In this document: piece after piece, positions 1-48,906 of the stretch
Layout: each line of letters opens with the position of its first letter
How positions within the stretch are numbered: position 1 is the stretch's first letter
Assembly (NCBI GenBank): GCA_011523635.1
Contig: WTGI01000054.1
Coordinates: 1-48,906, forward strand
DNA from: Acidimicrobiia bacterium
GTDB taxonomy: Bacteria; Actinomycetota; Acidimicrobiia; Spongiisociales; Spongiisociaceae
Reading direction: 5' to 3'
DNA: 48,906 nucleotides
Translations under genes and position numbers: made by a program
The notes under the pieces: model-generated
Database searches by the model: none
Told to the model about the DNA's origin: nothing
Seen by the model: only the letters and a program-made list of their open reading frames with translations

Positions 1-55
1 GCCCATCTGATCAACCTCTCCGCTTGCCCCCCTGGACCACCCCCCGGGAAAGGGG

Positions 56-880
56 GTGAGAGGAGCAACGAAACTGTACGTAGCGACGACGTTGGCAGCA
101 CTGATACTCCCGGCGGTCCCTGCCCACGCCCAGGACCCACCCACCAAACACCAACACCAAGGCACCTTCATTACCTCGCCGTGCGTTCCCAACCCCAACG
201 GCGTCGGCGAGACCCGCGACCGGGTCAACACCACACGGCGAAAGCCACAGCCACAGCAGCGACCACGGCCACCATCACCAAGAAACCACCAACCAGCCCC
301 ACCCACTCCCTACCGTATCCCGTTCCAGGCCCGAACAGGCACCGCCACATGCCAGTTCTCACTGACCCCCACCGAGGACAGCATTAAGCCCGTCAGACAC
401 CGCGTCCAGCTCAACGACACTTCCAGCCCACCGGTCATAGCCACCAAGCCATGGTGGCTCCCCTACCACGTAGAAGAGTTCAACAAAGCCGAGACAACCA
501 AGCCGATCGGCCCGTTCCAAAGTCGTCGATCCCCAACCCGCACCGCAACTAGGCGCACCACGGACCAGGACATATGTCCCCAACCCATGGGGACATATGT
601 CCTCATTTTAATGAAAACTTGGCTTGCCCCCAGACGCCTCCTGACCAGCCCACGTTGGGACATACGTCCCCTCCCCCTTGGGACATACGTCCCGACACCC
701 GGATCCCTGGGCGTTCGTTACCCCAATCGCCAGCTCCAGCTCTCGGGCACGTTCCCCACTACCACGCTTCGCTGCCCTCCCCCGACCTACACCTCCACAC
801 CTCTCCTCGCCGCCCGGATGTGTACAAGACCCCAGGTAGACGGCCCTAAGCGCCTCCCCGATCCGGACGGTCTCCGCTAG
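56..880 (+). CDS. Possible secreted protein of unknown function, probably decayed
   Basis: A GTG start sits just after a purine-rich stretch (ggaaaggggg) and opens a 274-residue frame. Its first 25 residues look like a Sec signal peptide: a Lys near the N-terminus, the hydrophobic run VATTLAALILPAV and an AHA cleavage site before QDPP. After that the sequence is Pro/Thr/Arg-rich with no domain I recognise. From about base 560 the frame runs through the palindromic repeats described separately, so the 3' half is probably not real coding sequence. A truncated or frameshifted secreted protein is the likeliest reading. Only the signal-peptide part is reasonably supported. Confidence 0.3.
   Translation: MRGATKLYVATTLAALILPAVPAHAQDPPTKHQHQGTFITSPCVPNPNGVGETRDRVNTTRRKPQPQQRPRPPSPRNHQPAPPTPYRIPFQARTGTATCQFSLTPTEDSIKPVRHRVQLNDTSSPPVIATKPWWLPYHVEEFNKAETTKPIGPFQSRRSPTRTATRRTTDQDICPQPMGTYVLILMKTWLAPRRLLTSPRWDIRPLPLGTYVPTPGSLGVRYPNRQLQLSGTFPTTTLRCPPPTYTSTPLLAARMCTRPQVDGPKRLPDPDGLR
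568..602. repeat. Inverted pair of GGACATATGTCC palindromes
   Basis: Two copies of the perfect 12-bp palindrome GGACATATGTCC lie at 568-579 and 591-602. Their flanks make the whole block a longer inverted repeat with a short centre. It is the first pair of a family that continues to 1252. It could form a hairpin or be a paired operator for a dimeric protein. Confidence 0.8.
657..693. repeat. Two GGGACATACGTCCC near-palindromes
   Basis: Identical 14-bp copies lie at 657-670 and 680-693, with start points 23 bp apart, about two helical turns. The preceding pair at 568 and 591 has the same 23-bp spacing. This regular phasing suggests protein binding on one face of the helix. Confidence 0.8.
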
Positions 881-963
881 CAGGCCTCCCACCACCGTGC
901 GTCGGGTGCTTGTCCGCGGCCCACCCGCACCGGTCTGGGGCCGCGGTGCGCCTCGAGGCTGGC

Positions 964-979
964 GGGGACATGTGTCCCC
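964..979. repeat. GGGGACA-TG-TGTCCCC palindrome
   Basis: A 16-bp palindrome with 7-bp perfect arms. It belongs to the same family as the sites at 568-693 and 1239-1252, and a degenerate copy lies near 1203. Confidence 0.75.
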
Positions 980-1125
980 TCGGGTGCTGTGCGACTGGAC
1001 AGGCGTCCCGCCGCCAACACCGGTCTGCCGCTCCCGAGAGTCCGGCTGTGCGCCGGCGCTGCCGCCACAGCCTTTTGCCGCCTTTGAGCCGCCTGAAGAG
1101 GCCCAGGTCACAAGGATGCGCGACC

Positions 1126-1157
1126 GGATGCGCGACCGGTCGCGGTTAAGCGCGACC
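1126..1157 (+). repeat. 32-bp direct repeat, copy 1
   Basis: This copy matches 1357-1388 with one mismatch. It contains the perfect 14-bp palindrome CGCGACCGGTCGCG (1131-1144), followed by AGCGCGACC, so the GCGACC word recurs on both strands. A partial extra copy of the first half lies just upstream at about 1115-1125. The arrangement resembles iterons, but no function is shown. Confidence 0.85.
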
Positions 1158-1238
1158 GCGACCAGTCCTACCACGCCCTCAGCGACACCCCGTTCGCCCA
1201 CCGGGACATCTGTGCCTCCCCCCGGATGACGTAGTACG

Positions 1239-1252
1239 GGGACAGCTGTCCC
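1239..1252. repeat. GGGACAGCTGTCCC perfect palindrome
   Basis: A perfect 14-bp palindrome and the last clear member of the GGGACA-NN-TGTCCC family. It lies between the two 32-bp direct repeats. Confidence 0.75.
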
Positions 1253-1356
1253 ACTGCCCACAACCACCCGAGGGCGAATCCCCGGATGGCTCCAAGGCCC
1301 CGCCGCTGGCGGGAAGGCTCCGCCTTGTTGAGCCGCCGACGGCGGCCTAGATGAGG

Positions 1357-1388
1357 GGATGCGCGACCGGTCGCGGTTGAGCGCGACC
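1357..1388 (+). repeat. 32-bp direct repeat, copy 2
   Basis: The second copy of the repeat at 1126-1157, with a single A to G change after the palindrome. The perfect palindrome CGCGACCGGTCGCG is at 1362-1375, and a further imperfect GGAACC/GGGTTCC inverted repeat follows at about 1399-1417. I see no credible gene in 881-1537; the stretch is best described as repeat-rich and non-coding. Confidence 0.85.
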
Positions 1389-1537
1389 CCAAGGGGGTGG
1401 AACCGCGACCGGGTTCCGGATCCACCTCGGTACCTTCGATGACGAAACAAAGCCCTTACCGTCCCCATCGGTTGAGGTACCACAGACTGAGGGCCGGCAC
1501 AAGACCCCCGACTATGGGCGGGAGATAGGGAGAGCGG

Positions 1538-1798
1538 ATGAGGAACCAAACCGTCAACAGCAGGAAGCCGAGTGTCAGCCGTCGACGCTCGGTGGCGGAG
1601 CCTACCGGGAGTGGGCGGGTGGTGAGACTGCCCGAAGTCATACGAATCACCGGGTTGAGCAGAACCACGATCTGGCGTCGGGAGCGGGACGGGTCGTTCC
1701 CTCCGCCGAGCCGTCTCGGCGGCGAACGTACCCGGGCGGTGGGCTGGCGGGAACAGGACATTCACGACTGGATCGACGGTCTGTCCTCGGCAGCATGA
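1538..1798 (+). CDS. AlpA/excisionase-like helix-turn-helix regulator
   Basis: An 86-residue protein. After about 26 basic, poorly conserved residues it carries a compact winged-HTH of the AlpA / phage excisionase (MerR-like) type: RLPEVIRITGLSRTTIWRRE, then a basic linker and the C-terminal WREQDIHDWID typical of these proteins. The ATG follows a GGGAGA-type ribosome site at a good distance. Such proteins regulate integrase expression or act as excision directionality factors in integrated elements, which fits the tyrosine integrase at 5088-6269. Whether it controls that integrase, or binds the nearby palindromes, is inference. Confidence 0.75.
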   Translation: MRNQTVNSRKPSVSRRRSVAEPTGSGRVVRLPEVIRITGLSRTTIWRRERDGSFPPPSRLGGERTRAVGWREQDIHDWIDGLSSAA

Positions 1799-2057
1799 CA
1801 CCCACCCCACCACAACTCAGAAACCGCATGACCCGGTCGCTTGAACAGCGTGTCCATCTCGCCGGAATCCACCAGCCGTCCGCCAGCGACCACACATCTT
1901 GCCGCGACCTGCTTCATGCCTCTCAAGACGCCGCGGGGCTAAGGGGCTAGCGCCGCCCCACTCCATAGGTCGGTGTGAGCATCCCAGAGGGTATTGCTCG
2001 TCGCCCACCAGCCTTGGAGGCAGCCCCTTGGTGGTGGCGCGGCCTCCTGGCAGGTGG

Positions 2058-3200
2058 CTAACGAGGAGGGGATTGTAGTTCTGGGGCCGCCGATATGGTT
2101 GGTAGTAGTAGTCCTGCCAACAGTTCCTCGGCCCTGCTGGTGCTGAACGGGGTCGGGCGGTCGCCAACTCTGTTTCCTAGCTGGTCGAGCAGCCAGAACT
2201 GGGACCAGGATCTGATCCCGTAATGCCTTGTCACCCATGGGTAGCGGTCCCGTAGGTTGGTGAAGGTGATCCCGAAGTGTGCCATGAAGGCCCTGACGTC
2301 TGTGGCGGTGCCCACACCGTTGATGCCTATTACGTTGACCCGGTGGCTGTTCTGTCGAGCGAACTGCTCGATAGCCGGCGCGTCCGCCGAGCAGGTCGGT
2401 CAGTAGGGCGACCAGAACCACAGGAGTAGGGCTTTGTCGCCGGTCACGAATGAGCGGAGGTTCACCGACACCCCGGATGACACGTCGACCAAGTTCATAT
2501 CGGGTACGTCGTCGCTGATCACGATGGAATCGGCCTCGACTGTTTGTTCATTCTGGCGGAGTAGGGCCCGGTGGAGGAAGGTGGCCATCTGGGCCCGGGT
2601 AACCGGATCGTCGGGGCAGTAGCGGAGCGGGTCAGTCCCGCATCCGACGGTGAGCCCCGCCGCGGCGAGGGCATCAATGTTGGTCCGGTGGGCGTCGTTG
2701 CCCTCGGTATCGGTGAATCCCGCCGGCGGGGCGCTGTCGAGACCGAATGCTCGAAAGAGGAAGGTGGCCATCTGGGCCCGGGTTACCGGATCGTCGGGGC
2801 AGTAGCGGAGCGGGCCCGTCTCACATCCGACGCTGATGTTGCGGTCGGCTAGTTCCTCCGCGTAGGGCGACCACCATTCCGTGGCTTCCACGTCGGCGAA
2901 CCGAGACGTTCCCGGCGCTTTGACCTCATGGCCAAGGACCCGGATCAGCCACACCGCCATCACCCACCGGTTGACCGGCTGGTCAGGACAAAAGAGACCG
3001 TCCCCGCATTCGGTGCCCGTGAACACGCCCAGATCAGCCAAGGCCTCGATGGCAGCTCCGTGTGTACCTCCCACCCTCACATCAGAGAACACAGACCCCT
3101 GGGCGGGAGCCGGCATGACTGCTGTTGCGAGAAGCACTACGACAGCAAGCGCAACAAGCCCCACCCGCCGACCCCGTCCCCGCTGTTGGCTGCCGAACAC
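2058..3200 (-). CDS. Secreted SLH-repeat/TlpA-like redoxin, candidate selenoprotein (in-frame TGA)
   Basis: Read through the TGA at 2400-2402 (residue 267), the frame gives 380 residues. They comprise a signal peptide (about 1-34, ending PAPAQG), three SLH-type repeats (about 38-90, 100-150 and 160-215; the last two carry RYCPDDPVTRAQMATFL), then a thioredoxin-fold domain of the TlpA/AhpC-TSA type (about 235-370). The active site reads W-S-P-Y-[TGA]-P-T-C, so the TGA sits where TlpA-like proteins have their first redox cysteine. Beyond it the frame stays open for 113 codons with redoxin-like sequence (VNVIGINGV, GITFTNLRDRYPWVTRHYGI), ending at TAG 2058-2060. The upstream frame is open to 3380. 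GTG 3200 was chosen because it leaves a normal signal peptide, although its ribosome site is weak. The likely role is a cell-surface or periplasmic thiol/selenol redox protein. The alternative is a nonsense-mutated pseudogene. Confidence 0.75.
2364..2394 (-). promoter_or_regulatory. Candidate bacterial SECIS hairpin
   Basis: On the minus strand, just after the TGA, a perfect 7-bp stem CTGCTCG/CGAGCAG (2388-2394 with 2364-2370) encloses an inner GGCG/CGCC stem (2385-2388 with 2377-2380; base 2388 is shared, so the two stems are alternatives at that base). The 4-nt loop GACG begins with G. About 15 nt separate the TGA from the apical loop, at the short edge of the spacing usually described for bacterial SECIS elements, which also need a G in the first two loop positions. 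SelB binding is inferred, not shown. Confidence 0.55.
2575..2631 (-). repeat. 57-bp repeat inside the SLH region, copy 1
   Basis: Identical to 2758-2814 except for one base. The two copies are 183 bp (61 codons) apart and encode the PDDPVTRAQMATFL part of SLH repeats 3 and 2. The near-perfect nucleotide identity points to recent duplication or gene conversion between repeats. Confidence 0.85.
2758..2814 (-). repeat. 57-bp repeat inside the SLH region, copy 2
   Basis: The partner of 2575-2631, with one mismatch in 57 bp. It encodes the end of the second SLH repeat. Confidence 0.85.
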
Positions 3201-3202
3201 AA

Positions 3203-3530
3203 GGAGGGAAAGCCCCTGACGACCACCGAAACCACCCGGCCGGAGACCACCACCACACCGACCGACGTACTTACCCCAACCACCCGTTCGCCCGCCTCTG
3301 TCGATCACCGGCCAAACCATACCCTCCGGGAGGGTCAACCATCCGAATCGGTGGCCCGTCCCACATGTGCTGGGAACCACTTACGGAGGAGGAACGGGAC
3401 GACGCACGTCAACGATTGTTCCTACCACGACCGCTCCCGCCACTTCAACGACCGTCCTTACCACGACCGTTCCCGTCACCACGACGACAGCGCTGGCCGG
3501 TTACCAACACCCGTGGATGCTGCATCCCTA
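3203..3530 (+). pseudogene. Possible remnant of a Thr/Pro-rich secreted protein
   Basis: On the plus strand, two neighbouring frames encode Thr/Pro linkers like those in secreted actinobacterial proteins: TTETTRPETTTTPTDVL from about 3220, then, in another frame, VPTTTAPATSTTVLTTTVPV (about 3418-3480), ending at a TAG near 3530. This may be a frameshifted remnant, or simply an effect of ACC-rich base composition. The 3201-3657 gap before the next gene holds nothing else I recognise. Confidence 0.25.
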
Positions 3531-3657
3531 GTGGGGAAGCTGTGAAGTGGTGCTGCCGTCGGGTTGAGCAGGTTCGCACCGCGAGAAACTCCGGAAGGGG
3601 CATCCTCTAGCCGGTTGTAGTGTGAAATGATTCCCGGCGTCGATCATGCCGGGGATG

Positions 3658-4311
3658 TCAGGAGGAGTCGATCACCCTACGCACCCTGCCGACGAGTTCG
3701 TTCAACGATCCCGAATCGGGTGCCTCGGCGTTGAGACGGAGCAACGGTTCGGTGTTGGCGGGCCGGACGTTGAACCAACTGTCGCCCAGGTCGACCGTGA
3801 GTCCGTCGAGATGGTCCACGAGAGGCACCGGAGAAGGTGGAAGCCACGGCCCGGATCGCTGTGCCCGTGTCGGTTACGACGGGGTTCATCTCCCCCGACA
3901 TGGCGTACGGCTCGTAATCCCGCCGCAACTCCGACAGGGGCACACCGGCCTCGGTCAGGACGGTCAGCAACACCAGCATGCCCAGGTCGCGCTGTCCGCC
4001 CAATAATTGCCGCCGAAATGGCCCGAGTGCTTGCCCCCGAATGCCGCGTCCTCTTCCGCCACGACCGCCTTGATGAACGAATGGCCCACCTAGGTACGGA
4101 CGGGAACTCCTCCTCCCGACCTGATGGCCTCGGCCACGCTCCTCGAGCAGATGAGGTTGTGCACGATCCGAGCGCCCGGTCGCCGGGCTAGGAACCAGGC
4201 GGCGACGATGGCCGTGGTGGTGCTCCACGGGAGAGGCACTCCCTGCTCGTCCACGAACACCACCCGATCAGCATCCCCGTCGAAGGCCACTCCGCGCCGG
4301 CCTCCTAGGTC
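3658..4311 (-). pseudogene. Phosphomannomutase/phosphoglucomutase C-terminal half, decayed
   Basis: Fragments in several minus frames match the alpha-D-phosphohexomutase family in order. They are the sugar-phosphate/metal loop GVAFDGDADRVVFVDEQG (from 4293), HSFIKAVVAEEDAAFGGKHSG, GMLVLLTVLTEAGVPLSELR with YAMSGEMN, and the C-terminal phosphate-binding WFNVRPANTEPLLRLNAEAP ending at a TGA (3658-3660). A TAG at 4090-4092 and at least two frameshifts break the reading. The N-terminal half, with the catalytic phosphoserine loop, is absent. The upstream sequence in the first frame is unrelated and unrecognised. The gene is clearly dead in this form. Confidence 0.8.
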
Positions 4312-5087
4312 GGAGCTGGCTGTAGGAGGGATTGCGGGGGACCAGGAAAGGGCGATCCTGCGGGCCTCTAGGCAGGAGGCATGGCGGAGGCCGGTGACAA
4401 CGCGGATGGCGGAGGTGATAGCGTCTTGGTAGCCCTCCTGCCAGTAGCGGCGGAGGGCGTGGAGCTTGAGTGGGTGGATGCGGGTCGGGGTTAGGGCGGC
4501 GTCGATCCGGCGGCGGGCATCCTCGAGGGGGTGAACCATCAACACTACGAAGCGTACGATGAAGCCCCTTGCCCAGAGCGGTACCTGTCTACAGGTCTGC
4601 TGCGCTCGAATCCGCTGACTCTTCATCACCGCAACTCGGCATCCACACAGACCTTCGATGAGAACCAGCGCATGCGTTAGCGACCGGTCGAAAGCTGACC
4701 AGCCGTAATCCTGTTGGCCCTGGGGATTATGGCGATGACACCGTTGAGGCCACGGACTCACAGGAGCGCCCACCGGAGGAACAGAGCGGATCGGCAGTCC
4801 GCTTTGTGTGACACTCCAAAAGGGTTGCTATCGCAGCTTCGCTCTCCACTCGCCAACCTAATCGTCACCTCGATATTCCAAGTCGGACTCGCGTGTGTGC
4901 CACCCGCGATAGTCCGGAATCACGACGGTCGATGCCGATGTGTGCGCGAGACCGGGTCTAGACACAGCGTGCTAATGCCCCACCGGGCAACACCGGCCTC
5001 AACCCGGACCCGGAGCCATTCACCCCCCAAGGGATCAGGCTCCGCGGTGGCTGTCGCTGGCTGGTTGGTCTTGCCCTATCGGTTTGG
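4312..5087. other. Gap with no recognisable gene
   Basis: A minus frame that reads into the phosphomannomutase fragment stays open up to 4773 and contains DARRRIDAALTPTRIHPLKL and similar text, but I cannot assign it to a family. The rest, up to the integrase stop, shows no convincing coding sequence, RNA or repeat. It is probably a scar of rearrangement inside the island. Confidence 0.4.
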
Positions 5088-6269
5088 TTATGGCGCAGAA
5101 GCAGGAGCCTGGCTGTGGAGGTAGTTGGCCCAGTCCTCCATGAGTTGGCGGCGCCGGTCGAAGAGGTCGCTTCGTTGGTAGGCGGCTTCGACCCGGTCGT
5201 TGTTGATGTGGGCGAGGGCGAGTTCGCAGATCTCGCGTGGGGTGTCGGTTAGTTCGGCTGCCCAGTCCCGGAAGCTGGATCGGTAGCCGTGGGGTACTGC
5301 GGGGATGTTGTGTTCCCGCAGCAGTTTGGGCAGGGTCGCGTCGGACAACTCCCTTCCGGTGGCCGAGGGGAACACCAGCCCACTTTGGTCCCGGTAGCGC
5401 TGCGCTTCTGTCAACAGTTCGACAGCGCGGGTGGGGAGGGGCACGCGGTGTTGGCGGGCGGTTTTCATCCGGGATGGCGGGATCGTCCACGTCGCTTCGT
5501 CCAAGTCCACCTCGTCCCATCGGGCGCCCCGTACTTCGCCTGAGCGGCAAGCAGTGAGGACTAGGAACTCGAACGCCAGGATCGTGGTCGGATGTGCCCC
5601 AGAGGCTCGCACGGTGGCGACACTCGCCGCCACAGCCCCATGTGGCAACGCCCGGTGGTGTTGGCGCCGTCCCATGTTGGAGGGAAGCGCGGCGGTGATA
5701 GCGTCCCCGGCCGGGTTGTCTGTCCGGTATCCGTGCGCGATGGCCCAACGCATCACCGCGCCGACGCGCTGCCGTACCCGCCTCGCGGTTTCGGGGCGGG
5801 TGTGCCAGATCGGCAACAGACAAGCCATCACATCCGCGGTGGTGATCCGATCCACCCCCCGGCGTCCCAGACGCGGATACGCATAAGTAGTGAGCGACGA
5901 CCTCCACTGTGCTTCTGACTTGCCGCCCCGTTTCCAACCGGCGGCGTGGATAGCGATCACCTCCTCGGTGGCGTCCGCGAAGGTGGGTACACGGCTGCCT
6001 CTGGGGTCGAGGCCCGCTTCGATCACCCGCCGGTTCGCGACGGCCTTTTGGCGGGCTTCGGCCAAAGACACGATCGGGTAGGCGCCTAGGCCGATGTTGG
6101 TGACCCGCCCATGGAAACGGACCCGCTGGCTCCACGTCTTGGATAGGCGCCCGTTCGCGGTTGGTTTCACCAAAAGGCTGAGCCCGTAGCCGCCGCGTCC
6201 GTCGCCGTAACGGCCCGGTTGGGTGACGGTACGCACGAACGCGGCTGATAAGATCCGTGGACGCTTCAC
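5088..6269 (-). CDS. P4-type tyrosine recombinase/integrase
   Basis: A 393-residue site-specific recombinase. The N-terminus has the DUF4102-type arm-binding domain (PGRYGDGRGGYGLSLLV, then GLGAYPIVSLAEARQKA), followed by a SAM-like core-binding domain and the catalytic domain. Visible catalytic positions are Arg in ACRSGEVRGARW, His-x-x-Arg in PHGYRSSFRDW, the second His in LALAHI and the Tyr nucleophile in AAYQRSDLF. The GTG at 6269 follows GAGGGG at good spacing; the frame is open to 6365. The gene looks intact. P4-type integrases usually target tRNA 3' ends, but no tRNA fragment is evident beside the gene. With the AlpA-like gene it suggests that 1-6.5 kb derives from an integrative element. 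Confidence 0.92.
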   Translation of the reverse strand: MKRPRILSAAFVRTVTQPGRYGDGRGGYGLSLLVKPTANGRLSKTWSQRVRFHGRVTNIGLGAYPIVSLAEARQKAVANRRVIEAGLDPRGSRVPTFADATEEVIAIHAAGWKRGGKSEAQWRSSLTTYAYPRLGRRGVDRITTADVMACLLPIWHTRPETARRVRQRVGAVMRWAIAHGYRTDNPAGDAITAALPSNMGRRQHHRALPHGAVAASVATVRASGAHPTTILAFEFLVLTACRSGEVRGARWDEVDLDEATWTIPPSRMKTARQHRVPLPTRAVELLTEAQRYRDQSGLVFPSATGRELSDATLPKLLREHNIPAVPHGYRSSFRDWAAELTDTPREICELALAHINNDRVEAAYQRSDLFDRRRQLMEDWANYLHSQAPASAP

Positions 6270-6289
6270 CCGCCTGATCCCCTCATTTT

Positions 6290-6311
6290 GGTTATCACCT
6301 GTGGTTATCAC
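6290..6311. promoter_or_regulatory. Two GGTTATCAC direct repeats upstream of the integrase
   Basis: GGTTATCAC occurs at 6290-6298 and 6303-6311, 13 bp apart, just upstream of the integrase start. The position fits an operator or integrase/excisionase arm site; this is inferred from spacing only. The rest of 6312-6666, the divergent intergenic region up to the oxidoreductase, holds nothing else I recognise. Confidence 0.4.
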
Positions 6312-6666
6312 TTTACCGGTGGGATTAGACGATACCTCCCTGGAACCACAAGAAGCAACAAACACCCCACAACCAGGCTATTCACAACACCAACGGAATG
6401 GTAAGAAACCATACGAGACCAACAAACGGCGGTCACTCCCTCCGCCTATGGCCGCATATTTCCCCAGCTGAGTAGCCTTCCAAACTCGGTCATTACCTTC
6501 CGTGTCACTTCGTGCCGGTGGTGTGATTAGGGCAATCGTCGGTAACGGGACTCCTCGCTGGACAGCCTTGGCCGCGGGTGCCGGCAAACGTCCCCCTTTG
6601 CCGACTTGGCCGTCGATACGGTCTGGCCCGGAGCCATATCTTGTCCGGTTGATCGAGGAGCACAAC

Positions 6667-7884
6667 GTGGAGATTGATACAGACGTCCTTGCGGCGCCGT
6701 TCGAACTCCCGTGTGGAGTCGTGCTGAAGAACCGGCTGGCGAAGGCTGCCATGTCCGATTCCCTGGGGGACGGTGCCGGTCGTCCGACTGATGAACAGGT
6801 CGAGCTCTATCGGAGGTGGTCGAACGGCGGCGCGGCCCTGTCGCTGATCGGTGAGGTTCAGGTCGACTACCGCTATCCGGAGAGACCCGGAAACCTCGTG
6901 CTGTGGCCGGGCGCCGACAATGCTCGTCTTGCTCGGCTCGCAGATGTCGGATCCACCGATGGCGCCCGGATCTGGCCGCAGCTGGGCCATGCCGGCGCGC
7001 TCGCTTATGGTCCGGTTTCCCGACCGGCCGGGCCATCGGCGCTCAACGTCGAGGGCCTCCAGTGCGATGCGCTCACACCGTCCGCTGTCGACGCGTTGCC
7101 TGGCATCTACGCCAGGGCGGCTGCACGTGCCCGAGGTGTCGGTTTCAGTGGCGTCCAGATACACGCCGGCCACGGTTTCTTGTTGAGCCAGTTCCTGTCG
7201 CCGTTGTTCAACCGTCGCTCCGATCGCTACGGCGGGTCGATCGAAGCGCGATGCCAACTCCTGCTCGCCGTCGTGCGGGAGGTTCGTGCGGAGGTGGGTT
7301 CCGAGTTCGCTATCGCCGTGAAGATCAACTCGAGCGATCAGCTGGAAGGTGGGCTGGATGAGGACGATGCCCTGGTGGCCATGTCGCTTCTGGGAGACGA
7401 GGGATTGGATCTGATCGACATCAGCGGTGGGACCTACTTCCCGGGCGCTCCGGCAAGTTCTGACCGACGATCTTCGGGGCCGTACTTCGTCGAGTTCGCC
7501 CGCCGGGCACGGACTGTCACGGACACACCATTGATGGTCACGGGCGGATTCAAGACGCGACGCGAGGCCGTCGACGCCGTCGCGACCGGGGCGACCGACA
7601 TCGTCGGGCTCGCGAGGGCGATGGCGCTGGACCCCGATGTCGCTACGAAGTGGCTCGGCCAGGGTGGAGCCGATCCGCAGTTCCCCAGCTTCGAGTCGCC
7701 CCCCGCCGGAGGAATCACAGCATGGTTCACCATGCGGCTGGCAGCCCTCGCGAACGGCGACGAGGATGACTTCAAGCCTTCGCTCAGCGAGGCGATCGAA
7801 ACCTATGAGGCTCGCGATGCCGGCCGCATCGCAACATGGGAAGGAACCTTCGGCGTCCGCTCACGACCCGCAACCATCGAGTGA
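6667..7884 (+). CDS. NADH:flavin oxidoreductase, old yellow enzyme family
   Basis: A 405-residue FMN-dependent TIM-barrel reductase. Family signatures are the N-terminal PFELPCGVVLKNRLAKAAMS, QLGHAG, the substrate/FMN His motif in VQIHAGHGFLLSQFLSP, then FNRRSDRYGGSIEAR, and the C-terminal FMN-phosphate region MVTGGF with VGLARAMALDP. GTG 6667 was chosen because GAGGAG lies 6 nt upstream; the frame is open to 6502 without conserved sequence. Such enzymes reduce activated C=C bonds of enones or dienoyl substrates; the substrate here is unknown. There is no trimethylamine-dehydrogenase-type Fe-S extension. It stands alone, converging with the aldolase gene. Confidence 0.9.
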   Translation: MEIDTDVLAAPFELPCGVVLKNRLAKAAMSDSLGDGAGRPTDEQVELYRRWSNGGAALSLIGEVQVDYRYPERPGNLVLWPGADNARLARLADVGSTDGARIWPQLGHAGALAYGPVSRPAGPSALNVEGLQCDALTPSAVDALPGIYARAAARARGVGFSGVQIHAGHGFLLSQFLSPLFNRRSDRYGGSIEARCQLLLAVVREVRAEVGSEFAIAVKINSSDQLEGGLDEDDALVAMSLLGDEGLDLIDISGGTYFPGAPASSDRRSSGPYFVEFARRARTVTDTPLMVTGGFKTRREAVDAVATGATDIVGLARAMALDPDVATKWLGQGGADPQFPSFESPPAGGITAWFTMRLAALANGDEDDFKPSLSEAIETYEARDAGRIATWEGTFGVRSRPATIE

Positions 7885-8111
7885 GATGAGGTCGGCCCGG
7901 TATCCGGGGCGACCGCGCAACGCCGCACCGCGCGGGTCCGTCGCCCGCATCCGACATACGGTTTCTGGCTCTGGCTGGGTAGGCAAGATCGGCAACGGAC
8001 AGCCGTCATGCCCCCTCCTGACCCGGAAGACCGGTTTCGGTGCCCAAGAGGGAATGCAGATAGTCCGGACACCTCCCAGCTCGGGCCACAAGCTCCGGAA
8101 TCGTGGCGGTG

Positions 8112-8942
8112 CTACCGGTACGAGTCGGATCCGTGGGTGCGGCCGGGTGGGTCACGTCCCAGGAGGTCGAGCATGGCGGCGCCGGCGTCCTTGAACCAGT
8201 CGAACAGGATCCGCACGTCCGTTCCGACGCAGAAGTGCTTGACGCCCATGTCCAGATACCGCTCGGCGCCTTCCCGATCCCGTAGCTCGGCCCTCGGAGC
8301 GACTCCCATCCGGAGCGCGGTGGAGATCACGTGTTCCTCCGCCTCCCTTACCCGCGGGTGGCTCAACTGTCCTGCCAGGCCGATGCTCATCGCGTAGTCC
8401 GCGGGGCCGAACTGGACCATGTCCACCCCGTCCACTGAGAGGAGATCCTCCAGGTTCTCCACCGCCGCGTCCTTCTCGATCATCAGCGCGATGACGGCCT
8501 GGTCGAGGGCATCCACGAAGGCCGGGGTTCCCGCCTCGAGCACCAGCCCGACATCGCGGCGGAGTCCGACGCCGTGGCGTCCGCCCGAGTCCGGGGTCTC
8601 GGCCCGGACCGCGCTGACGCACTCCTCGACGTCTTCGACGGTGCGGGGGTCGGAGAACAGGACGTTCTGGATGCCCGAGCCGATCGCCCGGACCGCCAGG
8701 TAGGTCCGCGGCTCCTGCTCGATCTTCATCATGGCCGACATGTGGTCGAACAGCTCGACCGCCCGGCCCAGGTTCTCCAGGGCGTAGAGGTCGTACGGTC
8801 CGTACTCGGCCACGAACTCCACGTAGTCGAACATCCCCGACAGGCCCACCAACTCCACGACCGATGGCCACGAACTGATGAGATGGGTGCCCAGGGTGGC
8901 CTGATCGGCATCCAGCAGTTCCCGCAGCCGGTTACGTCGCAA
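8112..8942 (-). CDS. HpcH/HpaI aldolase / citrate lyase family protein
   Basis: A 276-residue phosphoenolpyruvate-type TIM-barrel aldolase of the HpcH/HpaI family. Visible features are an N-terminal LGTHLISSWPSVVELVGLSG, a conserved MIEKDAAVENLEDLLSV region with the divalent-metal Glu, MVQFGPADYAMSIG with the metal Asp, and a C-terminal HFCVGTDVRILFDW. Members cleave or form 2-keto-3-deoxy or 4-hydroxy-2-oxo acids to pyruvate plus an aldehyde; the specific substrate cannot be read from the sequence. The short N-terminus suggests the start is right or only a few residues off. The convergent spacer 7885-8111 shows no gene. Confidence 0.88.
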   Translation of the reverse strand: MRRNRLRELLDADQATLGTHLISSWPSVVELVGLSGMFDYVEFVAEYGPYDLYALENLGRAVELFDHMSAMMKIEQEPRTYLAVRAIGSGIQNVLFSDPRTVEDVEECVSAVRAETPDSGGRHGVGLRRDVGLVLEAGTPAFVDALDQAVIALMIEKDAAVENLEDLLSVDGVDMVQFGPADYAMSIGLAGQLSHPRVREAEEHVISTALRMGVAPRAELRDREGAERYLDMGVKHFCVGTDVRILFDWFKDAGAAMLDLLGRDPPGRTHGSDSYR

Positions 8943-9046
8943 CTAGGTCATCTCCCGGATGGTCGGACTTGTCGGAGCGTAGGACCCGACTGGACGGACG
9001 GGGCGGCCGATGAGGCCCGCACCCGAGCCGGCGCCGACCGCATGTG

Positions 9047-9137
<91 letters not shown>

Positions 9138-9333
9138 GTGCGAGACCCTGGCTCCTCGCGAATCGGAGGAGGCCCTGAGTCACCGTATAGGACCGCCCAT
9201 GATACCTTCGGCGCGAATTTGACGCTCTGGCGGCCAGGCGGCTTCCGGTACAGGATCAACCGCGACTATCGTTAGAGGGCAGCATCCGGTGTCGTCCTCT
9301 ACCGCGGCGCCGAGTTTCCGGCATACAACCCGT

Positions 9334-9410
9334 GCGGCCGTAGCTCAAATGGACAGAGCGTCTGACTACGGATCAGAAGGTTGGGGGTTCGAGTCCTCCC
9401 GGCCGCGCCA
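9334..9410 (+). tRNA. tRNA-Arg (anticodon ACG)
   Basis: A 77-nt tRNA with acceptor GCGGCCG/CGGCCGC, D-arm GCTCAAATGGACAGAGC, anticodon loop CTACGGA (anticodon ACG), T-loop TTCGAGT and an encoded CCA. The ribosomal operon promoter begins 28 nt downstream. Confidence 0.97.
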
Positions 9411-9437
9411 TCGGGAAGAGTTCCCTCCGCCTCCTCG

Positions 9438-9466
9438 TTGACGCTAGCGGGGAGATCGCATATACT
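9438..9466 (+). promoter_or_regulatory. Sigma-70-type promoter of the ribosomal operon
   Basis: TTGACG (9438-9443) and TATACT (9461-9466) are separated by exactly 17 bp, close to the housekeeping consensus. It lies 247 bp upstream of rpsL, and I see no comparable promoter between the clustered genes, so it is the probable main promoter of the str part and perhaps of the whole run. Confidence 0.75.
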
Positions 9467-9472
9467 GACGAC

Positions 9473-9712
9473 CGTGCACGAGCACGTCCGTATACCCGTG
9501 TCCTGACGGGCTACCCGGTGTGACCCCATGCCGGCTTTGAGCCTCGGTCCGGCATGGAGCAGACACAAGTAAGGGTTCGGTGAGCCGAGAGCCGCGCGGC
9601 GGCTTCTGACGGCGAGCGCGAGCCGGTAGTAAGGGACGCTTCCCCACTCGGTCGCCCCCTGAACTGAAGAGCGAGCGACCGCGCGGTCACTCGCCTCCTG
9701 TAGGAGCGTAAT
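9473..9712 (+). promoter_or_regulatory. Structured 5' leader of the str operon
   Basis: The roughly 240-nt leader before rpsL has three clear hairpins: CGTGC/GCACG at 9473-9486, AGCCGC-GCG-GCGGCT at 9590-9604, and GCGAG..GACC-GCGC-GGTC..CTCGC at 9671-9694. The last ends a few bases before the GTAGGAG ribosome site and the TTG start. A role in attenuation or in feedback by a ribosomal protein is possible, but the sequence matches no element I know. Confidence 0.5.
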
Positions 9713-10084
9713 TTGCCCACCATCCAGCAGTTGGTGCGCCAGGGCCGGAAGCCCAAGGCGCGCAAGGAGAAGACTCCGGGTCTGGCCGGGTCGCCGCAGC
9801 GGCGCGGTGTCTGCACCCGCGTCTACACCATCACGCCGAAGAAGCCCAACTCCGCGATGCGCAAGGTGTGCCGGGTTCGCCTGACCTCGGGGATCGAGGT
9901 CACCGCCTACATCCCCGGAGAGGGACACAACCTCCAGGAGCACTCGATCGTCCTGGTGCGCGGGGGAAGGGTCAAGGACCTGCCGGGAGTTCGCTACAAG
10001 GTCATCCGGGGCACGCTCGACGCGGCCGGGGTGGATGACCGCCGCCAGGCCCGGTCCCGCTACGGAACCAAGAAGGGCCGCTGA
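9713..10084 (+). CDS. rpsL: Ribosomal protein uS12
   Basis: A 123-residue decoding-site protein of the 30S subunit. The family core is intact: [17 protein letters not shown] carries the Lys classically changed in streptomycin resistance, and [10 protein letters not shown] carries the Lys and the Asp that is often methylthiolated. Both are wild type. The start is TTG after GTAGGAG; the N-terminus [12 protein letters not shown] confirms it. First gene of the cluster; its stop overlaps the rpsG start (TGATG). Confidence 0.98.
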
Positions 10085-10551
10085 TGCGACGAGCACCGGC
10101 CGAGAAACGGACCATCGAGCCCGATCCGGTATTCAGGGACGTCCTGGTGAGCCAGATCATCAACCAGGTCCTGCTCAAGGGCAAGAAGGAGAAGGCCCGC
10201 AAGATCGTCTACCAGGCGATGGAGATCGTCTCGCGGCGGAGCGGGCAGGACTCGCTGGTGGTGCTCAAGCGAGCGGTGGACAACCTCCGTCCCCAGGTCG
10301 AGGTGCGATCCCGGCGGGTCGGGGGGAGCTCCTATCAGGTGCCGGTCGACGTCCGGCCCCGGCGGGCCTCCACGCTGGCGGTGCGCTGGCTGGTGGGCTT
10401 CGCCAGGCGGCGGAGAGAGCACACCATGGCCCAGCGGCTGGCCAACGAGATCCTCGACGCCTCCAGGCACACCGGCCTGGCGATCAAGCGCAAGGAAGAC
10501 CTCCACAAGATGGCGGAATCCAACAAGGCCTTCGCCCACTACCGCTGGTAG
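10084..10551 (+). CDS. rpsG: Ribosomal protein uS7
   Basis: 155 residues, the usual size. It is the primary 16S 3'-domain assembly protein. The N-terminus [32 protein letters not shown] and the C-terminal [15 protein letters not shown] fit the family. It is translationally coupled to rpsL through TGATG. Confidence 0.98.
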
Positions 10552-10604
10552 AGGCGAGAGGCGGAGTAAGGGACAGAGAACGATCGGTTGCGAGAGAAGA
10601 AATC

Positions 10605-12725
<2,121 letters not shown>

Positions 12726-12727
12726 GT

Positions 12728-13915
12728 ATGGCCAAGGAGCGTTTTGTGCGGGATAAGCCGCATGTGAATGTTGGGACTATGGGTCATATTGATCATGGTA
12801 AGACGACTTTGACTGCGGCGATTACTCGGGTGTTGGCTGAGCGGGTTGAGGGTAATGTGTTTACGGTGTTTGATGATATTGATAAGGCGCCTGAGGAGCG
12901 TGAGCGTGGTATTACTATTGCTATTGCTCATGTGGAGTATGAGTCCGAGGCGCGGCATTACGCGCATGTGGATATGCCGGGTCATGCTGATTACATCAAG
13001 AACATGATCACGGGTGCGGCGCAGGTGGATGGGGCTGTTTTGGTGGTGTCTGCTGCGGATGGTCCTATGCCCCAGACGCGCGAGCATGTTCTCTTGGCCC
13101 GCCAGGTGGGGGTTCCTTGTGTGGTGGTGGCTTTGAACAAGGTTGATTTGGTTGACGACGAAGAGTTGTTGGAGTTGGTGGAGTTGGAGGTTCGGGAGCT
13201 GTTGGATGATTATGGGTTCCCTGGTGATGATGTGCCCGTGGTTCAGGTCTCCGCGCTAGCGGCCCTAGAAGGTGATGAGGAGGCTGCGGCTGGGGTGTTG
13301 GAGCTGGTGGGGGCTGTGGATGATTATGTGCCGGTTCCTGACCGGCCGGTGGATCGCCCGTTTCTGATGCCTATAGAGGATGTGTTCTCTATTACGGGTC
13401 GTGGAACGGTGGTTACGGGCAAGGTCGAGGCCGGCATCGTGCGAGTGGGGGATCCTGTTGAGGTGGTGGGTATTCGGGAGACGCGCCGGACGGTGGCTAC
13501 CGGGGTGGAGATGTTCCGAAAGTTGTTGGACGAGGGCATGGCCGGCGACAACGTCGGTGTGCTACTGCGGGGGGTTGGGAAGACCGAGGTTGAGCGGGGC
13601 CAAGTGCTGGCTACTCCTGGGTCGATCACTCCCCATACGGGCTTCGAAGCGCAGGTGTATGTGTTGACTAAGGACGAGGGGGGGCGGCATAACCCGTTCT
13701 TTTCGGGTTACCAACCCCAGTTCTACTTCCGTACCACCGACGTCACGGGCACCGTAACGTTGCCATCCGGGGTGGAGATGGTCATGCCAGGCGACAACAC
13801 CACCATGTCGGTGCGGTTGGGCTCCGCTATTGCTATGGACGAAGGACTCCGCTTCGCCATAAGAGAAGGCGGACGCACCGTAGGAGCAGGCACCGTCACC
13901 AAAATCATCGAATAA
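12728..13915 (+). CDS. tuf: Elongation factor Tu
   Basis: A 395-residue GTPase that delivers aminoacyl-tRNA. Motifs are [30 protein letters not shown] (Met where many EF-Tu have Cys), NKVD and SALAALEG, then domains II and III ending [16 protein letters not shown] (12713-12718) lies 9 nt before the ATG. Codon use is strikingly different from the rest of the cluster: most of the gene uses T- or G-ending codons (GGT, ATT, GAT, ACT, TTG), while neighbours use C-ending ones, and the last 100 bases shift to A/C-ending codons. The protein looks fully functional. Confidence 0.97.
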
Positions 13916-13975
13916 CGGGAACGCAGGAAGAACTACTGGCCGACGAATCGGAATGGGAACCGGCAGGAAGACAGC

Positions 13976-14280
13976 ATGAAAGAACAGAGAATCCGCATCA
14001 AGCTGAAGGCTTACGACCACCAGGTGGTCGATGAGTCGGCGCGCAAGATCGCGGAGACGGTCATCCGTACCCATGCCATCGTTCATGGGCCGGTCCCGCT
14101 CCCGACCAAGGTCCACCGGTACTGCGTCATCCGGTCGCCGCATGTGTACAAGGACTCGCGTGAACACTTCGAGATCCGCACCCACAAGCGCCTGATCGAC
14201 ATCCTCCGGCCGACCCACAACACGATCGAATCCCTCATGAGGCTGGACCTTCCGGCCGGAGTGGAAGTTGAGATCGAGAC

Positions 14281-14284
<4 letters not shown>
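13976..14284 (+). CDS. rpsJ: Ribosomal protein uS10
   Basis: 102 residues, normal length. The family core is visible in [40 protein letters not shown] and [13 protein letters not shown]. It is a 30S head protein and also the NusG/NusB antitermination partner. It starts the S10 section; ATGA overlap with rplC. Confidence 0.98.
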
Positions 14285-14921
<637 letters not shown>

Positions 14922-14922
<1 letters not shown>

Positions 14923-15647
14923 TGGCGATGGCTGATCTCGTTGCTCCCAGGTACGACTCCGCCGGCGTTCAGCAGGGCGAGGTCCTGCTCGACCCGGCAG
15001 TCTTCGGTATCACGCCCAACCGCGACGTGATGCATCAGGTAGTGGTGGCCCACCTGGCCGCCCGGCGCTCCGGCACGGCCCGCACCAAGACAAGGGCCGA
15101 GGTGAGGGGCGGTGGGCGCAAGCCATGGCGCCAGAAGGGCCTGGGACGGGCCCGCCACGGCTCTATCCGTTCTCCCATCTGGGTGGGCGGCGGCAAGGCG
15201 CACGGTCCCCGCGACCGCAACTACGTCCAGCGGGCCCCCAAGAAGATGAAGGCGCTGGCCCTGCGGAGCGCCCTGTCGGCCAGGGCGTCGGAGGGTGCCA
15301 TCAAGATCATCGGCGGGTTCGATTGGGAGGTGCCCAGAACCAGCCTGGCGGTCTCCCTGCTCAGCGATATCGGGGCCACCGGCAAGGCACTGGTGGTGGT
15401 CGACCGCTCGGAGGAGATCGCGGTCCGGTCCTTCCGTAACCTGCCCCAGGTCATCCTCGGGCGGCCCGGGATGCTGAACACCTACGACGTTCTATGGGCC
15501 GGCACGGTCGTCTTCTCCGGATTGGCCCTCGGGCAGGCTTCCACCGGGCCGGACGGATCCCCATCGGGTCGCTTCGACGTCTCGGACGAGGACTTCGTCA
15601 TGGAGAACGGCGCGGCACCGGCCGGGCTGGGACGGGAGGCGTCATGA
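14922..15647 (+). CDS. rplD: Ribosomal protein uL4
   Basis: About 241 residues, slightly long for the family because of a C-terminal tail ([19 protein letters not shown]). The conserved loop that lines the exit tunnel is present ([21 protein letters not shown]). The start may be ATG 14922, coupled to the rplC stop by TGATG, or ATG 14928. The stop overlaps rplW through ATGA. Confidence 0.96.
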
Positions 15648-15931
15648 AGGACCCGCGTGATGTGATCATCCAGCCGGTTGTCTCGGAGAAGTCGTACGAC
15701 CTCATCGAGCGTGGCAACACCTACACCTTCGTGGTGGACCGCCGGGCCCGCAAGGAGGAGATTCGCCGGGCGGTGGAGGTCCTGTTCGACGTCCGGGTGT
15801 TGAAGGTCAACACGCTGAACCGCAAGGGGAAGCGCAAGAGGACCCGGTTCACGGTCGGCAAGCGTGCCGACACCAAGCGCGCCATGGTCACGTTGCCCAT
15901 CGGGCAGACCGTGGACATCTTCGGAATCTGA
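15644..15931 (+). CDS. rplW: Ribosomal protein uL23
   Basis: 95 residues. It is the exit-tunnel rim protein that docks trigger factor and the signal recognition particle. The family pattern is clear: [50 protein letters not shown]. Its ATG overlaps the rplD stop. Confidence 0.97.
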
Positions 15932-15947
15932 GGCAGGTGAGTTCGAG

Positions 15948-16781
15948 ATGGCAGTAAGGAAGAGAAAGCCCACCTCACCGGGGCGCCGGTTCCAGACGGT
16001 GTCCGACTTCGCGACGATCAGCAAGTCCAAACCCGAGAAGTCGCTGCTGGCCAAGAAGAAGCGCTCCTCGGGGCGTAATAACCAGGGCCGGATCACATCG
16101 CGCCACCGGGGCGGCGGCCACAAGCGCCGGTACCGCATCGTTGACTTCCGCCGTACCAAGGACGGGGTGCCCGCTCGGGTGGCGGCCGTGGAGTACGACC
16201 CCAACCGCAATGCCCGGCTGGCCCTGCTGCACTACGTGGACGGCGAGAAGCGCTACATCCTGCACCCGGTGGGAGTGTCGGTGGGAGACATGCTGGAGTC
16301 GGGCCCCAAAGCCGAGATCCGGCCCGGCAACGCCCTTCCGCTGCGGAACATTCCGGCGGGAACGGTGGTTCATGCCATCGAGCTCAAGCCGGGGGGCGGC
16401 GCCAGGATGGCCAGAGCAGCCGGAACGGGTGTGCAGTTGATGTCCAAGGAGGGGAACAGGGCGCTGCTGCGACTGCCCTCGGGCGAGGTTCGCTACGTGC
16501 TCCTGGACTGCCGGGCCACCATCGGTCAGGTCGGCAACACCGAGGCCGAGCTCACCAAGCTCGGCAAGGCGGGCAGGAACCGCTGGAAGGGGGTACGTCC
16601 CCAGACCCGCGGCGTGGCGATGAACCCGGTGGATCACCCGCTGGGTGGTGGCGAGGGACGCTCGTCGGGAGGCCGCCATCCGGTGTCCCCGTGGGGCAAG
16701 CCGGAGGGCCGGACCCGGAATCGCAACAAGGCGAGCAACCGGGATATCGTGCGCCGCCGCAACAAGAAAGGCCGGAGGTAG
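15948..16781 (+). CDS. rplB: Ribosomal protein uL2
   Basis: 277 residues, the usual length. It is needed for subunit joining and the peptidyl-transferase region. The family core is visible in [20 protein letters not shown] and [12 protein letters not shown]-type text, followed by the GGGEGR loop and GRHPVSPWG. In that loop the residue after Pro is Leu (HPLGGGEG), where many bacteria have His. The start ATG 15948 follows a weak AGGTGAG site. Confidence 0.97.
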
Positions 16782-16784
16782 CAG

Positions 16785-17069
16785 ATGGCTCGGAGCCGCA
16801 AGAAGGGCCCGTTCGTGGACGAGCACCTGCTGAGGAAGGTTGAGGCCGCCAACAGCGCCGGCCACAAGCGGATGATCCGCACCTGGAGCCGCCGGAGCAC
16901 CATCATCCCCGAGATGGTGGGCCTGACGATCGCCGTGCATGACGGCCGCCGCCACGTCCCCATCTATATCACCGAGCAGATGGTCGACCACAAGCTGGGC
17001 GAGTTCGCTCCCACCAGGACCTTCAGGGGGCACGCCGGCTCCAAGCGGGAAAAGGCGACGAGGCGGTAG
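16785..17069 (+). CDS. rpsS: Ribosomal protein uS19
   Basis: 94 residues. The family core is present: [26 protein letters not shown]-like [20 protein letters not shown], and the C-terminal [17 protein letters not shown]. It is a 30S head protein that binds S13. It starts 3 nt after rplB. Confidence 0.97.
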
Positions 17070-17077
17070 GGGTAGAG

Positions 17078-17443
17078 ATGAAAGCCGTCGCCCGCGCCCG
17101 CCATATCCGCCAGTCGCCCTACAAGGTGCGGGTGGTGCTGGACCAGGTCCGGGGCATGTCGGTGGCCGATGCCGAAGTGTCCCTCAGGTTCTCCAACCGG
17201 AGAGCGGCGGAGCCCATCCTCAAGTGTCTCCGCTCGGCGGTCGCCAACATGAACTCGAAGTTCGAGCTCGGCGAGGACCTCGACACGCTGGCCGCCGAGG
17301 TCCGCGTGGTCGAGGCCTACGCCGACGAGGGCGTGACCATCAAGCGTTTCCGGCCCCGGGCCCGCGGCCGCGCCACCAGGATCCGCAAGCGCACCTGCCA
17401 CATCACCATCGTGGTTTCCGACGGCCGGGAGGAGGTCGACTGA
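17078..17443 (+). CDS. rplV: Ribosomal protein uL22
   Basis: 121 residues. It is the 50S tunnel-constriction protein; its beta-hairpin lies in [20 protein letters not shown], a site of macrolide-resistance changes in other bacteria. No unusual residue is seen. Its stop overlaps the rpsC start by TGATG. Confidence 0.97.
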
Positions 17444-18384
17444 TGGGCCAGAAGACACATCCCTACGGGTTCCGCCTCGGAATCGTCACCGACTGGAAGT
17501 CGCGCTGGTACTCCGATAAGGATTACACCTTCCTCGCCAACGAGGACCACCAGATTCGCGACTACCTGCGGCGGGAACTCAAGAGGGGAGCGGTATCACG
17601 GGTCGACATCGAACGCACCCGCGAGCGCCTCCAGGTGGACGTTCACACCGCCCGTCCCGGCGCCGTGATCGGGCGCAAGGGCGCCGAGGCGGAGCGGATC
17701 CGGTCCGGCATGGAGAGGATGACCTCGCGCCGGGTGAAGCTGAACGTGATCGAGGTCAAGGACCCCGAGACCGACGCCCAGTTGCTGGCCCGCGGCGTCG
17801 CCGACCAGTTGGAGAACAGGGTGGCCTTCCGGCGCGCCATGCGGCGTACCGTCCAGACCGCCCTCAAGGCCGGCGCCGAAGGGGTCAGGGTGGAGTGCTC
17901 CGGCCGCCTGGGCGGCGCCGACATGAGCCGCCGCGAGTGGTACCGGGAGGGTCGCGTGCCCCTGCACACCCTCCGGGCGGACATCGACTACGGCCAGGCC
18001 ACGGCCGCCACCAGCGTGGGGAGCATCGGGGTCAAGGTCTGGGTCTACAAGGGCGATGTGGTCGCCTCGCTCAAGACCACCCGCGAGCAGATGGCGCGCG
18101 AGGCCGCGCTGGCGGCCGGGCGGCCGTCGGGCCGGATGACGCCGGCCAAGAGCCGGGCCGAGCAGCGAGCCGGCGGGCGCACCTCCTCACGGGTGATCGA
18201 AGCCGGCGGCGGCAAGAGGATCATCGAGGCCGGCGGCGGCCGCAAGGTCACCAAGGCCGAGGCCAAGTCGGCCTACGACAGCGCCCGGGCCGAGGCCGGT
18301 GATCCGTCCGAGCCGGCCGGTGACGAGAGCGGGCCCGCCGCCCAGCCCGAGAACGACTCCGGCGCCGATCAGGCCGGGAAGTAG
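17443..18384 (+). CDS. rpsC: Ribosomal protein uS3
   Basis: 313 residues, far longer than the roughly 230-residue core. After the KH domain ([20 protein letters not shown]) and the C-terminal domain ([20 protein letters not shown]) it carries a tail of about 80 residues rich in Ala, Gly, Glu and Arg, with a repeated [20 protein letters not shown] element. Such tails are common in actinobacteria. It is a mRNA-entry-site protein. The start is coupled to rplV. Confidence 0.97.
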
Positions 18385-18390
18385 TAGATC

Positions 18391-18807
18391 ATGTTGATGC
18401 CCAAGCGAACTAAGTACCGCAAGGTCCATAGGGGGCGGATGAAGGGTTACGCGAAGGGCGGCACGGCGGTGTCGTTCGGCGACTACGGCATCCAGGCGCT
18501 GGAGCCGGGCCAGATAACCGCCCGCCAGATCGAATCCGCCCGTGTCGCCATCACCCGTACGGTCCGGCGGGGCGGGAAGGTCTGGATCAACATCTTCCCC
18601 GACAAGCCGATCACGGCCAAGCCTGCCGAGACCCGGATGGGCTCGGGGAAGGGGAATCCCGAGTTCTGGGTGGCCGTCGTCAAGCCCGGGCGGGTGATGA
18701 TGGAACTGTCGGGTGTGGGCGAGCAGATGGCGCGCGAGGCGATGCGCCGGGCCGGCCACAAGCTGCCGATCAAGACCCGGTTCGTAACCAGGGAACCGTT
18801 GGGCTAG
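18391..18807 (+). CDS. rplP: Ribosomal protein uL16
   Basis: 138 residues. It sits in the 50S A-site tRNA cleft. Conserved parts are [36 protein letters not shown] and [19 protein letters not shown]. The start could be ATG 18391 or ATG 18397; the latter begins with the family's MPKR. Confidence 0.97.
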
Positions 18808-18839
18808 CCCGGGGGAGGACTGACGATGGAGGTAGCGGA

Positions 18840-19040
18840 ATGAAGGCCTTGGAGTTGAGGGAACTCACCCCGGCCGAGCTGTCCGAGAAGCTGGACGAGA
18901 CCAAGGAGGAGCTGTTCAACCTCCGGTTCCAACTGGCGGTCAGCCAGTCGGAGGACACGGCCTCGCTGGGCCGCCTGAGACAGCTCATCGCGCGGATCAA
19001 GACCGTGATGCACGAGAACGAGGTGATCGATCATGCCTGA
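18840..19040 (+). CDS. rpmC: Ribosomal protein uL29
   Basis: 66 residues, the usual size: [44 protein letters not shown]. It lies at the exit tunnel beside L23. Its 3' end overlaps rpsQ by 8 bases. Confidence 0.96.
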
Positions 19041-19290
19041 TCGGGCGCGGCGCAAGACGCGTGTGGGCGTGGTGGTTTCCGATGCCCGGGCCCGCACCAT
19101 CACGGTGGAGCTCGAGCGGCGCACCCGCCATCCCCGCTACGGGAAGATCGTGCGCAGCGCTACCAAGGTCCATGCGCACGACGAGGACAACACCGCCCGC
19201 AACGGCGATCGGGTGATGATCATGGAGACCAGGCCCCTGTCGAAGACCAAGCGGTGGCGGCTGGTTGAGGTGCTGGGACGGGCGAGATGA
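19033..19290 (+). CDS. rpsQ: Ribosomal protein uS17
   Basis: 85 residues with the OB-fold signature: [40 protein letters not shown] and [15 protein letters not shown]. It is a primary 16S binder. The ATG lies inside rpmC and the stop overlaps rplN (ATGA). Confidence 0.97.
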
Positions 19291-19655
19291 TCCAGCAGGA
19301 GTCCCGGCTCAAGGTGGCCGACAACAGCGGCGCCCGCGAGGTGTTATGCATCCGCGTCCTCGGAGGGTCGCGCCGCCGGTATGCTCGGATCGGCGACATC
19401 ATCGTGGCCACGGTCAAGCACGCCGCGCCCGGAGCGGCGCTCAAGAAGGGCGAGGTGGTCCGGGCCGTGGTGGTGCGGACCGCCAAGGAGCAGCGCCGCA
19501 GGGACGGCACCTACATCCGGTTCGACGACAACGCATGCGTGGTCATCAACGACAACCGGCTCCCTCGGGGCACCCGTATATTCGGGCCGGTGGCCCGCGA
19601 GCTGCGGGACCGGAAGTTCATGCGGATCGTCTCGCTGGCGCCGGAGGTGATCTGA
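19287..19655 (+). CDS. rplN: Ribosomal protein uL14
   Basis: 122 residues, the exact family size. [20 protein letters not shown] opens the protein, then [20 protein letters not shown] and [20 protein letters not shown]. It is an intersubunit-bridge protein. It overlaps rpsQ and rplX by a few bases. Confidence 0.98.
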
Positions 19656-19960
19656 TGGCCATCCGCGAAGGCGACCGGGTGATGGTGATCTCCGGCAAGG
19701 ACGTGGGCCGCGAGTCGAGAGTGGCGCGGGTCCTGCCCCGCCAGGGCCGCGTGATCGTGGAGGGTGTCAACACCGCCAAGCGGCACCAGAAGGCCCGGGG
19801 CCGCGAGCTGCAAGCGGGCATCGTCGACAAGGACATGCCCATCGACATCTCCAACGTGATGCTGGTGTGCGGCGACTGCGGGCCGGTCAGGACCGGAGTC
19901 GGCAGGAGCGACACGGGCCGCAAGTTCCGCCGCTGCGTCAAATGCGACGGGGAGGTGTAG
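19655..19960 (+). CDS. rplX: Ribosomal protein uL24, zinc-ribbon form
   Basis: 101 residues with an N-terminal KOW domain (REGDRVMVISGKDVGRESRV, VEGVNTAKRHQK). The C-terminal part carries two CxxC pairs, VCGDCG and RRCVKC, so it is the zinc-binding (C+) form. It is the 50S assembly initiator. The start overlaps the rplN stop (TGATG). Confidence 0.97.
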   Translation: MAIREGDRVMVISGKDVGRESRVARVLPRQGRVIVEGVNTAKRHQKARGRELQAGIVDKDMPIDISNVMLVCGDCGPVRTGVGRSDTGRKFRRCVKCDGEV

Positions 19961-19966
19961 GCGATC

Positions 19967-20560
19967 ATGGCCGCCGAGACGAAGTCCGCTCCTGGGGGTG
20001 ACGTGCCCCGCCTGAAGCGCCAGTACGAGGAGACCGTTCGGTCCCGGATCATGGAGGATCTGGGTCTGGTCAACCCGATGCTGATCCCCAACCTCGACAA
20101 GATCGTGGTGAACATGGGCATCGGCGAGGCGGTGGGCGATCGTAAGCAGACCGCCTCGGCGATGGACGACCTGGCCACCATCACCGGCCAGAAGCCCCGC
20201 CTGAATCGGGCTCGCCGGTCCATCGCCGGGTTCAAGCTGCGGACCGGGATGCCGGTGGGCTGTTCGGTGACGATCCGGGGGCATCGGGCCTGGGAGTTTC
20301 TCGATCGGCTGATTACCATCGCCATCCCGCGCATCCGGGACTTCCGAGGCCTGAACCCGTCATCGTTCGACGGGCGTGGCAACTACAGCTTCGGGGTGAG
20401 CGAGCAGCTCATCTTTCCCGAGATCGACTACGACAAGGTGACGGCGGTCCGCGGTATGGACATAACCATCTGCACGACCTCCTCCGACGATGGGGGCGCC
20501 AGGGCTCTGCTGGAGGCCTTCGGCTTCCCCTTCCGGCGTCGGGCTGTTGCGACCAACTGA
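19967..20560 (+). CDS. rplE: Ribosomal protein uL5
   Basis: 197 residues, with about 15 extra at the N-terminus. The family core is [55 protein letters not shown] and [19 protein letters not shown]. It binds 5S rRNA with L18. Confidence 0.98.
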
Positions 20561-20576
20561 GATGTGAGGAAACGAT

Positions 20577-20882
20577 ATGGCCAAGAAGTCGATGATCGCC
20601 AAGAACAAGCGGAGGGCCGAGCTGGTCGAGCGCTACCGGGAGCGCCGGGCCGAGCTCATCAGCGTCATCAAGGACCCCGATGCCACCTATGACGCCAAGC
20701 GCGACGCCTACGCAAGCCTGGCGAAGATGCCTCGCGACGCCAGCCCGACCCGGTACCGGAACCGTTGCGGGATCACCGGACGGCCCCGTGGGTACCTGCG
20801 CAAGTTCGGGATGTCCCGGATCGCGGTCCGGGAGCTCGCGCATCGCGGCGAGTTGCCCGGCGTACAGAAGTCCTCCTGGTAA
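20577..20882 (+). CDS. rpsN: Ribosomal protein uS14, long zinc-free form
   Basis: 101 residues. This is the long form: [20 protein letters not shown], an inserted middle ([20 protein letters not shown]) and the C-terminal [20 protein letters not shown]. The four-Cys zinc motif of the 61-residue form is absent; only one Cys remains. Many actinobacteria carry the short zinc form at this place in the spc operon, so the long form here is worth noting. Confidence 0.97.
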
Positions 20883-20897
20883 GGGAGCGAGATCACA

Positions 20898-21299
20898 ATG
20901 ATGACCGACCCCATCGCCGACATGCTGACCCGGATCCGCAACGCCAACATCGCCTTGCATCCCAGGGTGAGCATGCCCTCCTCGAAGCTGAAGGAGCAGG
21001 TCGCCAGGGTGCTGGCGTCGGAGGGTTACGTCGACGGCTACGACGTGAATCCGGCGGCCCAGGGGAACACCCTGACCATCCGCCTGAAGTTCGCCGGCAA
21101 GGGCAATCAGGAACGCATCATCCAGGGGTTGCGTCGCGTCTCCCGGCCGGGCCGGCGCGTGTACAAGGGCGCCGACGACCTGCCGCGTTCCCAGGGCGGC
21201 CTGGGCACGGTGATCGTGTCCACCTCCCAGGGCCTGCTTCCCGATCGGGAGGCCCGGCGGCGGCGTCTGGGCGGTGAGCTCATGTGTGAGGTCTGGTAG
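20898..21299 (+). CDS. rpsH: Ribosomal protein uS8
   Basis: 133 residues, the usual size. [39 protein letters not shown] and [20 protein letters not shown] match the family. In other bacteria it binds spc mRNA for feedback. GGGAGCGAG lies upstream as the ribosome site. Confidence 0.98.
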
Positions 21300-21301
21300 T
21301 C

Positions 21302-21847
21302 ATGAGTCGGGTTGGCAAGGTTCCGATTCCGGTGCCCGGAGGGGTGGAGGTCACCGTCTCCGGCCAGAAGGTGACCGTCAAGGGCCCGCGGGGTTCCCTG
21401 GAGCGGACCTTCGAGGACCGGGTGGGCGTCGAGGTGGCTGACGGCCGGTGCGTGGTCACCAGGATCAACGACGAACGCCGCAGCCGAGCGCTCCACGGGC
21501 TGACCCGGGCCCTGGTCAACAACATGGTGATCGGGGTCACCGATGGATACCGCAAGACCCTCAAGATCGTCGGGGTCGGTTACCGGGCCCTGAGCCGGGG
21601 CGACGGCTTGGAGCTACAGGTCGGCTACAGCCACAACGTGGCGGTTCCGCCCACCGAAGGCATCTCCTTCACCGTTCCGGACGCCACCACCATCGTGGTG
21701 GAGGGCATCGACAAGGAGAAGGTAGGCCAGGTAGCGGCCGAGATACGCCGCGTCCGGCCGCCCGAGCCCTACAAGGGCAAGGGCATCCGCTACGAGGACG
21801 AGCACGTGGTTCGTAAGAGCGGCAAGACCGGAGTGACAGTGCGATGA
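21302..21847 (+). CDS. rplF: Ribosomal protein uL6
   Basis: 181 residues. Two-domain 50S protein: [30 protein letters not shown], and the C-terminal [20 protein letters not shown]. The stop overlaps the rplR start by ATGA. Confidence 0.98.
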
Positions 21848-22197
21848 GCGGGGCACGATCACGGGCTCGGCTCCGCCGTCACCGGCGGGTACGGAAGCGG
21901 TTGGCCGGCACGGCGGCCCGCCCTCGCCTGGCGGTGTTCCGGAGCAACCGGTACATCTATGCACAGGTCATCGATGACGGCCCCGGCCGGACGCTGGCCG
22001 CGGCTTCCTCGCAGGAGCCGGGGCTCAGGTCGAAGCCCTTGACCACCGGGACCGCCACCGAGGTGGGCCGTCTGGTCGCTTCCCGGGCTGCGGGTGCCGG
22101 CGTTACCAAGGTGGTTTTCGATCGGGGCGGGCATCCGTTCCATGGACGTGTGAAGGCTCTGGCCGACGCGGCGAGGGAGGCTGGACTTGACTTCTAG
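21844..22197 (+). CDS. rplR: Ribosomal protein uL18
   Basis: 117 residues. 5S rRNA binder: [53 protein letters not shown]. Its 3' end overlaps the rpsE start by 11 bases. Confidence 0.97.
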
Positions 22198-22777
22198 AAG
22201 AAGACGGCGCGACGGGGGCATGGACTCCGGACCGCAATTCGATGAGCGGGTCATAGAGATCAACCGGGTCTCCAAGGTCAGCAAGGGAGGACGCCGGTTC
22301 TCCTTCACCGCCCTGGTGGCGTTGGGCGACGGGGCCGGCCGGGTCGGGATCGGCTACGGGAAGGCCAAGGAGGTTCCGACCGCCATCCAGAAGGCGATCG
22401 AGTCGGCTCGCAAGTCGATGTTCACCGTTCCGATGGCGGGCACCACGCTGATCCACCGGGTCATCGGCCAGCAGGGCGCCTCGAAGGTGCTCCTCCAGCC
22501 GGCCGCGCCGGGCACGGGTGTGATCGCCGGTGGCGCCGTCCGCCAGATCCTGGAGGCGGCCGGGATCCGCGACGCGCTGGCCAAGTCCCTGGGAGCGCCC
22601 ACCCACCTCAACGTCGCCAAGGCCACCATCGACGGCTTGAAGGGACAGCGGCGTCCCGAGGACGTGGCGAGGGCAAGGGGCAAGACCGCCGAGGAGATCA
22701 CGCCTCCGGGACTGCTGGCCGCCTACCGCTCCACCGAGATGATGCGGGCGGCGGGCGGAGGAAGTAGCCGGCCATGA
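22187..22777 (+). CDS. rpsE: Ribosomal protein uS5
   Basis: 196 residues. The dsRNA-binding-like N-terminal domain ([40 protein letters not shown]) and the C-terminal domain ([17 protein letters not shown]) are intact. It acts in decoding accuracy and the mRNA path. TTG 22187 has GGGAGG at good spacing inside rplR; ATG 22220 is the alternative. Confidence 0.96.
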
Positions 22778-22977
22778 GCGGCGAGATGCTCCGGATCACG
22801 CTGCGCCGGAGCCTGATCGGCGAGAAGCACAAGGCCCGGGCTACCGTCCGGAGCCTTGGTCTGAAGAAGTTGAACGCCTCGGTGGAGCGTCCGGATAGTC
22901 CGGAGCTGCGGGGTATGTTGCATCGGGTGCGCCATCTGGTGGAAGTCCGGGAGGCGCGACCGCAGGGAACGAAGTAA
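22774..22977 (+). CDS. rpmD: Ribosomal protein uL30
   Basis: 67 residues: [53 protein letters not shown]. Normal small 50S protein. ATGA overlap with rpsE. The 118-nt gap after it, before rplO, shows no gene. Confidence 0.96.
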
Positions 22978-23095
22978 GAACGAGGGCTCACCGACGGGTC
23001 AGGGTCGGGCATGGGGTTCGCCGGCTGAGGCAGGCTAGGGCGAACCGCAGTCCGGGGTCCGGAGGACGAGCCGGTTATCCGGGAGGGTGGCGTCC

Positions 23096-23554
23096 GTGGC
23101 TACCAAGACAAACCAACTGAAACTCCACCACCTCAAGCCGGCGGAAGGTTCGAAGCGGAAGAAGATCCGGGTCGGGCGCGGCGAGGCGGGAAGGCGCGGC
23201 AAGACGGCCGGTAGGGGAACGAAGGGTCTCAAGGCCCGCCGTAGCCTGCGACCCGGCTTCGAGGGTGGCCAGACCCCCTTGCAGGCCCGGCTCCCGAAGC
23301 TGCGGGGCTTCAAGCCCCACAACAGGCAGGAGTTCACGGTGGTCAACGTGGATGCCCTGGACGGGTTCCGGGACGGCACCACCGTCTCGCCGGACCACCT
23401 TCGCGACCAGGGACTGGCGCGCAAGCGGGGCAGGATCAAGGTGCTGGGCAGGGGCGAGATCAGCAAGGCCCTGACCGTTGAGGCGCATGCCTTCAGCCGC
23501 ACGGCCCGCACCAAGATAGAAGCCGCCGGTGGATCGTGCGTGATCGTCAGTTGA
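23096..23554 (+). CDS. rplO: Ribosomal protein uL15
   Basis: 152 residues from GTG 23096, with GGGAGG (23081-23086) 9 nt upstream. The alternative GTG 23087 abuts that site and is unlikely. Family features are LKLHHLKPAEGSKRKKIRVG, the Gly-rich RGKTAGRGTKG and FEGGQTPLQARLPKLRGF. It is a 50S assembly protein. Confidence 0.96.
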   Translation: MATKTNQLKLHHLKPAEGSKRKKIRVGRGEAGRRGKTAGRGTKGLKARRSLRPGFEGGQTPLQARLPKLRGFKPHNRQEFTVVNVDALDGFRDGTTVSPDHLRDQGLARKRGRIKVLGRGEISKALTVEAHAFSRTARTKIEAAGGSCVIVS

Positions 23555-23651
23555 CGACGGCGCCCGCGGTGGCGCGCTCCCCGGGCTATGGCCCGGGATC
23601 GGCCTGCCGGGCTGACCGCGCCGGCGATCGGCTCGGAGGGAGCATCGGCCG

Positions 23652-24974
23652 ATGCTGAACGTCTACCGCTACATGTTCAAGATCCCGGACCTCCGGGGCA
23701 AGATCCTGTTCACGCTGGGCATCTTCGCCCTGTACCGGCTGGGGGCCACCATTCCGGTGCCGGGCATCGAACTGGACCGGTTGGACGCGATGGCCGGCCA
23801 GCAACCCGGTGGCGCCTTCGGTCTGCTGAACCTCTTCTCGGGCAACGCCCTCGAGAACCTGTCCGTATTCAGCCTGGGAATCCTTCCGTACATCACGGCC
23901 AGCATCATCATGCAGCTTCTGTCGGTGGTCATACCGCGCCTGCAGAAGTTGCAGGACGAGGGGGAGTCGGGCCGGGCCGTCATCACCAAGTGGACCCGGT
24001 ACCTGACCGTGATCCTGGCGCTGCTCCAGTCGACCGGCATCACCTACCTCTTCAGCCGGGGGAGCAGCTTCACCGGCGGGATCGTCCTGATCGAGGACTA
24101 CACGCCCACCCGGGTGGTGCTGATGGTCGTGACCATGACGGCGGGCACGGCCTTCGTGATGTGGCTGGGCGAGTTGATCACCCAGCGCGGGGTCGGCAAC
24201 GGGATGTCGTTGCTGATCTTCATCAGCATCGTGGCCGCCCTGCCCAGCCAGTTCACCCTGATCTGGCAGTACACGATTCCCACCGGCCGGGCGCCCATAT
24301 TCGTGTTGATCATTTGCCTGTTCATCCTGATGGTGGTGGGCATCCTGTTCGTGGAGCAGGGCCAGCGGCGGATCCCCATCCAGTTCGCCAAGCGGATCCG
24401 GGGCCGCCGGGTGATGGGTGGCCAGAGCACCTACATCCCGCTGAAGATCAACATGGCCGGGGTGATCCCGGTCATCTTCGCCACCTCCATCCTGTTCTTC
24501 CCGGTGCTGATCTCCACCTCCATTCCCAGCACGGAGGGGTTCTTCTCATCGGTGAGGGACTTCATCAACGTCCACCTGGCGCCGTCCGGCTACGCGAGCG
24601 GCGCCACCAGTTGGTTCTACATAGGCGTGCTGTTCTTCCTGATCGTGTTCTTCACCTACTTCTACACAGCCATCCAGTTCGATCCGGCACGCCAGTCCGA
24701 GATGATCCAGCGCCAGGGTGGTTTCATCCCCGGCCAGCGGCCCGGCCAGCAGACCTCTCACTATCTGGGCCGGATTCTCAACCGGATCACCCTGCCCGGC
24801 TCTGTCTTCCTGGGGCTCATCGCCATCCTGCCGGCCGTGGCCTCGGCCATATGGGCGATCCCGGTCGGGTTCTCGGGCGTATCGATCCTCATCGTGGTCG
24901 GCGTGGCCCTGGAGACGATGAAGCAGATCGAGAGCCAGCTCACCATGAGGAACTACGAGGGATTCTTGACGTGA
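23652..24974 (+). CDS. secY: SecY protein translocase subunit
   Basis: 440 residues with ten predicted membrane helices. It is the channel of the SecYEG translocon in the cytoplasmic membrane. Family landmarks are KILFTLGIFALYRLGATIPV, the plug and TM2 region GILPYITASIIMQLL, TQRGVGNGMSLLIF, the cytosolic loop with RRIPIQFAKR and the C-terminal METMKQIESQLTMRNYEGF-type tail. The stop overlaps the adk start (GTGA). Confidence 0.97.
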   Translation: MLNVYRYMFKIPDLRGKILFTLGIFALYRLGATIPVPGIELDRLDAMAGQQPGGAFGLLNLFSGNALENLSVFSLGILPYITASIIMQLLSVVIPRLQKLQDEGESGRAVITKWTRYLTVILALLQSTGITYLFSRGSSFTGGIVLIEDYTPTRVVLMVVTMTAGTAFVMWLGELITQRGVGNGMSLLIFISIVAALPSQFTLIWQYTIPTGRAPIFVLIICLFILMVVGILFVEQGQRRIPIQFAKRIRGRRVMGGQSTYIPLKINMAGVIPVIFATSILFFPVLISTSIPSTEGFFSSVRDFINVHLAPSGYASGATSWFYIGVLFFLIVFFTYFYTAIQFDPARQSEMIQRQGGFIPGQRPGQQTSHYLGRILNRITLPGSVFLGLIAILPAVASAIWAIPVGFSGVSILIVVGVALETMKQIESQLTMRNYEGFLT

Positions 24975-25519
24975 GAATCCTCTTCCTGGGAGCCCCTGGC
25001 GTCGGCAAGGGCACTCAGGCCGAGCGGGTCGGTGAGGCTTTGGGCATCCCGCACATCTCGACAGGTGAGATGTTCCGCCGCCACGTGGGGTCGAGGACGC
25101 CTCTGGGTCTGCGCGTCGAGGAGATCCTGGCCCGCGGCGACCTGGTTCCCGACGTCCTGACGGTGGAGATGATGCTGGAACGTATGCGTGAGCCCGACAC
25201 GGTCGACGGCTACATACTGGACGGATTCCCCCGCAACCTCGCCCAGGTCCACGCGCTCGACGGGGCCATCGGGGACTACGCGCTGGACGCGGTGGTGGTC
25301 CTGGAGGCGTCGAACGATGTGCTGACGGAGCGGATACTGTCCCGTGGCAGGACGGATGACACCGGGGCTTCTGTGAGCAACCGGCTGGACGTGTACGAGC
25401 GGGAGACGGCGCCCTTGATCCACGTGTACCGGGAGCGGGGCCTCGTCCTGAGCGTGGACGGAGTCGGCGAGATCGAGGCGATCACCGCCAAGATCCTGAC
25501 GGCCCTGGCCGCGCTTTAG
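24971..25519 (+). CDS. adk: Adenylate kinase, short-lid form
   Basis: 182 residues. It catalyses ATP + AMP = 2 ADP. Motifs are the P-loop GAPGVGKGTQAERV, the AMP-binding HISTGEMFR, DGFPRNLAQ and RILSRGRTDDT. The roughly 27-residue LID insertion is missing, giving the short form known in actinobacteria. GTG is coupled to the secY stop; the open frame upstream is out of frame with secY and not coding. Confidence 0.97.
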   Translation: MRILFLGAPGVGKGTQAERVGEALGIPHISTGEMFRRHVGSRTPLGLRVEEILARGDLVPDVLTVEMMLERMREPDTVDGYILDGFPRNLAQVHALDGAIGDYALDAVVVLEASNDVLTERILSRGRTDDTGASVSNRLDVYERETAPLIHVYRERGLVLSVDGVGEIEAITAKILTALAAL

Positions 25520-25569
25520 GCCGGTCTACCGCGTTGCCGGAAGTGTCTTCCCCGTCACGGATCGCGGCG

Positions 25570-25671
25570 AGGAGCATGCTGAAAAGGACGGGGGTGGTTG
25601 GCCCGCGACTCCTCGACCTGGGGTTTCGTTGGGGACCATCGGGCCAAGTGGACACTTTTCAGCACACTCCT
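25570..25671. mobile_element. 102-bp inverted-repeat element (MITE-like) between adk and map
   Basis: The ends are AGGAGCATGCTGAAAAG (25570-25586) and its near reverse complement CTTTTCAGCACACTCCT (25655-25671), 17 bp with two mismatches. The left end extends into GACGGGGGTGG, and this 28-bp stretch recurs in inverted orientation at 46825-46852. The interior has no gene. The arrangement fits a miniature transposable element or a palindromic repeat family. No target-site duplication is obvious. Confidence 0.6.
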
Positions 25672-25688
25672 AGCACCCGGTACGGCCG

Positions 25689-26462
25689 ATGATCACGATC
25701 AAGAACAAGCGCCAGTTCGCCAAGATGGCCGAGGCCGGAAGGTGTGTGGCCGCCGTTCACGAGGCCGTCGTCGAGGCGGCCGAGGTGGGCGTGACCCTGA
25801 GGCACCTGGACCAGGTCGCGGCCGAGGTAATACGCGGTTGGGGATGCAAGCCCTCGTTCCTCGGCTACCAGGGGTTTCCGGCCCACATATGCGCATCGCC
25901 CAACGAAGTGATCGTGCATGGAATCCCGGGGGACGATCGCCTCGCCGAGGGTGACATCCTCTCGATCGATGCGGGTGCGATCTACGAGGGGTACCACGCC
26001 GATGCCGCCCTCACCTTCCCGATCGGCGAGGTGGACGAGGAGGCCGCCCGGCTGATCGAGGTCACGCGCCGCGCCCTCTGGGCGGGCATCGATCAGGTCC
26101 ACCCCGGTAAGAAGGTGGGCGACATCGGTCATGCGGTGGAGATGGCGGCGGAGCCCTACGGATACGGCGTGGTGAGCCAGTACGTGGGGCATGGCATCGG
26201 CCGTTCCATGCATGAGGGCCCGCAGGTACCGAACTACGGGCCTCCTGGAAAGGGGTACCGGTTGAGGACCGGCATGGCCGTCTGCGTGGAGCCCATGTTC
26301 AACCTGGGGACCCCGGATACCGTTACCGCCGACGACGGGTGGACCGTGCTCACGGCCGACGGCCGGCGATCCGCTCACTTCGAACACACGGTGGCGCTGA
26401 CCGCCGACGGACCCGCGGTTCTCACCGTCAGTGACTTGCTCACAGCCCGTCCGGTCGGGTAG
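25689..26462 (+). CDS. map: Methionine aminopeptidase, type I
   Basis: 257 residues. It removes the initiator Met from new proteins. The five metal ligands are visible: Asp in LSIDAGA, Asp in YHADAALTF, His in GHGIGRSMHEGP, Glu in CVEPMF and Glu in HFEHTVAL. No N-terminal zinc-finger or SH3-binding extension. It lies after the inverted-repeat element rather than immediately after adk. Confidence 0.97.
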   Translation: MITIKNKRQFAKMAEAGRCVAAVHEAVVEAAEVGVTLRHLDQVAAEVIRGWGCKPSFLGYQGFPAHICASPNEVIVHGIPGDDRLAEGDILSIDAGAIYEGYHADAALTFPIGEVDEEAARLIEVTRRALWAGIDQVHPGKKVGDIGHAVEMAAEPYGYGVVSQYVGHGIGRSMHEGPQVPNYGPPGKGYRLRTGMAVCVEPMFNLGTPDTVTADDGWTVLTADGRRSAHFEHTVALTADGPAVLTVSDLLTARPVG

Positions 26463-26610
26463 AATCGTCTGTCGGTCATGCGTCGCCGGCCGGTCTGGCG
26501 CGGGCACCCCAACTCTGGCGGTGATGGTTGCGCATGCGGTTCAGCTCCGTGTCTGAGCCGGCGCCGGACGATCGCATTAAGTCGACAGGATCAACTCCGA
26601 AGGGCGAACG
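26463..26610. other. Gap at the usual infA position, no infA found
   Basis: Only 148 bp separate map and rpmJ. IF-1 needs about 220 bp, and no IF-1 motif is present in any frame, so infA must be elsewhere in the genome. The AGGGCGAACG just before 26611 serves the rpmJ start. Confidence 0.75.
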
Positions 26611-26724
26611 GTGAAGGTACGTCCCTCCACAAAGAAGATGTGCGACAACTGTCGCCTGATCAAGCGCCGCCGGCGGGTGTGGGTGGTGTGTTCCAATCCG
26701 CGCCACAAGCAGCGGCAGGGTTGA
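26611..26724 (+). CDS. rpmJ: Ribosomal protein bL36, zinc-binding form
   Basis: 37 residues, starting at [23 protein letters not shown], then [15 protein letters not shown]. The C-x2-C, Cys and His ligands of the C+ form are all present. It is the smallest 50S protein. Confidence 0.96.
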
Positions 26725-26740
26725 AGGGGGTAATGGTCTC

Positions 26741-27118
26741 ATGGCGCGCATAGCCGGAGTCGACCTTCCGCGGCAGAAGCGGCTAGAGATCGGCCTGACC
26801 TACATATACGGCATCGGCGTCAACACCGCTCGGGATATGTGCCACCGTCTGCGGATCGATCCCGACACCAAGGTGCACGAGCTCAACGACGACGAGGTGA
26901 GCCGGATCCGCACCTACATCCAGTCCAACCTCCGGGTCGAGGGGGATCTGCGCCGGGTGGTGGCCCAGAACATCAAGCGCAAGATGGAGATCGGCTGCTA
27001 CCAGGGACTCCGGCATCGGCGAGGCCTTCCGGTGCGTGGCCAGCGGACCCACACCAACGGGCGGACCCGCAAGGGCCGGCGGATGGCGGTCGCCGGCAAG
27101 AAGAAGGTGAAGAAGTGA
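26741..27118 (+). CDS. rpsM: Ribosomal protein uS13
   Basis: 125 residues: [46 protein letters not shown] and the C-terminal basic [19 protein letters not shown]. It contacts tRNA and the 50S subunit from the 30S head. AAGGGGGT precedes the start. Confidence 0.97.
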
Positions 27119-27159
27119 CATGGCCCGGGCTGGTTGTGTGATGAACTGCGGAGGTCCAG

Positions 27160-27552
27160 TTGGCTAGAAGGCAAGGGAAGCGGGTAAGGCGGCGCGAGCG
27201 CAAGAACATCGCGTTCGGTCAGGCGCACATCAGGGCCAGCTTCAACAACACCATCATCAACATCACCGACGTGAACGGCAACACGATCGTGTGGACGTCC
27301 GGCGGGTCGGTGGGCTTCAAAGGCTCCCGCAAGTCGACGCCGTATGCGGCCCAGGTGGCTGCCGAGGAAGCCTCCCGCCGGGCCGGGGAGCACGGCATCA
27401 GGAAGTTGGAAGTCATCGTCAGCGGGAACGGATCGGGACGGGATACCGCGGTCCGCACGCTCACGAACATGGGCCTCGAAGTATCGAGCGTCCGGGATGT
27501 CACGCCGTTGCCGCACAACGGATGCCGTCCCAAGAAGCGCCGGAGGGGATGA
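27160..27552 (+). CDS. rpsK: Ribosomal protein uS11
   Basis: 130 residues: [40 protein letters not shown] and [20 protein letters not shown]. It is a 30S platform protein. TTG start with GGAGG 7 nt upstream; the N-terminal [16 protein letters not shown] fits. Confidence 0.97.
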
Positions 27553-27555
27553 GTC

Positions 27556-28173
27556 GTGGCGCGTTACCTCGGTCCCCGCACCCGCAAGAGCCGCCGGCTC
27601 GGCCAGCTGCTCGACGACAACAAGTCGAAGTACTTCGATCGGCGCCCCTACCCGCCGGGCGAGCACGGCCGGCGCCGGGGCAGGCGGAGCAACGACTCCG
27701 ACTACCTGCACCAGCTCAGGGAAAAGCAGAAGATGCGCCAGATCTACGGCGTTCTCGAACGGCAGTTCCGCCGGTACTACCAGGAGGCGGCCCGGCTGAA
27801 GGGGATCACCGGGGACAACCTCCTGCAGATTCTGGAATGCCGGCTCGACAACGTGGTGTACCGGTCCGGTCTGGCGAGGACACGTCCCCAGGCCCGCCAG
27901 CTCGTCAACCACGGCCATTTCCAGGTCAACGGCCACAAGGTGGACATTCCCTCGTACCGGGTGCGGGCCGGAGACACGGTGATGGTGAAGCCCAAGTCCA
28001 GGGAGATAATCGTGATTCGCCATGCCGCGGATACGGCCGGCGACCGCCGGGTTCCGGAGTGGTTGGAGGTCAGCCTCGACGAGCGGCGCATCCAGGTGAT
28101 CGACGTCCCGAGCCGAACCCAGATCGACACGGCGGTGCGGGAGCAGTTGGTTGTCGAGCTGTACTCCAGGTAA
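27556..28173 (+). CDS. rpsD: Ribosomal protein uS4
   Basis: 205 residues. N-terminal MARYLGPRTRKSRRLG without a zinc Cys cluster (C- form), then the S4 RNA-binding fold LECRLDNVVYRSGLARTRPQ and VNHGHFQVNGHKVDIPS. It is a primary 16S binder. GTG start 3 nt after rpsK. A 95-nt spacer follows before rpoA. Confidence 0.97.
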   Translation: MARYLGPRTRKSRRLGQLLDDNKSKYFDRRPYPPGEHGRRRGRRSNDSDYLHQLREKQKMRQIYGVLERQFRRYYQEAARLKGITGDNLLQILECRLDNVVYRSGLARTRPQARQLVNHGHFQVNGHKVDIPSYRVRAGDTVMVKPKSREIIVIRHAADTAGDRRVPEWLEVSLDERRIQVIDVPSRTQIDTAVREQLVVELYSR

Positions 28174-28268
28174 GGCTTGTCCGGTAGCTGTGCCCTTCGC
28201 CATCCCATTCTCTACCCGATACGCATTCTCCGACAAGACGTGACCCTCGAGACCTAGGGGAAGAAACT

Positions 28269-29216
28269 TTGCAAGCGTTGGTTGTTCAACGTCCACAGAT
28301 CGAGATGACGCCGGTCAACGAGACCCGTGCCCGGTTCGTGATCGAGCCTTTGGAGCCGGGTTTCGGCTACACGCTCGGCAACACTCTCAGGCGGACGCTG
28401 CTCTCTCGGATTCCCGGTGCCGCGGTGTCCTCGATCCGGATGGACGACATCTACCACGAGTTCACCACCGTTCCGGGCGTCAAGGAGGATGTGGTCGACA
28501 TCATCCTCAACGTGAAGCGCCTGGTGGTCCGGATGACCGACCCCGAGCCTCTCACGGTTCGGTTGTCGGCCACGGGTCCGGGCACGGTGACGGCGGCCGA
28601 TCTCGAGGCCCCGACCGGGGTGGAGATCGTCAGCCAGGACCTGCACCTCGCCACTCTGGAGGAGGGTGTCCACCTCGAGGCCGAGATGGTCGTGGAGCAG
28701 GGAGTGGGTTATCGCACCGCGGTCTCGGACCGCAACGACGCCATCGGCATGATCCCGATCGATGCGATCTTCTCCCCGGTGCGCAACGTCTCGTACCGGG
28801 TCGACAACACGCAGGTCGGCCAGATGACCAACTTCGATCGGCTGGAGATCGATATCGAGACCGACGGCTCGCTGGAGCCGAGTGAGGCGCTCTCGTCGGC
28901 TGGCAAGACCCTGCGCGAGCTGCTCAGCCTGTTCGCCGACGTGGGCGAGGGCATCGGTCTTGAGTTGGGTGACGTGGCGGTGGTCGAGACCGTATCGCAG
29001 GATCTCGACCTGCCGGTCGAGGCCCTCGATCTCTCGGAGCGCCCACGCAACTGCCTGCGGCGCGCGCAGATCAACACCGTCGGTGAGCTCACCAAGCAGA
29101 CCCGCGAAGACCTCCTCGACATGACCAACTTCGGGCAGAAGAGCCTCGAGGAAGTGATCGCCAAGCTCGACGAACTGGGGCTCGGCATCGCTCCCTCCCG
29201 GGACAGGAACAGCTAG
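28269..29216 (+). CDS. rpoA: RNA polymerase alpha subunit
   Basis: 315 residues. The N-terminal dimerisation domain (EPLEPGFGYTLGNTLRRTLL, HEFTTVPGVKEDVVDIILN) and the C-terminal DNA- and activator-binding domain (LSERPRNCLRRAQINTVGEL, FGQKSLEEVIAKL) are both complete. The Arg of NCLRRA corresponds to the UP-element contact. TTG start after AGGGGAAG. Alpha-operon position between rpsD and rplQ is canonical. Confidence 0.98.
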   Translation: MQALVVQRPQIEMTPVNETRARFVIEPLEPGFGYTLGNTLRRTLLSRIPGAAVSSIRMDDIYHEFTTVPGVKEDVVDIILNVKRLVVRMTDPEPLTVRLSATGPGTVTAADLEAPTGVEIVSQDLHLATLEEGVHLEAEMVVEQGVGYRTAVSDRNDAIGMIPIDAIFSPVRNVSYRVDNTQVGQMTNFDRLEIDIETDGSLEPSEALSSAGKTLRELLSLFADVGEGIGLELGDVAVVETVSQDLDLPVEALDLSERPRNCLRRAQINTVGELTKQTREDLLDMTNFGQKSLEEVIAKLDELGLGIAPSRDRNS

Positions 29217-29219
29217 CCC

Positions 29220-29570
29220 ATGCCCAGACCGAGGAAGGGCAAGCGCCTGGGCGGCGATCCCGCCCACCAGAAGGCCATGCTGGCGAACCTCGCCCAGTCC
29301 CTGATCTGGGACGAGCAGATCACCACCACCCTGACCAGGGCCAAGGTGCTCCGCCCCTATGTCGAGAAGATCATCACCAAGGCCCGCCGCGGCGATCTCC
29401 ATTCCCGCCGCCTGGTGCTCAAGGACCTGTCGGACCTGGAGGTGGTCACCAAGCTGTTCGACGAGGTCGCCCCGAGGTACCAGGGACGGCCCGGCGGCTA
29501 CACCCGGATAGTCAAGATCGGCCCCCGCCGCGGCGACAACGCAGAGATGGCGGTCATAGAACTCGTCTAG
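29220..29570 (+). CDS. rplQ: Ribosomal protein bL17
   Basis: 116 residues: [40 protein letters not shown] and [20 protein letters not shown]. Last gene of the cluster, 3 nt after rpoA. The truA often found next in other actinobacteria is not here. Confidence 0.97.
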
Positions 29571-29590
29571 GCCGCGAGCCGCCGGAAGAA

Positions 29591-29628
29591 CGCGAAAATC
29601 GCGCCGCCAAACCGGTGCTCCGCACCGG
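29591..29628 (+). terminator. Candidate terminator hairpins after rplQ
   Basis: Two stems follow the ribosomal cluster: CGCGA-AAA-TCGCG (29591-29603) and CCGGTGC-TCC-GCACCGG (29612-29628, 7 bp). A U-run is lacking, so either weak intrinsic termination or a transcript-end structure. The rest of 29629-29864 holds no gene that I can support. Confidence 0.45.
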
Positions 29629-29864
29629 GCCCTCCCCCACCACCACCTTTCCTGGTTCGGAGCGTGTTCGGCCATACCCGGCCGGCTGCCGGATTGCTCT
29701 GCCCCCGCTCCATGAGCCCTCGTATGTTCCCGCCGTCCGGCCGAACCGATCGGCAGGTGCCCTCGGCCGGTGTAGGTGCTTGGCGATAGACAACATATAG
29801 AAAGCCTGTGACACGTTTCAACCTTCTCGTCCGGGCAGCCGGGGTCGGCTGTTAGCTTGGCCGT

Positions 29865-30779
29865 ATGTCGACCGCGCTAGCAGGGCGATCCCGTACCCGG
29901 GTGCTACCCCTCAGCCGGGCGCTGGATCTCCGCGGAACCCTGGTGGTGAAGGGGCTGAAGGGTCCGTCGCTGCGGGCCGGGGCGGATGGCCTGTGGAGGG
30001 CCACCCGCACCGCTTCGGGGCCGGCCACGGTTCGGCTGCGGATCGAGGACCGGAAGCTGGTCGCCCATGCGTGGGGCGAGGGGGCCGAACTCGCCTTGGA
30101 GCACGTACCGGAGTGGGTGGGCGAGCACGACGACCCTGGGGCGCTCGTACCGGTCCATCCTGCCGTGGCGCGCGCGGCGAGGCGCGGGCGAGGGGTGCGT
30201 CTGCCGGCCGTGGGCGGGCTGGTCGAGGTCCTGATCCCGACCATCCTGGCGCAGAAGGTGACCGGGATCGAGGCCGGGCGCAGCTACCGGCGGATGGCGG
30301 CACGCTGCGGTGAGCCGGCGCCGGGGCCTACCACCTTGCTCCTGCCTCCGGACCCGGGCAGCCTGGCCGGGCTCCGGTACTACGACTTCCACCCGCTCGG
30401 GGTGGAGCGCCGCCGGGCCGAGATCATCCTCCGGGTGTGCCGGGACGCCGACCGTATCACCGCCATCGGCGAGGGCAGCCTGGCCGGCGCCTACGAGTAC
30501 CTCCACCGGATCCCCGGCATCGGTCCCTGGACCAGCGCCTCGGCCCTGGGGGTGGTGCGAGGCGATCCGGATGCGGTTCCCGTGGGGGATTTCCATCTGC
30601 CCAACACGGTTGCGTGGGCGCTGGCGCGGGAACCGCGCGGGACGGATGAGAGGATGCTGGAACTCTTGGCGCCCTACGAAGGGCAGCGGGGCCGGGTGGT
30701 GCGGCTGCTGGAACGCTACGCCGGTCGTGCCCCCGCCTACGGACCCCGGCTACCGCCCAGGGACATCCGGCGCCACTAG
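29865..30779 (+). CDS. AlkA-type DNA-3-methyladenine glycosylase / HhH-GPD protein
   Basis: 304 residues. The helix-hairpin-helix and Gly/Pro-Asp loop are clear in YLHRIPGIGPWTSASALGVV with the catalytic-type Asp in VPVGDFHLPNTVAW; PTILAQKVTGIEAGRSYRRM is the family's first conserved helix. These enzymes excise alkylated bases to start base-excision repair. The N-terminal half (about 1-100) resembles the AlkA N-domain only loosely. It converges with a second gene of the same superfamily, which ends 36 bp away. Confidence 0.85.
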   Translation: MSTALAGRSRTRVLPLSRALDLRGTLVVKGLKGPSLRAGADGLWRATRTASGPATVRLRIEDRKLVAHAWGEGAELALEHVPEWVGEHDDPGALVPVHPAVARAARRGRGVRLPAVGGLVEVLIPTILAQKVTGIEAGRSYRRMAARCGEPAPGPTTLLLPPDPGSLAGLRYYDFHPLGVERRRAEIILRVCRDADRITAIGEGSLAGAYEYLHRIPGIGPWTSASALGVVRGDPDAVPVGDFHLPNTVAWALAREPRGTDERMLELLAPYEGQRGRVVRLLERYAGRAPAYGPRLPPRDIRRH

Positions 30780-30814
30780 CCCTGGTTCTCCGCGTCTCCC
30801 GCCGTGGAACTGGG

Positions 30815-31699
30815 CTAGCGGGCGTGTTCCTCCGCCCAACGTTCGAGCAGCAGGTGGACCGCCCAGTTGCCCCCGTCGCCCCACGACTCGACGGCCGCTC
30901 GTACGTCCGGCTCGGGTAGGACCTCGCCCTTCTCGGCGCCTATCACGTAACGGGAGACCACCTTGCGGACCCCGAGATCGCCGGCGGGGACCACGTCGGG
31001 CCGGGCCAGGCAGCGGGCCAGGAACCACTCCGCCGTCCACCTGCCCACGCCGCGCAACTCCACCAGCCGGCGGATGACCGCCTCGTTGCCGTCCTCCTCG
31101 AGTCCGGTCAGCCGGTCCGCCGCGACAGCCCCCGCAACCCCGACGATGTATCCGGACTTCCGGGTGGTGAACTGCATGGCCCGTATGTCGGCCGGGTCGG
31201 CCCCGGCCAGCTTCTCGGCGCCGGGGAAGCGCCACCACCCAACCCCGTCCATCTCCACCTCGGTGCCGTAGCGCCGGATCAGGCGGCTCATGGTGGTGTT
31301 GGCCCAGCGCAGGTTGACCTGCTGGGCGCTGATCGAGGAGACGAGAACCTCGAGGCCTGCCGGGTTGAGGGGGATGCGGTAGCCGGGCATGCGCCGGAGT
31401 TGGTCGGCTACCGCCGGGACCCGGCCCGCCACCTCCTCCAGAGGCGCTCGCGGCAGCGTCTCGCCCAGCCGGAACCGGGACTCCTCCACCGCTGCCTCCA
31501 AGTCCCGGTCCGCGCCGGTCTCGACCTCGATGCTGCCGTCCTCAGCCTGGCGGATGCGGTAGGGAAGGCCGTCGGCGGTGGTCCGGTACAGGTAGCCGTT
31601 CGAGACGGCGCCCAGCAGGTCCGCTCCGTACCGGACGAAGCGGGCGATCGAAGCCTCCAGGTCGATCGGGTTCCGGGGCGTCCAGCGGGCGACGCTCAT
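30815..31699 (-). CDS. AlkA-type DNA glycosylase, second paralogue
   Basis: 294 residues. It has the AlkA layout: an N-terminal domain, LVSSISAQQVNLRWANTTMS, the HhH motif LVELRGVGRWTAEWFLARCL and the catalytic Asp in VPAGDLGVRKVV. It is clearly related to the facing gene but divergent, so the two probably differ in damaged-base preference. Its ATG overlaps the stop of the 6-phosphogluconolactonase gene (ATGA), so the two are co-translated. Confidence 0.88.
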   Translation of the reverse strand: MSVARWTPRNPIDLEASIARFVRYGADLLGAVSNGYLYRTTADGLPYRIRQAEDGSIEVETGADRDLEAAVEESRFRLGETLPRAPLEEVAGRVPAVADQLRRMPGYRIPLNPAGLEVLVSSISAQQVNLRWANTTMSRLIRRYGTEVEMDGVGWWRFPGAEKLAGADPADIRAMQFTTRKSGYIVGVAGAVAADRLTGLEEDGNEAVIRRLVELRGVGRWTAEWFLARCLARPDVVPAGDLGVRKVVSRYVIGAEKGEVLPEPDVRAAVESWGDGGNWAVHLLLERWAEEHAR

Positions 31700-32478
31700 G
31701 GCAGGTCGAGCCCGGCCGCGGCGGCCCGATCGACCAACCAGGAGACGGGCGCCCCGCCCTCCATGAGCCGGCGGGCCGGAAGCGGGTGGTCGCCGGTGGG
31801 CTGGAGCACCTCCGCCAGGGCAGGGGCCTTGGATTCGCCCGACACCAGCACGTAGACGGCGGCGGCCCGGTACGCCAGCGGGTAGGTGGCGGTGAGGCGC
31901 CATGGCTGCGCGGCGGACACCTCCGTGGCGATATACCAACGATCGGTGATGTCCAGCGCATCGCTGCCGGGGAAGAGGGACAGGGTGTGGCCGTCCCCTC
32001 CCATGCCGGCCAGGATCAGGTCGGGGCGGGGCCCGCGGGCGTCCCCTCCCATCGAGGCGAGAAGCTCGGCTTCGTAGAGCGCGGCGGCGTCGGGGGCGGA
32101 CCGGTCGTCGGCCCATGGCACCTGGAGGAACCGGGCCCCGGTACCGTCCAGCAGCGACCGGCCGATCATGGCGCCGTTGCTGTCCTCGTCGTCGAGCGGT
32201 ACGTAGCGCTCGTCGCCCACCCACGCGCAGACACCCGACCATGGGATGTCCATCGTGGCAAGATGCCGGTAAGTGGCCACCGGGGTCGATCCGCCCGCCA
32301 TGGCCACCGACACCAGGCGTCCGCCCGCCGCCCTGGCCTTGGTAACTTCCCGCCTGATGAATGAGGCGATCATGGAAGCGGCCCCGGCGGCAAGGGTGGC
32401 CCCGTCCTCGAACACCCGCACATCCGCCCGGCCGATCCTCACGCGATGTTGTGTTATCTGTTGTTGTGTTCCGTCCAT
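31696..32478 (-). CDS. pgl: 6-phosphogluconolactonase
   Basis: 260 residues of the NagB/sugar-phosphate isomerase fold. It hydrolyses 6-phosphogluconolactone in the oxidative pentose-phosphate pathway. Motifs are AMAGGSTPVATYRHL, VGDERYVPLDDEDSN, and the phosphate/active-site loop LAGMGGDGHTLSLFPGS. ATG 32478 gives the normal length. zwf and gnd are not adjacent; rpiB, from the non-oxidative branch, is 0.7 kb away. Confidence 0.93.
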   Translation of the reverse strand: MDGTQQQITQHRVRIGRADVRVFEDGATLAAGAASMIASFIRREVTKARAAGGRLVSVAMAGGSTPVATYRHLATMDIPWSGVCAWVGDERYVPLDDEDSNGAMIGRSLLDGTGARFLQVPWADDRSAPDAAALYEAELLASMGGDARGPRPDLILAGMGGDGHTLSLFPGSDALDITDRWYIATEVSAAQPWRLTATYPLAYRAAAVYVLVSGESKAPALAEVLQPTGDHPLPARRLMEGGAPVSWLVDRAAAAGLDLP

Positions 32479-32523
32479 GACCGGAACCCTAACGGCGGGT
32501 GGCGACACGAAGGAGATCCTGAG

Positions 32524-33177
32524 TTGACGCGGCAGGTCACCATTGAAGTGGGCGAAGGCTCTGTGACCGGGCGCTGGCGGACTCCCGAGGGATCGGCGCG
32601 CACCGCGGTGCTGCTCGCCCACGGCGCCGGGGCCGGGCAGGACCATCCGGGGATCACGACCATCGCGGAAGGGTTGGTCGGACAGGGCCATCCGGTGCTG
32701 ACGTTCGACTATCCCTACATGGAGGCGGGACGAAGGTTCCCCGACCGGCGGGAGACGTTGCTGCGATGCCACCGGGCGGCGGCGGCCTGGCTGGGGCAGC
32801 GATGCGATCGGTTCGTGATGGCGGGCCGCTCGATGGGCGGTCGTATGGCCTCCTACCTGGCTGTCGAGGGCCAGCCCTGCGCCGGCCTGGTGCTGTACGC
32901 GTACCCGCTGCATCCGGCGGGCAAGCCCGACCGGTTGCGAGCCGACCACCTACCCCGCGTGCCGGTTCCGATGCTGTTCTTCACCGGCCAGAAGGACCGT
33001 CTCGCGCTCCCGCATCTGGTTGAGGAGTATCTCTTGGGCCTGGAGCGGTCGGTGGTGGAGATCATCCCCGATGCCGACCACAGCTTCCGGGTGCCGAAAC
33101 GGAGTGGCACCACCCAGCGAGAGGTCCTGCGCACGATGGCGGAACGCACGGCCCGCTGGCTCGAAGGCCTCGGGTAA
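32524..33177 (+). CDS. Alpha/beta hydrolase, dienelactone-hydrolase/TEX30-like
   Basis: 217 residues. The oxyanion region LLAHGAGAGQDHPGI, nucleophile elbow GRSMGGR (Ser), acid Asp in TGQKDRLALP and His in DADHSF form a complete triad. TTG 32524 follows AGGAG at 8 nt. Substrate unknown; this compact type is widespread and often annotated only as hydrolase. It is divergent from pgl. Confidence 0.88.
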   Translation: MTRQVTIEVGEGSVTGRWRTPEGSARTAVLLAHGAGAGQDHPGITTIAEGLVGQGHPVLTFDYPYMEAGRRFPDRRETLLRCHRAAAAWLGQRCDRFVMAGRSMGGRMASYLAVEGQPCAGLVLYAYPLHPAGKPDRLRADHLPRVPVPMLFFTGQKDRLALPHLVEEYLLGLERSVVEIIPDADHSFRVPKRSGTTQREVLRTMAERTARWLEGLG

Positions 33178-33203
33178 GGAAGGCAGGCCTCGAGAGGAGT
33201 CGG

Positions 33204-33647
33204 CTAGCGGCCGTCCTCCAGCTGAGCGATCTTGTCCAGCCGGCGGCGATGGCGCTCCTCCCCTGAGAAGGTGGCGCCGAGGAAGGCCTCAACCAACTCC
33301 TCCGCTACGTTCGATCCGACCACCCGGCCGCCCAGGCACAGGACGTTGGCGTCGTCGTGCTCGACCCCTTGGTGGGCCGAGTAGTGATCGTGGGCGAGCG
33401 CAGCCCGTACGCCGGCCACCTTGTTGGCGGCGATGGCGGCGCCGACCCCCGACCCGCACACGATTATGCCCCGGTCGGCTTCCCCGCGCCTCACCGCCTC
33501 CGCCACCGCGATCGCCAGGTCGGGGTAGTCGACCGGGTCGGTGGAGTGGGTGCCCAGGTCGATCACGTCGTGGTCGCCTCGCAGGATCGAAGCGAGGTGC
33601 TCCTTAAGGGGGTAGCCGGCGTGGTCAGCGCCGATCGCGACTCTCAA
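33204..33647 (-). CDS. rpiB: Ribose-5-phosphate isomerase B
   Basis: 147 residues. It interconverts ribose-5-P and ribulose-5-P. Signatures are VAIGADHAGYPLKEHL, the nucleotide-like loop with the catalytic Cys in IIVCGSGVGAAIAANK, and HDDANVLCLGGRVVG. TTG 33647 follows AGGAG. It could also act on other aldose phosphates, as RpiB/LacAB enzymes vary. Confidence 0.93.
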   Translation of the reverse strand: MRVAIGADHAGYPLKEHLASILRGDHDVIDLGTHSTDPVDYPDLAIAVAEAVRRGEADRGIIVCGSGVGAAIAANKVAGVRAALAHDHYSAHQGVEHDDANVLCLGGRVVGSNVAEELVEAFLGATFSGEERHRRRLDKIAQLEDGR

Positions 33648-33761
33648 CTCACTCCTAGAACGCCAGGATCGGAGGATACCGGCTCGGGGTCACTCCGGCG
33701 GTCCCAACGGAGTAGGGAGGAGGTTGCGACCTTCGGTGGGGGTTGTCCGGCAGACCTTGAG

Positions 33762-33787
33762 TTAGCCGGGACTCGAACCGGGAGCGC
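33762..33787 (-). repeat. tRNA T-arm-like fragment, possible attachment scar
   Basis: On the minus strand the bases read CTCCCGGTTCGAGTCCCGGC, a tRNA-type T-loop with a 5-bp stem that has one C-C mismatch. No full tRNA can be folded around it. It lies just upstream of the vapB start, where an integration event could have left a partial tRNA end. Confidence 0.35.
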
Positions 33788-33804
33788 ACATTACGTGCTT
33801 ACTC

Positions 33805-33823
33805 TAATATGCTGACTATATGC
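33805..33823 (+). promoter_or_regulatory. Candidate -10 and operator of vapBC
   Basis: TAATAT (33805-33810) lies only 9 nt before the vapB ATG, and no Shine-Dalgarno is visible, so the transcript may be leaderless. ATATGC occurs twice, at 33807-33812 and 33818-33823, 11 bp apart. This spacing fits adjacent ribbon-helix-helix dimers for autorepression. Confidence 0.4.
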
Positions 33824-34098
33824 GTAAGCGACGTGTCACGGTCACGGTGGACGAAGACCTTCTCGAAGAGGCCAATGCGGCTGTGGGTGACGGCCGGGCC
33901 CGATCGGTGAGTGAGTGGGTGGCGGGTGCTATGGCACAGCGGCGGATCAGGGAGCGGCGCCTCAGGGTGCTCGGCGAGTTGATCCGCGACTACGAGGCGA
34001 CCCACGGGGTTATCACCGAGGACGAGATGGCCGAACAGGCGCAGCGGGATAGGGATGCCGCCGCGGTGGCACGGATGGCGGTCCGCCAAGCCGGATGA
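33820..34098 (+). CDS. VapB-like antitoxin, ribbon-helix-helix type
   Basis: 92 residues. The N-terminal RVTVTVDEDLLEEANAAVGD followed by SVSEWVAGAMAQRR is a ribbon-helix-helix DNA-binding fold; the charged C-terminal part should wrap the toxin. Its stop overlaps the toxin start (ATGA), the usual toxin-antitoxin coupling. It should neutralise the PIN toxin and autoregulate the pair. Confidence 0.82.
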   Translation: MRKRRVTVTVDEDLLEEANAAVGDGRARSVSEWVAGAMAQRRIRERRLRVLGELIRDYEATHGVITEDEMAEQAQRDRDAAAVARMAVRQAG

Positions 34099-34478
34099 GC
34101 ATCATCTTGGATGCAGGCGCGTTCGTAGCGCTCGAGCGTGGCGATCGTGCGACGTGGCGCCGCCTCAAAGCAGCCCTCCTGTCGGGGAGTCCGCCGATGA
34201 CCCACGGTGGTGTGATCGCCCAGGTATGGCGCGGCGGAACCGGTCACCAGACTCCCCTCGCCCGCTCTTTACAGGCTGTCGAGACCGTTCCCCTCGACGA
34301 AGAGTTGGGCCGTCGTGCCGGTGTACTGCTCGCTCGTTCCGGGCTGAGCGACGCAGTCGACGCAGCACTGGCAGCCATAGCCGCTCACGGTGATCGCATC
34401 ATCACTTCCGATCCCCATGACCTCGCCGCACTCGTCGCCGTTACCAACCGCCGGGTCGATGTCGTTCCGGTCTCATAA
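34095..34478 (+). CDS. VapC-like PIN-domain toxin
   Basis: 127 residues. A PIN ribonuclease with the acidic metal-binding residues in place: Asp and Glu in LDAGAFVALERGD, Asp in GLSDAVDAAL and Asp in IITSDPHDL. VapC toxins cleave specific tRNAs or rRNA to arrest translation; the target here is unknown. The pair sits between housekeeping genes, next to a tRNA-like fragment, suggesting insertion. Confidence 0.85.
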   Translation: MSIILDAGAFVALERGDRATWRRLKAALLSGSPPMTHGGVIAQVWRGGTGHQTPLARSLQAVETVPLDEELGRRAGVLLARSGLSDAVDAALAAIAAHGDRIITSDPHDLAALVAVTNRRVDVVPVS

Positions 34479-34498
34479 CTGGACTGTTCCCTGTCAGA

Positions 34499-34516
34499 GC
34501 TTCTCCGGGGAGAAGC
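34499..34516 (+). terminator. Hairpin after vapC
   Basis: GCTTCTC-CGGG-GAGAAGC forms a 7-bp stem with a 4-nt loop, 21 nt after the vapC stop. No U-run follows, so intrinsic termination is only possible. Confidence 0.45.
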
Positions 34517-34573
34517 AAACCCGGCATCTCTGAGAACTCGCTGAGTGTTTGGCGGGGGTGTGGTGGGTGGTGC

Positions 34574-34654
34574 GTGAACCTTAGGCTGCGGGCGTACCGG
34601 GGCGCGTTGTGAGCCTTAGGTGTGGGCGTGCTGGGGCGCGTTGTGAGCCTTAGG
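34574..34654 (+). repeat. Tandem repeat of about 34-35 bp
   Basis: The word GTGAnCCTTAGG recurs at 34574, 34609 and 34643, with similar G-rich text between (GGGCGT..GGGGCGCGTT). There are about 2.3 copies in the spacer before the membrane protein. Function unknown. Confidence 0.7.
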
Positions 34655-34736
34655 TTTAGGCTGCTCCGGACAGTGCGGATCGGCCACTACCCGGCCGCCG
34701 GGATTCCGCGTGGTCGCCCACTCCTAGAATCGGCGC

Positions 34737-35525
34737 ATGGCAGAGTTCCAGCTCCGACCCCTGGACACGGGCGGGGTGTTCAAACAGTCCATCGCCGCCT
34801 ACCGTCACCGCTTCGGCACCCTGATGGCTACGGCCGCGGTGCTCGACCTTCCCTACGCAGTGCTCTACTACGTGCTGGCGGACGATCCTCCTCCGCTCTC
34901 TGCCATACCCACCAACGAGGAACTTTCGACGTTCGTCGGAGCCCTGGGACCCTGGCTGGCGATACGCCTGCTGATCACGAGCATCCTGTTCGCGGCGGTC
35001 ATCCGGACGGTCGGCGAGACCTATGCGGGAGTCGAGTCGTCATGGCGCGATACCACCGCCGCCGCGATCAGCCGGATGGTGTCCCTGGCCGTGGTGACGG
35101 TCCTGTTCTGGTCGGGGGTCACGCTCGGTTCCGCCCTGTTCGTGTTTCCGGGGTTGTTTCTCGTGGTGGCCTGGTGCGCCACGCTGAGCGCCGTCATCAT
35201 CGAAGGGGCCGGGCCGCTCACCGCCTTCGCCCGCTCCTGGGTGATCACCTTCGGGCGCCGGATGACCATCTTCGGCGTCCTGGCCGTCACCTCCGCACTG
35301 GTGATCGTGGCCAACCTGGTACTGGTGATTGTTCTCGGAGGAGTGCTCGGCTCCGTTCTCGGTGACGCCGGCGCGTTGCTGGCGTCGGAGATCGCCTGGG
35401 TCATCACCCAGCCCTTCATCGCCGTGGTGCTGGCGGTTCTCTATCTCGACCTGCGGGTTCGCAAGGAGGAGTTGGACACCGACTGGCTCTCGCTGCAGAT
35501 CTCGGCGACCTCCTTCGACAGCTGA
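34737..35525 (+). CDS. Multi-pass membrane protein of unknown function
   Basis: 262 residues with about five or six hydrophobic segments (for example AIRLLITSILFAAVIRTVGE, ISRMVSLAVVTVLFWSGVTL, FGVLAVTSALVIVANLVLVI). The opening FQLRPLDTGGVFKQSIAAYR resembles the start of poorly characterised actinobacterial proteins related to the glycerophosphoryl-diester-phosphodiesterase membrane domain. No catalytic motif seen. It stands alone. Confidence 0.7.
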   Translation: MAEFQLRPLDTGGVFKQSIAAYRHRFGTLMATAAVLDLPYAVLYYVLADDPPPLSAIPTNEELSTFVGALGPWLAIRLLITSILFAAVIRTVGETYAGVESSWRDTTAAAISRMVSLAVVTVLFWSGVTLGSALFVFPGLFLVVAWCATLSAVIIEGAGPLTAFARSWVITFGRRMTIFGVLAVTSALVIVANLVLVIVLGGVLGSVLGDAGALLASEIAWVITQPFIAVVLAVLYLDLRVRKEELDTDWLSLQISATSFDS

Positions 35526-35717
35526 GGGACGTCCCGAAATGGGCGCACGGCCGGCCTAACGTCACTGATCCGGCGATCCGCCGCGAGCCGGCGGGCTGAA
35601 AAGGACGTTTCCCGGTACCCTCCCGGCGGGGTATCCTGACGGGTGGGCCGGTTCACCTCCGTTCCGCAAGCCCGCTCCGTTCGCAAGCCCGCAACCTCGC
35701 AAGGATGCATCCGACCC

Positions 35718-36002
35718 ATGAGCGCTACCGAGACCGCGGTTACCCTCCGCCCGCCCGTACGTGAGGAACGGGTCGAGGTCGACCGCGACCTGCTCGATTC
35801 CACCCTGGAGTACATCCGTCCGGCCCTCCAGTACGACGGCGGCGACCTGATCCTCGATGGAGTGGACGAGGACGGGACCGTGAACCTGAACCTGGTCGGG
35901 GCTTGCAGTGGCTGTCCGATGTCGATGATGACGCTTACGGCGGGTATCGAACGGATCCTCAAGGATCGGGTCCCCGGCGTTACCGCCGTCAACGCCATCT
36001 GA
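35718..36002 (+). CDS. NifU C-terminal domain iron-sulfur scaffold
   Basis: 94 residues. The NifU-like domain has LDSTLEYIRPALQYDGGDLI and the cluster-binding ACSGCPMSMMTLTAG. It binds and passes Fe-S clusters. ATG 35718 was chosen; upstream codons (from 35643) lack homology. It lies 42 nt before meaB, possibly in one operon. Confidence 0.88.
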   Translation: MSATETAVTLRPPVREERVEVDRDLLDSTLEYIRPALQYDGGDLILDGVDEDGTVNLNLVGACSGCPMSMMTLTAGIERILKDRVPGVTAVNAI

Positions 36003-36043
36003 GCCCGAGCCTGCCTTCCGGTGCCGCATCGGGGCGTGTAGCG

Positions 36044-36829
36044 ATGCCGACCGGGGTCAGCCGCACCACCCCTGAGCCCCTGGTGGTGGGCGAATGGGTG
36101 GATCGGGTTCGTAACGGCGACCGGCGGGCCCTCGCCCAGGCCATTTCCGCCGTGGAGGAGGACCCGGCAGCGGCGGGCGATCTCCTGGAGGCATTCGCAG
36201 CGCTCGCCGGCGGCGCGATGAGGATCGGCATCACCGGCGCGCCCGGAGTCGGCAAGAGCACCCTCATCTCTACCCTGATTTCCACCATCAGGACCGAGGA
36301 GCGGACAGTGGGCGTGGTCGCCGTCGATCCCTCCAGCCCGCTCACCTCCGGGGCTCTCCTGGGCGACCGGATCCGCCTGCAGGACCATGTGGACGATCCG
36401 GGCGTGTACGTGCGGTCGGTGGCCGGACGGGGCCACTTGGGCGGCCTGTCGGCGGCGGTTCCTCGCATCGCTACGGTGCTGGAAGGGGCCGGCTTCGACA
36501 TCCTGCTGGTCGAGACGATCGGCGTGGGCCAGTCCGAGGTCGAGGTGATGCACCATGTGGACACCACGGTGGTGGTGGTGACGCCGGGGTGGGGCGACAG
36601 CGTCCAGACCGCCAAGGCCGGCGTGCTCGAGATCGGGGACGTATACGTGGTCAACAAGGCCGACCTGGCGGGCAGCGCGTCGGCGCGCCGGGACCTCGAG
36701 GTGATGCTCGCCATGGGCCCGGCGCGGTCCTGGAAGCCCCCGGTCCTGGAAACGGTGGCCACCAAGGGTGTCGGCATAGACGAGCTATGGCGAGCTGTCG
36801 AGGCACACCAGGCCCACCTCCGGGGATGA
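36044..36829 (+). CDS. meaB: MeaB/ArgK-family GTPase
   Basis: 261 residues. It is a P-loop G3E GTPase that protects or reloads B12-dependent mutases such as methylmalonyl-CoA mutase. Motifs are ITGAPGVGKSTLISTLI, VAVDPSSPLTSGALLGDRIR, ETIGVGQSEVEV and VVNKADLAGS. It is shorter than the usual 320 or so residues, lacking much of the C-terminal dimerisation arm. No mutase gene is in the window. Confidence 0.9.
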   Translation: MPTGVSRTTPEPLVVGEWVDRVRNGDRRALAQAISAVEEDPAAAGDLLEAFAALAGGAMRIGITGAPGVGKSTLISTLISTIRTEERTVGVVAVDPSSPLTSGALLGDRIRLQDHVDDPGVYVRSVAGRGHLGGLSAAVPRIATVLEGAGFDILLVETIGVGQSEVEVMHHVDTTVVVVTPGWGDSVQTAKAGVLEIGDVYVVNKADLAGSASARRDLEVMLAMGPARSWKPPVLETVATKGVGIDELWRAVEAHQAHLRG

Positions 36830-36976
36830 GGTTGCCTCTTCGCAGGCACGGACGTTCCGGTCCGGAGCGCCAGATGAGATGCGGTGAGCCGGGACTGGTC
36901 GGCGCGGACATACCGGGCCCGCCTGCCTAGCGAGTCCGCCCATCTAACCTGTCGGAACCCACAGCGAGGAGCGGTC

Positions 36977-37750
36977 TTGGAATACACGTCGTTCACCACC
37001 CATGATGCGGTAGGGCTCATCGAGCTGACCCGCCCTCCGGTCAACGCCATCTCCGCCGACGTCGTCCGCGATCTGGACCACGCGCTCGATCAGGCGTCCG
37101 ATCCCGGCATCCGGGCTGTGGTGATCACCGGGCGGCCCCACTTTGCGGCGGGTGCCGATATCAACAGGTTCAAGGAGGCGCACGAGGAAGGCGCCGACGC
37201 CCGGTCTCTGGAGGCAGACCGGCTGGGAGCCTTGGTCCGTCGCATGGAGTTGATGACCAAACCGATCATCGCGGCCGTGTTCGGCTACGCGCTGGGCGGA
37301 GGGCTGGAGCTGGCGATGGGGGCCGACTTCCGCTACCTGGCCGAGGACGCCCGGGTCGGCCAGCCCGAGATACTGCTGGGGATCATCCCCGGTGCGGGGG
37401 GAACCCAGCGCCTCACCCGCCTGGTGGGGTCCAACCGGGGCCGGGAGATCATCTACTCGGGCCGCCACCTGGATGCCGAGGAAGCGCTCGCCATCGGGCT
37501 GGCCGACAGGGTGTTCCCGTCCGAGGTCCTGCTGGAATCGGCGTTGGAGTATGCGGCCACCCTGGCCGCCGGTCCGGCTGTGGCGCTGGGAATGGCGAAG
37601 CGTGCCATCAACGAAGGTTGGGGGCGCCCGATGGATGAGGCCCTCGCGGTGGAGGCGGAAGCCTTCGACGCGACCTTTGCCAGCGATGACGCCCGGGAAG
37701 GGGTGCTGGCCTTCCTGGAGAAGCGAACGGCGGAGTTCAGGGGCACGTGA
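36977..37750 (+). CDS. Enoyl-CoA hydratase/isomerase family protein
   Basis: 257 residues of the crotonase fold. The oxyanion-hole segments are HFAAGADINRF and AVFGYALGGGLELAMGADFR, and the second catalytic Glu lies in GQPEILLGIIPGAGGTQRL. Probable role in beta-oxidation of acyl-CoAs. TTG 36977 follows GAGGAG. The stop overlaps the lipoprotein start by four bases. Confidence 0.92.
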   Translation: MEYTSFTTHDAVGLIELTRPPVNAISADVVRDLDHALDQASDPGIRAVVITGRPHFAAGADINRFKEAHEEGADARSLEADRLGALVRRMELMTKPIIAAVFGYALGGGLELAMGADFRYLAEDARVGQPEILLGIIPGAGGTQRLTRLVGSNRGREIIYSGRHLDAEEALAIGLADRVFPSEVLLESALEYAATLAAGPAVALGMAKRAINEGWGRPMDEALAVEAEAFDATFASDDAREGVLAFLEKRTAEFRGT

Positions 37751-38121
37751 ACCGAGCGTTCCGGGCCGCCGGAGGGCCGGTGGTGGCGCTCGCCGTGCTG
37801 GCGTGCCTCGTGGTGCCGGCCTGCGGCGGGGAGGAGGATCCCGACGGCTACGACGGGGCGATCGACTGCGGGTCTCCGGCTTGGTCGTGGGAGACCGAGT
37901 ACGACCGCACCTACGAGGCGGAGCCGACCCCCTACGACGCCATGGTGGGCTTCGCGTCCGCCTATGACGACCGGTCCCCCTACGTGCACGTGGAGAGCGC
38001 CCGCACCGCCACCGTGGTGATCGACGGTGCCGAGGTCGTGTTCGTGCGCGTGCTGGAACTGGCCACCGAGACCTTCGCCGCGGTGGAGGCCCACGGGTGC
38101 GCCGGCTTCGAACCAAGCTAG
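37747..38121 (+). CDS. Small lipoprotein of unknown function
   Basis: 124 residues. The N-terminus has a basic start, the hydrophobic run VVALAVLACLVV and the lipobox VPACGG, so it should be lipid-anchored outside the membrane. The mature part is acidic with no known domain; further Cys at DCGS and HGCAG might pair. GTG is coupled to the crotonase stop. Confidence 0.7.
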   Translation: MNRAFRAAGGPVVALAVLACLVVPACGGEEDPDGYDGAIDCGSPAWSWETEYDRTYEAEPTPYDAMVGFASAYDDRSPYVHVESARTATVVIDGAEVVFVRVLELATETFAAVEAHGCAGFEPS

Positions 38122-38151
38122 TTGCTAGTTTATATTAAGTACCACTGACCA

Positions 38152-38640
38152 CTAATAGGTCTCGATCCTCCGTTTCAGCGTGGCCAGGTTCTTGGCCCAC
38201 ACCCGCCTTAGCACCAACCGGCCCACCAGGGCTGCGCCCGGGCCTCCGAAGAGCCACGGGAACCGGATCCGCTCGCGCCACACCAGCCGGGTCCGTCCGG
38301 GGCTGGGCGAGGAGAGTTCGAAGCGGCCCTCGCCCCGGAAGAGGCCCGTGTGCCGGCCGGCTACCGTGCTCATGGGCTCGATCTCGGTGATCTCGAAGCG
38401 GTCCATGGTGCGGAGCGGACCGACCCGGGTGTCGATCAGCAACACCGTGCCGGGTCCCTCCCTCTGGTCGGTCCCGAAGCGGATGGCGTGGGCGTCCTCC
38501 ATCCATTCGGTGTGGGCGGCGAAGTCGGTCACCTCTGCCCAGACCTGATCCACCGGCGCGTCGATCTCCACCGAGACGCCGGTGCGGACCTCCGGCAACT
38601 CGGCTATCCATCCACACAGGCGGCAGGACCTGTCCGTCAA
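38152..38640 (-). CDS. SRPBCC-family protein
   Basis: 162 residues. The START/polyketide-cyclase-like fold shows as VSVEIDAPVDQVWAEVTDFA, WMEDAHAIRF, MDRFEITEIEP and the C-terminal helix LVGRLVLRRVWAKNLATLKR. Likely binds a hydrophobic ligand; function unknown. TTG 38640 overlaps the M23 stop (TTGA), so it is translationally coupled as last gene of the minus group. Confidence 0.78.
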   Translation of the reverse strand: MTDRSCRLCGWIAELPEVRTGVSVEIDAPVDQVWAEVTDFAAHTEWMEDAHAIRFGTDQREGPGTVLLIDTRVGPLRTMDRFEITEIEPMSTVAGRHTGLFRGEGRFELSSPSPGRTRLVWRERIRFPWLFGGPGAALVGRLVLRRVWAKNLATLKRRIETY

Positions 38641-39956
38641 CCGCACAGCTCCCGGGCCAGCGGGGTCGGGTTGACGGGTCCCCCGCGGTCGGGGTGGTAC
38701 TCCCAATGCAGGTGGGGGATGTGGGCAGGGGCGTTGCCGGTGGTTCCGACGGTCCCGAGGGTTTCCCCGCGGGAGACCATCTGGCCGACCGCCAATCCGG
38801 GGGCCCAGGCGTCGAGGTGGGCGTAGTAGTAGCGGTCTCCGCCGATGCCATCCAGCCAGACGGCGATGCCGCCCCGACTGGTATTGGACATCCGGTGGAT
38901 CGTCCCGTCCTCCACCGCCACCACCGGGGTGCCCCGGTCGGCCAGCATGTCCACGCCCTGGTGCCTCCGACCGCCCGAACGGGGCGCCCCCCAGGTGTCG
39001 GTGAAGCTGTGGAACCCGTCCACCGGGCAGGCCATGGCGCCGGAGGGAGGGTCGCCCGTCACCGGGCCGTCGGCAGGAACGGTGGTGGGCGGTGCGAGGG
39101 TCGTGTCGGTGACGGAGATCGAAGTGGTGGTCGTGGCCTCGGTGGTGGGAGCGGTGGTCACGGCGACCGTGGTGGTAGTGGACGAGGTGGTACTGGTGGC
39201 CTGGCGCGCTGCCTCCGCCTCAGCCTCGGCCTGGGCTCGGGCCTCAGCCTCGGCCTGGGCTCGGGCTTCCGCTTCCGCCTGGGCTCGGGCCTCCGCTTCC
39301 GCCTGGGCTCGGGCCTCCGCCTCGGCCTGGGCTCGGGCTTCGGCCTCCGCCTGGGCGATCTCCTGCGCCCTGCGTTCCTCGAGGCGGAGATGGGCCTCCT
39401 GGCCGGCGGCGAGGCGCTCGCTCAGACCGACCGACACTTCCTCCAGGCGATCCAGCAGCTCTTGCTGCTCCTGGCGGTCGCGGCGCAGCATGTCGGCGGC
39501 CTCGTTCAGCTGGCGGGTCAGCACCTCCAACGCGTTGAATAGCACCTGGTCCTGCTCCCGGGCATCGTCGAGGTACTCGGTCCTGATGTCGAAGTCGGAG
39601 AGCGAAGCGGCGATCATCAGGGCCGCCAGGTCGTTCCCGGCCGCGCCGCTCATGTAGAGGTCCACGGCTCGCTCCCGGATCTGGTCCTGGAGTCGCCTCT
39701 GCTCCACCCCGTAGGCGGCGATCGACGACTCCAGGCCGGAAATACGGAACGCGAGGTCGGCTTCCGCCGCCCAGGCTGCCTGGTAATCGTCGGTCAGCTG
39801 CTGGACCTCGGCCTGGATGCGGGCCAGTTCCGCCTCGACGCGGGCCAGTTCCTCCTCGGTGGTCTGTGCCGGCGCCGGAATCGCCGCGGCGGACACCACC
39901 AGCACCAGCGCTGTGATCGCCAGGAGCGACCTTCGCCGGGGGTGGGCCCTGGTCAC
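38637..39956 (-). CDS. Secreted M23-family metallopeptidase with coiled coil
   Basis: 439 residues: a signal peptide (basic RRRSLLAITALVLVVSAAAI, PAPAQ), a long coiled coil (about 30-250) ending in six near-identical Ala/Glu/Gln/Arg repeats, a Ser/Thr linker, then a LytM/M23 domain with the zinc ligands in RRHQGVDML and IPHLHWEYH. The overall plan resembles EnvC/NlpD-like proteins that cut peptidoglycan or activate amidases at division. GTG 39956 overlaps the upstream stop. Confidence 0.9.
   Translation of the reverse strand: MTRAHPRRRSLLAITALVLVVSAAAIPAPAQTTEEELARVEAELARIQAEVQQLTDDYQAAWAAEADLAFRISGLESSIAAYGVEQRRLQDQIRERAVDLYMSGAAGNDLAALMIAASLSDFDIRTEYLDDAREQDQVLFNALEVLTRQLNEAADMLRRDRQEQQELLDRLEEVSVGLSERLAAGQEAHLRLEERRAQEIAQAEAEARAQAEAEARAQAEAEARAQAEAEARAQAEAEARAQAEAEAEAARQATSTTSSTTTTVAVTTAPTTEATTTTSISVTDTTLAPPTTVPADGPVTGDPPSGAMACPVDGFHSFTDTWGAPRSGGRRHQGVDMLADRGTPVVAVEDGTIHRMSNTSRGGIAVWLDGIGGDRYYYAHLDAWAPGLAVGQMVSRGETLGTVGTTGNAPAHIPHLHWEYHPDRGGPVNPTPLARELCG
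39213..39356 (-). repeat. 24-bp coding tandem repeat in the M23 peptidase
   Basis: GCCTGGGCTCGG recurs at 39229, 39253, 39277, 39301 and 39325, a strict 24-bp period, with a sixth degenerate copy. Each unit encodes eight residues of the Ala-Glu-rich coiled coil, so copy number could vary without a frameshift. Confidence 0.85.
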
Positions 39957-40756
39957 GAGACAGCCGCCTCCCGGACGGCCGCGATCTCCCAGGGTTCATC
40001 CCCGGTTCCCTCCCCGTATTCGAGGGAGATCTTTCCCTGGTCGGCCAGGTGTCGGAGGTGGGCGAGAGCGGAGCCCGCCGCGGCGAAACGCAGCCGCGGA
40101 TCGACCTCTTCGTACACCGCCTCGACCACCCCAGCGACCGTGCGGGCGCCATCACCGACCGCTCGGAGGATCTGGGCTTCCCGCTCCCGCCGGTGGGCGA
40201 TGTAGGCGGCGATGGCCTCGGCGGCGTTGTCCATCCGGCTGCCATGGCCTGGGAGCAGGCGCCCGGGCCGGAGGGCCCGGATCCGGTCCAGCGACCGGAA
40301 GTACTCGCCCATGTCCTCGACCAGCACGGTCGATCCGCCGATGATGTGATCTCCCGTGAACACGGTGCCACCCATCCGGTAACAGAGGTGGTCGGCAGTG
40401 TGGCCGGGAGTGTGGACGGCGGTCAGGACGGCCTCGCCGAAACGGAGCCGGTCGCCATCCCGGAGACGCCGGCTCGGGCTGAACCCCGGTCCGGGTGCGT
40501 AGCCGTAGGTATGGACACCGAACTCGGCGGCGAGCGGATCGGCCAGAGGAGCATGGTCGGGATGGGTGTGGGTCACCACCACGCCCCGGAGTCGGAGATT
40601 TCCGATGGCGGCGATGATGGCCCGGCGGTGGGACTCCTCCGGCGGTCCGGGGTCGAGGACCACGCAATCGCGGCCCGATGCGATCAGGTATGTGTTGGTT
40701 CCCGGTCCGGTCATCGGTCCGGGGTTGGGGGCGAGCAGCCGATGGACTCCTGTCAC
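39953..40756 (-). CDS. Metallo-beta-lactamase-fold hydrolase, LACTB2-like
   Basis: 267 residues. The metal-binding motifs are all present: THTHPDHAPL, HTPGHTADHL, FTGDHIIGG and LLPGHGSR, followed by a C-terminal winged-helix-like segment (VVEAVYEEVDPRLRFAAAGS). LACTB2-like members hydrolyse thioesters or nucleic acids; the substrate here is unknown. GTG start overlaps the fxsA stop. Confidence 0.88.
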   Translation of the reverse strand: MTGVHRLLAPNPGPMTGPGTNTYLIASGRDCVVLDPGPPEESHRRAIIAAIGNLRLRGVVVTHTHPDHAPLADPLAAEFGVHTYGYAPGPGFSPSRRLRDGDRLRFGEAVLTAVHTPGHTADHLCYRMGGTVFTGDHIIGGSTVLVEDMGEYFRSLDRIRALRPGRLLPGHGSRMDNAAEAIAAYIAHRREREAQILRAVGDGARTVAGVVEAVYEEVDPRLRFAAAGSALAHLRHLADQGKISLEYGEGTGDEPWEIAAVREAAVS

Positions 40757-41127
40757 TCGATAATGACCACGCGCGGCTGTAGTACGCGAACCCCCAGACG
40801 CCGGATCCCCTCGCGGACGAAGGGAACCATCAGGGCGAAACCCACCGCGTCGGTCAGGAAGCCGGGCGTGAGGAGTAGCGCCCCTCCCACCAGCACCAGG
40901 GCGCCGTGGACCAGCTGCCGGCCCGGTAGGGCGCCCGACACCAGGTCGGTCTGGAGGCGGCGCCAGACCGAGAAGCCCTGCTGCCGCACCAGGAAAGCGC
41001 CCGCGATAGCCGTGATGATGATTCCCACCACCAGCCAGCCCAGCCCGATCCGCCGCTCCACGTAGACGAACAGCACCAGCTCGAGGATCGGCACCACGAT
41101 GAAGGCTGCGCCCAGAATGACTCCCAT
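40753..41127 (-). CDS. fxsA: FxsA-family membrane protein
   Basis: 124 residues with about four hydrophobic segments. The FxsA core is seen in FIVVPILELVLFVYVERRIG and in the GGALLLTPGFLTDAVGFALM stretch. FxsA relieves phage F exclusion when overproduced in E. coli; its normal role is unclear. First gene of the coupled minus-strand group. Confidence 0.88.
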   Translation of the reverse strand: MGVILGAAFIVVPILELVLFVYVERRIGLGWLVVGIIITAIAGAFLVRQQGFSVWRRLQTDLVSGALPGRQLVHGALVLVGGALLLTPGFLTDAVGFALMVPFVREGIRRLGVRVLQPRVVIIE

Positions 41128-41264
41128 GGGGCCAGCTTATCCCCCGGACCCCATTATCCGATGTCCAATCCGGGGATGCCCCCGAGCCCAGACCTGCCGC
41201 ACCGCCCAGGCCCGGCTTCCGGCGCCCTCCCGGCCTCGGGTCCGGCCACCGGTATCATTGTTGG

Positions 41265-42620
41265 ATGCCCGACCTGCGCCGCCTTCCCTCGGTTGGTGCG
41301 CTGGCGCATGATCTGGTCGCCCGGGTCGAGGACGGCCTGCCGGTGGCCCTGGCTACCGAGATCGCCCGGCGCAGCATCGAAGAAGCCCGCGCCAGCGCCC
41401 TGGAAGGCCGCTCCGTCGACCCGGCGGTGACCGCCCTTCGCGAAGCCGCGCGCCTGTCCAGGACCCGTCTGCGACGGGTCATCAACGCCACCGGTGTGAT
41501 CCTCCATACCAATCTGGGTCGAGCCCCGCTCCATCCGTCCGCGGCCGGGGAGGCCCGCGGGGCGGCCACCGGCTACGGCAACCTCGAGTTCGACCTGGAC
41601 GGGGGGCGCCGCGGTTCACGGGCTGCCTACCTGTCCCGGCTTATGGCCCATCTGACCGGCGCCGAGGCTGCGCTGGTGGTGAACAACAACGCCGCCGCCC
41701 TGTTCCTGGTTCTCAACACGCTGGCGGCGGGCCGCTCGGTGCCGGTCTCTCGGGGCGAGTTGATCGAGATCGGAGGCTCCTGCCGGCTGCCCCGGCTGAT
41801 GGCGGCCTCGGGAGCGCACCTGGTGGAGGTCGGCACCACCAACCGGACCCGTATCGCCGACTACGAGGAGGCGGCCGGCGACGGGGCCGCCATGCTGCTC
41901 AAGGTCCATCCGTCCAACTACCGGGTGGTGGGGTTCGCTGAGGAGGCCACCATCGCGCAGTTGGTCGGCCTGGGTAGGGGCCTCGGCCTGCCGGTGGTCT
42001 ACGACGTGGGGAGCGGGCTCCTGGATGCCGAGGTTCCATGGCTGCCAGGGCCGCCTCCCGCCTGGATCGGCGACGAGCCGGGAGTGAGGCAGGTCCTCGC
42101 CGATGGCGCCGACCTGGTGACCTTCTCGGGCGACAAGCTGTTCGGGGGATGCCAGGCGGGGATCATCGCGGGTCGGGCCGATCTGGTGGCCGGACTCAAG
42201 GCCCACCCCGTGGCCAGGGCGGTACGGGTGGACGGCTCCGCCATCGCCGCGCTGACCCGCACCGCCGAGTTATACGCCGAGGGGAGGGGAAGCGAGGTCC
42301 CGTTCTGGGAGATGGCCGGCCGTTCCGTTACGACCCTGACCGAGCGCCTCGAGCGCCTCGCCGCCCTCGCGGAGGTAGCCGCCGATGTGCGGATGTCGGA
42401 GGCGGTGCCGGGCGCCGGGTCGGTTCCCGGCATGGCCGTTCCCTCGCCGGTGCTGGTGCTGGAAGGCCGGGGCGAGGATCTCTGGCCGGCCCTGGTCGGA
42501 TCGGATCCGCCCGTGGTGGCCCGCCGGGCGGCCGGTGACCTTCTCATCGACCTGAGGGCCGTCGGCACGGACGACGACGCCACCGTCGCGGCCGCTCTGC
42601 GGGCTCTATGCCGGTCGTAG
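41265..42620 (+). CDS. selA: Selenocysteine synthase (L-seryl-tRNA(Sec) selenium transferase)
   Basis: 451 residues. It converts seryl-tRNA(Sec) to selenocysteyl-tRNA(Sec) using selenophosphate and pyridoxal phosphate. The family layout is complete: the N-terminal domain, RVINATGVILHTNLGRAPL, the substrate region EIGGSCRLPRLM and EVGTTNRTRIADYE, and the PLP-Lys motif TFSGDKLFGGCQAGII. No truncation. It overlaps selB by 13 bases, so the two form an operon. Its presence makes UGA decoding as selenocysteine likely in this organism. Confidence 0.96.
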   Translation: MPDLRRLPSVGALAHDLVARVEDGLPVALATEIARRSIEEARASALEGRSVDPAVTALREAARLSRTRLRRVINATGVILHTNLGRAPLHPSAAGEARGAATGYGNLEFDLDGGRRGSRAAYLSRLMAHLTGAEAALVVNNNAAALFLVLNTLAAGRSVPVSRGELIEIGGSCRLPRLMAASGAHLVEVGTTNRTRIADYEEAAGDGAAMLLKVHPSNYRVVGFAEEATIAQLVGLGRGLGLPVVYDVGSGLLDAEVPWLPGPPPAWIGDEPGVRQVLADGADLVTFSGDKLFGGCQAGIIAGRADLVAGLKAHPVARAVRVDGSAIAALTRTAELYAEGRGSEVPFWEMAGRSVTTLTERLERLAALAEVAADVRMSEAVPGAGSVPGMAVPSPVLVLEGRGEDLWPALVGSDPPVVARRAAGDLLIDLRAVGTDDDATVAAALRALCRS

Positions 42621-44392
42621 GTACCGGCGGTCACGTCGATCACGGCAAGTCCACCCTCGTCCAGGCCCTGACCGGACGCGATCCGGATCGCTGGCGCGAG
42701 GAGAAGGAGCGGGGGCTCACCATCGACCTCGGGTTCGCCTGGGCGAGGATCGGCGGCCTGGAGGTCTCCTTCGTGGATGTTCCGGGCCACGAGCGGTTCA
42801 TGAAGAACATGCTCGCGGGCAGCGGGGGATTCGATGTGGCGCTGCTGGTGGTGGCCGCCGATGAGGGATGGATGCCCCAATCGGAGGAGCACCTGGCCGT
42901 CCTCGACCTGCTCGACATCCGCCACGGGCTGGTCGCGCTGACCAAGACCGATCGGGCCGACGCCGATCTGATCGAGCTGGCCACGCTGGAGGTGGAGGAG
43001 CGGCTGTCGGGCACCTCCCTGGAGGGTTGCCCCATCGTCGGCGTGTCGGCGGTGACCGGGGACGGCCTGGACGATCTCCGGACCGCGCTGGCCGAGACGA
43101 TCGCATCGATGCCCGCCCACCGCAGCGACCGCACCCGGCTGTGGATCGACCGGGTGTTCCCGATGGCGGGTGCCGGAACGGTGGTGACCGGCACCCTCGT
43201 CGGCGGATCCATCGCGGTGGGCGACGAGGTGGAAGTCCTCCCCGGCGCCGTCACGGGAAGGGTGCGCTCCCTTCAGGCTCACGAGGCGGAGCGGGACCGG
43301 GTCGGAGCCGGGACCCGGACCGCGGCCGGAGTGGCCGGGCTCGACCGGAGGAGGGTGGCGCGGGGGTGGATGCTGGGGCGGCCCGGCGAGTGGGTGCCGA
43401 GCGATCGGTTCCTGGTGACACTCCGCACCGCCCGATACGTGGACCATCCCCTGTCGAGGCGGGGGGCCTACCAGATGCACCTGGGTAGCGGGGCCTGGCC
43501 GGTGCGCCTTTTCTCGGTGGGCGAAGTCGATGACCGGACCGTGGGCGTGCTCCGTACCGAACAGCCGGTGCCGGTCCGGATGGGTGACCGCTTCGTGCTG
43601 CGCGACGTGGGAAGGCGCCTGATCGTGGCCGGAGGGCAGATCGTGGAGCCGGTGGCGCCGCGCAAGGGACGCGACGCCCGTCTCGCCGCCGCCGCGCTCC
43701 AACCCGTCCTCGGGCTGGAGCCCGACCGGCAGGCCGGCGCGTTGCTCGGATGGCGGGGCGCCGAAAGCCCCGCGGTGCTGGCCGCCCATTCGGGAGGAGG
43801 CAGGCCCGATAGGGGGGTGGTGGCGGGCCGGTCGCTGCTGAGCGAGGACCATGCCGGCCGGCTGGCCCGGCGAGCCGGGACCATCGTGGCCCGGTTCCAC
43901 GAGGACAATCCCCTGCGTCCGGGGATGCCCAAGGCGAGCCTGGCCAGCGCGCTGGGGGTCGACATCGACACTCTCGCCGCCGTGCTGCCGTTCGACGGCC
44001 GGCTCGTCCAGCGGAAGTCCGTGGTGGTGCTGGCGGGATTCCTGCCCGAACTGGGTCGGTCCGAGGAGGAGGAGTGGGAGCGGATCCGTACCGATCTCGA
44101 ATCGGCGGGCCCGATGGTGCCCAGGCTGAAGGAGATGGCGGTCGATCCCGAGCTCCTGCACGCCCTCCTCAGGGAGGGGCGCCTGGTCAGGATCTCCGAG
44201 GAGCTGGTCTACCTGCCCGGCCAGGCGGACGAGCTGGTCGCTCGGCTGGCTGACCTTCCCGACCGCTTCACGGTGGCGCAGTTCCGGGACGCCACCGGGC
44301 TGACCCGCAAGTACGCGGTGCCGTTCCTTGAGTGGGCCGACCGGCGCGACATAACCACCCGCTACGGCAACGAGCGTTCCGTCAACCGCTAG
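42608..44392 (+). CDS. selB: Selenocysteine-specific elongation factor
   Basis: 594 residues. It is the GTPase that brings Sec-tRNA(Sec) to UGA codons marked by a SECIS. The EF-Tu-like part has GTGGHVDHGKSTLVQALTG, ERGLTIDLGFAW, VDVPGHERFMKNMLAG and TKTDRAD, then beta-barrel domains (AGTVVTGTLVGGSIAVGDEV). The C-terminal third (about 380-594) is made of winged helices that bind the SECIS; it ends with FTVAQFRDATGLTRKYAVPF. All parts are present. The start lies inside selA. Confidence 0.96.
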   Translation: MPVVGTGGHVDHGKSTLVQALTGRDPDRWREEKERGLTIDLGFAWARIGGLEVSFVDVPGHERFMKNMLAGSGGFDVALLVVAADEGWMPQSEEHLAVLDLLDIRHGLVALTKTDRADADLIELATLEVEERLSGTSLEGCPIVGVSAVTGDGLDDLRTALAETIASMPAHRSDRTRLWIDRVFPMAGAGTVVTGTLVGGSIAVGDEVEVLPGAVTGRVRSLQAHEAERDRVGAGTRTAAGVAGLDRRRVARGWMLGRPGEWVPSDRFLVTLRTARYVDHPLSRRGAYQMHLGSGAWPVRLFSVGEVDDRTVGVLRTEQPVPVRMGDRFVLRDVGRRLIVAGGQIVEPVAPRKGRDARLAAAALQPVLGLEPDRQAGALLGWRGAESPAVLAAHSGGGRPDRGVVAGRSLLSEDHAGRLARRAGTIVARFHEDNPLRPGMPKASLASALGVDIDTLAAVLPFDGRLVQRKSVVVLAGFLPELGRSEEEEWERIRTDLESAGPMVPRLKEMAVDPELLHALLREGRLVRISEELVYLPGQADELVARLADLPDRFTVAQFRDATGLTRKYAVPFLEWADRRDITTRYGNERSVNR

Positions 44393-44555
44393 TGGTCTGT
44401 CTGTGGAGCGGCGGTGTGGTATGGCGTCGGCAGCGGTGTTCCTCGCAAGGCCCGCTGACGAAGGCGTACCCGCAGCGGTACGTTGAGGAGGCGGAACGCA
44501 GCGACGGGACGCCGATGCCGCCAGACCACGCTTAGCTGTTTCGCAGACAGGCCAC
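44392..44555. mobile_element. 164-bp inverted-repeat element after selB
   Basis: The outer ends are GTGGTCTGTCTG (44392-44403) and its reverse complement with one mismatch (44544-44555). Nested inside are GTGGTATGGCG (44416-44426) and CGCCAGACCAC (44519-44529), again with one mismatch, and a central perfect hairpin CGTACC-CGCAGC-GGTACG (44465-44482). It starts at the last base of the selB stop and could also end transcription. It looks like a small non-autonomous repeat; it does not fold as tRNA-Sec. Confidence 0.6.
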
Positions 44556-44568
44556 TCCACTGGCCGGA

Positions 44569-44814
44569 TCAGACCGTGAGCAGCTCCCGCCGCTCCGCCT
44601 CGGTGTATCCGCCCCAGATCCCGTACGGTTCTCGGATGCTGAGGGCGTAGTCGAGGCACTCCTGCTTTACCGAGCATGCGTTGCACACTGCCCGGGCCCT
44701 GACTTCTCTCCGCTCCCGGTCGTCCTTCCTCTCGAAGGTGCTGGGAGGGAAGAAGAGGTGCGAGTAGTTATTACGACATCGCGCGTGGAGATGCCATGAG
44801 TCGTCGTAGTCCAT
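44569..44814 (-). CDS. WhiB-family iron-sulfur transcription regulator
   Basis: 81 residues. The four cluster Cys are present at residues 13, 44, 47 and 53 (RCRNN, CNACSVKQEC), followed by the WhiB signature GIWGGYTEAERREL. The family is restricted to actinobacteria and their phages. AGGAGG lies 11 nt before the ATG. The target genes cannot be told from the window. Confidence 0.94.
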   Translation of the reverse strand: MDYDDSWHLHARCRNNYSHLFFPPSTFERKDDRERREVRARAVCNACSVKQECLDYALSIREPYGIWGGYTEAERRELLTV

Positions 44815-44987
44815 ACGGTGGACCGCCTCCTACTCCGCCTGAGTTGTTCTTGGAAAGTACCAGTGGATTCACCCGCCTGGAAGGGGTGTTTTTCGCGTTC
44901 TGCCCCCCGAGCACTAGCTCCAAGGAAGGAACGGAGCGATGTGTTATCGTTCTTGTCCGATATTGACCAGCAACTAACGACTAGAAA

Positions 44988-46232
44988 CTAGACCGGATCC
45001 ACCTCGAGAACCGGGCCGTCAACCGCTCGCACCACCACCGGATCACCCGGTGCGAGGCCGGCCTCCCGATGGGCGGTGGCCTGCCACCGGGCGCCCTCCA
45101 CCTCCACGACCCCATCGGGGTCGAAGCGGGTGATGGCCACGCCCGCCCGGCCGATCAGGTGGCGGCGGCCCATGGTCGGGGTCGAGAAGCGAGCCCGGGC
45201 TACGGTCCTGATCCCTATCACGTAGAAGGCGGTCACCGATACCGTGATCACGGTCACGACCCACCACGACGGTTGGATCTGCGGAGCGGCGTCGGTGAAG
45301 TAGAGGCCGCCCACCAGCATCGCCACGGCGCCCAGGGCGGTCAGCGGCCCGGCCCGGCCGCGCTGGAAGTCGGCTGTCAGGAACCAGATCCCGGCCAGGG
45401 CCAACCCGACCGCCCATCCCCGGAGCGGGAGGACAGCCAGGCCGTAGCCGCTGATCAGCAGCATGAGGGCCGCCACGCCTGCGGCGATGCCGGGCCCCAG
45501 GGCGTAGAACTCGAACACCACGACCGCCAGCCCGGCCACCAGGAAGAAGAAAGCAGCCTCCGCCCCGGTGGCCAGCTGCAGCAGCCTCACCCCGATGGAG
45601 GGTTCGTAGAAGACCGTCTCGATGGCGGCGGCGCCGTCGGCGGTGGAGCGCAGCGTTCGGAGGGTGACGAACTCGCCGCGGACCTCCACGGCGCGGCCCT
45701 CCAGTTCCACCAGCAGGTTGCTGATCGATGGCGCCACGATGTCCACGAGGCCCGCGGTGGGCTCGGCGACCGTGAAGGCCGACCCGGCGAGCCCGTCGAG
45801 CGGTCCGGACCCGACCGGACGGCTCACGGCATCGCCGGCCACGACAGGCTGCGCGTACCCGATCCGCACTCCGGGAGCAGCCGCCTTGATCGGGGCAGAG
45901 GCCAGCAGGTGAGCGGCGCCGCCGAACGCCGAGGCGGGCGCCGGCCCCACCCAGACCACCAGCGGGAGCGGCGGGTCGGCGATCCGGGCCGCCAGCTGGA
46001 GCAGGCCGCCGGAGAGGGTAGCGCGGGAGTCGAGCTGGATGACGGCGGCGGTGGCGCCTCCCCGGGCGGCGGCCTCCACCCGGTCCGAGACGAAGTCGAG
46101 GGCAGGCCGGTCCAGGTTGCCGCCGACCTCGATGATCTCTATGTAACCGCCCGGCTCGTCCGCGACGGCCGGTTTACCGAGGACCAGGAGGAACGCGATG
46201 ATGAGAAGGAGGGGGATGATGCGGGAGACCAC
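44988..46232 (-). CDS. NfeD-like membrane protein with degenerate ClpP-like domain
   Basis: 414 residues. It has a signal peptide (IIPLLLIIAFLLVLGKPAVA), an extracytoplasmic ClpP/SPPA-like domain (IEIIEVGGNLDRPALDFVSD, AVIQLDSRATLSGGLLQLAA), four or five membrane helices and a C-terminal NfeD OB domain (RRHLIGRAGVAITRFDPDGV). The usual SGGAY-like serine-protease signature is not evident (PASAFGGAAHLLA instead), so catalysis is doubtful. GTG 46232 chosen. NfeD proteins act in membrane-domain organisation with SPFH partners; none is adjacent. Confidence 0.85.
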   Translation of the reverse strand: MVSRIIPLLLIIAFLLVLGKPAVADEPGGYIEIIEVGGNLDRPALDFVSDRVEAAARGGATAAVIQLDSRATLSGGLLQLAARIADPPLPLVVWVGPAPASAFGGAAHLLASAPIKAAAPGVRIGYAQPVVAGDAVSRPVGSGPLDGLAGSAFTVAEPTAGLVDIVAPSISNLLVELEGRAVEVRGEFVTLRTLRSTADGAAAIETVFYEPSIGVRLLQLATGAEAAFFFLVAGLAVVVFEFYALGPGIAAGVAALMLLISGYGLAVLPLRGWAVGLALAGIWFLTADFQRGRAGPLTALGAVAMLVGGLYFTDAAPQIQPSWWVVTVITVSVTAFYVIGIRTVARARFSTPTMGRRHLIGRAGVAITRFDPDGVVEVEGARWQATAHREAGLAPGDPVVVRAVDGPVLEVDPV

Positions 46233-46409
46233 GGGCCGCGATGTTAGAGGGTGCTCGGGTTGCCCTCGCCGGATGCCGCCGTCGGTGGAGGGGCCTCCGG
46301 AGAGCGATGCGCGGAATCTGAACCTGGTGATGCGATCCGCGCCAGGGCAGACGGCCCGGTCGGGGCTCAGCCCGTATCGGTCCAAGCACGGACTCGCTAC
46401 AGTGATGAT

Positions 46410-46763
46410 GTGAGAGTTCTACTGGTGTCCGACGCCTCCTGGGTGCGGAATCAGGTGCGCGCCGCCCTGAGCGGATCGGCCGAGATCGTGGAGGTCACCG
46501 ACCCCTACCAGGTCGAGACCACCGCGGCGGGCACTGATCTGTCCATCGTGGACATGCAGGTCGGCTCCATGGGGGGGATGGCGATCACCCGCGCTCTCAA
46601 GGCCATCACGCCCGCCACCGGGCCGATCGTGTTGCTCCTAGACCGTCAGGCAGATGCCTTCATCGCCAAGCGGTCCGGCGCCGACGGATGGCTGGCCAAG
46701 CCCTTCAGCGCCCAGGATCTGCGGAGGACGCTGGCGGAAGTGGCTCCTGTGGGAGCACATTGA
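46410..46763 (+). CDS. Single-domain response-regulator receiver protein
   Basis: 117 residues. A receiver domain with the phospho-acceptor Asp in LSIVDMQVGSMGG and the conserved Lys in GWLAKPFSAQDLR; the acidic pair near the N-terminus is reduced (VSDASWVRNQ). No output domain and no kinase nearby. GTG 46410 start. Confidence 0.78.
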   Translation: MRVLLVSDASWVRNQVRAALSGSAEIVEVTDPYQVETTAAGTDLSIVDMQVGSMGGMAITRALKAITPATGPIVLLLDRQADAFIAKRSGADGWLAKPFSAQDLRRTLAEVAPVGAH

Positions 46764-46824
46764 AAGCAGTCCCGGTGGCCCGTAACGGGCGCCAGAACCC
46801 CAGGCCGAGGCGTGGCGGGCCGAC

Positions 46825-46852
46825 CCATCCCCGTCCTTTTCAGCATGCTCCT
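46825..46852 (-). repeat. 28-bp copy of the adk-map repeat end
   Basis: The reverse complement reads AGGAGCATGCTGAAAAGGAC followed by GGGGATGG, differing from 25570-25597 at one base in 28. A shorter match, GCTGAAAAGGACG, occurs near 35598. No second inverted arm is seen here, so this may be a solitary end or a short dispersed motif. Confidence 0.75.
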
Positions 46853-46896
46853 AAAGACGACCGGCCTGCCGGACGGCCGCCGCTCCCGGTGACCGG

Positions 46897-48171
46897 ATGA
46901 CCGACACCTACCAACTGATCCTGTGGGCCATATTCTCCCTGTGTCTCCTGGCGTCCGGGTTCCTGTCGGGCAGCGAGACGGCGCTGACAGCCGTGGCGCG
47001 GGAGCGCGTCCAGCAGCTGGCGGCCACGGGCAGGCGGGGGAGGCGGCTGGAAGGACTGGTCGACGACCTGGAAGGCTCGATCGGCACCATCCTCGTGGCC
47101 AACAACTTCGTCAACATCCTGGCGACTTCGGTGGCCACCGCGCTGGCGTTCCAGCTGGTGGGCGAGACATGGGGCACGATCCTGTCGACTGTGGTGGTGA
47201 CCATCCTGGTGCTGGTGATCGGGGAGGTGACTCCCAAGACGCTGGCGGCGCGCTTCCCGGAGCGGTACGGGATGACGGTGGCGGTGGCGGTGTGGGCCCT
47301 AGCGGTCGCGCTCAGGCCGATCGCCGGGGTGTTCATCGGCCTCGGCCAGGGAATCCTCCGGTTACTCCGCCTTCCTGCCCGAAACGATGTGGGCGTCACG
47401 CCGGCCGACGTGCGGGCGCTGGCCGTGCTCGGGGAGCGCGGCGGCGAGATCGAGCCGGGCGAGCGGGAGATCATCGAGCGGCTGTTCGAGAAGGCCGACC
47501 AGCCGGTCCGCGACGTGATGACGCCGCGGGTCGACATCGTGTCGCTGACGCTACCGGTCACCTCATCCGACGTTCGGGAAGCGGTGGCCAGGACGGCCCA
47601 CTCCCGCTTTCCGGTGGTCAGCGGGGAAGGGAATCCGGACTCCATCCGGGGGATCCTCTACGCCAAGGACGTGCTGAGCCATAACGAGGAGTTGGACAAC
47701 TACCGGATCTCGCTCCTGCTCAGGACCCCCTACTACGCGCCGGAGAGCGCCTCGGTGATGCGGGTGTTGGAGGATCTGCGTGTCCGGCGCATCGGGTTCG
47801 CCATCGTCACCGATGAGTACGGAGGGGTGGACGGGCTGGTGACGATCAAGGACCTGGTCGGGGAGCTGGTGGGCGAACTCCAGGATGAGTACGACCCGCG
47901 GGTGCCCACGATCCTGCCGATCGGGCGGCAGGTATGGCTGGCGGATGGCCGGACCCCGATAGACGAGCTGGCGGAGGCAACCGGCGCAGAGGTCGAGGAC
48001 GGGCCCTACTCCACCGTGGCCGGGCTGTTCCTGAGCCTGTTCGGGAACATCCCGGCAGAGGGTGACAGCATCGGCCACGAGGGATTCCGGCTGACGGTGC
48101 TGACCATGGACCGGCGCCGCGTCTCGAGAATCAGGGTGGACGCCACCGAGAGGGCACGCCCTCCTGCGTAG
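46897..48171 (+). CDS. CNNM/CorC-type membrane protein (DUF21-CBS-CorC_HlyC)
   Basis: 424 residues. DUF21 membrane domain with about four helices ([60 protein letters not shown]), two CBS motifs ([15 protein letters not shown] and [11 protein letters not shown], then [20 protein letters not shown]) and a C-terminal CorC_HlyC FAD-like domain. The family is linked to magnesium and cobalt efflux or resistance. The ATG follows CCGGATG; the ribosome site is weak. Confidence 0.93.
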
Positions 48172-48201
48172 GCGGGGGACCGGGTATGCTTGTCGCACAC
48201 A

Positions 48202-48278
<77 letters not shown>

Positions 48279-48519
48279 GTCGATCTCAGCCGCTCAACCC
48301 TCGGCGTCCAGCGGGCCGTAGACAGCTCCGAAGACATGTGGCGTCTCGTACAGCCCCGAACCGGCTCCCCGTGACCCGGCTTAGTAAAGTTTCGGGGGAT
48401 TCCTTTACTAACGCCGGGCTCTTGTAAAGCGGCCTCTACTCCGCGCTCCGATTACGGAAGGTTCACCCGGACTGCTGTCAGGAACAGGTCGGCTAGCGCC
48501 GCCTGTTGCCAGGCCCGTG

Positions 48520-48906
48520 CTACCCGACAGGTTCGGGCGGCAGCTTGGACGCGGCCGCGTACTCGAACGCGGCGAGGGCGCTTGACACATGGCCGATCTC
48601 TCGCGCCGCGATCGTGGCTGCCTCTTCGCTGATCGGACGAGCATCGGGGGCCTTGACGTGGACCTCTGCCACCCGCTCCAGCAGCAGGAACCATCCGATC
48701 GCCTCCTCGACCGAGCCGCCCACGGTGACCGGACCGTGATTGCGCAACAGCACCGCTTTGGCCTCACCCAGCGTGGCGGCGATCTTCTTGCCGGTGTCGA
48801 AGTCCGAGACCTGGACCTCCTCGCCTTCGTACACCTCGTGGTCGTCCAGGAAGGCGGTGGCCTCCTGGCAGATCATCCGGAAGGGCTCCACGTTGGCCGC
48901 CCAGGG
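48520..48906 (-). CDS. Class II aldolase/adducin-family protein, C-terminal part
   Basis: The gene runs off the window edge; 128 codons of its 3' part are visible. VLLRNHGPVTVGGSVEEAI is the characteristic class II aldolase segment carrying a His metal ligand, followed by AIGWFLLLERVAEVHVKA. The N-terminal metal-binding part lies outside. Related enzymes are fuculose- or ribulose-phosphate aldolases and epimerases; the substrate is unknown. Confidence 0.85.
   Translation of the reverse strand, partial: PWAANVEPFRMICQEATAFLDDHEVYEGEEVQVSDFDTGKKIAATLGEAKAVLLRNHGPVTVGGSVEEAIGWFLLLERVAEVHVKAPDARPISEEAATIAAREIGHVSSALAAFEYAAASKLPPEPVG

Follow-up and report, generated by a model that had tools for sequence, protein, structure and literature searches.

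Selenoproteins that carry a U-x-x-C motif in a redoxin domain are already known as a kind. A UxxC redoxin selenoprotein (PF08534) appears in a 2026 catalogue beside other UxxC thioredoxin-like families (PMC13188914), which bears out the remark in the initial annotation of our locus that thioredoxin-like selenoproteins of this type had been described. The redoxin entry cites the marine metagenome work of Zhang and Gladyshev 2008 (PMC13188914, PMC2398784), and probably corresponds to the "Prx-like 3" of that paper (PMC2398784). The same catalogue gives a bSECIS consensus: an apical loop of 3-9 nt with a G in its first two positions, a stem of 4-16 bp, a spacing of 16-37 nt and an energy of -7.5 kcal/mol or lower (PMC13188914). 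Here we analyze a candidate selenoredoxin gene from a member of the Acidimicrobiia. The window, a term we use for the whole stretch of 48,906 nucleotides analysed, holds both this gene and part of the selenocysteine (Sec) machinery.

A redoxin frame interrupted by TGA

On the minus strand, a frame that is open from 3380 down to a TAG at 2060-2058 has a lone interruption, the TGA at 2402-2400, around which the translation reads ...LLLWFWSPY-U-PTC-SADAPAIEQFARQN... (Table 1). The initial annotation had placed an in-frame TGA at the first redox-Cys position of a redoxin, and this frame bears it out. The annotation had also counted 113 redoxin-like codons past the TGA: 113 sense codons do precede the TAG, but the redoxin domain covers only ~100 of them. 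Its description of the domain as TlpA-like stands, the domain being nearer to TlpA, DsbF and ResA than to an AhpC-type peroxiredoxin. Three SLH repeats in the same protein had escaped it. The Pfam Redoxin match (PF08534) spans the TGA with 45 bits against a gathering cut-off of 26.6, and the SLH match (PF00395, three repeats) reaches 52 bits against 20.8. The GTG at 3200 is the likely start, chosen from the signal-peptide-like N-terminus, while the frame itself is open to 3380. An integrase-like gene lies near the selenoredoxin gene, on the minus strand at 5088-6365.

Table 1. Features of the selenoredoxin locus and of the Sec machinery in the window.
Feature	Position	Strand	Remarks
Selenoprotein gene	2058..3200	-	380 codons + TAG; Sec267, Cys270
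Predicted N-terminal signal peptide	3096..3200	-	FGSQQRGRGRRVGLVALAVVVLLATAVMPAPAQG; judged by eye
Three SLH repeats, residues 36-213	2562..3095	-	Pfam SLH 6.9e-14, 3 stretches; cell-wall attachment predicted
Redoxin (thioredoxin-fold) domain, residues 228-368	2097..2519	-	Pfam Redoxin 1.2e-11
Sec (UGA) codon	2400..2402	-	residue 267; opens the redox motif U-P-T-C
TGC, second redox Cys (Cys270)	2391..2393	-	invariant in homologues
Hairpin 1	2374..2392	-	fold conserved, sequence variable; candidate SECIS spacer
Hairpin 2, UCGAGC-AGUUC-GCUCGA	2355..2371	-	loop 34 nt past UGA; candidate SelB-binding SECIS part
selA, L-seryl-tRNA(Sec) selenium transferase	41265..42620	+	TIGR00474, 429 bits, cut-off 268
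selB, Sec-specific elongation factor	42608..44392	+	overlaps selA end; TIGR00475, 318 bits, cut-off 242

We dropped open-frame length as evidence for recoding, since 7 of the 45 long TGA-ending frames in the window (67% GC) stay open for at least 113 codons after the TGA. The observation nevertheless exceeds chance, because Pfam content continues across the join, the homologous column holds TGA, TGC or TGT only, and the downstream hairpins go beyond a synonymous null (see below).

In the AlphaFold model the redoxin domain has a pLDDT mostly of 93-98, the SLH part being poorer, and Sec267 stands immediately before helix 268-283, which gives a thioredoxin fold with the active-site pair where helix 1 begins. 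The top fold match in the PDB is DsbF of M. tuberculosis (3ios; Z 19.4, rmsd 1.8, 132 aligned), followed by MPT53/DsbE of the same species (1lu4; Z 18.5, rmsd 2.1, 130 aligned) and then by ResA and CcmG; a sequence profile concurs with DsbF and MPT53 as the best matches, and the SLH structures 3pyw and 6bt4 are also among the fold matches. None of the curated NCBIfam DsbE, DsbF and ResA subfamilies reached its cut-off, the best ResA model scoring 42.4 bits against 170. Of 57 aligned sequences, 39, including all 16 Cys versions, have Pro at the column expected to hold the cis-Pro, and 17, all of them Sec forms, have Ser. The window protein is one of these (Ser333, 2202-2204, minus strand). Because Ser333 replaces the cis-Pro, we liken the protein to DsbE, DsbF and ResA and do not file it among them. 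Our best guess, by analogy with DsbF or ResA, is a fast thiol/disulfide exchange protein. A crude motif census of the Sec versions found 55 with a lipobox, 11 with SLH repeats and 19 with a signal or membrane stretch, and because such forms dominate, the family most likely acts outside the membrane. From their family membership, the SLH repeats would bind the secondary cell-wall polymer.

Conservation of the UGA codon and the Sec machinery

Two further redoxin paralogues in the organism's own genome (3.15 Mb, 97% complete) have TGA at the identical column. One is a second SLH-redoxin (FWAEWUPTCR), and the other resembles a lipoprotein and has a Thr-rich linker (FWSPFUETCR). The genome also encodes, at loci L008-L014, many more SLH-repeat proteins that share the SLH part of the window protein, several of them with large frames (500-950 codons). 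When the class was searched with a profile built from the three redoxin domains, 112 of its 395 genomes gave a match. We extracted 111 unique homologous domains from fetched loci and found at the Sec column TGA in 90, TGC in 15, TGT in 6 and no other codon; these loci were the strongest matches plus 20 picked mostly for lacking TGA, and the proportions are not frequencies. The second Cys codon was always TGC or TGT in the 111 domains. This is the pattern of Cys or conserved TGA that the initial annotation had proposed to look for, and the random stops or frameshifts that it named as counter-evidence did not turn up. Homologue frames are intact and end mostly ~98-104 codons past the Sec column, except for one that has TGA at the column and a TAG 12 codons on; this copy is probably broken or misassembled.

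Among named records, the TGA form comes mostly from metagenome-assembled genomes of Acidimicrobiia, and two Kribbella loci have the Cys form. At nine loci Sec redoxin genes stand next to one another in pairs, several of which combine a lipoprotein form with an SLH form. No conserved gene neighbour of the redoxin was informative, those that are shared reflecting close relatedness, SLH repeats or antisense frames.

Compared with its orthologue L041, from another genus, the window gene has a dN/dS of 0.27 past the TGA and 0.31 in the 130 codons before it; by this measure purifying selection acts downstream of the TGA. These data bear on a rival reading, in which a decaying gene has acquired a true stop here, or shows a sequencing error, and its downstream part is a relic. 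The gene does have an integrase nearby and few other genes around it, and openness past a TGA is common at the GC content of the window. Against decay, two paralogues and many genomes share the TGA at this column, the part after it is under purifying selection, and the hairpins described below are selected at synonymous sites. A sequencing error in particular is very unlikely, because independent TGA copies exist in the genome's two further paralogues and in many other genomes. The homologue data thus already refute decay, to which we assign almost no probability.

The machinery needed to decode UGA as Sec is complete in the genome. The selA and selB genes that had been recognized in the window were confirmed by scores above the TIGR00474 and TIGR00475 cut-offs, and selC and selD, whose absence from the genome would have spoken against a selenoprotein, were both found. 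The anticodon of selC is UCA, and selD (C90:35467-36396) is interrupted by a single TGA, at the catalytic position of its product. The genome also has an fdhA with a UGA (C47:2501-4354). Of 40 genomes with a TGA redoxin, 37 had a SelB score exceeding the curated cut-off, against 5 of 23 for which the redoxin matches listed were Cys forms (Fisher p 1e-8, indicative only, since the genomes are related). One genome (96% complete, ~160 contigs) has a TGA copy and no SelB match.

UGA might instead be read through as an amino acid other than Sec, by a general recoding or at a leaky stop. We find this barely credible, since Cys codons alone substitute for the TGA, the genome has the complete Sec machinery, the Sec version follows the presence of SelB, and SECIS-like hairpins are confined to TGA versions; furthermore, many members of the family end in TGA, so UGA is still a stop. 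Judged from the sequence comparisons, the TGA at 2400-2402 is almost certainly read as selenocysteine, presumably recoded by the organism's own SelA, SelB, SelC and SelD. The initial claim of a genuine selenoprotein is thus strongly supported, by the TGA/Cys-only column, the paralogues, dN/dS, the Sec machinery and the hairpins. The product would be a secreted thioredoxin-fold selenoprotein attached to the cell wall by its SLH repeats, in which the Sec267-x-x-Cys270 pair, likely by homology, performs thiol/disulfide exchange outside the membrane; the substrate and direction of the exchange we infer.

RNA hairpins downstream of the UGA

We compared RNA folding past the UGA with a null of random synonymous recoding that preserves each protein and its codon usage, with the U of UGA taken as nt 0. 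Two hairpins exceed this null in Sec genes. Hairpin 1 lies at about nt 10-30 in the family, with a sequence and register that differ between genes, and has a mean fold energy of -11.1 kcal/mol against -5.9 (sd 0.3) in the null. Hairpin 2 (nt 31-47) forms 5.74 of its 6 pairs on average, against 3.76 (sd 0.11), and all six are formed in 85% of Sec genes, compared with 2% of the null and 0% of Cys genes. The excess persists when one sequence per 80% identity cluster is kept. Of 88 sequences, 68 have AGUUC or AGUUU as the loop of hairpin 2, and 80 use GCT for the Ala codon that falls in its stem, against a background of ~11% GCT among Ala codons. Compensatory changes occur in 3 of the 6 pairs (13 cells), a level reached in 0 of 500 shuffles. 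In the 21 Cys versions neither hairpin is in excess over the synonymous null. The hairpin-2 signal is not family-wide, because a group of divergent TGA redoxins (L153, L090 and L091) lacks hairpin 2; their SECIS must differ from the hairpin-2 type.

For the window sequence the fold of lowest energy has both hairpins, with competitors (pair probabilities ~0.4-0.66). A single long stem with the UGA at its base appeared among the folds of the window and L041 and was rejected, being lost elsewhere in the family, as in genes with UET in place of UPT. RNAalifold over all Sec sequences recovered hairpin 2 alone, because the register of hairpin 1 shifts between genes, and no SECIS family of Rfam matched at gathering or permissive thresholds. 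Hairpin 2 falls within the bSECIS limits, having an AGUUC loop, 6 bp, a spacing of 34 nt and -8.0 kcal/mol. Its position, the G-U of its loop and its confinement to Sec versions suggest that it binds SelB.

The two-hairpin layout recurs, at nearly matching positions, in selD: 28 Sec-selD genes, almost all of them from the class, have hairpin 1 at nt 10-28 and hairpin 2 at nt 29-45. All six pairs of hairpin 2 are formed in 93% of these (n=28), and its loop is mostly GGUUC, GGUCC or GGUCU. The element is absent from 21 Cys-selD genes. Sec-selD is widespread in the phylum, and several selD genes of sister classes have the layout while others are without it. The fdhA genes of the class have a single hairpin at nt 15-31, with a GGUCU loop 18 nt past the UGA in 25 of 25; with the loop near the UGA, a spacer hairpin like hairpin 1 was not seen.

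We propose a two-hairpin SECIS in the mRNA, in which hairpin 2 (loop AGUUC) would be the SelB-binding element and hairpin 1 would take up the 20 nt in between, bringing the effective distance of hairpin 2 to the UGA to about that of the single fdhA hairpin. This division of labour, spacer for hairpin 1 and SelB binding for hairpin 2, is the least secure part of our reading, because the two-hairpin fold of the window shares its ensemble with alternatives, and we see the case for and against it as about balanced. Recoding could also be real with an ordinary single-hairpin SECIS, hairpin 1 or 2 alone, the other being kept for something else such as ribosome slowing. That hairpin 2 by itself fits the published model (PMC13188914) makes this a serious contender, if a somewhat less than even one, but hairpin 1 beats a null preserving protein and codon usage in two unrelated genes, is missing from Cys versions, and has no counterpart in fdhA, where the SelB-type loop is near the UGA. 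A bipartite SECIS might operate in several mRNAs of Acidimicrobiia and some sister classes, with a SelB-type hairpin ~35 nt from the UGA drawn near by a conserved spacer hairpin and the distance fixed by the fold, not by nucleotide count. It would serve lineage-expanded surface selenoredoxins, some of them anchored to the wall by SLH repeats and some without the usual cis-Pro. We hold this wider proposal to be equally likely true or false.

Comparison with described systems

That two unrelated genes have a double hairpin while fdhA of these genomes has a single one makes it possible to test what fixes, in bacteria, the distance allowed from the UGA to the hairpin that binds SelB, and why many bacterial SECIS elements look unlike that of E. 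coli. Many genomes of the class carry UxxC redoxin selenoproteins, some of them two to four copies, and a standard gene caller would split such frames at the UGA.

The catalogued UxxC redoxin (PMC13188914) and the window protein share the Pfam family PF08534, one Sec, the U-x-x-C motif and extensive Cys homologues. An SLH fusion is unlisted there, a difference drawn from the description of the entry (representative HEU0032618.1), and the window protein adds a wall-anchored architecture to this kind. The catalogue's account of the UxxC redoxin has no mention of actinobacteria or of a two-hairpin SECIS, and in the open-access literature we found no SLH-fused form, no Acidimicrobiia member of this family and no conserved two-hairpin SECIS. 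DsbF (3ios) and MPT53/DsbE (1lu4) of M. tuberculosis, secreted actinobacterial thiol-disulfide oxidoreductases, resemble the window protein in fold and sequence, but they have Cys where it has Sec, and their solved domains are without SLH repeats.

Within the same genome, Sec-SelD is likewise encoded by a TGA gene, depends on the same Sec machinery and has the two-hairpin layout of the redoxin. FdhA also comes from a TGA gene and the same machinery, but with one hairpin, whose GGUCU loop stands at 18 nt. Compared with the bSECIS consensus (PMC13188914, Fig. 2A), hairpin 2 agrees in loop, stem, G position, spacing and energy; what the redoxin and selD genes add to it is a conserved hairpin between the UGA and hairpin 2.
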